DNA of 64,000 nucleotides, from contig JBBPFI010000010.1 of NCBI GenBank assembly GCA_037974965.1, positions 1,054,001-1,118,000 on the forward strand. Direction: 5' to 3'. The stretch is from Dacryopinax spathularia. Its lineage: Eukaryota > Basidiomycota > Dacrymycetes > Dacrymycetales > Dacrymycetaceae. The position numbers and the translations under genes are program-made. The notes under the pieces are model-generated. The model did not search any database. It saw nothing but the letters and a program-made list of their open reading frames with translations, and was not told the DNA's origin. Shown in pieces: positions 1-64,000 of the stretch. Position 1 is the stretch's first letter; the number at the start of each line of letters is the position of its first letter.

Positions 1-3080
<3,080 letters not shown>

Positions 3081-4045
3081 CGTTTAGGATTTTTGGTCTT
3101 GGTGGTGAGGGATGGATGGAAGGAGAGAGGATGAGGAAGAGGGACTGGAATGAAAGGACGCGATGAGGACGACGCGGGCAATGTCCGACGCGTCGAGACG
3201 CGTTCGCGGACCCCGGATATTCTTGCAAGACCCCAAAACGCTGTTCCCTCGGCTCCGCATCTCCCTCCTCCCTCCTCGTCACGTGCAGCGAGCGATCAGC
3301 TGCCCCTACCCCGATCTCAGCTGCCAAATCCCACGCGGATGAATCGCCCCTCCTTCCCCAGACCCCCAGCTCACCCACTTGGCCAAGAGAAGAGCGCGTC
3401 ATACCTCTCCCCTTCTAGTTCCGGAGGGAGGGAGTTGGGTTACTATGTAGGGCAACTGGGATCGGCCGGTGTACGCCACCCACCATCCACCACCAACGCT
3501 GATCGCCCATCTTTGCTCTGGCTGCGTTCGCTACGATCTTATGTTCTTGCCATCTTGATGCCGCCTCTCAACCTTGTACGAGCTTATCGATAACCCCCTC
3601 CAAGCCAGGACAAGCAAAAGACGGTAATATTCTATCTCGACTCCAGCACCAACTCTCCGGCTCCGTTCGCCCGGGCTAGTTTGGCTTAAGGCAGCCGGAC
3701 CGCGTGGAGTTGCATACCAGAGTGCGGGATCGGGCCTTCCCTCAGTCGTCTCGATCGGCGCTGATTGTCGCTGATTGTCACTTTGGGTTGGGTGGGGGGA
3801 CGCGTTATCCCTCTATCCCTCTAACGCTCTGCCTCTGAGGAAGAGTCAATCTGCTCGTCGTCCATCTCTGGGCCCCTCTCTCTAAGCCAGAACCTCACTC
3901 ATCCGTCGATATTGGCAATCGTTTGTGCTTTCTTTTCGCAAGCACGCAAGCGCCTCCTACCTCTATCAACAGACGGTTCCAAGCCCCGCTGCCCACGCTG
4001 GCTCCTCTCCGAATAACAATCCCTCCGAGTCCGCAAGATATCGAG
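3081..4045. other. Intergenic, divergent promoter region of MCM6 and MFS gene
   Basis: There are 965 bases between two divergent starts. An ACGCGT element (MluI cell-cycle box type, known upstream of replication genes in fungi) occurs near 3188 (GACGCGTCGAGACGCGTTC carries it and a second near-copy). Frames here have TTG starts or shadow the genes, and no further gene was recognised. Confidence 0.5.
3186..3206. promoter_or_regulatory. Candidate MCB (ACGCGT) elements upstream of MCM6
   Basis: The sequence holds GACGCGTC and then GACGCGTTC within about 20 nt, roughly 105-125 nt upstream of the MCM6 start. ACGCGT is the MBF-bound element driving G1/S genes in yeasts. Its use here is inferred from position and gene function only. 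Confidence 0.5.
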
Positions 4046-6990
4046 ATGATGCCCCCGCTAGATCCAGCATCAAGAACGCGGCGAACCGACATCGCCAATT
4101 CCAACGATCCTCACCCTGCTCTGGTAGCTGCTCCAGGGGATATAAGATCGAGTAGCGTGGTTTCGTTTGGGGACGAGGAAGAGGCGAACGAGCATCAGCC
4201 GTTACTCGTACGTCCCCTCTCTTTCCCCATTCTCCCTCTCCCACCTCTTCGTCCCACTCGCTATCGCTCTCCTCGATCCTGCGTCTCACCCCTGCCCTCT
4301 CTCTCGCATCTTGATCTTGACCTGCTCGAACGTGCGCTGACGATGTCCACCGAAAAGGAACCAATGGACACCCCCACCGAACAAAAGTCCCCCAGCACAG
4401 CCATCCGCGCTCTGCCCGTCTCCCCCTCCTCCTCCCCCTCCTCCCCATCCTCATCCAGCCCCTCCCCCTCATCCCCCCTCCAGCCCACCACCTTCTCCCC
4501 TCCCACCCCGTCCCAGCCCAACCCCGCCCTCCCCCTCCTAGAGCAGAAATGCGCATTAGTGTCGACAGCCCTAAATGCACTAGGCATGGGCCGGTATCAG
4601 TGGGCTATCTTTGGGCTCTGTGGGTATGGGTATTTCTTGGATCTGGCATGGGCGCAGGCGTTTTCGGTCGTTTTGGTGCCGATGACGCAGGAGTTTGGGG
4701 TGAGCAGTACGTGCACTTTCTCTCCCTTTCTTTCCCTTTGTCGTCTTTCCTTTCGCCTTCCTTCCTGCCCTCTCTTCTCTTCCAATCCCTACAGTCTCCG
4801 TCAGCCACGCCTCTGCTCTGAACTCTTTCCTTTCGCTGCGTCTGTGCGGGGAAGGTCAGCGATGCTAACACGCTTGGAACGTAGCGGCCAACTCAGGCCA
4901 GATCTTCACTGCTTTCTCGGCGGGCCTAACGGCGGGCGCGTTCACCTGGGGCTTGCTGGTCGATATCATCGGGCGGAAATGGGCGTTCAACTTGACCGTA
5001 CGTCCAGCCCTCTTCTCTCCTTCCCCTTCCCCTTCTCTCCGTTGCATCCCCTCCTGCTCCCCCACCCTCTTCACCCATCTCCCTCCTCACCTCATGTGCG
5101 CAACGACTGACCCCGCCCTCGGCAGACCCTGATATGCTCCATATTCGGCCTTGTGATAGGCGCACCTTCATCCTGGTCTGCCGTATGTGTCCTAACGGCT
5201 TTTTGTGGCTTTGGGCTGGGCGGGAATATCCCGATTGACGCTACTATCTTGTTGGAGTTCGTGCCAAAGGTGCGTCTCTTCCTTCCTCCCACTCGGTCTT
5301 TGGCCGCTTTCCTCCAGTCGCGTATTGTCTCTCCCTTCACACTTCACAGCTGTTTCGACATCAGAGTAGGGGTTCGTGCTAATTCCCTCGCATCTCAGAA
5401 CCGCCGCTTCCTCGTAATGCTCCTCTCAATCTTCCAACCCCTAGGAGTAGTAGCCTGCTCCCTCCTCGCCTGGCTGCTCATCCCCGCTCACTCCTGCTCG
5501 CCCTCCCTCCCAGCCTGTTCCTCCCTCTCCACCTCCTCCACCTCCTCTAGCTCCTCAGGACCTTTCACCGCGATCTCGCCAAGCACGTGTTGTACGAGAG
5601 GGGAGAATGCGGGGTGGAGGGAGCTGATGTATGTCTTGGGGGGGATTACGTTGGGGTGTTTTTTGTTGAGGTTTTTGGTGTTCCGGTGCGTTTATGCCTC
5701 CTCGCTCTCCCGCCTCTTCCCCCTTTCCTCCTTGCTCTTCCTCCTCCTGTTTCCTGTGCTCCACGCCTCTCCCGCTCAGAGAACGTCAACTGACAACTTC
5801 CTCAACCAGCTTCCGAGAATCACCCCGCTTTCTCCTCACCCAAGGCAGAGACGCAGATGCCGTCCGCGTGGTGCAGCAGATCTATGCGTACAACCGTGCT
5901 GGGGAATGTCCGTTAACTCTTGAGGACTTGGAAGAACTTGACCGTTTGTCTTCCGCTGGTGCTTCTCAAGATCTGCCTACGCAGGACGATGATGCCGAGG
6001 GAAATAAGCAGTCTTCCGAGCGGTCCACTACCCACCGGCACAGCCTCAGGAAGCGGTACGGTATGGCCAGCCAAGGGACGACGGACCAGGAGGGGAAAAC
6101 CTGGTGGGATCTGAGCCATCTACGGGCGCTGTTCAGTACCTGGCGAGCGGGGAGGATCGCGGTTCTTGTGGTGGCGGTTTACATGTTTGATTGTGCGTAG
6201 CCCCCTTCTTCTCTTCCACTCCTGCTCCGGGCTAGAACCTGACGAGGGCACGCAGATTGGGGATTTAGCGTTGCTGGTGCCTTTTTGCCTAGTATTCTGT
6301 TGAAGAAGGGCGCTGCGAGGGATATTGGGGTTTATGAGACGTATCGGAATTAGTGAGTCACCTCCCTCCCTTCCGTCGGCTTCCAACTCCCTATCCTTCT
6401 TCTCCTTGCCCCCAATTCCCGTTCCTTCCCTCCTTCCCTCACCCCTAACTTTTCTATCACCATAGCGCGGCAAGCTAACTCCTTCCGCCAGTATAATAAT
6501 ATCCCTCTCCGGCATACCCGGCGTAGCGCTCGGCGCATACCTCGTCGACCTGCCCCTGCTCGGCCGGAAATGGAGCATGGTCCTCACTTCACTCCTCATG
6601 GCCGTCTCGCTCTTTTTGTTCGTGGCTATTGATAGCCAGGCCGCGAACGTGGCGTTTAATGCGCTTGAGTATGCGTTTCAGAGCGCGTTTAATGCTGTGC
6701 TTTATGGTACGTCCGCAAACTTTTCACCCCCTGGCTTTCCACCCATACTGACCCGCCGGTCGCCGGCAGGCTACGCCCCCGAACTATTCCACACCTCCAC
6801 CAGAGGGACAGCAGTAGGCCTCGCATCCTGCTTCGGCCGTCTAACATCCATCGTCTCCCCGCTAATCGCCGCAAAGCTCTATGCCGACACGGGCACGGAC
6901 GCGGTACTGTATTTGGCGGGAGGGGGGACGTTGTTGGCTACGTTAGCGGCGGTCGGGTTGCCGGAGACGAGGGGGAGGGAGGTTTTCTAG
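4046..6990 (+). CDS. MFS transporter, SV2/SVOP-like
   Basis: Twelve-helix membrane transporter of the major facilitator superfamily; the substrate is not predictable. Nine exons: 4046-4207, 4358-4706, 4885-4997, 5126-5269, 5399-5685, 5810-6192, 6256-6352, 6492-6706, 6770-6990; 656 residues, all phases closing. The N-terminus is long, hydrophilic and Ser/Pro-rich with an acidic dileucine-like stretch (EEANEHQPLL). The first helix block GMGRYQWAIFGLCGYGYF resembles the SVOP/SV2 group. The MFS signature G..DIIGRKWAF lies in the loop between helices 2 and 3, and the ESPRFLL motif after helix 6 and YAPELFHTSTRGTAVG near helix 11 fit the family. The ATG at 4046 is the first in frame; upstream ORF extension relies on TTG. 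A decayed partial copy lies at about 9320-10378. Confidence 0.9.
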
Positions 6991-7447
6991 CCTCCAACCG
7001 CCAGGGCGAGCGAATTGCTCCGTAGAGGTGGTTCACATTTCTCGGTAGTGTTACGTGGGCCTGCAGAGAGCGACGGGGCGGTTTTGTACTTGCGTCTGTC
7101 TTGGGGCAATGGGCTGTAGGTTAGGTACGCTGTTCCGGCTCGACACAGTAGACACGCTTGCTTGAATATCAGACGCCTACGTTCTGTCTCTCTTCAGCTC
7201 ACCGCACATCTCATTCAGAACCTCAGACACGTCAATCCAGCAAGCGATGTCTTTCCAGCCACACACAGCTAAAGGCGGAAGGTAACACTAGATGATATTT
7301 TCTATGATGTACAACGAGTGGACGCATGCGCCGGGCGTACAGACAAGAAGGACGGATGAGTCATATGGTAGCTGAGATGGAAGAGGGTGATTGGAGACAA
7401 TGCGTCGGAGCCAGCTCCGAAGTGTGGGACGCAAGTCATGCACACCT
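6991..7447. other. Intergenic
   Basis: Sequence between two convergent 3' ends. No gene or repeat was recognised. Confidence 0.5.
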
Positions 7448-8056
7448 TCACTGAAGCGCCCGAAGTGGAGGAGGGGAAGCCCGCATGAATTGAGAGCCGA
7501 CATTGGCCGGATTCGGAGCGCCACTATCGAGAGGTCTGGTAGCACGCAGCCTATCCAATTCTGCAGTGACCGCTGCGATTGTTCCTGTATTTTCGAACAC
7601 CATCGAAATGAGCATGTACGCGAGCCCAGACGGGGAGGCGATCATCTGTTCAAATGTGCCCGTTCGCAAGCCTGCATCGTCCGGATGCCAACGGAAGTTG
7701 AACCGGTTGTTTCCAAGACTTGTGGAGAGCCACGCAATGCTGTTTTCAATGAACTGTGCCCAACCTGGGTGAGCGAGCCCGATCTGGAGTGTCGCAGCAG
7801 GTCCAAAATACATGAATTCCTTGGTTTGATACTTCATTTGGCGGCGGTCATTCATGTCCTCCAACAACCACGAAGCTTGGCCGTTAGGCTGGGGTATACA
7901 AATCACCCATTTGAATCGCTGAGGAGGATCATGAGGGGTGAAGAGTTCGGGCCGGCTAGTCGTGGGGATAATAGCGATATGTAGAGTGTTCGGATCGAGG
8001 GAGGGTCCAGGCCGTCCGGGTTCAGGCTGCTGGATGTAGATCCCCAGAGCATTCAT
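7448..8056 (-). CDS. Orphan protein, paralogue of 11331-11981
   Basis: Single-exon frame of 202 residues; function not recognised. No signal peptide or membrane segment is visible. It shares an ordered set of features with the frame at 11331-11981: a strand with W..(I)CI/YIAI, then S(W/F)LL, then LQIG followed about eight residues later by W...IE, and a later block AYMLISMVFENTG matching GYVQAVLYFLNRNG, ending in a helix (ELDRL / TLDDF). That suggests two members of one small cytosolic family. The C-terminus is Pro/Ala-rich. Context: downstream of the intact transporter and upstream of its decayed copy. It is real as an open frame; expression is unproven. Confidence 0.6.
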   Translation of the reverse strand: MNALGIYIQQPEPGRPGPSLDPNTLHIAIIPTTSRPELFTPHDPPQRFKWVICIPQPNGQASWLLEDMNDRRQMKYQTKEFMYFGPAATLQIGLAHPGWAQFIENSIAWLSTSLGNNRFNFRWHPDDAGLRTGTFEQMIASPSGLAYMLISMVFENTGTIAAVTAELDRLRATRPLDSGAPNPANVGSQFMRASPPPLRALQ

Positions 8057-9319
8057 TGGTGCAGGATGATTGTGCGAGAGTCAGGGTCGTAGTTTGGTGC
8101 TGTCCCTTCAAACTTCAAATCCTGCGAGCCTTTATACCATTTCGTGCAAGCCAGGACCGCCGCAAGCCGCCGGATCTTGCCCTCCAGACGGTTCTATCCC
8201 CGCTCAGAAAGGTGCAATTCAACAAAGAGCCTGCAGCCTACTATGCAAGATCCGTGCTCCGACCCCCAGTTAAAAGCGCAGATCGCATTTAGAGGCGACC
8301 TCAGACAATCGAGTATCATGTTAACGACCTGAAGGAGGTATAAGCGAGTGATGCATTGCGTAATCGAGTACTGAGGCGACACTCCAGGAGTGCTAAGCCC
8401 GCACCTGCGCACTGTTGCTCAAGTTTCACAGGGGGGTCGAAAGAACGCCCGACGAGACACCTTTGTCCAAAGCGATTGATTCGGAGATAACAGAGAGAAC
8501 GAGACGTTTGAGAGCAAAAATAGCACGTAGCATACCGGGAGGACAGATGGAGGCGACCGCAGCGGGAACACCGAGGAGAGTCTGAGGGATCGCATCGCCG
8601 GGCCGACCCAAGTTGGACGAACTCTGGATCATCCCCGTCTCCAAAGGGATGTAAGACCGCAGGACTCCATCTCCGGATAAATCTCGTTAAGAAAGGACTC
8701 GGAAGATTTGATGTCAACCAGACAACAGCTCCCGTGCCTGAGAGAGTAGCTATGGCTCTAGAGTTGCTGTCGGTAGGTAGACCGACAGCGGCCAAGTTGA
8801 CGGTGAGTCCAGAGCGGGCAGTACTCGCCGCAAGCGCAGTAACAGCCAGAGAGCAGTCATCCATGGTTGTTGGAGGGTAAGGATACGCGTCGTCCTGATG
8901 GATAGAAGCTAAGCAAAGGGCCGAGGTATCGCTCTTCCTTCAAGTTGATGCCAGACAGTCATATCATCTTGTCCTGTAGCCCTTGCGTACCGATGGGCTC
9001 AAGACCTGTTAGTCTCACCCAGACAGGACAGCAAGAAACCACATCGTCAGAGGGCGTCGAGATGACAGACAGCGATCACCATAATAGATACACTGGGTCG
9101 CGGCTAAGGTTAATCGCTCGAAGTGTACCAACTAACGCGTAATTTTGCTTCAGGCGCGAGAATGACATGATCACGTGACTAGTCACTGCACAGCCCCCTC
9201 AAAAGCCATTCGCGTCTCGTCGCCGCTGTCCGCAGTCGGACATGCTCCCTTCCGTCCCGTCTTAGACGGTTTCATTCTCTGGACATCTGTCACTGTCTAT
9301 CACCACAACGCGCTCGAAG
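8057..9319. other. Intergenic with a weak minus-strand frame (8316-8864)
   Basis: A 182-residue minus-strand frame (8316-8864) starts with a plausible hydrophobic segment but its second half looks non-coding. A shorter minus-strand frame, 8426-8644, overlaps it. A GTATGC donor near 8533 could join pieces, but no convincing model closes. Positions about 8559-8590 match 32 nt of the family gene at 18.7 kb exactly. Nothing else was recognised. Confidence 0.35.
8316..8864 (-). CDS. Doubtful hypothetical frame
   Basis: Open frame of 182 residues, unrecognised. The first 55 residues are Ala/Thr/Val-rich and could be a short coding exon. The rest is Arg/Cys/Ser-rich, as expected of a chance frame in GC-rich DNA. 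Kept only as a candidate; it may be a broken gene. Confidence 0.2.
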   Translation of the reverse strand: MDDCSLAVTALAASTARSGLTVNLAAVGLPTDSNSRAIATLSGTGAVVWLTSNLPSPFLTRFIRRWSPAVLHPFGDGDDPEFVQLGSARRCDPSDSPRCSRCGRLHLSSRYATCYFCSQTSRSLCYLRINRFGQRCLVGRSFDPPVKLEQQCAGAGLALLECRLSTRLRNASLAYTSFRSLT

Positions 9320-10378
9320 TAAGGTGCCTAATGCACTTGGATAGAAGCGGCCAACTCAGGCCAGATAATGACCGCATTTGGCCCAGGCTTGGCGTGGAGG
9401 GTTCACCATGGGTCTCGGACTCAACAGAATTGGCTTGAATTGGGCGTATAACTTTACCGTACGTCTTGAACCCCATCCTTCCACTGTACTGTACTCCTCT
9501 TCTCCTCCAATCCCCTCGTCTTTGCGGTCGTCTCGGTTCGGTGCATGCTAACCTCGGATCGGTAGACACTGACCTGCTCCTGGGTCTTCCGCTTCGTCAT
9601 CGGTACTCTTGCCTTCTTATGGTCCCAATGCATGTCGATGGCAGTCCCGGGCTCCGACTGGACACGATGCTGCAAGCGGTTGGGTGCGTATGAGAGAGGG
9701 ATTGGGCTCGGTGCGTTATGCGTTTCGTCTCTTACCACCTTCCACGATCTAAATTCCATCATTCCTCTCTTCCAAACCAATCTTCCAGCACCACGTATGG
9801 GATTTGACACCTTTACAGCATAATAACTTCATTCTCCGGCCTTATCTGCGTGGCCTGCGGCGCCGCTTCCACATTCTTGGCCCAGAATGTGTCATGCTTT
9901 CCACCTGCCTCCTCATGGCCGTCCTGTTATCCTGGTTTGGCCTTGTCCAATGGTCAGGCTACAACTGTGCCGTAGTCAAGTTTGCGTTTCAGAACGGGTT
10001 TACTTGTGTTCATGGTGCGTCTATTCCCTTGCTTGCTTGTCATCACTTTCGTTGGCGTATTCAATGTTCCAGCCTACTACACCTCCTTCCCGGCCACCGC
10101 CCGTCCTGGAATAAAATCGAAAGGGATATACTAACCTCCTTTTGTAGGACACCATGACGGGCCAGAACTCTCCACACCTCGATCCATGCACAGCAGCGCA
10201 CGTCCCACCTGTTTCGCAGTTTCGACCATTTAACATCACTCGTCTTCCGCCTTATCGCTGCAAGATTGAGCACAGACTGGACGATGCACGCGGTGCTCTA
10301 CCTTGGCACCGCGCCACGCTGTCGGGTACGCTCGCGAGAGTTGCGCTGTCAGAAACGAAGGGTAGCGAGGTGTTCTAA
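9320..10378 (+). pseudogene. Decayed, internally deleted copy of the MFS transporter gene
   Basis: Block similarity to the gene at 4046-6990, same strand. The run AGCGGCCAACTCAGGCCAGA (near 9346) is identical to exon 3 at about 4883. The end of that exon (TTTACCGTACGTCTT versus TTGACCGTACGTCC) keeps the donor site. 9565-9620 resembles exon 4. 9822-10017 resembles exon 8 (CTCCTCATGGCCGT, GTTTCAGA.CG.GTTTA) with its donor. 10148-10378 resembles exon 9 and ends in LSETKGSEVF against LPETRGREVF. Exons 1-2 and 5-7 are missing. The exon 3 equivalent runs into a stop in the transporter frame. The intron relics show a DNA-level duplication, not retrotransposition. Confidence 0.8.
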
Positions 10379-11330
10379 CCGCCGCCAACAGGCACCGGGT
10401 TCAAGTTCTCTCGGGAGACATTTATATGCTGTATACCCGTAGGCGCGATATGGCAAGGGGTGCGCTCTCGAACTAGAAGTTAGGACCTGGGTGCGTCTTG
10501 GATATGCGTCTTTGTTCAAGCGCTGTTGGATGATGGAAGTGAAGGTTCTGGTTTGACAACTTAGTTTTGACACGCTTGAATGCGCTTGAAGACCGGACGT
10601 CGAACTGAAGCCTATGCTACGTGCGACCCGCATCCCTGTGAATGCAGACCTGAATTTGAGTTGGATGGAAGGCCTTGCGCAACAAGCGATCATAAGATTT
10701 CGTGATTGTCGAGCAGGACCATAGATCGGGCTAGACGGCGCGGAAGAACGCCACATATCCGGAGGTGAGATGATTGGGCATTTTTCATGGCGGTTCCGGC
10801 TCTGCAAGAACTCGAACTGGGGTCCTCAGTTCGACGACTCGGTCGCCCTCATAGCTACAAACCTCGGTTTTACAAGAAGGTAATTGAGACTGAGCAGATG
10901 CCGAGTATCGTCCTGTTCGATCGGTTGGCTGCCTGAGAGCCGGCGCTTGGAGCCATGTGCTCCAGGGAGATGAGTTATGTCGTGTACACGTAGTATTATA
11001 CAGCGTGGTATGCTTGTACGAATAGAGTAAAATGGTGGTTCTTGGCCCCACCTTGGCTTTGCGGTGGCCTTCGGCCGAGTGCGCTGCCAGAATCCGTAGC
11101 GCCCTTTGCGACCCGCGTCGGAGTGTACCATGTGACCATCCGGTGATATCACGTGATCTTCCGAACAAAAAGCGTTCCTGAGGACATCTCGACGGGCGCT
11201 AATGGCAGTCACCTTTGGCCGGACTGATGACACGCGTCCGCACTGAGTGCTTCGGCCGTCAAAAGTGCCCAACTACACCCCTTCTGAATTCATTTCGCCC
11301 ATGAGATTCTGTCCGTACAAATCGTCTGCG
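10379..11330. other. Intergenic
   Basis: Between the pseudogene and the next orphan. Several short frames on both strands; none looks coding. No tRNA could be folded by eye. Confidence 0.45.
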
Positions 11331-11981
11331 TCAACTGCTTGGGTGAAATGCACTGCTAGGAAAGGATGGAAACTGAAGTCCGCCTCCTGCTCCGCCCGCT
11401 GGCCCCGCTCCAAGCCCCTGCCCACCGTCGAAGACCAAGTCGGCCGGAGGTGACTTGCGCCATTTCGACTGTACGATGTATGGGGATGCCATTCCAGGCG
11501 GGTCTTTGAAGATCGGATGGGCAGGTGCGAAATCGTCAAGAGTCGTCTCGAGGTCTCTTAATGCTTGCCCGTTTCGATTGAGAAAGTAAAGAACTGCCTG
11601 GACGTAGCCTCGACCATTCTCATCGTGTGAGACATGGAATCGCATGACACTTGCTAGCGTGGAATGCGGTTGGTTGTTGTTTGGGGCAGTCGCGATCATG
11701 CCGAATAGACGTTCGATGGAGGTTTGCCAGGATTCACTGGGGTCGCCGATCTGCAGGACAAAGGACGGTTGATTGGATAGGAACTCCTCCTTAAGCTCGA
11801 ACGCGCAAGCTCCGGATGTTGTGTTGAGCACAAGAAAAGATGTCTCGGTGCTCGCGATTGCAATGTAGTAGTTCCAGTTTCCGGGATCGTCATGTGCTGT
11901 TGCTGTAGGGGCGATGTCCGCAAAAGTATTCCGTCGCACGACAATGTAAAGTGCCTTGAAGATAGTGTTTGTCGAAGACAT
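11331..11981 (-). CDS. Orphan protein, paralogue of 7448-8056
   Basis: Single-exon frame of 216 residues, function unknown, no signal peptide or membrane helix. The region from about residue 35 (NWNYYIAI) through FVLQIG, SWQTSIERLF, and GYVQAVLYFLNRNG to TLDDF aligns in order with the frame at 7448-8056. The C-terminus is glycine-rich (GGQGLGAGPAGGAGGG) and then Ser/Pro-rich, unlike its relative. Same strand as its relative, with the transporter pseudogene between them. Confidence 0.6.
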   Translation of the reverse strand: MSSTNTIFKALYIVVRRNTFADIAPTATAHDDPGNWNYYIAIASTETSFLVLNTTSGACAFELKEEFLSNQPSFVLQIGDPSESWQTSIERLFGMIATAPNNNQPHSTLASVMRFHVSHDENGRGYVQAVLYFLNRNGQALRDLETTLDDFAPAHPIFKDPPGMASPYIVQSKWRKSPPADLVFDGGQGLGAGPAGGAGGGLQFPSFPSSAFHPSS

Positions 11982-13562
11982 GCTTGTTGCCTGGAAGTAA
12001 GATTACTGGCGGCGAATTAATTTCGGAGGGGGGTAGGAGGGGGGATTTATGAACGCTCGGGCCAGGGGAGGAACGCGGAGGCCTTGCGGCCATTCGTATA
12101 CATCACGGCATACCCCTGACGATTTCGAAGGGTGTTACGCGGTCCGCGCGGAGTAGCGAGGGGCACAAGCTATGTCCTTCCAATAAGGCGCGGCTGATTG
12201 GATGGCTATGAAAACGCCGTTCTAGAGCAGTGCAGGGTCTAGAAGGTACCCCAAAACTTGTATATTCTTCATTAATCATTATGAGAGATTCTTATTGTCG
12301 GCACCGGCAGAACCTTGGGCTTCTCCCGTGAACCTCTAATGTGGGAGATATGTGCGCTTCTGCGGATGACCAGATCATCCATTAGCAATCCCCTGCAGCT
12401 GTGTACTACTGCCGCGGTGTGCACAACACCAACACCTCAGAACCGCCGCTGTACCTAATAAACAAGTACTTCCCTTTCGAAGATTGCAAGAAGAACTAGC
12501 TCGAACATGACCCCTTGTTGTGGAACTGCGCTTCACTCGAAGTGCCTTTCGGCCAACTGAACAGCACAGGCCTGCCGTTGTATTCCCTTTGCACTGACTA
12601 ACTTGTCCACGCTTAGGCTCCACCCGCCAAGCTCAGGCATGCCAGAAGGACAAAGATCAAGTATCATATATGAAAAGGGCATATTATTCGCTCATAGTTC
12701 TGATGCAACAACAGTAGAGGCGAGCACAAACAATTGCGTTGCACTTGCATCCGCTCGGCACTTCCCGTGGAAGAGACTTTCTTTGTGATCCCCTTTGCCT
12801 TCTCTACCTCAGATGCCGAAGGGAGGAAGAGCCAGAGTATTGAACTGTCATCAGATGACGGAAATGCAGAATGATATCTCCTTTCTGGCATGACGCCGAC
12901 ATTACCATGCCTGCTCCTGTTGCACATCATGGCTGGCATGCCCTCGAAAATGAGCCACTTTGCTTGTTCCGGCCTACTGCAATATGAGGGATTACTACTT
13001 GCCCAGATCTACGCACTATTTGTCATCTTTGGCCAGAGCGCGCGAATCAGATACACAATCTTCCCATCGAGTGCACTTAGCTTACTGTTACTTGGCAAAG
13101 TCACAATGCGCTTTCCCATCAATTTTAGGTGCTCAGGTCATTTGGCCAAAAAAGATGACGCTTGGCACGCGTTGGATTGCTGGACGTTGCATAACAGAGG
13201 TGATGGCCTTCTGGTACAGTACCCGAAACATGATCATTCTCGTCGTATGACCTCAAACTAGGCCTTCATTGTCAATTCTATACTATGCTCCATCGTGATT
13301 GTCATCTTCTTCTAAATGAATCTCGAGCTGGTGCATCATCTGGCATCTGAGCTCCCTCTGCTTGATGCAAGGTGCAGACTTGATAATCCTTGTGTCGTCC
13401 ATCCTTATACATGGGAAGAGCCTTCGAGATGGTCTTCTATGCCCGAATCACCTGGAAAGCCTCCGGGAAAACAGGTCCGGTCCATCTTTCGAGCTTGACC
13501 TTCGTGGTATCGGTCTCTTTATCCCATTTTCGGACCACCTGCACACAACATCAGCATCAACC
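11982..13562. other. Intergenic, possibly with gene relics
   Basis: No complete gene. Around 12890-13320 two plus-strand frames together give hydrophobic stretches (LLLLHIMAG, YALFVIFGQ, MAFWYSTRNMIILVV) suggestive of a membrane-protein relic, but no family could be named and stops interrupt every frame. Confidence 0.35.
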
Positions 13563-15428
13563 TCATACTGCATCCCATACCCAAAACGGGTGACGAACCT
13601 GATAAACCTTGGTCATCTGCCCGATTTGCTCTAGTTTTGGCGAGCAGCTCTCGGCCAGCTCAGTGAGCACAGTGAGTGGGGCAAGCTCAGGCCGAGTATA
13701 TGCGTGGACGCGTGGTGAAGTAGGGTAAGATAGATGGAGTACGCGAAGGTTGGGAAGCAGTTCAGCAGAGATGGCTTGGCCGAGCCTGGGCTATTAGGGG
13801 TCAGCGTTTCGCATTTTGATTGAAGATTGTGCCAAAGGGAGGAGAAAGGAGCAAGAGAATCGTTGAAGCAAGGTGAGTTGGGGGTAAAATGTGACACAGC
13901 GAAGCAGAGATGGAAGGAGCACGGAGAAACTCGATGATTCCGATCATAGCCTAAAAGCGGAGGTGGAATAATCTCAGAGAAGTGGAAGCACATGTACTTG
14001 CATCGATTTGCGGAAAACAGAAATATCAAAAACTCACCCAATCAAATTCATGTACCGGAACCATTAACGTCTCCAAGCGTGGACAGTATGCCGTCAGCAT
14101 TTCGAGCGCGTCCAGCGGAGTTGGCAAGCGAGAAATCGCAACCTTCCTGAGCGTTCTAGCATGTTGAGCTGCGAGTTGGCGGACAAACTGGGTACTGAAT
14201 TCCGGGTAGGAAGGAGAAGAGGCTGCTGGTGCTTGAGAAGCTGCTGCGGGGTTATATAGTACTAACGAGGTGGAAGGCGGCGCCAATGTTGCTGGAAGAG
14301 ATAGGGTTAGGGAGGCAAGCGGGGCTGAAGACGTAAGTTGGAGCAGCGCCTCCAGGAAGGGCTCGTGCGGTGCTGGCGAAGCAGGTAGCGTGAGGGTAAG
14401 TGATTCGAGCCGGGGAAGCTCAATGGCCTTTGCCAGCTCGGGTAGGTCGAAGTTCAAGCTGAGACTTTCCAGACTTAGTGTCTTCAAGGTAGCGGAACAC
14501 CCTTTAAGTACAGATAGGACGCCGATATGGTCGGCTTTGGCGCAGCCGACGAGGGAGAAGGCATCTAGTTTCGTTAGGTATGGCGCGAGACGGGTAAGCA
14601 TGTTCGTGCCAATATAGTTCGTCGACTGCGGATCTTGTTAAAATGAGGAGTTCTGGTACATAGAGAGAAAAAAGCGCACCTGGCAAAGAATAGTCAAACT
14701 CGTCAGCCCTCCCTCATCTGCGCCGTCTTCTCCTCTCCCAGCTTCGGTGATCGACTCAAACCACCTCGGCAACACATTTACCGCCGCCTTATCCGGCATC
14801 GTCAAGCCCAGAGCTTTGATCTGTCTCACTCGAATCAGGTCGGTAGGTTCGTACGATCCGGAGTGGGCGTTGATCTCCAGCCTCTCGAGCTTGGGAAGTC
14901 GGGAGAGAGCGAGAAGCATTTGAGCCGTAAGGGTTCCATGCCGCCTGGGCCCAATGGTCGATCAGCATACACGTCTATCCAATGCGGAGTTGGGCACACG
15001 TACGGCCAGATACAGGTCACTAGGTTGACACAGTGCTCGAGCGCTATAGCGGCTTCCGCGAGGACCTTGGTCCGCTCCTCTGAGCCATGAGATGAGCTGA
15101 ACTCGGACTCTCGGAAGAAGTCGCGGATCTCGAGATGGTGTACCCAGCGAGCGATATCTGGACGAGACGCGAGTGTATGAATCAGAGCTGCTGCCTGTGT
15201 CATCTCATCAGTATTCATGGTGGGCTCCTCAAGGTAGATGACTAGGCGTACGCGTATCTTTGCATTCCTATTCCAGCCGTGGACCACTACGCGTTGATAG
15301 AGTAAAGGGATTGCAAACGCGTTCCATTGCTGGCTCACTCGTGTACATTGTACAAGAGAGCTCTCCGGTAAAGGTGAGAGGATTGGGAGCAGCAGCTCCG
15401 GGGGAAGGGAGCTCAATGAGAGTGACAT
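13563..15428 (-). CDS. F-box protein with leucine-rich repeats
   Basis: Probable substrate-recognition subunit of an SCF ubiquitin ligase. Exons: 14998-15428, 14680-14944, 14038-14625, 13563-13790; 503 residues, phases closing. The N-terminus has the F-box pattern LPPELLLPILSPLP...VSQQWNAFAIPLLYQ that binds Skp1. Then come irregular leucine-rich segments (LSRLPKLERLEI, LTKLDAFSLVGC, LPRLESLTLTLP, LLPNLRVLHLSY) forming the likely substrate-binding solenoid. The 53-nt first intron uses donor GTGCCC; the alternative GTGTGC two nt upstream would shift the frame. Small downstream frames near 13631-14041 that read through intron 3 are artefacts. The target is unknown. Confidence 0.8.
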
Positions 15429-15745
15429 GTATGCGTGTTAGGGTTGTGCTGGATGCGGGGTTATCAATACTCGGCGTTTAAGCGAAATCAGGGTTATCGG
15501 AGCTACATCAGTGGTATTACGTCATATGGAAGGCCTGTATTTTCGCCCCATTGCGAGTCTTCTGCGCCAGTCTTTCTCTGGACCGGCCAACCCAATGCAC
15601 TACCAGCGTTAATCAACAGAATCATCGTACACCCTATGCATCTGTTCTGCCGATACTTCTTCTCTGCCGATTCCTGGCGCTAGCTCCCGCATGGGTCGAA
15701 TGACGAATATATGAACAGCCTGACGAAACGACGGCTGTTCAAGGC
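15429..15745. other. Intergenic
   Basis: Separates the F-box gene start from the 3' end of the next minus-strand gene. Nothing recognised. Confidence 0.5.
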
Positions 15746-16981
15746 CTATGTCGGTCGCTCAAACAACATCATCCTTGAGGATGGTACCTGTATGCCATTA
15801 GCAGAACATACGTTGTGGTGAGGGAGCAATTTGCATTGGATTTGGCCCGCGCACTCACCAGCAACATCCGATCCATGATTATTTGCAGGGACAGCGTCGA
15901 GGAAGACGCGCCTCCAATTGACCCACCGCTCTCCATAACCGTTCCGAGCGAATCTTGACTGGAGCTTGGATCGGAGGTAGCTAGATTGTAACCCGAAATG
16001 ACTGAGTTGACTGTAGAGATCGAAGCGATTGATCGACTGGAAGCAAAGATCGTTCCCAGTGTATCCACGGAGCTATTTATCGATTCCAGCATGCCTGGTA
16101 TAGACACACCTTGCAAGTCTCCGCTGGCATAGGACGTATTCTGAGGCGCAATTGGCTCCAAGCGCGGTGGTGATAGACTTGAACGACTCGATGGTGTGGA
16201 TGCCACATGGCGGCTGTTTGGAGACTTGTAACGGTCGTTTTCCAAGTGAGCAGTGGGCCGGAAGCGGTAGGGCCGGAAGCTGAGCCACTCCACAAGGAGA
16301 TGAGGGTGTCGGAGGGCAGACCAAAGTCAAAGTCGATCAAGGCACGGTTCGATTCAGCAAATAGTGGAAAGGGTGGTAAAAGTCTCCACAAGGCTGTGGT
16401 GTTCCGCTGCCTCCGCGCGGGGATGTTGCGCCGCTTCTTCGTCGCCTCATCACCCGTGTCAGTTAATGGTCGAATCCTTCCTTGAAAAAAACTTACCAGA
16501 GCAAGTCCGAAAAAGGACATTAGCTCCCAGAAGGTTGGCTTTAGCACTGGACTATCTTGCAGACCCATGATATGACGGGCAAGTTGAAAGGTCGGGAAGA
16601 GCTTGATGTTGTCACGGACGACCTCGGTCTATGTCTCTGTTCAACATCCTCCTGTAGGTCTCGTAGAGACTGCAACAGATCTCTTGTACCCACCTCGAGT
16701 TGGCTCAAGTACCTCCCTACCTCTGCATCGCTTGTTCCTCTATGCTGCTGGTGCCAGATCCAGGACACGGTGCAGCACACATCCCCTACGACTTTGCTGA
16801 GGCTGCTGGGACGTGACTTCCGAGCTCTCATCCCAACTCGGAACTTCCAAGCCTCCGTCGAAGGACCTCTTGGAGAACATTCCAGAGCAAATTGAATGAA
16901 GGCGGGCACACCGACAACGGTATCGATATGGCGCCAGAGGTCGATATGACGCATGATGAGGTCCGTTCTTATCTCAATCAT
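15746..16981 (-). CDS. Orphan with putative membrane segment and GT[IV]-type short repeats
   Basis: Unrecognised; the model is partly uncertain. The 5' frame (about 16541-16981) encodes a helical region (RYLSQLEVGTRDLLQSLRDL) and ends near VISW. A hydrophobic segment TFWELMSFFGLALV follows at about 16495-16540, with a GTAAGT donor. The 3' frame (about 15863-16293) is Ser-rich and holds two copies of a short motif: LGTIFASSRSI and LGTVMESGGSI. A last exon (VPSSRMMLFERPT, stop at 15746) is reached through a GTGAGT donor and an acceptor near 15787. The middle junctions (16300-16560) could not be fixed. The same motif recurs in the gene at 24666. Confidence 0.45.
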
Positions 16982-17719
16982 GTTTCAGCGCTCGGGTAAC
17001 TGGAGTGTGGGTTCGAGGTACCGGTTGTCCCACCAGTCTTCAAGCGGTCAGAGCTGTACTTGAGCTCATTACCACTCAGCCTGACCAGCGCTTATCCAAC
17101 CCTGCCTTTCGGGCTTTGACGTTCCTCACATTCCCGGGCATTGAGGTTTGCGGCATCAATCACTTGCGGGTAAGACTACGAGACCGTCATCCTTCCATAT
17201 TAAGCCAGATGTTGCTATGCAGCCTTGCTTGCTTCCCTGAAACCGCCTGCCGGGACACAGCCATGATCTTGCGGATTGCGGTCTCTTGGAATTAGAACCC
17301 GGCTCCTTGAACGCGGGCGAGCGCAGTTTGGCCAGCAAGGCAGCCTACGTCATGCTCACGACCGTGTACACATTACATTACCCGCCTGGCACAGCATGCC
17401 TCAGTGTTCTTCTCACAATCCAGAACCATCCGCAACAAGAATACACCACTTCCTTACAGATAAAGACGGATATAGCTCGAATAACATGCGGGAATAGAAA
17501 GCCTTGCCGATGTCCACCGAGCCAGAGAACGAAGAATGATAACCAATTGAGAGTGACAGAAATGGTCGTTGCCGATATGGCGATGAAAACCGAAAGATAA
17601 AAGAAGAGAGCATGTCGAACCGAAAGAGAGAAGAAAGAATCATGTCGAAGCGGAAACCCCAAAGAAAAATTGTCGTTATATCGTTCGTTTCGTACGTGCT
17701 TGCTGCCCTGGGAAATCGT
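16982..17719. other. Intergenic
   Basis: No gene recognised. 17560-17690 is purine-rich (GAAAG and AAAGA runs), just downstream of the 17720 gene's stop. Confidence 0.45.
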
Positions 17720-20661
17720 TCAGATCCCAAGCGCCTCCATCAACCTCGGATCCACCGGGCTCCTAGGCGGCCCCCTCCCCGCCGAATCAGCAGAATACTG
17801 TCTTCCCAGCCCCGGTCTCTCCCGCTGAGCGCCGTTCTTCGCAGTCGGAGGACAAGTGGGACACCAGCCGGCTGAGGGCTGGGACCAGTCGGAGCCGCTG
17901 CTCGTACTCGCACTTGTGTGATGGCTGGTGGCGGTAAGGGCGCTCCCGAATGAGAGGTCTCGCGAATGACCCTGACCCGCTTCGGGAGGAGGGGCGCTGA
18001 ACCTCGCTTGTTCGGCATGAATGGACTTTCCCGGTCCTATAGTGGGGAGGGCAGGGCCAGCGGATTGTTGTCGGAGCAGCACCGGTCGAATCGCGTTCGA
18101 GGAAGATAGCGGCGAGCCTGACGCGGAGAGGGGGGATGGGAACTGTTTTTGCCCCGAAGCCGGTCTTGGTCGTGGACCAAATGAATGTCCAACGCTGCCA
18201 TGTGGGCCGTACTGCGCGCTTGGGCTCGTCTGAGCTGCAGAGGAGTTGGATAGTGAGCCCTGACGCATCCCGGCGCCTAGGACGGAAAGAGGCGTCACCC
18301 CTCCCCTCAGGTTCTGCAAGCTACTGGGCGCATCGGCATCGAGAGCTGCGGGAGGAAGGGTGAAGTTTATAAGGGGCGAGTCGGGTCGTGCGGGTAAGGG
18401 ATGCGGGGGTGGGTCCGAGTTGCGCTCAGGGGCTGGTTTTTGGCGGAGAGAGCGGGTGCGGACTGGCGCTTGCTGGGAAGAAGGCAGCAGGGGCATGGGA
18501 GGTGCGGTGGAAGTCGTTGATCGGGGTGTGAGGGTGAGCGCCCTGACAGTCTCGGCCGGCGAAGGAGTGTTCGTCCCTCCTGTGGTAGGTGTCGTAGGCT
18601 GCATACACCGAAATATGTCAGAAACGATGCATATATGCGCATATATGAGCGAAGGAAGGACGCACGAAATGCTCGATCAGGTCCACCGCGGCTCTCCAAT
18701 CCCTCAGACTCTCCTCGGTGTTCCCGCTGCTCTCTCCTCCACTTCCACTCCCACTCCCACTTCCGCTTCCTGCATCCTCGCCCTTGCTACTTCCTCTACC
18801 AGTGCCTCCCCGCCCTCTTGCTCCGGGTGCACCGCGGGAAGCACCTCGTCCTCCAGGAGAGCTCGATCCAGCAGTGGCACCTTCCTCCCAACCCGTCCTG
18901 ACCCTCCCTGGCCCGCTCGCGCCCGTCCGGGTCAGAGGATACCCCCTACTAACCCTACTCGCCGCACTCAACCCACTCACCGCACTGGCATGGGTAACAG
19001 CCGTCAGAGTTGGGCTCGGGCCTGGATCTCCCCTTAGCCTGGGGGAGTGTGCGGTCGTACGGCTCATCGGGAACCCAGCTGCTAGCCCTAACCCTCTGGG
19101 TGAAGCAGTCACCTGCTGGGCGCTGCCGGTACCGGTGCCGCTCGGTAGGCGTCTTGAGTACACAGACTCCGCATCCTCCGCATCCTCCCCTTCTTCTCCG
19201 TCCTCGTCATCCTCCGTACTCCCGCTCGAGAAGCTCTCCGACCCCGTAGAAAAAGAGAGCATGCTCGCGCTCGCACTAGCCAGCCCTCCACTCCCGCTCT
19301 CGCTCCCTCCACTGATTGCACTCCGACCATCATTGATCGACGCATCGGTGATGGTCTCAAATGAACCTTGACTCCAGCGTCTACCCCGGCTCCGGGTCGT
19401 GAATGTCGAGATTGTTGTTGTGGACGGAGTTGGAGAAGGAGAGCGGAGGTACGGAAGGTTTGAAGTGGGCGATACTCTCGGCCCGCCTGGTGGAGCTTGG
19501 CCGGGATAAGCCTGTGCGGGCGGGCCGTATTGTGTATGAGGGGCTGCAGGTACAGGCCAAGTCTGTTGGCCGTATGGAGAGCGGGAGGTGTTAGGTCGTT
19601 GTTGTTGCTGTTGTTGTTGCTGAGACCAAGGATGAGCCGCACTAGCCGACCATTGTGGATCCAGCGGTTGCTGCTGTAATGCCGAGTAAGGCCTGAACGA
19701 CTCGCCCGGCTTTTCTGCCTGTACTTGTACCTGCTGGGGTGCGTATGCAGAGTAGGGCGTATATGCCGCAGACGGTGATGGGCGGATGACAGGACTCCCC
19801 GAGCTGGAGGGCGCGCTGCTCCCGTTCGTCAAGCTAGGTGTATGCACAAAGCTTTGTGGAGAAGACAGTTGCGTAGGGCTTGCGCTGAGGTAAGTGTGGA
19901 CGATCGGGCTGGGCGGTGGATGGATTTGCGCGACGGGGCCGGTGGGCGTGGTAGGAGAACCGGAAGATTGGGATTGGGATGCCTGCCTCTCCCGTTCTTC
20001 GGCTGCGAGTACTCTGCGCGAGGGTGGGAGCACCTTGGATCGCGGGAGTCCGGTCTCGGCCCGAGCAGCGTGGAACGCTTCGTGCAAGCTTGCATCGAAC
20101 GTGTATTTCCTCTGTACGCAACAGCATCAGTAAGCTTCTGTGTGGGTGAGAGCGAGAAAGCAAGGGACGCACCTCCATCCCCTCGACCTTTGCGATAATA
20201 TCCGCCTCCGCCCTCCCCTTCTTCTGCTTCGACTCGATCCACAGCTTGATCGCCCTGCTCGCCAACCCGACGTTCCCACCACAATTCGCAAGCACCGTTG
20301 TCACTTCCAGCTGAGTGTCCATCCGGAACGCAGCTCCGGGAAGGTCGCGGAAGGTCGACATGTTGGGCCTGGCGAGGGGGAGGGGGAAGGAGTAGATCGG
20401 ATAGGCGTGGGGCTCGTATTGCTGAGGCTCTTTGTGTCGTTTCTGTTGTTGTTGTTGTGAATGGCGATGATGATGATTGTACTGAGAATTAAGATTGGGG
20501 TTGACGAGCTGTGCGGGCACTACTGGCCGCTGCGCTGGGTATTGCTGTGCTGATTGCTGACGTCTATGATGAAGCTGGAGCGCTGCTGCAGGTGTAGCTG
20601 GTATGAATGCAGGCTGAGGTTGATGTTGATGTTGAGGCTGCGAGTGAGGGAGTCCATGCAT
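17720..20661 (-). CDS. KQKKG-domain family protein A, large low-complexity protein
   Basis: Unrecognised family, named here after its conserved KQKKG run. Exons 20173-20661, 18666-20111, 17720-18598; 937 residues, all phase 0. A Gln/His/Pro-rich leader precedes a compact domain (about residues 115-195): DTQLEVTTVLANCGG, IESKQKKGRAEADIIAKVE, then across the first intron RKYTFDASLHEAFHAARAET. The rest is Ser/Pro/Gly-rich and likely disordered, with poly-Gln (CAA/CAG near 19600-19640) and an acidic patch (EDDEDGEEGEDAEDAE). A conserved-looking island ESLRDWRAAVDLIEHF ends exon 2. The gene at 27239 has the same domain with an intron at the same codon. Composition would suit a scaffold or regulator, but no function is claimed. 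The second intron carries a doubled TATATGCGC palindrome. The ATG at 20661 is the first in frame. Confidence 0.7.
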
Positions 20662-21317
20662 GACAGTCTTTGAGATCAGCCCGTGGGATGAGCTTATATT
20701 TCGGATAGAAGCCGGACGGATACGAAGTGAGGGAGGCGGCAGGGGCGGTGGGCGACAGGGCGCACGGTTGCGTCAGGGCAGCGCTGGGATAGGGTAGCAC
20801 TCTTTCAGCCAGTGAGAGAACGGGGCGGCGGGGCCTGGACGGGTCGGTGGATGAAAGGGACGAGTTCGAGACGAAAAGGGATGTTCCCAACGGCGGCGGA
20901 TTAGGGTTGCTCTGGTTGGTGTTATTGGAGAGTGCTAACTTTGGCTCGCGGTCTCGCTGTCCCTCCCTCTCCCTCCACAAAGAAGTGCCACAGATAGGGA
21001 CACACCCACCTTCAGCTGCCCTTTCCCGCAGCTCACAGCCTCAATTCGGATCGGGAGAACTAGTCGGTGCGTACAAGAAGCGCGCACGAGGAGTCGCTCG
21101 TCCCGCTGCACGAATTGAAGCTGAACACTGCAGATGCTAGGCAGGCCGCGTCGGCCAGGCAGCTGAAAGTCGAGGAAGTGGGTATTGTGGAAGATCGTGC
21201 GCCGCTGGAATGTGAACACTGAGTGCGAGCCGACGGTGACAGCGGACTCCAGCAGCGAGTGAATGAGAAACCTGGTTGCCGGAGGAGTTGTTGACCCGCG
21301 TGTGTGCACTGATCGGC
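20662..21317. other. Intergenic, upstream of family gene A
   Basis: Probable promoter and 5' UTR of the minus-strand gene. Overlapping frames on both strands, none convincing. Confidence 0.45.
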
Positions 21318-21324
21318 ACGCCCA

Positions 21325-21433
21325 TATGGAAAGCGGATAGGGCGAGGTTCAATTCACGCGCGAAGGAAGGGGATTTGCCTCCTTCACTGGATGGGGTCCC
21401 TTAAGGACCCCACATTTACAGAACAAATAGCTA
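21325..21433. repeat. Left terminal inverted repeat
   Basis: Reverse complement of 22914-23021 with only a few differences (for example GGATGGGG versus GATGGGG, CACATTT versus ATATTT). Contains the palindrome GGGGTCCCTTAAGGACCCC. Confidence 0.85.
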
Positions 21434-21446
21434 GGTCCCAAGACCC

Positions 21447-21532
21447 TAGGACTTTAATTAGACCGGAATGTGCTTATATAACGCGTGGCTGTGCAGTAAA
21501 AGTGAAGAACTCACTCAATTTGACAGGTATCT
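21447..21532. repeat. Internal inverted repeat B, left arm
   Basis: From AGGACTTTAATTAGACCGG through GCTTATATAACGCGTGGC to GACAGGTATCT. Matches the reverse complement of 21842-21927 with one base change and a short indel in the A-run, giving a potential hairpin with a loop of about 310 nt. Confidence 0.85.
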
Positions 21533-21841
21533 TTCTGCTTTAAATTAGAGACAATTTCTCTTGTGATTCTGTGCTCTTATAAAATGTACTAAGAAAAAAA
21601 CTTTGCTGTATTACATTTGTTATGGGCTAGCAGGAGAGTGGCACAGCCACGTTTAAGGGCTTGGGTCTACCCTGTAGAGTCGGATAGACCCTTGAGGGTC
21701 TGGCTAAAAGACCCTACACAGCCGCATGTTTTTTACCTTGGGTCTAATATTTAACTCAGCAATCGCCCTAAATAATTGACTTATGATTTTAGTAATTAAC
21801 TAGATGCTCTTATTGTTGAGCTATAATTTAAATAAAATAGA

Positions 21842-21927
21842 TACCTGTCAAATTGAGTGAGTTCTTCGCTTTTTTACTGCACAGCCACGCGTTATATAAG
21901 CAAATTCCGGTCTAATTAAAGTCCTAA
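21842..21927. repeat. Internal inverted repeat B, right arm
   Basis: Partner of 21447-21532. It abuts inverted repeat C directly. Confidence 0.85.
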
Positions 21928-22025
21928 CGTAGATCCCTATCGCGCGGGCCACCCTATCGAGTGAGCCGTATATAAAACATGGTAACTTGTAAGGGCAATA
22001 ACACCACAACACATTTATCGATTGT
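21928..22025. repeat. Internal inverted repeat C, left arm
   Basis: Starts TAACGTAGATCCCTATCGCG. The first 55 nt match the reverse complement of 22285-22345 almost exactly; similarity weakens towards the loop. Confidence 0.8.
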
Positions 22026-22244
22026 CTATGCAAAAGAGACTACATCATACTGACAGTCTAGCCTTCCCCATGGTCTTATGCATTTGAGTTAAAAATCATT
22101 AGAAATTGCAGACCTTGCTAATGTGGCTGTGCAAAGTGCGCGCCTGACCAAAGTTGACATGAAGAAGAATATTTTTCTGCTGGCAAAGCTTGCCCAGGCC
22201 TAGTCCCAACCATGGGGATCACTCAGCATCGTTTATGTGAGCAA

Positions 22245-22345
22245 TTGATAAATGTGTTGTTGTGTAATTTCGAGACCAAGCTACTATGTTTTATATGCGG
22301 CTCACTCGATAGGGTGGCCCGCGCGATAGGGATCTACGTTAGGGT
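22245..22345. repeat. Internal inverted repeat C, right arm
   Basis: Partner of 21928-22025. It is followed by TAGGGTCTTGGGACCT, which is the reverse complement of AGGTCCCAAGACCCTA at about 21432-21447, so a complete smaller inverted-repeat unit (21432-22361) is nested inside the outer element. Confidence 0.8.
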
Positions 22346-22913
22346 CTTGGGACCTACACCAGGGGCCGTCTCCCACTCGAACTCCGTGTGGACGCGCTGG
22401 GAGAGGCGTCCACCCGAATGCCGCCAAAAGGGCGCCCTGACCAGACGCGGATCCGCATATGTGGAGAGCTCGAGGACGGAAAGGGTCTTGTTCTTGGGTC
22501 TGTCTAGATGGGGAGGGGTCTGGCTGGCTAGCATTATCACCGGTCCTAAAATGCTGATAATAGTATATATTAGCAATCTATTCTATTACATTCTACTATC
22601 CTATGCTGCCTACCAATACTGGAGATGATAAGCCCCTAACATATTTGTGAGCAAAGAAATGCGGCATGAGTGTTGCACTTACATGGTGGTGGGAGGAGAG
22701 CAAGATGAAAATCACCAAGTCCGCAAAGCGCGCTACCAAACGCGTCGCACAGATCACGTGTGTCTTGATTTTGCGGGTCTGGCCTGGGTCTTCAACCCTT
22801 TTCGCCAAACCTCGAAGACCCTAACCCTCCGAGCGGAAACCGGCTGGACCGTCCATGCCGGAACCGTAGACAGCCCATCCGTGCGGAGTCCTGTCGGAAC
22901 TTGGCTGGCGGTG

Positions 22914-23021
22914 TAGCTATTTGTTCTGTAAATATGGGGTCCTTAAGGGACCCCATCAGTGAAGGAGGCAAATCCCCTTCCTTCGCGCGTGAATTGAACC
23001 TCGCCCTATCCGCTTTCCATA
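22914..23021. repeat. Right terminal inverted repeat
   Basis: Partner of 21325-21433. Frames crossing it are artefacts. Confidence 0.85.
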
Positions 23022-23027
23022 CGCCCA

Positions 23028-24665
23028 CCGAGAAAAGTAAGGGTCCTGCTTTAGAAGAAGAGGGGAAAGCTTCCGCGGGGAAACGCGTTGTCGCCAATCA
23101 CCGTGGGTTACAGCGAACGTGCGTCGGCGAAGGCGCGCGGAGGACCGGGAAGAGCGAAGAAGGTGCCGACCGGTCCTCCCGGCTCTGCGCCGCATCTTCT
23201 CCTGCTTTGCAGGGGTACAGAGCGATAGAGCTGAAAAGATGCAGAGGTAGCAAGGGGGAGGTGTGTCTTGCGTTCCAGACTGAACGACTAGCGTTGAAAA
23301 GCTTCCTCCACAACATGGCGACAGTTGAACCCCAGAGATGGAGACCATGCGGCGGGGGAGAGCAGCCACATGATCATGCGTGACAGGATGTTTCTGGCTT
23401 CGAAGGACCTCGTTTCAGATCTTATCTTTGGTAAGTATGTGTTGTTGTCTCTGAACTTGTGAAGGTTTGCGATCGTGTGACTTGAAGAAATTCGCAGCGT
23501 TCAAGACAGCCAATATATTATGGATACACTCGAGGTTGACTTACATCGTCGATTATACAGAACCTGAACTCTTGGGGGTTAAAAGCCCTGTTGCATGCGA
23601 CATCGATTGTTGTTCAACTCCCAGTCTTAAGCTTACCCTTTCCATAGGCTCCACCGTGATAGCAGCATGTGGAAGTACCACATGCAAACCCATAGTAATC
23701 TCCGCATCGAACCCTCCGCACTTCTGTACAGAACCCACCCGAGCTCACACAACTTCCCGACTGGGGAAAGCAAGCGCGTGTTGCCGGCGGCGTCATAGGG
23801 ACGCTCCCATTGGCTATCAAAGGTTGTTGGTCTACAATCTTTTTGATGGGATGTCATATGGTTTGTTGGAGCATCTGGCCATTTCTTGGCCTATTTTGAT
23901 CAATCCAGCAAGCACGTCTTGAAGGTGCCTTTTGCGAGTAAGCGGTGTCTCCTCCTCCTACGTGATGGATTCACAGGCCGCAGCTGTCTGTGTTTTATAG
24001 TGCTTAGACCTGAGAAGAAGAGCCTCTTGTGAGCCGCACTATCCCATTTCCGAGCTCCAGTCAAGACTCCCGCAGGACGATTGTGAAGGGCAGAGACTTC
24101 TTTCCACCTAACCGACGCAAATTCCACTGTCCCAGCTTGGCCGATGGCAGCTAACTTAGCCAAGCTCCCAATTTTGAGCTTAGCAGTTACTTACGTGAAC
24201 TTATTAAGCCTTATCGCTCCCCTGGAGGACTGTCCCCGGCCTCTCATGTTTCGAGCGGAGGAACTGCAGCATGAAAACCTGGTCGATAATTACATTTGGA
24301 GTACCAGAGTACCTCTATGAAGGCAGGGACCCACTTGGCGTTCCTTGGTGCTTTCCCGGCTCGGTAGGATGACTTCTAACGCGCAGTTCGAACGGCTGTG
24401 TCCGAGACCCCTGCTGTTCGACTCCAGTCTTCCAACTTCGACGATCCGGGTTTGCGCCAGCACCGAGCGTGGCAACAGGCAGCATGCTATTCACGCCGCA
24501 ACAGAAAAGCAAGCGCAATGCGGCACACTTCTTGAGGCTATCTATGCGGCCGAAATACCCCAAAGCGGGGACCGCGTCCTGCTAGAGTCGTAAGTTCGCT
24601 ATCGCTGACATCCCTACACCACCCCTCAACGTCTCGCTCCTCCGTCACACTTTCCGAGCTTCTTA
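23028..24665. other. Intergenic
   Basis: No gene could be modelled. A short minus-strand frame at 23614-23820 encodes a Cys-rich tail (CGDYYGFACGTSTCCYHGG) that resembles small secreted proteins, but it has no signal peptide and the antisense frames are equally long. Confidence 0.4.
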
Positions 24666-26138
24666 ATGCCAGAAAACGATCTCCGACTCATCGCCCTGCG
24701 CAATCAATTCCGAACGCTGGGCGATGACCCCGATAAGACGAAGGAAGCTATCGTCGGATATATCAACCTACATCGCCAAGCAGGGAGGAGGGATGCGGAT
24801 ATCCTAGCAGACCTGGATCTCCTACAAGTGCGCGGGATATGATCCTCATCAATGTTAGCAAATAGACTAACATGGACCCAGCTCCTCTATGGGTCGGATG
24901 AGCGGATGCTGCAGGCTTTCTCAACCGCCTGCGAGGTTACAGGGCTGAAGCGACCAGGCGAGCGATGGACATCGGAATTGAAGAAACTGCCTCAACCTCT
25001 CGGCTCCGTTTCTGCTGCGGACACACGATCGACTTCGGAGAAAACCCATCTACAGGCTGTGGCGCATCGAGCGGCTTCTATCTCGAGCGAAGCGTCAAGC
25101 GTGTCTGACTCTGCGGGCACGATTCTCCTCGACGCGGGTTCTCTACGACGGACTCTCCCATATGCCGAAAATCGACGTATGTCCCTGTCGAGCGAGGTCT
25201 CTTCAGAGTCTTCCGCAACCGTTATTCTCGATGGGGGTTCAATACGCTCTTCGCCAGCCATGACGCTAGCGTCGGCTGCGAGTCCGCCTCCCCCGATCAG
25301 ATATCATCCGGCCGTCGCGGCTCTTCGAGAGAGGGAAGGCTCTACTTCGACCCGTGCAGACACGCTCACTTCTTTGGGGACGGTCTATCTCTCCCCTCGA
25401 TCCATCTCTGCAGCTGATTCCACTCCGCCCAGAGGTGATCCTTACATTCTTGGTTCGTTACCCAGTGTGGCAGGGACTTCCAAACCCCATCTCGATGCTG
25501 ATGGGCTTCTGCTTGAAGGTGTCGAGGTTCGTGCCAATGGCGAATCATTCGACCAACCATTCGAAGCTCACGCGGCCGACGAGTCTCCAGACGAGCTCTC
25601 CGAACACGTTGGAACCCCGTCGCCCTTCCGTCCGTACGCTGGCCTTCGGCAGCCTCCGCCGCCTCCTATCCCACCAGTACACGACGCACGACCAGCCTCA
25701 CCCGACCGACTCGCCTCGCTCGGACGCAAGATGTCAAATCTCTTCGCGCCTCAAGTCTCTCTCCCCGCCCTTCCGCAGACCTCCCTAGGATCAAAGTCGA
25801 CAGCTGCTCGCATCAGCACGGCCTGGAAAGCGCGTCAGCCGAGCTCAGCCTCGGAGACTGTCGCTCAGGTCTCGCAGGACGGCTTCCTGCATCCTTCTTC
25901 GCTCAGGAACCTGTTCGCGAAAGAGCCTCCCGGGCCCGGTATCCCTACAGTGACGCCAGCACAAGCATCCCTGCCTCTGTATCCACTGCAGGTCGCGCAG
26001 GGGATGACGACTGCCCCAGGACCGCCAACGGTTCCGTTCCCGAATAACTTGCAGGTCCCAGTGCAGTTCGCACGGCAGAGCCAGCCGTCTCTGAATACTA
26101 TCTTCGAGGACGGAGGCTCACTGTCCCATCCTCGGTAG
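24666..26138 (+). CDS. KQKKG-domain family protein B (divergent) with repeated GT[IV]....GS[IL] motif
   Basis: Unrecognised. Exons 24666-24827 and 24882-26138; 472 residues. The first 54 codons (LRLIALRNQFRTLG, EAIVGYINLHRQAGRRDADI) and the start of exon 2 (LLYGSDERMLQAFSTACEV, then TGLKRPGE) follow the same pattern as family genes A and C, including the phase-0 intron at the matching position, though identity is low. The remainder is Ser/Pro-rich with four copies of a short motif: AGTILLDAGSL, SATVILDGGSI, LGTVYLSPRSI and, at the extreme C-terminus, LNTIFEDGGSL. The orphan at 15746 carries the same motif. The ATG at 24666 is the only one giving the N-terminal domain. The function is unknown. 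Confidence 0.7.
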
Positions 26139-27238
26139 ATCACGTTCTTCCCACGGGCCACCGTCACTGGGCTTCAGCGACCGAATCGAGAATTTGAACA
26201 TTCATATTCCGGCCACTGGATCCCCACATGTATGATAATCTGCACTTCAGTCCTTCAGGCAAGCTGCCGTTCGCCCCATGTCCGTGTATGCTATACGCTC
26301 GAGAAACGATCGATGGGGACTGGGAAATGTGGGCTTGCTCTAGGGTGCTGTACCTACAAGCCCGCCAACACGCAAGAAGAGATGTCCATGACTCGTTCAC
26401 CACAGCCTGCTACACATGTTCCGTACTTCGTTGGGCTGTAAATAGGAGTGCTTTTGTCCTGGACTGACGTCCAGTCCCGGCAGCCGAAAGGCGGATTAGG
26501 AGCATGGCCGCCGACCACGGAGCTTATCAAAGCCTGAAGTTGAACGTGCCTTATGAGACCTCGAGCTCGTGCGAGCACTGGAAGGCTCGTTCATCGGCGG
26601 GTGTGATCGGTATGTCCAGCATAGCATTTCCGTCTCGGCCGATGTCAAGTTGTACAGTAACAATGGCAAAGCAATGCCGACTGTCGGTATCGATCGCGTG
26701 GCTGTAACGTGGAAATATGCCCCTAACTACATAAGGTGGGGAAGCTCGAGGACTGATGATGATGATCCAGGGGTTTAACGGGATGACTCTGAATACGTAA
26801 TAACGACCTCAACGGGCGGATTTGCAAGGGCGACCGCGTCTAAATTCCTCGCGGGAATCCTTTCTTTCTGGCAATTGTGCACCTCTGGAAGGCAGCCAAG
26901 CCGAGTGTGCCATGCGCACGGTGCCTTGCTCGCTCCTTTTGACTTCCCACAATCGTTATCATCAGACAACATTCTCGGCTCATAAGAATACTTTGATTGC
27001 ATTGCTCCACGCTGCGCACCCCTAAGGTAGCCAAGTGCTCGACTCGACTCGACCCTGCTCTGGCGGTGCGGTCCCTTACCTCCGTACACGTACATAGTGG
27101 GGAGGAGGGATCACAGCAGCGGCAGGAGCAGCTTCACCCATCTCCCGCCCACCCTACCCGATATCCTTTCCTTTCGCCCTTATTGCCGCGCTGGCTCTTC
27201 CATGGCCCTGGCTCATCACCCTCATCACCTGTACAACC
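26139..27238. other. Intergenic
   Basis: Between two same-strand family genes. Short frames only; the last 150 nt are pyrimidine-rich and probably hold the promoter and 5' UTR of the next gene. Confidence 0.45.
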
Positions 27239-28700
27239 ATGTTCCGTGGGGACACGCAGCTTGAGGTCATCTCCGTCCTAGCGACATGCGGCGCCGACCA
27301 AGCCCAAGCGACGAACGCACTGATCAGGTACATCGAGGCAAAGCAGAAGAAGGGGAAGAGTGCACAGCAGATCATTGCTAAGATGGAGGATCTCGAGGTG
27401 CGCCCTTACTACATCACCTCGTGGACGTGAATGAGAACTGATGTGATCGGAGCAGAGGAGGTACAAGTTCGACTCGAGCTTGTATGAGGCGTTTCATACT
27501 GCGAGGAGGAAGACGGGGTTGAGGAGGAGTAATGTTATCCCCCCCATTCGGCGTGTGAGGAGGGACTCGAACGGTGTCGAGCGGTACGAAGCAGTGGAGT
27601 ACAGTCCAGAGCGGGACGAGGCCGTTGAGCGTCCGGCACCTGTCCCATCTGAGGTCCAACCGCTCGCAGGACCATCAAAACCTCAGCCTTGCGACTGTCG
27701 GCCGTATCCTCGTCGCGGGACGGGCTCATCGCGAGAATCGACCACCACGCCCGTCGTACCGCCTGACATCCAGGTCGAAACCCCTCGCCCATTCCACCCT
27801 CAAGCCAGCCCACCGCAGCTATCCGCACGTAGGGGCACAACCTCGTCCCGCGACTCAACACTCCCACTCCCTCCCTCTCCACCCCAACCCAGTAGCTCCC
27901 GACCCTCTTCCTCATCGGCAGCTCGACCCAGCTCAACACGTACCCGCTCCGAACTCGACACACCAAGGAGCTTCATGCCCACCCCAGCCCTAACGGACAC
28001 CTCCAGCCCACCTCAGTCCATCCTCCTCGCTACGCCCAGCTTCGTGGGACACGACCCCAGCCCTCAACAGACCGACAGGGGAGAAAGGAAGTGGCACAAC
28101 TGGACAGCCCTTGGTCAATCGCCCAACCTTCCCGCTTCATCCTCCGGGTATGCGCAATCTCCCCCTCCCACCACTACCGCCGGCGCCGGGCCAGCATCCT
28201 CGAAATCCCGCCGCCGTTCCAGTAATATGTCAAACCTCGCCCTCCCACCCTCTTTCCTAGCCGACTCCGACCCCGCAAGGCTGGGGCAGGTAGTACCGGC
28301 GACGCCTAGGTCATTAATGGGCCTGACACACGAGCGGGGGCCGCTGAACGGCCGTTCAGGCCTGGAGAGCTGGACACCTCCTGCGCCTATGCCTGTGCCT
28401 GTGCCTGGGCCCGGCGGGTCTGGGGCGCGTGTGAGACCTCTGCCGGTGCCACCGCAGAAGAAGGGGAATGCCCCTTCCTTAGCCCCACTTACGCCGATCT
28501 CATCTGCATCGATGGGCGAGGATGAGCATGGGCATGCAGCGGAATTGAGTAAAGGGAGCAGTTTGTCCGCGCCGCCGGTTATGCTTCAGGGGCCTGGGCG
28601 GGGGAGGAGTGGGACGCTCGATGCTGGCGTTGGGGGGTATCAGGCGAGTGTGCAGGAGGAGGAAGGCATGAGGAGACATGCGGCTCGGAGGTCGATGTAG
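27239..28700 (+). CDS. KQKKG-domain family protein C
   Basis: Unrecognised family, close paralogue of gene A in its first 90 residues. Exons 27239-27397 and 27456-28700; 467 residues. It begins almost directly with the domain (DTQLEVISVLATCG, IEAKQKKGKSAQQIIAKME), then after the phase-0 intron RRYKFDSSLYEAFHTARRKT, GLRRSNVIPP, RRVRRD. The remaining 370 residues are Pro/Ser/Thr-rich and probably disordered. The ATG at 27239 is the first in frame. It lacks the long Gln/His leader of A and the repeats of B. Confidence 0.72.
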
Positions 28701-29210
28701 AAGGCAAGGCCGAAAGATTAGATTCGACAGGCTCGTTTCAGGCTGTGAGCGATACGACCGTGGTTCGATATTTGACGACTTCTAAGGGACAGTTATACTA
28801 CACTCCGACTCGCTACGAGCCAGCAGTTGTTCTGTGTACAACGCTGGAAGACGCGCTCAATGCGCACAATTCGGGTCGCCTGGCCTACAGGTGACGGATA
28901 TGCAGCGCGCAAAGAGAGGCGCTCATGGCTAGTATCCGCGTATTCTGCTGCATGGGACGATGGAGTTGATCCTTCTTATTTATTGGTCGTTGTACTGTAC
29001 CACACGCGCACTCGCTCGCCTGCGGCAGCCACGCGCACGACATGTACGAATACTCTCCACGGACTGTTCTTAGGCATTTCCGCGAACAATGTACAAATAG
29101 TTCACAACCGTCAATCTCATTTCCTCAAGCGAACGTCCGCCGTGCGATACATCCCTCAGCCCGAGCCGCACATCGTCATCGTCCATTCCTTCCCAGCCGC
29201 CCCGCTTCGC
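28701..29210. other. Intergenic between convergent genes
   Basis: 3' flanks of family gene C and the hydrolase. Nothing recognised. Confidence 0.5.
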
Positions 29211-30754
29211 TCATTCCCGGAGGAAAGAAGCGATCGCCCCAGCCACTTGGTCCACATGACTAACAGCAATAAAATGATCGCCCCGCTCGATCGGCAAGAG
29301 CGTCGATCCCTTCGCGAGTCGGTGGATCTCCTCCGACATATAAAACGGGCAGGAGGTGTCTTCTGTTCCCTATACGCAGCAGGCATTAGCCTCAGCACTG
29401 CAGCAGGGAAGGGAGCAGGAGAGGAGGAGGGGGACGTACGCATATGATGAGCACCTTCCGGTTTGAGAGCTTGATGAAGGATTCTCGTTGGTTGCACATC
29501 GGTCCATAGATAAGCGAGGAAACGAGCGCCTTCAGATACCCGGGGAGGACAAGCGCTTGGAGGTTGATTATCTTTTTCATTTCATCAGTACTGCCCGGTG
29601 TAGGAAGGAAGGGGGAGAGCGTACCTGCATGCGCTTTTGGATCCCTTTGGGAGGAGGGCCTAAGCTGGGCGAAGAACGAGGGCCAGTGAGGAGGTTGGCG
29701 AGCCACTACACACACCCGTTCAGCTCGAACTGTCCCGAGGAGGACAGAGGGAGGAGATACGTACGCGGAATGGCGAACTTGTAACGAGAGCGGAGCCGAG
29801 GCGGGAAGTCATGAGCCTGTTCCGTAGGCCGAATTGGCTTGGCTATCCCCACCCATCTCTCATCAGCCTGGTTGCTTCCTACGAGGAGGGAGAGGGAGCT
29901 CACGGTCTGCAGCCCGGCCGAGGCGAGCAACACGATGTGCTCTCCAGCGACATGCGGGAAATGACTTGTGAACGCCGCTACGATCGAGCCGCCCTGTTCA
30001 CACCCCATGCACAGTCAGAGACGGGGACCAAAGAGGGAGAGGGAGAGGAGGGGAGCGCGGAGTGGGGAGGGAGGAGAGGGGAGGGAGAGGGACGGGGACG
30101 GGAACGGACCATCGAGTATCCCACTAAAGCGGGCTTCGTCCACCCTACCGCTTGGAGCACCAGCGCTAGCTGGGTGGTGAACAAGGTTGCGCTGTAGTCC
30201 AGGTCGACGTAGTCGCTATGTCCTCTGCCGTACAGATCTGCAAGCGCCCGACTCAGTACTCGCCAGGACTTGTTAGTAATCCGCGGGGGGGGAGGGGACG
30301 AACCATAGGTGAGCACGCGGAAGCCAGCGCTAACTAGTTCATCGGCCATGTCCTTCAGCACAATCGCAGGCACCTGGAAGCCGTGTACCAACACCACCTA
30401 CCCCTCCATTGAGTCTACCTCCCAGCATCCCATGAAGCAAGAGCGCACCTTCTTCCCCTCCTCAGGCCCCATAACCCACACCCTCACCCTCCCGTACGGC
30501 AGCTCCACCCACTCCCCCCCATCAAAATACTCCTCCGGATAAAGATGCAGCGCCAGATCCCTCGCCCTACTCCCCGGCGCACCCGTCAGGCCCGGCAAGG
30601 TCCTCGGCCGGGTTTGGGCCGCATAGCGGGGCTTTAGGGCGTAGGTGAGGAGGAGGGCGGTCGAGAGACCGAGGGCGAGGGAGGGGAGGCGGTCTTTTGA
30701 GAATGGAAGGGGGAGAGGGGGGAGGGAGGCGGTTAGGCGAGTGAGGAGGTCCAT
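29211..30754 (-). CDS. Membrane-anchored alpha/beta hydrolase
   Basis: Serine hydrolase of the alpha/beta fold; the substrate (ester or lipid) is not predictable. Eight exons: 30449-30754, 30304-30397, 30110-30237, 29904-29993, 29765-29858, 29625-29705, 29440-29555, 29211-29369; 355 residues, phases closing. An N-terminal hydrophobic segment (LALGLSTALLLTYAL) suggests a membrane anchor. Oxyanion-hole motif VLVHGFQ; strand motif YDLYGRGHSD; nucleophile elbow GYSMGGS with its Ser, split by an intron between SM and GG; acid in GTEDTSCPF; catalytic His in RGDHF. The cap between LLASAGL and the acid is the least certain part of the model, since two acceptors (near 29843 and 29859) compete for exon 5. 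Confidence 0.87.
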
Positions 30755-31335
30755 GGTCGTTTGAGGTTAGGAGGGAGGGCGATGAGGGTCGGGCTGGGCA
30801 TTCTGTGGGTGGAGGAGGATGGTTCGGTGCGGGGGTATGTACGTACATGCGGGGTCGGCGGGTCCCTATCAATGCCGAGCCGGCAACTGCGGAGTAGCGA
30901 TATACGCCGAATACCACAATCTGCCCTCTTGAAGAGTCTAACACCGAAAAGAATGGTCAAACTACCGGTGCTTATTGGGAAACTTGCCGACTGGAGAGAT
31001 AGGATGTAGATTCTCCTTCCTTGATTCTTGATTCAATTCAATTCAGCGACCAAAGCGCCTAGTTCTACAACAAAATGCCGAGCCCTACTAACGCAGAAAG
31101 AAAGCCAGCCAATCTCCAAGCTCCCAGTTGCACACCCTTAGGAACTGTTACACCCCCCTCGTCGCCTCTCCTCTCCTACAAAAGTCTCAACAAGATCTCT
31201 CTCTCTCTCTTCTCCGTACTTCCGAAGGCGCATATACCCGGTGCGGGGGTGATACGATTGGGCGTGGCGGGGGAAGGGTCAGCCCCGCTCCCGCTTCTGG
31301 CGCGTGCTCTTCACCCTCGTCCACATCTTCGATAG
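30755..31335. other. Intergenic
   Basis: Upstream of the hydrolase and downstream of the kinase. Holds a CT dinucleotide run at about 31195-31210; no gene. Confidence 0.5.
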
Positions 31336-32981
31336 TCAATGTCCCCCACCCCTACCACCGCCAGTCCCGTTCCCGTGTCCCCCAGCACCGGCATTCCCGT
31401 TCCCACCCGCGCTCGAATGCATACTCCCCGCATGCGCCCCCGGGAACTCATCCCCCGAATGGTCTTTCTGCGCAAACACCCTCTCCACCTCCTCCTTCTC
31501 CGCTTCGTCTTTGTACCCCATGATCTTCGCCCGAAGCTCGTCGTTCGGGCTGAGGGAGGCCATCCGGCGGACGGCCATGATCGAGTGGATCGCTTTACGG
31601 ACTACAAACGCAGGAATATCAATATTCCGCTCAACTCAACTCTTTCGTAGCGTCGCTCCTTCGCCCCGGCGCCCCGGGCGCCAGCTAACGAGCCGCGCAA
31701 GCAGCCGAGGTCGAGAGTGCGGGTACTTACAGGTTTTGCGAGCATCAAAGTTCTGCCTCACGTGCGGCAGCAGATCAATAGGCGTCCCCACAGCACTAGC
31801 AGGATCAGGCACAAAGTGCTGTCTCCTATCCCTCAGCCACGGATGCTCAAGGCACTGCTTCGCCGTCGGCCGCTTATGCTGATCGATCGTCAGACAACAC
31901 CTTATAAAGTCCTTCGCGGTGCTCGACACGTTCAGCCAGTACTCGGCCGGCTCGAACTTATAGTCCCCCGCGCAGATCGCTTCCGCTTCTTCTTGCGGGT
32001 TGTCCCTGTCGAACGGGGTGTATCCGCCAAGGAGGAAATAGGTGATCACGCCCATAGCCCAGATGTCCACGGGCTTGCTGTGCCCGAGCTTGCGGAAGAT
32101 CTCGGGGGCCATGTAGCCCGGCGTGCCGCAGACTTCGGTAAGCTCGGTGAGCTTCTCGGGGTCCATTATTCGCGAGAGGCCAAAGTCGGCGATCATGATG
32201 TCCGCGTCTTCGGCGCGAGAGCGGAAGAGGAGGTTCTCGGGCTTGAGGTCTGCGCGCGCGCACGGGTCAGAACTACACTCCACCGTTGTTGGGGACGTTG
32301 TGCGCACCTCGGTGGACGATACCGCAGTCGTGGATGTAGTCGACGGCGGTCATGATAGTATACACGAGCGCGGACGCGTCCCTACCTCCCTGTCAGCATC
32401 ATTCCCCTCCATGGAATACGAGAGAGGACGCACGGCTCATAATAATACCCCTTCGCGCATATCCGATCAAACAGCTCCCCACCCGTACACAAGTCAAAAA
32501 CGAGGTACAGGTTATGCGCAGTCTACACCCGCAGCCACACTTGTCAGCGCTTGTTTGTATCGGACGCTGGAGGTAGAAGGACAGACCTCGAAATAGTCGT
32601 GCAGGGTGACGATGTTCTTATGCCCTCTCGAGACTTTCTTGAGGACGGCTATCTCGTTTCGTACCTGCGCGTCGCTGCGGTATCAGCGCTCTGCAGGACG
32701 ACGGGAAAGGGAGAGGAAGAGGGGCGCACCATATGTTCTCTCCCTTCCATGAGCTTCTTATTGATCACTTTGCACGCAAAGTATTCCCCGGTCTTGATAT
32801 GGACCGCCTCTACCGTACGACATACAACGGTGAGCCAGGTTGCTCGTAAGAGGGTGACTGGGTGGAGACGGACCTTTGACGATTGCGTATGTGCCTGAAC
32901 CGAGTGTCTTGCCTGTTCGGTACTGTCGCCCAAACCATCAGCGATATCGCCCGTTCGCCGTACTCTGGACGTACCTGGCAT
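31336..32981 (-). CDS. CMK1: Calcium/calmodulin-dependent protein kinase, CaMKI type
   Basis: Ser/Thr kinase. Eight exons: 32975-32981, 32874-32912, 32730-32809, 32587-32664, 32434-32522, 32308-32381, 31731-32249, 31336-31601; 383 residues, all phases closing. Glycine loop GSGTYAIVK, catalytic Lys in FACKVI, HRDLKPEN, DFG in IADFGLSRI, activation-loop Thr in CGTPGYMAPE, and WAMGVITYFLLGGYTPF of the CaMK group. After the kinase core, a basic helix (FRKAIHSIMAVRRMASL) is the expected autoinhibitory and calmodulin-binding segment. The tail is Gly-rich. The first coding exon is only 7 nt. The symbol is by family likeness; fungi have several CMK paralogues. Confidence 0.92.
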
Positions 32982-33885
32982 GGCACAGTCTGTGTCTGCG
33001 ACATCCTGTACAAGCTAGAGATATACACGAGAGAGGATAAGAAGGTACGAAGGGGGGCTAGTGGAGGACGAGCAGTACGCCTTCGAGGTGAGCGTTTATA
33101 AACCGTCCCACACAGAGTGAGGTGAGCGAACCCTTGTGACGGACGGACTGAGAGGGACACATTCCGAGCTGCCCTCCGCCTCCGAAGTCTCCGCTGAGTC
33201 CCGCTCAGTCCCGCTGTCCACGTGTCGCGGCTGTGTCTCATAACGAGGCTGCTCAGCGAGAAGAAGACCCTGACTGGCGGTTGCTTGACGACGCTGTGCG
33301 TAAGCAGTCTTCTTATGCACCGCCGGGTCTGCACGCTCTGAGTGGGCGTGTGCTGCGGATTTGTTGGAGGGGTTGTTGGACACTTCTAGCTCGGCGGGGC
33401 ATTTCCAGGCGCTCGTTAGCGCGACGAGGTGGATATTTCTGCTTGGGATCCGTTCTGTCAGCCAGTGAGGCCGGACTTCTTTTCGGACAGAAGAACGAAC
33501 GGGCTCCATCGTACGAAAATAGAGCCTGCGACACCTCTTTTCCCGTCATTGTTCTCAACAGTCCCGATGGTGCCTATCCACAACAACAGCCTCATCCTCC
33601 CATGGACAATACCTATTCAGTCCATTTGATCATTCATAGGCAAACCCGGACGAGAGCCCCATCAAAGAACCCCCCTAATCACGTGCCCCATCTTGCATAA
33701 TCACCGCGCCTCCAAAATCCGCTTCCGCATCAGTCTGAGCGCCTCACACCGTAGCCGCGATCACCGTGACTGCAGGCCAACTTCCGAGCCACAGCACAAC
33801 ATTCCATATTGCTGGTTCCCGCGGACCCTCCTCGATACCCTCTCTCTTTTTCACTACATAGGATTGGATAAAGGTTGATATCCCG
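32982..33885. other. Intergenic, divergent promoters
   Basis: Between the kinase start and the GH43 start. Frames of 130-170 codons overlap on both strands without coding character. Confidence 0.5.
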
Positions 33886-35864
33886 ATGCCAGGTATGGTG
33901 GAATATAGGAATCCTATCAGTGCGTCCTCTTTCCCCAATCCGATCGGCTGATGCCAATGGAATACGGTTACAGTCCCGGGGTTCAACCCCAACCCTTCTT
34001 GTGTACTGGTGGACGGGACATACTATCTCGTGACGGCTTCATACCTGTACTGGCCTGGGATCCCGGTTTACACCTCTCGGGATCTTGTGAATTGGACGCA
34101 TGTTGGTATGTTCTCTCCTCATCCTTCTGTCGCCGTAATTGTTTTTGTGGAAAATACTAACCGAGTGTAGGAACTGTATGCACCAGAGCGTCGCAAGTTG
34201 ACTTGACGCCTTGCGTGTCCCGGGTTGGAGCTTCTCAGAGCGGACTCTCTGCAGCGACGATCCGGTACAAAGACGGGACGTTCTACGTCTTAGCGACACT
34301 GGCATATAGCGACCGTATTCTAAAATATAGGAACGTACGTAGCGTCTCTTCTTTTCTTTGCTCTCTTCTTGCTTGGTGTTGGGTGTGGTTTGGAGACTGA
34401 TGATAGATGCAGCTGCTGTTCACTTGTCATGATCCGGTGAAGGAGGAATGGAGCGACCCCATCGTCCTTGATTTCACAGGGTCGGCTGTTTCTTTGTTTA
34501 TTGACGACGATAGGCGGGCTTACGTGCAGGGCGTGGTCTCAGCAAGGGTATGACAAATCAACCTCCTGCGGGTGTGGGAACAGTGCTCATTTGCTGTCTG
34601 TAGGGACGGACAGAGATTCAGCAGCTTGAGATGGATCTGAAAACGGGGCAGTCGTTGAGTGGAGCTCCCAAGTCAATGTAAGCGAGTGCAGCTTGCACGA
34701 CCCAGCCTACTCGCCGCTGACAACGGAATTTACAGATGGAAGGATGAATCAGGACAAACGCTTCATGGACCTCGCTCGTACAAGAAGGACGAGTTTTATT
34801 ACCTCCTCTTCTCGGAAGGTGATCCTGGCTGTTGTATAGCTCCAGGATGTCACTGACCTAAGCGAACAGGAAACGGCACGTCGGACCAGACGTTCATCAT
34901 AGCCCGCTCCCGATCAGTTTCAGGACCCTTCGAGCGCTCTCCCGATAGTTTGCTCGCTTCCTCGCCTACTGGAGATCTTCAACCTGCCGGGCATATGGAC
35001 CTCGTCCGTTCGCCGCAAGGACAATGGTTTGCAGTTTGCTCTGCTATCCGAAATGGAGGGGAAGAGCCTTCATCCTTAGGAGCAGAAGTCTGCCTCGTCC
35101 CGCTCGAATGGGACAGCGACGGCTGGCCGAAAGTTACAACCAAAGAGGGAGGAATCCCAACCCGAGCAACCGCCCCGCTCCCCTCCCCCACCCCTGCAGA
35201 AGAACAACCCTCGCCAAAACCCATCGACATCCTAGCCCTCTGCACCGATTCCTTCCCCTTATCGCTCCCTCTCGGCCTCGTAACACTCCGCAACCCCCCC
35301 TCGCCCCTGCCCTACCGCCTCCTCCCCTCTTCCCACCACCTAGCCCTCATCTCGTCCTATACCGCCCTCCCCTCAGCCGACGACTCACCCCGGATGATCC
35401 TCCGCCGCCTCACATCCCCCCGCAGCACCTGGAGGTTCACCCTCGGATTCCAGCAACCCGCCGGGCCAGCGTACGACGTCGGCCCCGTGTTCGAAGCTGG
35501 GATCGTGCTGTATAAAGACCATGCGCACCACTTTGATTTTGCGGTCAGCCGCAACCTTGTATGGACTGGTCAGTCTCGTGTGCGCACGTTGGGGGACGGG
35601 CCGGCTAGGGTGAGCGGGCAGAGGACGGTGGATATGCCCGCTAGGTTGAGGATCGAGACGTTCCAGGAGGGGAGGTACGAGTTCTGGGCGATGTGTAAGG
35701 ATGAGTGGGTTTTGATACATGCGGACGAGGAGGGCAAGGCTGTGAGCGGTGGGATGGCGGGGGTGATGATTGGGCCGTATATCATGTCGCAGCTGCCGGT
35801 GGCGATGTATGTCCAGGAATGGACGGTTGAGGATCTACAGGAGGATGCGCCGAGCGATGCTTAG
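33886..35864 (+). CDS. GH43-fold protein, probably catalytically inactive
   Basis: Intracellular member of the glycoside hydrolase 43 five-bladed propeller family (beta-xylosidase/arabinofuranosidase type); no signal peptide. Seven exons: 33886-33919, 33974-34105, 34171-34334, 34413-34547, 34604-34677, 34736-34818, 34870-35864; 538 residues, phases closing. Fold landmarks are clear: NPIIPGF, TYYLVTAS, PGIPVYTSRDLVNW, TIRYKDGTFYV, SLFIDDDRRAY, YKKDEFYYLLFSEG, and a C-terminal beta-sandwich-like half. The catalytic positions are altered: the usual Asp of PDPS is Asn (FNPNPS), the Asp of DPSLF is replaced (GSAVSLF), and the Glu of EGP is His (LHGPRSY). The gene is otherwise intact, so a pseudoenzyme is inferred. 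Fold assignment is sure; lack of activity is not tested. Confidence 0.88.
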
Positions 35865-36150
35865 TGCAGCGCAGGCGCGAAGGTAGGGTTATTGTGGAAA
35901 TGTGTTGTATTGTCATTGCTACACTTGGTTGATCTCCTCTTACATAGATTCCCCTGACTCCGTATTCTCCCTTCCCGTGCTGTTGATGTACTTGTACATG
36001 TCTGTTGTTACAGACGACGCTAACCGAATCCCGAATGAAAGAGTGTGCTGTTTGTTCCGTAAAGACTGTGGTGGTGCTCGAAAGCTGTTGAGTTCTCGTC
36101 CGTCCTGATGTCTTCGTCGTCTCTCGTTCATTCCTTCTCCGAGAGACCCT

Positions 36151-37100
36151 TAGAAAGTGATATTATCGACAATGGCTTGCATCGTCCGCCAGTCGAAGGT
36201 GACCCCAACGACCTATCAACCCTCAGTCCCTGTATCATCGACTGCAGACGAGATCGCACCTTCACCGACTCAGAGTTACCGTAGCTGAGCAGGTTCCTAC
36301 CGATCTCCTTGAGGTCGCCGATACGAACAGCGGTACTGCAGCTCGCTATTAGCACGTCGATCTAGGTGTTGTGATAGGTGGTACACACTTGGGTGATAAA
36401 GCCAGCAACGTGCTACCCTCCCGTTCCTGGATCATGGCCCATCGGGTGAAGAAGGGTAGGGACCTCCGGCCGCTCCCATACGCCTGGATCACCGCACGAA
36501 GAGGAGAGTTCTCGTCTCCAGTGGAGGCAGTGTACTGCGGGTCGGTATAGACAGCGCCGTCTTTACTGAAAGAAGCGCATATATGCGTCAGCACAGCCCA
36601 TGAAACGTCAGTTGAGGGACGTACTATCTCACGACGCCGCCTCCTTGCACGAAAGCTGCAGCACTGGCGGGGTCAAGTATGGTGATAGGTGCGCAGACAG
36701 TCGAGAAGTCGACCACCGATAAGGCCTTCTCGCAGTCCGCCTGTGGAGCAGCAAGGACGACCTCGTCTTGAGAGCGCTTGGCGTTCTCGGATAGTTCGTC
36801 ACCAGGTGCGGGCAGTTGTTCAGCTTCAATGGCGCTTGCATCGGCCGCTGCCTTCGCCGCCAAGTCGTCGGCGGCTAGCTGACGCGCGACGACCTCCGCC
36901 CTCGTTGCCTGCTTCAACGCGCGTGGAGAGAAGCCTTCGTCGACGTATACATTGTCGGTGTCGAAGGACAGGTCGGTGGGCGGAAGCGAGTCCGCGAGAG
37001 GGTCAAAGTGCGTCAAGGCTGCCGGAGGGATGGGTAACGCTGACGTGACGAGGAAAGAGGGTAGGAGAGCAACGAGAAGGGCAAGGACGATGATGAGCAT
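36151..37100 (-). CDS. Secreted orphan protein
   Basis: Unrecognised. It starts with a clear signal peptide (LIIVLALLVALLPSFLVTSA, cleavage likely after it). Exon 1 is 36625-37100; exon 2 starts after an acceptor at about 36565 and reads YKDGAVYTDPQYTASTGDE. The tail exons give TAVRIGDLKEIGRNLLSYG and finally VVGVTFDWRTMQAIVDNITF with the stop at 36151. The junctions between about 36400 and 36520 are ambiguous: a donor at GTGATC or GTCCCT and an acceptor before HVAGFITQ both fit only approximately. The Ala-rich middle (AKAAADASAIEAE) is probably a stalk or helical linker. Intron 1 contains the palindrome GCGCATATATGCG. Confidence 0.65.
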
Positions 37101-37523
37101 GTTGGTTGTGGGATGTATGCGGTGATATGGTTGGGTTGGGTTGGGTTAAGTTGGGATGTATTCTGCTTGTCGGTGTTGATGGTTGTGGATGTCAATGAGT
37201 GTGGGTGTTTGAAAGAGCGGAAGGGTCGATGAGCGACCGAGCTGAAAGACTGAGGGTAAAGAGAGGAGGATGTAAATAGAGATAGAGACGGAAGACTGAG
37301 GAACAGCTCTTATAGCAGAGCGAACACCGGTCCATGCCGCAAGCTGGAGGTGAGACACTGAGCCTGGAACGTGTTGCGATCGAGATTGTTAAGGCAAAGG
37401 CGGGGTGACCATATCAGGCGGAGCGATCATAGCTTCCACATCGCCTCGGTGAGACACATCAGTGATCATAAGAGCAGTTCATTGAAGTACGCAGCGCTCG
37501 TATCCCTTCTTAACAGCATACAT
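37101..37523. other. Intergenic
   Basis: Upstream of the secreted orphan and downstream of the SDR gene. Short TTGGG repeats at 37131-37146 (GGTTGGGTTGGGTTGGG-like); nothing else. Confidence 0.5.
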
Positions 37524-38397
37524 CTAGCTCGATTTCCCAATCGCGCCCGTCATATTCTCTACAATCCCCGGACCTCCAAACTGAGGGTTCACCCTCAAGA
37601 ACCCGCCGTCTGCAAAGTACGATCAGCATCGATTCAAAGCGCATATATGCACCAATTTACGCACCAACGGGAAGTGACACGCCCGTGATGTAGCTCGCCT
37701 CGTCCGAGCACAGGAATGCGATTGCCTGCCCAACCTCCTTCGGATCACCCGGCCTGCCGAGCGGCAGCCTTGGTACACTGATCTTGCTCACGTCCGCGCC
37801 ATCCATATCCGACATAGGCGTGGCGATGTACCCCGGTGCGACGGCGCATACACGTATCCCATACTTGGCGAGGTCGACGGAGAGCGTCTTTGTGAGTCCA
37901 CCAAGGGCATGCTTGCTTGCGACGTAAGGCGCTTGGTCGGGCAGCGGGCTGGTCTCGTGCACGGAGGTGACGTTGACGATCACCCCTCCTTTGCCTTGCT
38001 TGATGAAGTGACGCGCGGCATGTTGCATCAGGACGAACGGTCCATCGACATTGACGGTCATGACACGGCGGTACGAGGCGAAGTCGAAAGCGGTGAACTC
38101 GCCTAATTGGTTGATGCCAGCGACATTGACGAGCGCGTCGATTCTGCCGAACTGCTCGACGAACGCGTCCACCACCGCACCTGCCGCGACAGGGTCGGTG
38201 AGGTCCAACGCCCGTACCTCCGCACGTCGACCAAGCGAGCGGATGTGCTCAGCGACGGCGTCGGCGTCGGATTTGCTTCTGTGCCAGGTGACGCCGATGT
38301 CCCAGCCCTTCGACGCCAACGTCAACGCGGTAGCCTTGCCAATACCGGACTCAGAGCCCGTCACGATGGCGAACTTGGACATGGCGAGGAGCTGCAA
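37524..38397 (-). CDS. Short-chain dehydrogenase/reductase, bacterial-type
   Basis: NAD(P)-dependent oxidoreductase of the classical SDR family; the substrate is unknown. Exons 37665-38397 and 37524-37609; 272 residues. Cofactor motif TGSESGIG, NVAG in strand 4, catalytic Ser in NVTSVHE, YVASK, and C-terminal ITGVSLPVDGGF completed across the single intron. A 20-residue extension after the usual SDR end is odd. The start may be ATG 38397 or the internal ATG 38382 (MSKFAIVTG), which gives the more usual SDR N-terminus. The long uninterrupted first exon and the GVTWH and DLTDP wording resemble bacterial SDRs, so horizontal origin is possible but untested. The intron carries GCGCATATATGC. Confidence 0.9.
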
Positions 38398-39523
38398 TCA
38401 AATGCTACGGACAGGCCACGAAGGGAGGAGGAAGTGGACATCGTGGTTGACGGGCGGCTTGATCAATGGTCAGAAGGCGTCGGAGATGGTGCCTCTTTCG
38501 ACACGGACCCTGCTGGGGCCGGATTATCATCGGGGCCTCGGCCCGAGACAACGTAGGCTATTTTGAGCTGCCACGAACAGCGACCTTCATGATCTCTGGC
38601 GTCAACGTCACGACGGCTTTACATTTGATTTCCAACTCTGCCTGAAAGCACTACCTTGCCTAACGATTGAAGGTATTGTAAAAGGCCTAGCAATCACAGG
38701 GCCATCGATGCAGCATATATGCGACTAGTAGATTCTGATGAGAGGATGGCCTGACGGCAAGGAACCCAGCCTGACCTCATGGAACACGATCCCAGCCATC
38801 AACTTTTTTCGACTTGTTGTTCTGATACGCCGCTCTTGAGATACTACGAGGCTGCTCAAGTCTTCTCTGCACGAGGTCTTGGCTGTCTTTGATCCTTGTT
38901 GACTCGGTCCTGCCGTCAAGCTTCTTATGGATGATTCCCGCTGTCTGGATCTTCTCCTCGTATATGAGCACCACATCTCAAACTTCCCGGATCACAGCGC
39001 AAGAATGATATCTACGATTGGAAGGTCCCTGCCGAGCTGGGCAAACCCAGATGAGGACGGGACAAATCCGATGGACAATGCTGAGATGCGATATCAGCGG
39101 GTAGATGTATGGCAGCAATTACAACAATCCGACCTCCAGGTCCGCTGCTCCAGGCTTGGATCGCTCACCAAGAATATCGGCCAATTCGTCCATTCCAGCA
39201 TTTTTCCCGGCTGGGATGGATCGGGCGCTCTCCGCTGAAAATGCCCACTCCGCATCCCCTGTAGAGTGCTCCAATGACCGACTTCGGGCCAGCGATTAAC
39301 TCACCTTCCCATGTAACACTCTGCTGCTCGTCACACGCGAAGTATTGGACAACGAATGTATGTTATTATGCGTTGGCCGGGCTCATTCAAACCGGACCGA
39401 CGAGGACAATGCGATAGTACGGACAACTTCAGATCAACCGAGGAGACGATTACCTATTCCCAAATCCCGACGGAAGCCATCTAAGATGACAAGAACTTAT
39501 GCCCTCCCAAAGCCCGACAGAGC
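38398..39523. other. Intergenic
   Basis: No gene recognised. Contains GCATATATGCG at 38713-38723, the motif otherwise seen mostly in introns. Confidence 0.45.
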
Positions 39524-39874
39524 TCAAGGATGGAACCTCGCGAGACGCGTCCTGCGCTTCTTCTTCTGCTCGTTCCTCTCCTTCGCCTCTCCCATATCCC
39601 TGACGACAGAATCCATCGCTGCCTCCAGACGCCTCTCGTACTCCGGCGCAAGGTCAGCGCGCTTGAGCTCGATGCCCGCTACCTCAGCAGGGATCTCGAT
39701 GGTGGAGCGTTCGGCTACGCCGACGGCGACGTTGAGCGTTGGCGTGCGGCCGGCGACGGTCGCGGGGTTACGATGACGGCCGATACCGGGGATGGTGGGT
39801 GCTGCGAGGGCGGAAGGGGCGGAAAGGATACCGAGGAGGAAAAGGGTGAGAAGGTGGGTGAGGGTGAACCGCAT
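39524..39874 (-). CDS. Small secreted orphan protein
   Basis: Single-exon frame of 116 residues starting at the ATG at 39874. Signal peptide FTLTHLLTLFLLGILSAPSA, then a short mature part with two acidic helical stretches (YERRLEAAMDSVVRDMGEA) and a basic tail (NEQKKKRRTRLARFHP). No cysteines are expected to pair. Function unknown. The frame continues upstream in the 447-nt ORF, but the internal ATG gives the signal peptide. Confidence 0.6.
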   Translation of the reverse strand: MRFTLTHLLTLFLLGILSAPSALAAPTIPGIGRHRNPATVAGRTPTLNVAVGVAERSTIEIPAEVAGIELKRADLAPEYERRLEAAMDSVVRDMGEAKERNEQKKKRRTRLARFHP

Positions 39875-40885
39875 TTTGTTGGAGATGATTAGGCGGGGTT
39901 GAGTGAAGGTAATGCAGGATGCTGATAGTTGGGAGATGATGACGATGCTGTAGAGCAAAGTGATGCACAAGATGTCTATGACAGATTGCGCAGGAATGCA
40001 GGCGAGTCCAGCTCAAGCGTGCAAGTTTGATGTTGTAGCAGGGAGGTAAGGTTGTGAGTTGAACATCCAAACCCTGCCTTCGAAAGGCCTTATATCGACC
40101 TCCAACCGCGCCAGCCATCCAACTCCATTGTTCATCCCCCCGTTGCACGACCAGCCACCCGGAAGGCTCGAAGGGGGCAAGAAGCATTTCAGTCATTTCT
40201 TAGCCGGAGGACGGGGTCGGCTTGAGCGAGGCTCCGAGCGCAAAGGGGAAGGGGAACAGAGGTGGCAGGTTGAGCAAGCCATCTGTGAATCGGATATGGG
40301 TGAGATATGGCTCGGGGGGCTGTCGGAATGCCGGACGACCCTGAGGGGCCCTTGCCTGACCCCACGGGCGGATGCTCTGCTACGGTCACCGACTGCCGGC
40401 CCAGTGAGTCCGAGAGATGTAGATCGAGAGACAATATGGTCTCCAGTTAGCCCCACTAGCTTGAACAAGGATCTCGGTTTCGCTATTGTCTCAGTGCCCA
40501 GAGTACATTATTGTTCGCTCTCGACATGCATCCTTCGGCTGGCTGAGCCGGTCGGGGCGCGGCGCTAAGCTAGAGCCGACCGAAATGGGTGGCAATGTGC
40601 CAACTCTGGGCATCAGATTGCATTCTCGCGTACTTCATTCAGAGGGAACTTATATGAGGAGAAGCTAGCACGAATAGGATGGTTTCGACGGCCGCACTAC
40701 GACAGCTCTAGACGCTGCGCCTGTCGCCCGCAAAACTGCGGCGATCCGGAGCCGAACTAACTGTTAACTCCGATCAGAAGCGCGCGTGATTTCGAAGTTC
40801 CTTAACACCGCCACTGACATCCAAATTTCTGCAAGCGCCCGTCCACCCTCCCGTTCTCCTCAACATCGGATACCCCTTCTACATC
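39875..40885. other. Intergenic
   Basis: Divergent promoters of the small secreted gene and the Sof1 gene. Overlapping frames of up to 169 codons but no coding character. Confidence 0.5.
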
Positions 40886-42525
40886 ATGGTACGTTCTCAT
40901 CTGTAACAATTTTGGGAATGTCCAGCATACTGACAAATGCGGGGAACATAGAAAATTAAAGTAATCGAGCGCTCGGCCTCCCAATCCCTCCCCCAACGCG
41001 CAGGCGACCCAACCCCCCGAACCAGGAACCTCGACCCAGCCCTCCATCCCTTCTCACGAGCAAGGGAATACACCCGCGCGCTCAACGCAGCTAAGATCGA
41101 TCGGATACATGCGAAGCCGTTTGTGTGTGCGCTGGAGGGACATGTGGATGGGGTGTATGTGCTGGCGAGGGATCCGGTGAGGTTGGGGGTTGTGGGGAGT
41201 GGGAGTGGGGATGGGGGTGCGTCTACTGCTTGCTTGCCTTGCTCTATGATGCTGATGCAGTGTGCGGCAGAGATAATACTACACCATCTACCAACGCGAA
41301 CACATGTACGACGCATAAAAGCACACGGGTCGACCGTCTCGGGTCTCACCTTCACCCGCTCCCGGCACATGCTCTCCTGCAGCGTAGATCGCACCATAAA
41401 GCTCTGGGACGCCGATGCCGATACTTCTGCCATGGTGCAGGACGACGACGAACCCGAAGACATGCTGGCGATCGACAATGGGAAAGGGAAGGGGAAGGGG
41501 AAGGCGGTGGAGGGTGCGCCGGTGAGGACGTTTATGGGCAAGATGGCATTCAAGTGAGTTCGGCCCTTGATATGCACTTGAAAGCAGGCGACTGACTTGG
41601 AGACATAGCTCGGTTGATCATCATAGGAGTGAGAGTCAGTTTGCGAGTGCCTCAAATGTTGTGCAATTATGGGATGAAACAAAGTACGCCTGCTCGTCAG
41701 TTTCATCCCGGATGAATGTCTGACCTGCACTGCAGAACCGAGCCGATACTCAACATGCAATTCGGCAACGGAGCCGAAACAGTCCTAACAGTCCGATTCA
41801 ACCAATCCGAGACCTCTGTCCTAGCGTCAACAGGCACAGACCGGACGATGTGTCTGTACGACGTCCGGACGGGCAAGGCCGAGCGGCGGGTGGTCATGGC
41901 CCTCCGGGCGAATGCGCTCAGCTGGCATCCTACGCAGCCGACCGTGATGCTCCTCGCTTCGGAGGACCATAATCTCTACACGTTTGATGTGCGCAACCTG
42001 GCGACGCCGACGCAGATCTATAAGGATCATGTGGCTGCTGTGATGAGCTGCGACTGGTCGCCGACGGGGATGGAGTTCGTGAGCGGTAGCTGGGATCGGA
42101 CGATCAGGCTGTGGAAAGAAGGAGATGGGAGGAGCGTGGAGGTTTATCATGGGAAACGGATGCAGCGCGTGTTCGCAACCCAGTACACGGCCGACGCGAG
42201 GTTCGTACTCTCCGGCTCGGATGACGGGAATGTGCGGCTCTGGAAAGCGCGGGCGAGCGACAAGCTGGGCGTTATTGATGGCCGGGAGAGGGCAGCGAGG
42301 GAGTACAGAGACCAGCTGAGGGAGAAATGGCGGCATGTGCCTGAAGTGCGCAAGGTCGAGAGACAGCGGTACCTGCCCAAGCCGGTGTACTCGGCCAGGA
42401 AACTGAAGCGGACGATGGAGGAGGCGAGGAAGGTCAAGGAGGAAAACAGGCGGAAACATACGCGGGAGGGGGAGAACAAGCCAAAAGCGGAGAGGAAGAA
42501 GGTTGTCTTGGCCGAGCAGGAGTAG
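40886..42525 (+). CDS. SOF1: Sof1/DCAF13, SSU processome WD40 protein
   Basis: Nucleolar U3 snoRNP-associated WD40 protein needed for 18S rRNA maturation. Exons 40886-40888, 40952-41216, 41271-41553, 41609-41683, 41736-42525; 471 residues, phases closing. The first coding exon is exactly the ATG. N-terminal block TPRTRNLDPALHPFSRAREY is characteristic. WD repeats include CSVDRTIKLWD, STGTDRTMCLYDVRTG, SGSWDRTIRLWKEGDG and SGSDDGNVRLWKARAS. The Sof1-like C-terminal domain follows (LREKWRHVPEVRKVERQRYL) with a lysine-rich tail. An insertion in the third exon holds a GKGKGKGK run encoded by GGGAAG repeats. Confidence 0.95.
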
Positions 42526-43164
42526 TCTCGCTTCAAGCTTCTCTACCCCACCCCACCCTACCCCTTGCAGGCCTACTCTCCGTGTTTTCCTTATTGGATC
42601 GTTATCGCATTGTACACTATTGTCAACTGCCCCTGATTACCCGCAATACTGATTGCTTGCTGATTGCTCCACACTTGTGAAATTTAAATTCCCACCCCCG
42701 TCGTTGTCGGTTAGCTAGGGACAGCGTTAGGTGAAATGGGTCCGAGAAGCGGGGGAATGACATCAACCGACCACCGACCACCGCACAACGCGCAAACTTC
42801 CCACACACATTGCATTGGGTGTCGCTGTGTCGCCTGCCTCACTCACTCCCTTGCACTCACTCTCCGCACACCATTCTACGGTCGACAATTGCTTCGGTTC
42901 GTTCGACGACGACCACCCAACGCACTGTCTTTCTTTATAAGTGAGACGACGACAAGGACGACACTTCTGCTGAGACCTGATCTCGGCTTGCTATCTGTCT
43001 CTCCTGCTCGCTCTCCGAAGATAAAAGGCGAGCGTTCTACGGCGAAAAGAAGAAGACACCAGACGTCGACACTCCTACCGGCCGTCTCTTTCCACGCCCC
43101 GCTGCGCCTATAAACCCTTCACCTGCTCGACACTTCCCCCTCGGCATCTCTCTAGTCGCCCATC
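42526..43164. other. Intergenic, hexokinase promoter
   Basis: Long CT-rich leader upstream of the hexokinase start, with CTATAAA at about 43108-43114. No other gene. Confidence 0.5.
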
Positions 43165-44988
43165 ATGTCTCTCACACCTATGACAACTATCGAAGGCCCC
43201 ACCGCGGGCCAAGTCACTCCGCCCGCTTTCCTCGGCTCCCTCTCCCGCCGGACTAGCATCTCCCTCTCCCTCCCCGCCTCCCGCCGCGGTTCCGGCACAG
43301 TACCCACCCTAACAGGGAAAGACCTGCCCTTCCATCACCGAACGAACGATGCTGAGGAACTGCCGCACGCGACGAAGAAGACGATGGCGGACCATCTTCG
43401 GAAGTACGAGTCTTTGTTCACGCTCACACCGCAGCGGATGCGGATGATCGTCGATGCGTTCAGTGAGACGCTGGAGAAAGGGTTACAAGAAGTCGGGCAG
43501 GTCGTCGTGCGTCCCTTGCTTTCTTTCCCTTAGTGAGAATGAAGCAGGGCTGACGCATACATCCAATAGCCAATGATCCCAACCTTCGTCTTCGGCTGGC
43601 CGAAAGGCACCGAGTCTGGGTCATACCTCGCGCTCGACCTAGGCGGCACGAATCTCCGCGTTTGCCTCGTCACCCTTGCTGGGGAAGGGAAGTTCGAGAT
43701 CACCCAGACCAAGTACCGCTTGACGGAAGAGCAGAAACAGGAGGAGGGAGAGCTGCTGTTTGATTTCTGCGCGCAGTGTTTGAAGACGTTTATTGATAGC
43801 TATCTGGCGGACTTTGATCTGCAGGGGGCGACGATCCCGCTTGGCTTCACGGTGAGTCTTCCACACTCCGAGCGGTGACGATGGGAGCTGATCAGATACC
43901 GTAGTTCTCCTACCCGTGCGAGCAAGAACGGATCGACCACGGCAAGCTGATCCGGTGGACAAAAGGTTTCGGCAACCCGAACGTAGAGGGGTTCGACGTC
44001 GCGGCCATGTTTCGCAAGTCGCTCGAGAAATACCAAGTCCCCATCGAACTCACCTCCCTCATAAACGACACGACCGGCACGCTCATCGCTTCGCACTACG
44101 TGAACCCACGGACGAAGATCGGCGTTATCTTCGGCACGGGGTGCAACGCGGCGTACATGGAGAAGATTGGGAATATTCCGAAGATCAAGCATCTCGGCTT
44201 GCCAGAGGACGGGGAGATGGCGATCAACTGCGAGTGGGGCGCGTTTGATAGTTTTACGCATGAGCATCTACCGAGGACAAAGTACGATATCGAGATTGAT
44301 CAGACGAGCAACAAGCCCGACGAGCAGTCGTTCGAGGTGTGTCATCCCTTCCCTATTCCACACTACCCATCCGAGCTGATCACGCCGCGCAGAAACTCAT
44401 CTCCGGCCGATACCTAGGCGAGATCTTCCGACTCGTCATCTGCGAAATGATCGACGACGGCTCGATCTTCCTCGGTCAAAACACCTACAAGCTCGAAAAG
44501 CCCTACGTGCTCGAGACGGCCTTCCTCTCCCTGATGGAAGCGGACCCGACAGACGAGCTCCTGACCGTAGTCGGCATCTTCTCTCACTTCTACGGGCTCG
44601 AGACCACTCTCGCAGAACGGCAGTTCTTCCGTGCCCTTGCCAAACTTATCGGTACCCGCGCGGCCCGGCTGTCCGCGTGCGGCATAGCAGCCATAGTGAG
44701 CAAGATGGGCTACCTCGAGGAGGGATGCGACGTCGCCGCGGACGGGAGTCTGTACTCCAAGTATCCCGGGTTCGCGGAGAGGGTGCATCAGGGCCTGGTG
44801 GATATCTTTGGGCCGAAGGGGAAGAATATTAGGACGGTGCATGCGGAGGATGGGAGTGGGGTCGGGAGCGCTATTATTGCTGGTGCGTCTTTCGCTTCCC
44901 ACTTTTCCCTCTAGTCTATGATGCTGACTTGGGCGGTATAGCGATGACGAACGAGCGCCGGGCGGCGGGGTTGTATCCGCACTGCTGA
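43165..44988 (+). CDS. Hexokinase
   Basis: Phosphorylates glucose and other hexoses with ATP, the first step of glycolysis. Exons 43165-43506, 43570-43851, 43905-44336, 44393-44882, 44942-44988; 530 residues, phases closing. Phosphate-1 loop LALDLGGTNLRV, sugar-binding FSYPCEQ...WTKGF and SLINDTTGTLIASHY with its catalytic Asp, IGVIFGTGCNAAY, and adenosine-side AEDGSGVGSAIIA. Length is slightly above the typical 485-500 because of a 60-residue Ser/Thr-rich N-terminal extension not matching other hexokinases. It is a hexokinase rather than a glucokinase by general likeness; the paralogue number cannot be fixed. Confidence 0.95.
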
Positions 44989-45580
44989 GCGGCAGCAACG
45001 GATTTGGCAAGGAGAGCGATGAGGGAGTAGACGGAGTGTAGCGAGCGACGCACGCCCTCTTCCCAGCCTTTAGCCTTTCCAAGGACTTTGAGGGATTGAA
45101 GTAGCGACCCAAGGGTAGATGTGTATTACAGTACGGTACAACGCGCGAAGACGAAACTGAAAAAGATCAATGAGATGCCCTTTCTCCTGTACATCCACAT
45201 TCCATATGGGCTCTGAGCTGGATGCACAACACTACTGTACTAGAGAGGGGGGCACCGAGCTCGACGGGGTGCCAACGCCGATGCCGACCGGACTTCTCCC
45301 GACCACTGACGGTACTCTGATTGGCCAGCTGTTGATCCCCTAATAACAAGCTTGGCCACGCTGCGCACTCGCACCCTCCGCTCGCTCATTGTCCTCCGCA
45401 CCATCACCGCTCAGCATCCTTCTTAATCTTGAGCTGCAGTGAGCAGCGCTGGGAAGCATGGCGGGCACGCAATAACACCTGCTCTCACGTGTCTTGACGA
45501 AAGCGTACAAGTTGTAGCTGTCACCATCTGTATTTTGCGCCTGGAGAGTTCCTGGTAGGGGGCAACCTCAGAACGAGGCC
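44989..45580. other. Intergenic
   Basis: 3' flank of hexokinase and 5' flank of the small tail-anchored frame. Nothing recognised. Confidence 0.5.
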
Positions 45581-45973
45581 ATGCCTCCTCCATCACAGCA
45601 GACCGTCCACCTCCCCTCCCCACCATCAACCTCAACAGACTCCATCGAGCTAGCACCCCTCCGGATCCCACACCAATACCCTCAAACACCCAACATAATC
45701 CTCGGCGGCCCATCACACCCCAGAAGGTCATCCGACCCTCTTCACCCTCCTCGCCCTGGTGAGGAAAGGCGCGGTTCGCCTATAGATGAGGAAGAAGGGG
45801 AAGAAGGTGGAATGGTGCGTGTCAGGAGAGGAGGGGCTAGAGGAGTTGGAGAGGGAGAGGGGGAAGGGATGGAGGCGTTTAGTAGGGAGGAGGTCGTTTT
45901 TATGGCTGCGAGCTTTGGGGCTGTTGTGGTGTTGAGTTTGGTTTCGGGGTTGATTACGCTGAAGGTCATATAA
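45581..45973 (+). CDS. Small tail-anchored orphan protein
   Basis: Single-exon frame of 130 residues. Proline/serine-rich N-terminus, an acidic stretch (EEEGEEGG) followed by an arginine/glycine part, and one hydrophobic C-terminal segment (VVFMAASFGAVVVLSLVSGL) five residues from the end, the layout of a tail-anchored membrane protein. No family recognised. Convergent with VPS26, 292 nt from its stop. Confidence 0.6.
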   Translation: MPPPSQQTVHLPSPPSTSTDSIELAPLRIPHQYPQTPNIILGGPSHPRRSSDPLHPPRPGEERRGSPIDEEEGEEGGMVRVRRGGARGVGEGEGEGMEAFSREEVVFMAASFGAVVVLSLVSGLITLKVI

Positions 45974-46265
45974 CACTCTCCTTGGTCCTCAGATGGTAAG
46001 CAAGTTTTGACTCTACATTCCTCATGCTCATGCTGTTCTTGAGTTTTCAGCGTACCATTGTTCCCCGGAGGGGCTTCGAGGTAATCGGAAAACCGACCAG
46101 CACCCGAATATCGCAAGCGTGCCCATATTGAGGGTATACAACGGATCATATACAACCAACAGCCCCGACCTGTCAGAGCGACAACTATACACAACACACC
46201 CGCCATCATCATCATCATCGTCCATTCCCGGCCCCGCTCCCCAATACCCGTCTCGAATATACCCG

Positions 46266-47542
46266 CTAGTTCTGTGTCTCCAGTCAGCATCCGAACATTG
46301 TACACTATGGAATGTAGAGGCATGTAGGAAGGAAGGAAGGAAGGAAGGAAGGAAGGGCGGGACGAATATGTAGCTCCAACGCTTGTATCCTATGTATGAA
46401 CTGTGTGGTGTACGCACCTCTGGTATCCTGAAAATGGTGATCTCTTGTTGCTTGAAATACCGCCTGTTCTCCTCGTCCACGAGCACGAGGTTGAGGTAGT
46501 AGCGCGTCGAGAACTTTTTGTTCACGTCCCGGAATGTCGGGGTCAGCTCGAAGCCGCCTAGGAAGAGTCGGATGGGGATTGTTTCTCCTACGCGGTGCGT
46601 CAGCTTCCGGTTCTGTCGAGTAAGCCAAGTGGGAGGAATGGAACACACCTCGTACGGGTGCGCCGTCCATGATCTCAAACTTTGTGATCGTCTCGCTCTC
46701 GTTGTACTGATTCGGTGCTGCGCCGGTCGTCTCGCGGCGGATAATACTCAGCTCCATGTGCTTTATCTTGATGCGGACAAGCAGGAAGTAGATCTTGCCC
46801 ACGATCACGTCTTTCAGGTGGTATCTGCGCAATATTATCGGCGTCTGAGAGGTTGGGTCCAGACTGAGGGGATGGAGACGCACTTTGACTTGTTGTACTC
46901 AAACTCTATGTGCAGACAGTCCTCGATTCCGACCTCCATCTTGATCGAGTTGTTCGAGTCTGGCGGCATGCGGTAGCTGTGCACCCAGATCTCCTTCTCC
47001 TTCACCACGTCTGCCAATCGGCGCGAGATCGTCACTCTTATGTAGTATCTGTGCGAGAGTCCTATTGAGTACAAGCGATAGACATGGGGCAAAGGAGAAG
47101 ACTCACCGTAGCTTGACGTTGATCCCTTGGTAAGACTCGTACTGCTTCTCGACATTCTTGAAGTTGAAGTCGAATGTCTGCGCTTGCCGCATCTCTCCCG
47201 GTGCTGACAGCTCTTGTGCCATCGAAAGGAAGTCGGAATGGTTTCCCCGATCGTAGAATAGCTCTGTTCACAGCCGCTCAGCATACGTATCATCAAACAG
47301 ACCAGGCCAGACTGCGCACCAATGCTCCCAACAAACTCGATCTTGATCCCATCGTGCTGCAGCCGCTTCCCGTCCCTTACTCGTACGGTCACTTGCCCCT
47401 GCACAGACTCTCCATCGTAGTAGACAGGACATGTCTCCTTCCGATCTTTGTCCAGCTTGATCTCGACCTTCTTCCGCTCGTCCTCGCCGTTCAGGCGGAT
47501 ATCGACATCGACAGGCGTCGCGAACCCAAAGTAGGACGCCAT
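46266..47542 (-). CDS. VPS26: VPS26, retromer subunit
   Basis: Arrestin-like subunit of the retromer complex that returns cargo from endosomes to the Golgi. Exons 47320-47542, 47107-47263, 46884-47048, 46649-46824, 46418-46587, 46266-46271; 298 residues, phases closing. Landmarks: YYDGESVQGQVTVRVRDGK, LFYDRGNHSDFLS, YYIRVTISRRLADVVKEKE, ETIPIRLFLGGFELTPTFR, YYLNLVLVDEENRRYFKQQE. The last exon is only Asn plus stop, reached through an intron whose pyrimidine tract is a CCTT repeat. If that intron is retained, the protein would end with a different short tail after RIPE. Confidence 0.95.
46326..46356. repeat. GGAA microsatellite in the last VPS26 intron
   Basis: About seven perfect GGAA units on the plus strand, which read as CCTT pyrimidine repeats in the VPS26 transcript, upstream on the gene from the acceptor at 46272. 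Confidence 0.9.
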
Positions 47543-50442
47543 TCGCAGTTTGTCGCCGACGATATCTCAGGACACCTTAGTAGACAAGAAGACGGACAAG
47601 GAGGTAAGCAGAGAAGTGGCAAGGTGCCGTATATGCGCTCTTAGAGCTGTGCACTGAGGAGGAGAATGACTGCGGTGTATGGGATTGCTTGGATTGCCGG
47701 GATTGCGGCTCTCGTATGCGGAAGCACCCCGCTACACCAATCGAATGCTCCCGCTGAGCCCTGGATTCGGCGTTATCAGCGAACAGCTTCTCCGCAGACG
47801 ACCACGTCAACAAAATACCCGTTGTCCACGTTCGACATAACAAGAAAAAAAGCCCAACTATTAGTGATATCTATGTCTATACAACGTATACCTGCTATCC
47901 TGAGAGGCCTTGCTTGGACCGATAAACTCGGCATCCTGCAGCTTTTTCTCCAACCCAATGGCGAAGAGTCTCGATATACATACTGCTTGGGGCCTGAATC
48001 TCGTGAAAAGCCTCATTCTCCGACCGCGAAGAGATCCATTGGATCGGGGCTCGGACTGGGCGTCTTCTGCACTTCCTCGATCTTATGGCCTGTTGACACA
48101 GGTGCCTGAGACGCGGTCCTCAAGCGTGCACTACGCCGAGGTTGCGCGACGGGCAACAGCCGAGTAAACCGCTCGCACTGCTGGTCTTGCCCATCGCACC
48201 TCCGACCTGCCTGAGAGCTGACGATGCCGACGATTCCTATCAAAGACGTGGACGAGAGGCTGGCATGGAGGACGTACCAGGCTCTGCAAGCGATCCTCTC
48301 TATCAGCGGCACAGTACTCGTGGAAACCGCTGCCTCCGAATCCCCGTTGGCCAAGTCATCCACGCTCGACCGACTGGTGGCTTCCGACGCATCCTCTGAG
48401 TCGCTGAATCCCCCTTGCCCGGTTGCAGGTATGATGATGGACATCTTCACAACAATTTCAGACGCTGATGCCTGCCCCCTGTGTCTCTGCGTGAATGGTC
48501 GTCATTGAATGAAGTCTCAGTAGGGTCTCGGAAAGCTTTACACCAGAGGAGTTCATGGCGCGCTGAGCTGTGCCCTCATTCATCCCACGTCTCATTCTCT
48601 GCGACATTTTCTGGCTTCCCCTTGTGGACGGATTTCTCCTCCCACTACTTGGCGGCCCCTCCTGCTGCAAGCGCGTCGCGCATCCAGCGCCTTCGTCTCT
48701 TCGTTCAGTACGTTCCACTCCGGGACTCGCGCTTCGCTCTTGCTGACGTCGAGCCCTGGAACGAGATTCCATAAGCGGTCGTCCTACTTGGGAGAGTGCG
48801 GAGAGGGTGCTTTCAGGTTTAACCGAGAAGAATACGACAGGAAAATCAAGTAATTCATTAGCGACTTCTGCCCAGACCTGCCCATCGAATCACACACCGA
48901 CGACTATACGGCTTGGGCCGATAGAACGATATTGCTGCTCGTAGCGGAGCGAGAGCAGGGGAAGGGCGCTAGAGGTGCAGGGGTAGCGCCCGTTCGCGGG
49001 AGGGAACGTAGAAAGGGAACGCAGAGGGGGACTTTTGGCAGGATCGTACAAAGTGGGCACGAAGACAGGACTTTTTGCTCAGGCGAGCACTGAGCGAATG
49101 TCGAACTCCTGAGAAGGGCCCCTATATATAGGAAAACAAGTTGAGCGTTCTGTGGTTTGATCTTATCGGGCAAGTTTGATGTGCGACTACTCGGTAGCCA
49201 TAAAAGAAAGGTCAATGACTACAGACTGATGCGATGGATAAGGGTAGTGCCGCGTATGTGCTTCGCACATGGGGACTCCAAAAAGCGAAAAGCGAGGGCA
49301 AACCTCGTTTTCCACCGAGCCTGTTTACTTCAAAGAGACATAGGATCACTTCTTTCGGGGATCCAGAAGTCTGGCCTGAGTCTGGACCAGACCGGGCTTC
49401 ATCTGAGGTTCTTGGAAGTAGGCTTTCTGGCTTGTTTCCGCCACCTTACAAGTCATCACAAAAACGCGTGGTGGCCGCGCGCTTCGCTGGTATTGGTACT
49501 TATTCTCAGGGTGGCCAACGCTGCGAGGAATTTCTATGCAAGGGTGGTCCGACAGCGCTCTTCAGGCACTCTTGGTCGGAAAACCATCTGTATCCGAAGG
49601 TATTTTCAGCAACGAGAAGTGCCGAGGATATGCTCCATCAATTTACTACGTAATAGCGGTGTCACAGAAGACAACACACCAGTCCTCGTGGCAATCCTGC
49701 TTCGCCCGTTTCTTGTGATACCTGCCATATCTGGTGGGGCCGAATACGGAGATGCTACGAACAATCGTGCATATCCTAGACGTCCATCCGGAGCGACATC
49801 CGGTACGGGAGCCGCTCTGTGATTGAGCTGAAATATTGCACGCGTGTTATGACGACCACTCAATACCATACTTTCGCTCGCGCGCGCGCGCGCGCGGTCG
49901 CTCGCGGAACCACCTGAAGTCCGTTCCTGTTGTCGAGAGTTGAGGTGGATGAAATTGCTCAACATTCCTTTCTGTACTCACGTCGGCACCGCATCACCCC
50001 AGTATGAGGGATTAGATTTCGGTTACTGCGGAATTCAGTGTACGGATAATGTTCGCGATGGTAACAGACAAAACAGGGCCTGCTCATTGTTAGCCAAGAT
50101 CGCAATAGCTTCCGAGGCGGCGGATGTCACCCGCATGGCTCATGGTTCACGGGCTCGGCTCGGCCTCAGTCGTCCATATCACCGCCGTACAACCCGGCCA
50201 TCCTCCTCCACTTTACCGCACAACTCCCAACCATCAGTCTCGCACTCGACAGATACATATCAACGCCCAACTACTTTCTAACGCCGGTATTGCCAGGTCG
50301 ACACTGCATGCTTTAGCAGACGCCCAATACGCCGGGAAACGCAACAAGGGCTGTGCTGGCTTGTGGCGACTGTTATTTGAACGCGGAGGTGGGACTCAGG
50401 TCGCACGATCAGCTACCCAAGTGAGAAGGGGAGTCGAAGAGG
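47543..50442. other. 2.9-kb stretch without a convincing gene
   Basis: The candidates are weak. Minus strand 48013-48450 has a Ser/Asp-rich frame with a GTACGT donor near 48278 that can be spliced to a short end (GKTSSASGLLGCCPSRN); an equally long plus-strand frame (48224-48508) overlaps it. A 221-codon plus frame (49157-49822) has two competing frames. A TATATGCGC motif lies at about 47629-47638. Confidence 0.4.
49877..49897. repeat. CG dinucleotide run
   Basis: Alternating CG tract flanked by TCGCTCG and GGTCGCTCG. Alternating purine-pyrimidine CG favours Z-DNA. It lies about 545 nt upstream of the Ldb17-like start. Confidence 0.9.
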
Positions 50443-52522
50443 ATGGACTCGGTCGTGTACCACATTCGGACTGCCGCGCAGTTCTGGTCTGGTGAGTGAC
50501 TCCTGACCATTGCTCTCTGAACATCCAAGTCAATATCGTGACAGAGCTCGAGGAATGTCTCCACCTACCGCCTGATGCTACCCTCGACCAGCTCGATAAT
50601 GCTCTAGAGACTTTTGTCTCAATATGCTCATCGTACCATCGTGCGTCCGAACGTTCTCCATTCGCACCTTCCTTGTGCTGATTACACGTAATAGAGGAGT
50701 ACCTGCCGACAAAGATGCAGATGGACCAGGCGTGCCGGATGCTCCTGAGTAGTGAGCTATTCGCGTTTCACTCTGAGCGCGAGAGCGAACGAGTGTTGCG
50801 GGAGGCGCGGACTGTGCGTGAGTTTGACCTAACTCCGGTACTCGGACTGATGTCTATCCAAGTGCACCAACCCACACACTCAGCTCATCCTGTTCCACAT
50901 CCTCCTACACCACGGCCGAACTCACCCCTCGTTCTTCCGCTCGGTATCCAAATGGCAACCCCTAATCCCTCTCCTAATGGACCACCTCCTGGTTGATGTC
51001 GACATGGTAGTCCCCTTCACCTCAGCAGGGGGGTGGGTGGAAGAGCGGATGAGACTGCTGAGCGTCAAGGTGCTATACGAGGTGTGCAGGGTGCAGAAGA
51101 TGGGGTTGAACGAACTCAGTGCGTAACATCTGACTCTATGTATGATACGCCTGCTGACTATAAGCCTCCAGAAATCTTCGATGATGCATTCATCGACCAT
51201 CTCTTTGACTTGGTGGAGCATACAAGAACGTTCCCGGACGAAGACCTCAACTACTCGCTCATAAAGCTGATTGTATGCATTGGATACATCTGCTCCAAGG
51301 ATCTGCTAACGACTATCTCAGGTTGCTTTGAACGAGCAGTTCATGGTCGCTTCTATCCCTAATCCACAGCATCACCACCATCACCACGACACGAACGGGC
51401 ATGCCTCCCCGCCAAATTCCGCCAGCTCAGCTCTCTCCAGCTCTGGGCCAGGGAGTACCAACCTTCCGCAGAACCGAGTGCTGGAAGTGCTTGTTCGACG
51501 ACTTGGGTCAACGAAGACGTTCGGCGAGAACATGATCTTCATGTTGAACCGGGCGGATGGGAGTGCGGAGGCGCTGTGCATGCAGCTCCTCATTCTGAAG
51601 ATGCTGTATCTGCTGTTCACAACGCCTGGGACACAAGAGTACTTCTACACGAACGACCTCTGCGTATTGGTGGATGTCTTCATCCGGGAGTTGAGCGACC
51701 TGCCGGAGGAGAGCGAGTCGGTGAGTAAGCTTGGCGTGCGCCTCAGGCTATTTACTCATCCTTACCTAACAGTTACGGCATACTTACCTTCGTGTCCTTC
51801 ATCCCCTCCTTACCAACACTCAACTCCGCCTCGTCCCCTACAAGCGACTCGAGATCCGCCGTATCCTGCATGCACAAATCGCCAACGCCCACATCCGAGA
51901 AATCAACCCAACGACAAAACGCCTTGTCGAACGGTGCTTATCCGCTCCTTGGGCTGGCAATCTAGGGCCAGACGACGACAGCCGATCTATCTCTAGCACA
52001 GGTTCTGGCTCCATTTCCCCAGCTTCACCAGTCTCGAACCAAGCAACGATCGACGCCCTCATACCCTCTGTCGCCAACCTCCGCATCCCTTCCTATGACA
52101 ACAACAAAAGCACAACGAGCGTCAACGCTGTGGCAGCTGCCGTACCAGCCAACTCGACGCTCAAGACTCGTCCACGGCGAGCCAGTCGCTCGCATTCCGA
52201 TCCATCCTCTCCTCCAGCCACCACCGCCGAGTTCACGGCCTTCCACCTCTCTCCATCCCATTCACCCCCTCTGCGGCGACACGAACACCCAGCCCGCAAA
52301 ACCCAAGCCCTGTCGACAATAACGAACGACCGCAATCGAGCGGGCTCTGCTCCTCCTACACCTCCACCAAGGAAACGTAAGCCGCCCGCGATACCCGACC
52401 GAAGTCACAAGTACAAGCTAGCCTCGCCGCCTTCGATAAGCGTGACGGACTTTGCGGTACCGGAGCAGGAATGTCTCCCACCACCAGTCAAACCGAGGGC
52501 TCGGGCGACTGTGCAGCTCTGA
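50443..52522 (+). CDS. LDB17: Ldb17/SPIN90-like actin-endocytosis protein
   Basis: Fungal homologue of SPIN90/Dip1, which regulates Arp2/3 and cortical actin patches in endocytosis. Exons 50443-50491, 50545-50640, 50695-50813, 50863-51118, 51172-51272, 51322-51720, 51773-52522; 589 residues, phases closing. The conserved armadillo-like core includes CTNPHTQLILFHILLHH, ENMIFMLNRAD, LQLLILKMLYLLFTTPGT-type segment (here MQLLILKMLYLLFTTPGTQ), FFYTNDL-like EYFYTNDLCVLVDVFIREL, and LRHTYLRVLHPLL. The C-terminal tail is Pro/Ser-rich with an SH3-ligand-like SAPPTPPPRKRKPPAIP. A poly-His run (HHHHHH) follows exon 6 start. All landmarks are read from the spliced model. Confidence 0.87.
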
Positions 52523-52867
52523 TGAGTTTCGAGAGATTAGAGGGTGTGATAGTTGTGTTTGTGGTTGATATCGGACATTCACGCAGCATGCGCATGCTTT
52601 TACAAATATGGGTTCTGTTCATTCTTCTCTGGTTTCACTCCTTTCCAGTCGACTTTCCTTGTTACACATACACACTTCATGTACATTCTTGGCATTATAG
52701 CAGCCGTTGACATTCATGCAATGCATTCCTGTATTCTCGTGGTTTCGGCCCGTCGTCGGACAGGCTTGGTCGAACGCCGCTTGGGACCGAACGGGTCTTC
52801 GTGATTCATACATAAACAAAGGCGAGCACTAAGAGCTCTGCAATTAATCAAGCTGTAGTAAACGGAA

Positions 52868-55170
52868 TCAAACAGTATCTAACCCGCCCATATGCTTCAG
52901 CTCGACCCGCCGCTTCTTCTTCGCCGGCTGAGTAGTATCCTCCCGCCCGCGCTCTTCGCTCCCGTTCCCAGTGGTCGGTAGCGTAGAGCTATCCCTCTTG
53001 CCCAGCGTCTCAGACTCAGCAGGAGGAACAGGCCAAGGCAGAGCTACTTTCGCCTGTGACGCTGCGGTTACTATAGGGTCGACGGGTGTAGTAGAGTGGT
53101 GCTCGGCGATAGCGGCCATCTGGACGTGGTGCTGTTGGCGTTCGTACAGCGGTAGAGGGTCATCGAATACCGCTATGGAGCAGTACCCATCGGAGGATGA
53201 CATGATCAGAGATTGTCCGTCAGGCGCCCTGTATGACTGATTAGTGCCGAGAAAAGTTGGGTGGATTGAGGACATACCAAGCAACATCTGTGAAACTTGC
53301 ATAGTGCAGGTTTGCAAACATCGCTAGTGGACCTGCTTGCTGCGTGTCGTACAGGACGACCGTGTCCTGCGTAGCGACGGCAAATAGCATGCGATAAGGC
53401 AGCTTCCATACACTTGCTTTCTCTTCTCCATCAGTGGGAGACTTAGTGGGCGAAGAGGCGCCTTTGGGCGTCTCTGCTCCTGATGTTGAGGGTGCGTCCA
53501 GCGATATTGGAACGACTTGTTCTTCTCCTTTCTTGAGGGTGATCTTGGGAGCGTCGATTGCTTCTCGTACGCCTGATCGGAGTTCGTAGAGCAGAGGCGA
53601 GAACTTGACGACCACGCTGGCTGTCTTGTGACCCGGGAGGTGCGCAACAGGTGGACGTGAAAAGCTTGCTCGAGAGTATATATACACCGAACTCGTTGTC
53701 TTCTGTTCGTCCGGTTTTGGCCTGCCGTCGGATGATGCGGAGGAAGGGGGGCGGGACGCGAGGGAGAAAGTGGGGTCTTCGAACTGACCTGCTGGCGTAA
53801 GAAGGAGCGCACCATCAGGAGAGAAAGTGAGTCGTCGGAAGAAGTTGGTGAACTGTTCGTCTCCATACAGCTTGAGGGCTGTCCAGGATGCAGGGGATGA
53901 CGCGGGGCGAATGGCGGGGAGAGGTGGCATAGGCGAGGGGGATCGCGCTCGGGATGTACCGGATGTACGGCGATTATGTGAAGGGATACCGGATGGAGGG
54001 GGAGGTGACGCATTAGACATGGAGGTGAAGGAGGAACGGCGTGATGAAGGACGGTCAAGGGGCGGGTACATCAATGAAGGCGTAGAAGGGACCGAAGCTG
54101 GTGTCTGTGCCGGCTCAACAGCGCTATGTATTGATAATGCCGACTCGGAGTCTCGACGATGTAGCGGAGGTCGAGGCGACTGACTCCGTTGACTCGCGCT
54201 TGATGGTGCACGATGATGATGTCGTATCGGAGCCTTGAAGTTCTTTCCTACCTGATGGGTCTCGAGCGTTTCTCGTCCATCTGCGTCCCGGCGTATACTG
54301 ATACTGTAGACATGCACAGTCCGATCGCTGCTCTGGGTAGCGATGTACTCGTTGAGCGGATCCCAAGCGACACCTTGCACATAATGCGAGTGCTCCACCA
54401 GCTCTCGAACGCAGGATCCAGTCGCAACGCTGAATATACGTGCAACATTATCGGTTGAGCCAGCCAAGATGTAGTCGCCGGTGGGCGACCAGACAAGATC
54501 GTATATCTCGCGTTGTGATGCCCTGCGAAGTCGGCCAATCAGATAAGGGTCTCTTGGTATATGCGCATTGAACATACAAGATGGACATCCGTACTCTCCA
54601 ATGCTCTTTCTCGTATTGTTGCTCTTCTGATACGTCTGATCCAAATTGATGTACAGCTCGGTCTGATGGAGCCCAGATGATGATACATCCGTCATCACCA
54701 GCGGAGGCGATCAACTCGCCTAGACCATTCTTAGCTTGACATAGATGGGTATACATGCTAAACTCACCATTTGGAGAGAATCGCACAACGTTCACTGCAG
54801 CAGTATGCCGGCTGAGCGTGGCAAGGTATTCTACCCTCGGCGGGTGAGGTGTTGCTCCTGATGTTCCGCCTCCAAGTACAGTAGGCAGGTAGTTGGGATG
54901 AACCATCCACACGCGAACATTGTTGTCGCCTCCACCAGTCGCTAGCCCATACTGCGCGCCAACACAGGTCTGAGCAGCGGCTTTCGCGTCGAATTCGCCT
55001 GCGACTTTGGACGTCGATGGAGTAGACGCTGTTGACGATGCACTCGATCGAGCTGCGACGAGCTTTCGCAGTTGTGGATGTGGGAGCGGCTGGAAGTCTG
55101 CCGAGTAGATCGGGGCAGATGGCGACGACTCGGTGTTGTGCCACCGGATCTCGAGCGTGCGAACTCGCAT
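52868..55170 (-). CDS. CAC2: CAF-1 middle subunit, Cac2/CHAF1B-type WD40 protein
   Basis: WD40 subunit of chromatin assembly factor 1, which deposits H3-H4 behind replication forks. Exons 54768-55170, 54578-54719, 53278-54522, 52868-53228; 716 residues, phases closing. Starts MRVRTLEIRWHN as the family does. WD segments: GLATGGGDNNVRVWMV, AAVNVVRFSPNGELIASAGD, DLVWSPTGDYILAGSTDNVA, VAWDPLNEYIATQSSDRTVH, FTDVAWAPDGQSLIMSSSDG. Between WD repeats lies a long Ser/Pro-rich insert (about residues 270-370). The C-terminal tail has a basic nuclear-localisation-like AKKKRRVEL. Intron 2 carries TATATGCGC. Confidence 0.93.
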
Positions 55171-57219
55171 CGCTGTTGTTCAAGAGTCAGGTAGTTGACC
55201 AGAGGTGGGGAAGGAGGTACAGAGAGGAGTGCAGGATGGAAGGAAGATAGATGGGGCGATGGGGGACGACGGTGAGTACGGGGCGCCGATGGCCGCGAAT
55301 CGGTGTGTTCTTTGACAGGGTTCTGCAGTGGACACGCGACGCGCGGGTTCAATGAGAGCCGCGTCAAACAATTACGGGAACCAACGATAATTATGTTGCC
55401 GCTGTTTATTTGTCTCTGCACTTGTCGCTGGCGAAGTCGGCCGCGAATTGGGTCGGCTACAACCATTACAGACTACATTAACGGAACCGCTGAAAACTGG
55501 GAGTTCCCCTCGACATGCATTGCCCGAACAGACCTGCTCTGACCTCCTTGTAGGAGTTCTTGCTACATAACTGTGAGCCCGCTCTGGCGGCCCTTTCTTC
55601 AACGCAGATATCGTCCTCGAGACCGCAACAATGTCGGCACAGTTCTGCTTGGACATCAGACAAATGCACTGGTACCTGGCATCAATCTCATCAATGCTCT
55701 GCGGTTGTTCCTGAGCTGCTTTGCCTGCTTCTGAAGATCCACTATCGAAGGCGGCCCGTCCTTCCCGGAGCATAACATCCCGCCGGCCAGCGTGTGCCAA
55801 GCTGCACCGTGGGTGGAATTGATGGACGAGTAAGGTGCCCAGCCGGCAAGCGCCAGGTACCGATGCCGGACAACCTCTTCTCGCAGCCGATCAAGGGCGA
55901 TGGCTTCTCGCACCGCACCTCGTCCAAGCTGCAGAGCTGGTAACGTGCTGTTCGCTGCCATGATCAAGGACCGGACCAGCTGCTCCTACATGATGAACAA
56001 TTCGAGCACCAAACCGGATACAACGGATTCAGGCCGGTGTGCTTTTTATGGACCGCAACGACACTGAAGGTTATCGGCGATCGTCGTGCTCAGACCTATA
56101 GTACCCTGCCTTCTGGTGCAGCTCCAGAGTAGGAACACTATCCCGAGATCCGCAAATATTGGATGCAGCGGCGAGTGCCGTAAGGATATCCATTGCGTCG
56201 GTTGTCGAAGTTGTATAAGCAACATTGGCGATAAGTATCAGCGACATGCGAGCTCATCAAACAGACTGCGTACCTACATTTATCGCCTCGGAGAGGATAC
56301 GCGTGTGGCAATATGGAGGAGGCGGTGCAACAATATGAATCACTGGGAAAGAATCGAAGATGCAAGTCTTTTTCTGCTTCGCTGGAGACCAGGGCCCTGA
56401 TGTACGGAAGTCCAGGCGTGGAGTTCATCCGGCGGTTGTGGACCGAATTCCCTCCTTATTTGAGCTGTCTTGCGCATGCCCTGTCCGAGATCTCCTTGCT
56501 CTCTGAACGTTCGTCGGTATTATGAAGAAAAGCAGCGCAGTTGTACGTCATTGAATCAACGCCGACTCACCGCCGCTTCCCGACCGTGGCATTCCGCAAA
56601 TGCACCATGCTGGCACGAACCTGCTTCTACGGTCTGGCATTTTCATATGGAGTATCGTCTACCCACGTTGCGATAGTCCGAGGAACACGCAGCCGGATGA
56701 ACGTATGACGGGTGAAATGATAGCCAGCATCCGAGGTTTGGCTCCCAACGTGAATGTAGATTCCCGCAGAGCGGGGAGATAATACGGGAAGGACATGCAA
56801 GGGACTTGAAGTTCCACACACCGTGATTCGCGAAGGCGCTTGTTTGCCAATCTGGGGAAGAAACTGGCATGCAAGTCTAATCACGCCGGGACAGATGCCA
56901 TTCTCAACGGCAGTGGACCAATGCGCAACCAGTAGGTTCATGCAAGGGCCAAGCCACCGCCAGCCCCATCGAAGATAAGATGGCGAGTTCATCGCTGATA
57001 TTCCCTAGAAGGGCATTCGGGGTGTTGGTTCCATCTGGTGCGCTCCATGACCTTGTTGAGGGAACCATACGCAGGCAGTTGTCAGCATCTCGCCTGTTCT
57101 GTGGACATCCCCCAACCTCTCCTGAGCCATCGCCTCGGAAGGTCTGCCGAAGACGACCCAAGACCATATAAAAGCCTTGGAAGGCGATCCGATATAGTTG
57201 GCCCACCCCCACCACCAAG
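55171..57219. other. 2-kb stretch without a convincing gene
   Basis: Two overlapping minus-strand frames (55372-55800 and 55656-55967) have a helical look (RGAVREAIALDRLREEVVRH, LQKQAKQLRNNRRALMRLM), so a small broken or spliced gene is possible, but no start, stop and splice set closes. The rest is featureless apart from the P450 promoter. Confidence 0.4.
57164..57174 (+). promoter_or_regulatory. TATA box of the P450 gene
   Basis: CATATAAAAG about 47-55 nt upstream of the P450 start codon at 57220, a good match to TATAWAW with a suitable distance. Confidence 0.5.
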
Positions 57220-59292
57220 ATGTCGATTCTCTCCAACACCATCCTTGCGGGCCTTGTCGTCCTAGCAGGCGCCTTCATCTATCGCCTTTCCCAGATCGGA
57301 AAGAGGGACAAATCGCTGCCGCCTGGTCCTCCAACGAGGGCAATCGTCGGAAACCTCTTTGACATCCCGCCACGTATGTTCCTCCTCGATTTGCAGTGAA
57401 AACGCTCTGACAGGGTGCTTTAGGATGCGCCCATCTCAAGTTCACTGAGTGGAGCAAGCAGTATGGACCGGTCATCTCCTGCAAGATCTTCAGCGGTACC
57501 ATGGTCGTGCTCAATGACGCCGAAAGCGTCATGGAGCTGATGGACAAACGGAGCGGATCATCGTCTGACAGAGCACCGTCCTACATTAACAGCGAGGTAA
57601 GCCAGCACAACAGCGTATTGATTATGTCGAGGACTGACTTTGGCTCTCAACAGTTCATCAGCGCCAATAACCACCCGCTCCTCGTTGGCTCGTCGCGTAG
57701 TGTCCTCATGCGGAAGATCTATAACACGGCCCTGGCACAGAGGCGTGTGCCTGATTATGTCCCTTTGCAGAACGCCGAGGCTGTTGCCACGAGTAAGAGA
57801 CGGACTTCGGAATGCTGTATAAGGAACTCACAACGTTACCAGTGCGGAACATCTTGCACGACCCTGATAACTTTTACGAGGAATTGCGGCGACTCTCCTG
57901 CTCTTTGGCGCTAACGATCGCCTTCGGGAAGCGCGCCCCTACCTTCTCGGGGAAGGATTCGATCGGGTTCTCTGTTGAACATTTCTACCGTAAGCCAACG
58001 GTCCTCCGCGGAGAACGGCCTTGCTGGCTCACCAGTCCCTGATAGACGTCGCGCATGCTTTCAACTTGTGAGTTGGCGGTGAAAGTGCGGAATGCCTCGG
58101 CTAATAGACTCGCAGTTTCTTGGAAGTCGGCGCTGCCCCGCCATTGGACATCTTCCCGATTTTGAAGTATGTGCCAGCAGCTTTCGCCTCATGGAAGATG
58201 GAAGCCATCAAGCTCCGAGAGCAGATGCAGCAGCTGTATCAGAAGATGCTGTTGGGCGAGGTAAAAGCGAGGCTGGAGAAGGGACAGGCCAACGGCTGCT
58301 GGATGGAATCTGGTACGCACGTCGCCCATCTCCGAGATGAGCTGTCGCTGAGGAAGAACTGGCAGTGATTCAGCGCAACGAGGCGTCCGATGACTTGATG
58401 AAGGCTTGGGTTGGCGGAGGGATGATGGAAGCCGGCTCGTGCGTGCTCCGCACGAACGTCATATGCAGCTGGCTGACGGCGATCGCAGCGACACCACATC
58501 CAGCGTCCTGTTGACGTTCGTACTTGCCGCCGTTCTTCACCCTGACAAGGTCGCCAAAGCGCAAGCCGAGCTTGATGCCGCAGTGGGCGCTGATCGCTCG
58601 CCGAAGTTTGAGGATCTCGAGTCTTTGCCATACTGCCGAGCGTTCGTCCTGGAGGTGATGCGATGGCGCCCGATCCTGCCCGCCGGTGTGCCCCATATGA
58701 CAAGCAAGGATGAGGTCTACAACGGCATGCTGATCCCGGCTGGAACAACCATTGTTCGTGAGTTAGCGTTATCCGGGCCAATGAGCGCAGCGACTGACCT
58801 TGTCGAAGAAAACACCTGGGCCGTTCTGCACGATCCTGCAAAGTACGACAAGCCCGAGCTGTTCATGCCCGAGCGCTTCATGGAGCACAAGTTTGGCCTG
58901 AAGAAGGGTCTTCCAGAAGATCCATCCACTTTCCGCAACACGTTCGGCTACGGTGCTGGTCGCCGGATCTGCGTCGGTCTGTATTTCGCAGAGAACACCA
59001 TCAAGGTCATGGTTGCCAAGATGTTGTGGGCGTTCAACTTTGGCCATAAGACCGATCCGAAGACTGGGAAGCCTATCCATGTCCGTGATGACGATTTCCA
59101 CCGTAAGTCGCCTTGCCGGCAGGAGAGGAGCAGCTAAGTTGATATGTTGTCCTAGCTGGTCACATTACCGCTCCCGAGCCGTTCCAGTGCACCATCACTC
59201 CCCGCAGCGACGCATACGCGCGCGTTATTGAGGAAGAGTTTAAGGAGGTTACGCCATTCCTGGCTCAGTATGAGAAGCCTGTGTCGGCTTAG
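57220..59292 (+). CDS. Cytochrome P450 monooxygenase
   Basis: Haem monooxygenase anchored in the ER; fungal CYP of unassigned family. Ten exons: 57220-57373, 57424-57596, 57654-57792, 57843-57989, 58046-58067, 58116-58312, 58357-58438, 58489-58757, 58809-59102, 59156-59292; 537 residues, all phases closing. N-terminal anchor LAGLVVLAGAFIYRL, hinge SLPPGPP, I-helix motif GMMEAGSDTTSS (split by an intron after the Ser), K-helix EVMR with WRPILPAGVPH, PERF region FMPERF, and haem-binding FGYGAGRRICVG. One exon is only 22 nt. Intact by every landmark; the substrate is unknown, and there are no neighbouring biosynthetic genes to suggest a cluster. Confidence 0.93.
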
Positions 59293-59654
59293 ACGGAGAT
59301 GCCCGAAGTGCTAGGAGCCCGATGGAGCCTTCAATGGCTATCATGGCGCCAATAGTTCGGGTCCCTTCGTGTAGTAGATAACTTTTGTTCAGGCTCTCTC
59401 GTAGGTTGGAATGGATAAAGTGTATGATCGCCAGCAAACACAGTGAATTCCTCTGCAGTAGTAACGGGAGACAGACAAGGAGAGCTGTTGCAGCGGTGGG
59501 TGGAGAGAGTTCGGCTTTGGTGCCGGGTGGCGATGCAGAAGCTCGCGCGGTCGTCGTCTGCAGTTCACCTCCTCATCCAAACACGAAATAGTCAAACACA
59601 TTCAACGCACATCCTCGCCACGCTCGCGCCCATCGCTCTTGCTGGCCTGCCAAG
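59293..59654. other. Intergenic
   Basis: 3' flank of the P450 and promoter of uL14m. Nothing recognised. Confidence 0.5.
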
Positions 59655-60185
59655 ATGATCGGCCTCAAGGCGATGATGCATGTACGTACTTGGAATGGTC
59701 CAGCTTTGTTGCAGTGACTGACAGAAATCTTGGCTCCAAGATCATCGACAACTCCGGCGCGATGATGGCCGAGTGCGTCCACGTCCTAAAGTCAAAAATG
59801 CGACACGGCCACGCCCGTGTCGGCGACCAAGTCGTTTGCGTCATCCAGCGCGCCCGGCCAATCCCCATCATCACCGGCCCTGCCGGTCCTCAGACCGCCG
59901 CTCTCCAAATACCAAAAGTCAAGAAAGGCGAAGTGAGGCGAGCGGTGATCGTGCGGACGAAGAAGGAGGAGGTCAGGCCGGATGGGAGCGCTATTCGGTT
60001 TGACGATAATGCTGCTGTGTTGATTGATAAGAAGGGAGAGATGATCGGGACGCGGATAGGTGGTGTTGTCAGTGCGGACCTGAGGCGACGAGGTTGGGGG
60101 AAGATCGCTGCTTTGGCACCCAAGGTACGCTACCCTGTGTTGCTCTCCACTTGGCCATAACTCACATTGTATTCAGGTTATATAG
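59655..60185 (+). CDS. MRPL38: Mitochondrial ribosomal protein uL14m
   Basis: Large-subunit protein of the mitochondrial ribosome (bacterial L14 family). Exons 59655-59685, 59715-60124, 60177-60185; 149 residues, phases closing. L14 landmarks: IDNSGAMMAECVHVL, VGDQVVCVIQRA, VKKGEVRRAVIVRTKKE, IRFDDNAAVLID, TRIGGVVSADLRRRGW. The exon-1 donor is read as GTACTT at 59686 rather than GTACGT at 59682, because only the former keeps frame. The last exon is Val-Ile-stop (9 nt). The usual L14 C-terminus has a few more residues. The symbol follows the yeast name. Confidence 0.93.
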
Positions 60186-60273
60186 CATGCTATTCCAGAT
60201 TTAATACTATTGCCACGCCCATTCAACCCAAAGATGATGCCGATACTATTCCCACTCGTTCCCTTTTCGCGGC

Positions 60274-61025
60274 TTACTTGTTTTCCTCACCAATATCCTC
60301 ATTCCACACCTCCGGATACTTCTCGATAAACTCCTTCATCAACTGCTTGCACTCTGGAAGATCTATCCAACCCACGTCAGCTTCCACAATTTCTCTCTAC
60401 CTCCCCTTCCAAGCCGAAGATGCTGGTACGCACCGAGGTTAACCACCTCAACCCCTCTCGACTTCAGGAAATCTTCCCCACCCACGAAGGTCGAGTTCTC
60501 GCCCATAACCAACCTGCTAATCCCGAACAGGACAACAGCGCCGCTGCACATCGTACATGGGCTAAGGGTCGTATACATCGTTGCACCCGCATACTTGGAG
60601 GCGGGCAGGCGCTACGTATATGCGCATTGTCAGCTGTGTGCTCCTCAGATGCGTGGCAAGAGGAGGCGTACGCCGATGTTGTTCAGGCAGTCTGTCTGCG
60701 CTGCGTGTTTAGAACTCTGTTGCCAGTTAGCGTGAAGGTAGAGGGCTCACCTCGCCATGTAGAATAGCGCTCTTCTCTTGAACCCGCTTATTCCTCCCCA
60801 CACCCAAAAGATTCCCATTCTTATCTACCTATTCCGGCCCGCTTTAGCTCACTATCTCCGCTGTCCAGAAGGGGTGGGGCATACCAATGCACCGCCAATA
60901 GGCACTCCACCCTCGCTCGCTCCTAGGCGGGCTTGGGCGATCGCGTGCTTCATGTTCTCCAAGTCGGACGGGAGAGGGTTCTTCGCAGGCTGGGTGGGCT
61001 CGAAGGGGGTTGTTGGTGGGTGCAT
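60274..61025 (-). CDS. FCY1: Cytosine deaminase, Fcy1-type
   Basis: Zinc enzyme that converts cytosine to uracil (and 5-fluorocytosine to 5-fluorouracil) in pyrimidine salvage. Exons 60885-61025, 60751-60819, 60672-60695, 60434-60611, 60274-60362; 166 residues, phases closing. Zinc and catalytic motifs: HGE at the end of exon 2 and LSPCTMCSGA in exon 4. Other landmarks: RLGASEGGVPIGGAL, RLVMGENSTFVGGEDFLKSR, and the C-terminal YPEVWNEDIGEE typical of Fcy1. Exon 3 is 24 nt. Convergent with uL14m (89 nt apart) and divergent from the NCS1 permease at 62751. The intron before exon 4 carries CGTATATGCGC. Confidence 0.94.
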
Positions 61026-62750
61026 GGTATGCTAGTCTCGACGCTGGCTTGGCTGTGGACCTACCCAGGATAGGAGAACAACTTGAAAGTGTTCGTTGGA
61101 GGAGGTCCACAGACTAGCTGGCGGAACGGTACGTGAGGCTGGCGTCGGCGTTGGACCCTTCGGAGAGTGCCAGGGGGAACTCCGGCAGAGGAGACGTTAT
61201 TTCCGAAGCTACGCCAAGTTTGTGATTCCGACTTCGACGAGTCCAATCATCCTCCTCTGTTTGTCCGTAGCAGCATATATCTCAGCATAACTAGCGCGTA
61301 TTCCCGCGGATACCTTCATGAGCTGGCTGGCACGCTCAGATCTGGCGTAAGTAGTTCCTCTCGGTACCTCCCCTTGTGGCTATCATGGAAATCACCACCA
61401 AACGCACACCCTCAATGCGGGGCGCCTGACAGCTACAAACTAGCGCCCATAGATAAATGTCAAGTCCGGCACATTTGCCATTGGCCAGCATCTTCGTTAA
61501 CCCTGTCACAGGAGGCTGCGTTTCATCCAAACCAGGCTTATCTGCGACTTCGCCCGCCCACGGCGGCATCCGTGGTCCAAAACCTCACGTTACTATTTAG
61601 TCCAACTCAGGGGCGTGCCAAGACAGCGAGCGGCTGCTTTTCAAACTGCCGGATGGTCCCTGGCAGCAGCAGTACTGTACAGCAGAACGTACTCCAATCG
61701 TGAGGCCGGGAGCGCCACAGGCGTGATGTCAGCGGCCGTCATATCGGGCCCGGATTATTTTTCGATTGGCTGAATTTCGCTAATACTGGTTATGCTGCTG
61801 GAAGCACGTTCGTTGCGGCTGGCTTCATAGTTCCTGAGGAGAGAGTGGACCAAGGAGAGTTTGGTGTGGTGCAAGTTACATTACAGGACCCTACCATCCC
61901 CGCAATGATGGGCAATGATAATGTCGTCCGGTCAGGCACACGACGATAAAGGCTTGCACCGCATTCGCAGAAGCATATGGCGCACACCCAACTCCGCCGG
62001 TTATCTCAGTGTTCAGCCTCGGAAGCGAATTTTCAGAGGAGGCAGAAGGGACGGGGACGGACGGGAAGAGCCGTGAAGACGTGCACGGGAGCAAACGCGC
62101 GAATAGACTTTTTCATGCGTTTCTTATCGGGCAGAGGTGGGACGCGATTGGTGTCGAGGCCAGCAGCAGAGATTTGGCGTATGGGCCAGTGAGAGAGCAC
62201 ATGCAGGCTAAGAGGGGGCTAGCCGGACCATAAATACGGTCAGCACGGCCCGAATCATAAAATTTTGCGCGACATGAGCCTCGGCGAGGTGTTGAATGCT
62301 GAATGTTACTGATAGATAGAGCAGTAGTAGGAGGTGTGTAGCAGTGCGGCGGTATCGTATGGAAAAGGGTCGTGCGATAACTTGACAATCAGGGGTGAGC
62401 GGCTGTCTTGTTCGCGTGGCTTTTCTTATCTCTTGGAGCTAAGGGGCGGTGAACGGTGTGGTGCGAGTGGGTGAGCGAGCGGTGTGCCACGGAGCTATCG
62501 ACCCCACCGACACCGACAGGCCATACATCGGTAGGCGCTGCCTCCGGTTACATCAGACATCAGAGACCACCGTCCTCAGCATACATAATGTCACTCCGTC
62601 CACAAGGTACACCCCTTCCTTCTGTCCCTGGTCCCCTCTCTTCCCTTCCATCGCCTTCACCGGCTTGTTTGGCTGCTTAAAGGTCTCTGACGATACCTAC
62701 CCTGGTCATCGACAGCAGCAGAACCCACCACCATTACACTGGGTGCCGCC
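61026..62750. other. Intergenic between deaminase and permease
   Basis: Holds the two divergent promoters and, at about 61735-62233, sequence that looks like a gene remnant. An ATG at 62588 followed by CAAGGTACACC could be a 5' UTR exon or an upstream frame of the permease. Confidence 0.45.
61735..62233 (+). pseudogene. Possible gene remnant
   Basis: Two plus-strand pieces have coding character: FFDWLNFANTGYAAGSTFVA through ERVDQGEFGVVQ (61755-61873), and, in a later frame, KACTAFAEAYGAHPTPPVIS joined to LFHAFLIGQRWDAIGVEASS and a stop at 62233. A GTTACA donor after VVQ would be needed. No start or N-terminal domain was found and the family was not recognised (the first piece recalls Rossmann-fold epimerase-type enzymes). 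Confidence 0.3.
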
Positions 62751-64000
62751 ATGTCCTCCTCTCCAACTTCAGAGGTCCCTGAAAAGGACATTGAAAAGTC
62801 GCAGCCGTATTACCACCATGCTCCAGTGGCTATTGAGGAGATCCGGCCCACGACAGGGCCGCTCGCAACAGTGCGTATATGCGCCGGGGATGACTGGCAG
62901 ACAGCCTGACGAGCGAGTGTAGCTCTGGGCATGGGTCGAAAAGTTTGATCGGTACGGAGTTGAGATCCGCGGTATTGAGCGCGTGAGGCCCGATGAGCGG
63001 AATCCCAAGCAGAGCGCCTGGGACGCCTGTACGATGTGGATGGCGGCCAACTGTAATGTACGCACCGGGCTGCTTCATATATGCGTGCTTTCACTGACTG
63101 TATGCGCAGATATCGACCTTCTCGCTGGGCACGCTCGGGACATCCGTCTTCTATCTCAGCCTGAGGGAGTGCTTCCTCTGTATTCTCTTCTTCAACCTTC
63201 TCTCCACTCTTCCCGTCGCCTACTTCTCCACCTGGGGCTGCAAGCTCGGTCTCCGGCAGATGACCATTGGCCGATATAGCTTCGGCTACTGGACCTCCCT
63301 CGTGCCTGTCATTCTCAACTTGATCGCCTGCGTCGGCTGGTCGACCATCAACTCGATTGTCGGTGCCTCGGTGTTGCGTGCTGTTGCACCCGATTCCGAC
63401 CACAATATCCCAGTTGCGGCCGCCATCGTCATTATTGCGGTTCTGACCACCATTGTATCTCTTTTCGGGTACAAGGTCGTACACGCATATGAGCGGTATT
63501 CATGGTACCCGGTCGCTGTAAGTTTTTCCGGATCTAGTCCGCACATCGATTCCTGACCCGGAGTCCAGGTCATCTTCATCATCCTGCTCGGCCTGTCCGC
63601 TAAGTACATGGTCTCCGGCCCGTATGGCGGCTCCGGCTCCCTTGAGGCTGGCAACATCCTCTCGTTCGGCGCTGCGATTGTCGGATTCGGCCTTGGTTGG
63701 TCGAGTTTGGCCGCAGATTACACCGTTAGCATGCCCGAGACGACTCCTTCCTGGAAGATCTTCTGGCTGACCTATGCTGGTCTCAACATCGTACGTCTTT
63801 CGTTCGTCCTATCGCAAATCAGGCTCTAACGTCCAAAATTAGCCTCTCGTCCTCATCGAGACCCTCGGTGCTGCCATGACCACGGTCACACCGGACAGCT
63901 ATCAGGCTGCCTTCGCCGATGGCGGAATTGGCGGTCTTATCGGCGCCGGTCTGAGCCCGGCGAAGGGCTTCGGCCAGTTCCTCCTCGTCCTGCTCGCCCT
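62751..64000 (+). CDS. NCS1 purine-cytosine permease, Fcy2-type (C-terminus beyond window)
   Basis: Plasma-membrane transporter of the nucleobase:cation symporter-1 family, importing cytosine and purines. Exons 62751-62870, 62923-63057, 63110-63517, 63569-63790, 63843 onward, phases closing to the window edge. Landmarks: KFDRYGVEIRGIERVRPDER, MWMAANCNISTFSLGTLG, FFNLLSTLPVAYFSTWG, LGLRQMTIGRYSFGYW, GWSTINSIVGA, HAYERYSWYPVAV, SLAADYTVSMPETTPSWKIF. The start at 62751 precedes the conserved part by the usual hydrophilic N-terminus. Introns 1 and 2 carry TATATGCGC-type motifs. It is divergent from cytosine deaminase, about 1.7 kb away, which suits a salvage role. Vitamin B6-type (Tpn1) function cannot be excluded. 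Confidence 0.92.

What the first reader, a model, noticed from the sequence alone, without database searches (positions are those of the whole stretch)
33886..35864. GH43-fold protein that has lost all three expected catalytic acids
Family knowledge: GH43 enzymes use an Asp base in the first blade (FNPDPS-type), a second Asp (GIDPSLF-type) and a Glu acid (EGPH-type). Here the three aligned motifs read FNPNPS, GSAVSLF and LHGPRSY, so Asp to Asn, Asp to Ala and Glu to His. The surrounding motifs, seven exons and all splice phases are intact, and no stop or frameshift is present. That pattern fits a conserved pseudoenzyme (sugar binding, regulation) rather than a decaying gene. It is also intracellular, with no signal peptide.
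Basis: partly seen in the sequence, partly recalled or inferred. Interest (0 to 1): 0.78.

Follow-up and report, generated by a model that had tools for sequence, protein, structure and literature searches.

The report
Dead sugar-cutting enzyme, still maintained
A jelly-fungus gene makes a protein shaped like a sugar-releasing enzyme, but its three catalytic residues are gone while the gene stays intact, so it probably does a non-enzymatic job that is still unknown.

Summary
A seven-exon gene (33886-35864 +, 538 aa) encodes a full GH43 propeller plus a GH43_C2 sandwich. The catalytic positions read Asn18, Ala135, His190 instead of Asp, Asp, Glu; of 350 homologues aligned with it 343 read DDE and none NAH. 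The host is not a yeast: an intact paralogue in the same genome is 82% identical to Calocera cornea and 78% to Dacryopinax, both Dacrymycetes.

The loss looks stepwise. The best hit, from Dacryopinax primogenitus (49%), has Asn at the base but keeps the second Asp and the Glu. The two form a fully supported, fast-evolving clade within a group of DDE proteins. They have lost 18 and 16 of 74 family-conserved residues, so the surrounding motifs are not all intact. Their catalytic domain has nearly lost its usual conservation lead over the C-terminal domain (1 of 1150 sampled control pairs as extreme).

Best reading: a probably cytosolic, catalytically dead GH43 kept for a non-catalytic role. Recent decay is not excluded: dN/dS, expression and activity could not be tested.

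The parts
33886..35864 (+). gene of the GH43-fold protein, 7 exons (33886-33919, 33974-34105, 34171-34334, 34413-34547, 34604-34677, 34736-34818, 34870-35864), 538 aa
   Evidence: spliced model, all introns GT-AG, no internal stop
33904..35129 (+). GH43 five-bladed propeller domain, residues 7-294 (interrupted by introns)
   Evidence: Pfam PF04616, 171.6 bits, profile 1-288 of 288
35265..35789 (+). GH43_C2 beta-sandwich domain, residues 340-514
   Evidence: Pfam PF17851, 30.4 bits, profile 9-186 of 203; 27-32% identical to the relatives compared, 51-58% to the Dacryopinax orthologue by alignment method
33991..33993 (+). codon of Asn18, in place of the catalytic base Asp
   Evidence: Asn shared with P0001 of Dacryopinax
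34485..34487 (+). codon of Ala135, in place of the pKa-modulating Asp
   Evidence: P0001 keeps Asp
34764..34766 (+). codon of His190, in place of the catalytic acid Glu
   Evidence: P0001 keeps Glu

Best explanation
This is a probably cytosolic GH43 pseudoenzyme of a jelly fungus (Dacrymycetes). It descends from an intracellular-type two-domain GH43 shared with Panus and Ceratobasidiaceae. The catalytic base was replaced by Asn, and several active-site loop residues were lost, most simply before the split from Dacryopinax. In the window lineage the pKa modulator (Ala), the general acid (His) and most of the sugar-stacking wall then went too.

Shown: the gene model, domains, substitutions, phylogeny and the changed balance of conservation between the domains. 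Inferred: that it has no glycosidase activity (no acid, no base), that it is cytosolic, and that it is kept for a binding role. The mechanism I commit to, with a probability of about 0.25, is a protein-level regulator: the preserved scaffold and the lineage-specific C-terminal sandwich bind a partner, most simply the DDE-type paralogue C3 as a mixed oligomer, or a pentose through what remains of the pocket (H238/R269 equivalents), and so modulate use of imported xylo- or arabino-oligosaccharides.
Against: Fast evolution and loss of 18 of 74 conserved columns also fit relaxed constraint. The C-terminal domain matches Pfam only weakly (30.4 bits). Among the listed hits one other species carries the lineage; no Calocera orthologue is among the 120 listed of 241 and of 244. 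P0001 lost only 3 of the 8 pocket columns against 13 of 66 (p 0.36), so pocket-specific loss is seen in the query alone. The control pairs share sequences and are not independent, and P0340 and the five odd rows were left out of them. No partner, expression or binding evidence exists. The query itself was not folded. The ten neighbouring frames scanned give no functional link.
Confidence: 0.66

Rival explanations
1. A recently relaxed gene on its way to becoming a pseudogene: it served a (possibly already non-catalytic) function until recently, and the Asp to Ala and Glu to His changes fell in the last, unconstrained part of the branch.
For: Fast branch (0.63), 18 of 74 conserved columns lost, loss of pocket residues, no listed homologue with the same Ala/His. 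Up to about 55 neutral missense changes are compatible with zero stops at the 5% level.
Against: All six introns, the start and the stop are intact. The whole branch is unlikely to be neutral (5.8 to 17.7 stops expected). The query's end branch is not longer than that of P0001, which keeps Asp and Glu (0.63 against 0.81). GC3 of 0.65 lies within the 0.50-0.77 of the long frames of the window, though that list is mechanical and includes frames that may not be genes.
Confidence: 0.22
2. Still a glycosidase or transglycosidase with a rewired mechanism: Asn18 acts as an imidic-acid base, as reported for Gln263 in Pc1,3Gal43A and Asn92 in PcCel45A, and His190 or another residue replaces the acid.
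For: Base-less GH43_sub24 enzymes are active (PMC7939473, passages read). Asn18 is shared with P0001, which keeps the acid and second Asp. H238 and R269 equivalents are kept.
Against: Pc1,3Gal43A uses a Glu as acid; here the acid position is His, and the pKa modulator and most of the sugar-stacking wall are gone. The propeller has nearly lost its usual conservation lead. It remains more plausible for P0001 than for the query.
Confidence: 0.07
3. A sequencing, assembly or gene-model artefact: the real protein has the normal triad.
For: One assembly only; the gene model is predicted, not backed by RNA.
Against: Three separate codons in exons 2, 4 and 6, none at a junction of the model. Asn18 is found independently in Dacryopinax, and ten more conserved columns are lost in both.
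Confidence: 0.02

Closest known systems
Two-domain GH43 beta-xylosidases / arabinofuranosidases (Geobacillus 5z5d, BoGH43A 5jow, Selenomonas 3c2u)
   Different: All three catalytic carboxylates and most of the subsite -1 wall are gone.
Dacryopinax primogenitus 'Arabinanase/levansucrase/invertase' (P0001)
   Same: Orthologue by tree, 49% identity, Asn at the base, starts directly at the propeller, same derived C-terminal domain.
   Different: Keeps the second Asp and the acid Glu (NDE).
GH43_sub24 exo-beta-1,3-galactanase Pc1,3Gal43A (PMC7939473, passages read)
   Same: GH43 fold without the catalytic base Asp.
   Different: Has the acid Glu and uses Gln263 as imidic-acid base; active.
Plant defective invertases such as tobacco Nin88 (PMC11821009, passages read)
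   Same: A glycoside-hydrolase paralogue that lost residues needed for catalysis and is suggested to act by competing for active invertases or their inhibitors. That these belong to GH32 with a similar propeller-sandwich plan is recalled.
   Different: Another family, a cell-wall protein; two named mutations rather than the whole triad.
Dead paralogues that activate their partners: T. brucei AdoMetDC prozyme (PMC5201418) and trypanosomatid DHS (PMC3663545); beetle GH28 pseudoenzymes (PMC6549527)
   Same: Catalytically dead copies kept beside an active paralogue, as C3 may be here. Seen: search listing with the start of the abstract for the first two, abstract and outline for the third.
   Different: Partnership or pathway role is shown there and only proposed here.

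Membership tests
GH43 (sequence and fold) | full-length match to the GH43 domain model | tested here: met
   PF04616 171.6 bits against cut-off 32.2, profile 1-288 of 288
GH43 (sequence and fold) | five-bladed propeller fold | tested here: inconclusive
   found for the model of the orthologue P0001; the query itself was not folded
GH43 catalytically competent enzyme | Asp base, Asp pKa modulator, Glu acid | tested here: not met
   Asn18, Ala135, His190
GH43 catalytically competent enzyme | hydrolytic activity | not testable with these tools
   needs an assay
Two-domain GH43 beta-xylosidase group | C-terminal GH43_C2 sandwich | tested here: met
   PF17851 30.4 bits over cut-off 22.7
GH43_sub24-type base-less enzymes | acid Glu present | tested here: not met
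   acid position is His
GH43_sub24-type base-less enzymes | Gln as imidic-acid base | not tested
   no sub24 sequence was aligned
Pseudoenzyme | homologous domain with essential catalytic residues missing | tested here: met
Pseudoenzyme | maintained by selection | tested here: inconclusive
   whole-branch neutrality unlikely but no dN/dS; a recent relaxed phase is possible
Pseudoenzyme | non-catalytic function shown | not testable with these tools
   no expression, partner or ligand data

The most novel reading that the evidence does not exclude
A jelly-fungus lineage of cytosolic GH43 proteins became a pseudoenzyme family step by step (base first, then modulator and acid), and selection moved from the catalytic propeller to a re-made C-terminal sandwich that now regulates or senses pentose metabolism. 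The Dacryopinax NDE protein is the living intermediate.
Probability: 0.35. Interest if true: 0.62.

Novelty: new variant of a known kind. Interest (0 to 1): 0.47.

Why it matters
Pseudoenzymes are known in many families, but my searches showed no described GH43 one, seen as listings only: (GH43 + pseudoenzyme) gave one paper, not read; one search listed 15 of 19 papers, of which one (PMC11022575) was opened, abstract and outline only; (Dacryopinax + GH43) gave six papers, not read. The library lacks most subscription journals. Two points make this case useful: a relative that has lost only the base, so the order of loss can be read and tested, and a simple sequence signature (the catalytic domain loses its conservation lead over its companion domain) that could flag other dead enzymes. 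A distant metagenomic GH43 with Asn at the base, P0340, turns up in four of the eight most extreme control pairs of that measure.

Tried and rejected
Recent duplicate of the cytosolic-type paralogue C3: rejected, since holding the query and P0001 together with the C3 clade costs 57 log-likelihood units, p-AU 8e-6. I named that group after seeing the quick tree, which the test does not allow for. The donor of the first intron falls at the same place and phase in both genes (both C3 models use that donor), which I read as an old shared intron.

Decay seen in codon use: GC3 of the query is 0.65, of C3 0.83, but the long frames of the window run from 0.50 to 0.77, so this says little.

Domain-constraint contrast: on the multiple alignment the query pair came out at +2.7 points, against a mean of -22.5 in 24,996 pairs, none as high. 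With plain pairwise alignment it is -3.8, so the size of the effect depends on the method. I repeated the control with the pairwise method and rely on that: 1 of 1150 as extreme. The sample was 1500 of 33,775 available pairs, of which 1150 passed the length and identity limits; P0340 and the five odd rows were left out, while one search kept P0340.

NCBIfam: no match for P0001 and only weak matches far under the cut-off for three relatives. A fold of P0001 without an alignment was useless (pLDDT 31). The neighbourhood shows no xylan or arabinan cluster among the ten frames scanned; a hexokinase exon about 8 kb downstream is the only sugar gene among them and is probably chance.

GH43 subfamily was not assigned: no subfamily library is on hand.

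Full report
What is there. Pfam finds a full GH43 domain (171.6 bits, residues 7-294) and a weak but over-threshold GH43_C2 domain (30.4 bits, 340-514). The closest solved structures by sequence are two-domain GH43 arabinofuranosidases and beta-xylosidases (5jow, 5z5d, 1yrz). The protein starts directly at the propeller, with an in-frame stop nine codons upstream. P0001, Panus P0131 and Rhizoctonia P0124 and the C3 paralogue start the same way, so a cytosolic protein is likely by inference; no signal-peptide program was run.

The triad. In one search, with 120 homologues, the base column is Asp in 119 and Asn in one; the second Asp is Asp in 120; the acid is Glu in 119 with one gap. Over 350 homologues read DDE; C3 does too. 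The query reads NAH. P0001 from Dacryopinax primogenitus and P0340, an unnamed metagenomic protein, read NDE. Five rows have a gap or odd residue in one motif, which I take for gene-model faults or isolated changes.

The organism and the control gene. The genome (29.2 Mb, 24 contigs) holds two more places that match both GH43 and GH43_C2, and further GH43 matches on contigs C18 and C2 that I did not analyse. The C3 gene has DDE intact; its protein is 82% identical to Calocera cornea and 78% to Dacryopinax, both in class Dacrymycetes. C4 has, by eye, a longer signal-peptide-like start and intact motifs, and groups with Calocera viscosa. So the window most likely comes from a Dacrymycete, and C3 gives a yardstick: it is 78% identical to Dacryopinax where the query is 49%.

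Phylogeny. In a 53-row tree the query and P0001 form a clade (SH-aLRT 100) with stem 1.0 and end branches 0.63 and 0.81; C3 and its two orthologues have end branches of 0.06 to 0.15. A careful 27-row tree with the query's triad masked gives 100/100 for the pair and 98/96 for the pair with Panus and five Ceratobasidiaceae proteins, all six of which read DDE. The simplest history is: a DDE enzyme; Asp to Asn at the base before the split of the two Dacrymycete lineages; then Asp to Ala and Glu to His in the window lineage. With two sequences, independent Asp to Asn changes are not strictly excluded.

The pocket. Contacts of subsite -1 in the Geobacillus enzyme 5z5d are listed in PMC5919610 (passages read): D14, D121, E177, H238, R269, F31, F73, A74, I120, T197; Y175 and F480 line +1. 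In the query these are N, A, H, H, R, Y, S, A, S, G, T, M; in P0001 they are N, D, E, H, R, L, C, A, Y, D, Y, Y. The numbering rests on the alignment as far as it goes; I120 sits beside a gap there and follows the MAFFT column, and H238, R269 and F480 were placed by motif. Of 74 family-conserved columns the query keeps 56, P0001 58, C3 70; the family mean is 71.4, minimum 62. Eleven losses, the base included, are at the same columns in both. Of the eight pocket columns among the 74, the query lost five, against 13 of the other 66 (p 0.018, uncorrected); P0001 lost three, against 13 of 66 (p 0.36).

Constraint. In the pairs compared, the propeller is normally much better conserved than the C-terminal domain: 87.7 against 70.6% for C3 and Dacryopinax, 63.2 against 34.6% for Panus and Rhizoctonia. 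For the query and P0001 the two are nearly equal: 54.8 and 57.5% on the multiple alignment, 54.4 and 50.6% pairwise. With one pairwise method throughout, the gap is -3.8 points for the query pair against a mean of -21.1 (sd 4.6) in 1150 pairs of similar divergence, one of them as extreme, and 0 of 273 fungal pairs; the control pairs share sequences and are not independent. I infer that the extra constraint which catalysis puts on the propeller is largely gone in this lineage. Since the measure spans both branches, it cannot say how much of the loss lies in each.

Decay or function. Given the query's codons, one nonsense change is expected for every 18 or so missense changes without selection. 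The query branch carries roughly 106 visible (my share of about 240 differences by branch length) to 325 estimated replacements, so 5.8 to 17.7 stops would be expected under neutrality throughout; none is seen (P 0.003 to 2e-8), before counting frameshifts and splice sites. A recent neutral phase of up to about 55 missense changes remains possible. The branch numbers come from the tree model and are rough. The Dacryopinax gene is known here only as a predicted protein.

Mechanism. The absence of both acid and base makes ordinary inverting hydrolysis very unlikely (established mechanism of GH43; inference for this protein). The Asn base alone would not settle it, since Pc1,3Gal43A uses an amide as base (PMC7939473, passages); the missing acid weighs more. 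I favour a regulatory or binding role with the DDE-type paralogue C3 as the simplest partner, by analogy with defective invertases (PMC11821009, passages) and dead paralogues in other families (PMC5201418, PMC3663545: search listing; PMC6549527: abstract and outline). This step is a proposal without direct evidence.

Verdict. A real GH43 pseudoenzyme candidate with a half-way relative; ordinary in kind (pseudoenzymes are known), unusual in this family as far as the 350 homologues and my paper searches show, and readily testable.

Noticed in passing
protein P0340 (metagenomic GH43): A distant GH43 with Asn at the catalytic base, Arg for A74 and Tyr for H238; keeps only 58 of 74 conserved columns and occurs in four of the eight most extreme control pairs of the domain-constraint measure. 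A second, independent pseudoenzyme candidate.
   Followed up: partly
window 18621-20126 (-), 27447-28697 (+), possibly 24843-26135 (+): Long frames sharing an N-terminal motif of about 35 residues (24 of 35 identical between the first two, E 1e-12; weak for the third, E 0.003); no Pfam match for 24843-26135 and 27447-28697 (the first was not scanned). Perhaps an uncharacterised local paralogue family.
   Followed up: partly
window 31639-32349 (-): Protein kinase exon beside the GH43 gene (Pkinase 127 bits).
   Followed up: no
window 43905-44414 (+): Hexokinase exon about 8 kb downstream, the only other sugar-metabolism gene among the ten frames scanned.
   Followed up: no
protein P0126 (Pluteus cervinus GH43): Acid motif reads LAKGPH in place of the usual EGPH, seemingly one residue short: a gene-model slip or another loss.
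   Followed up: no
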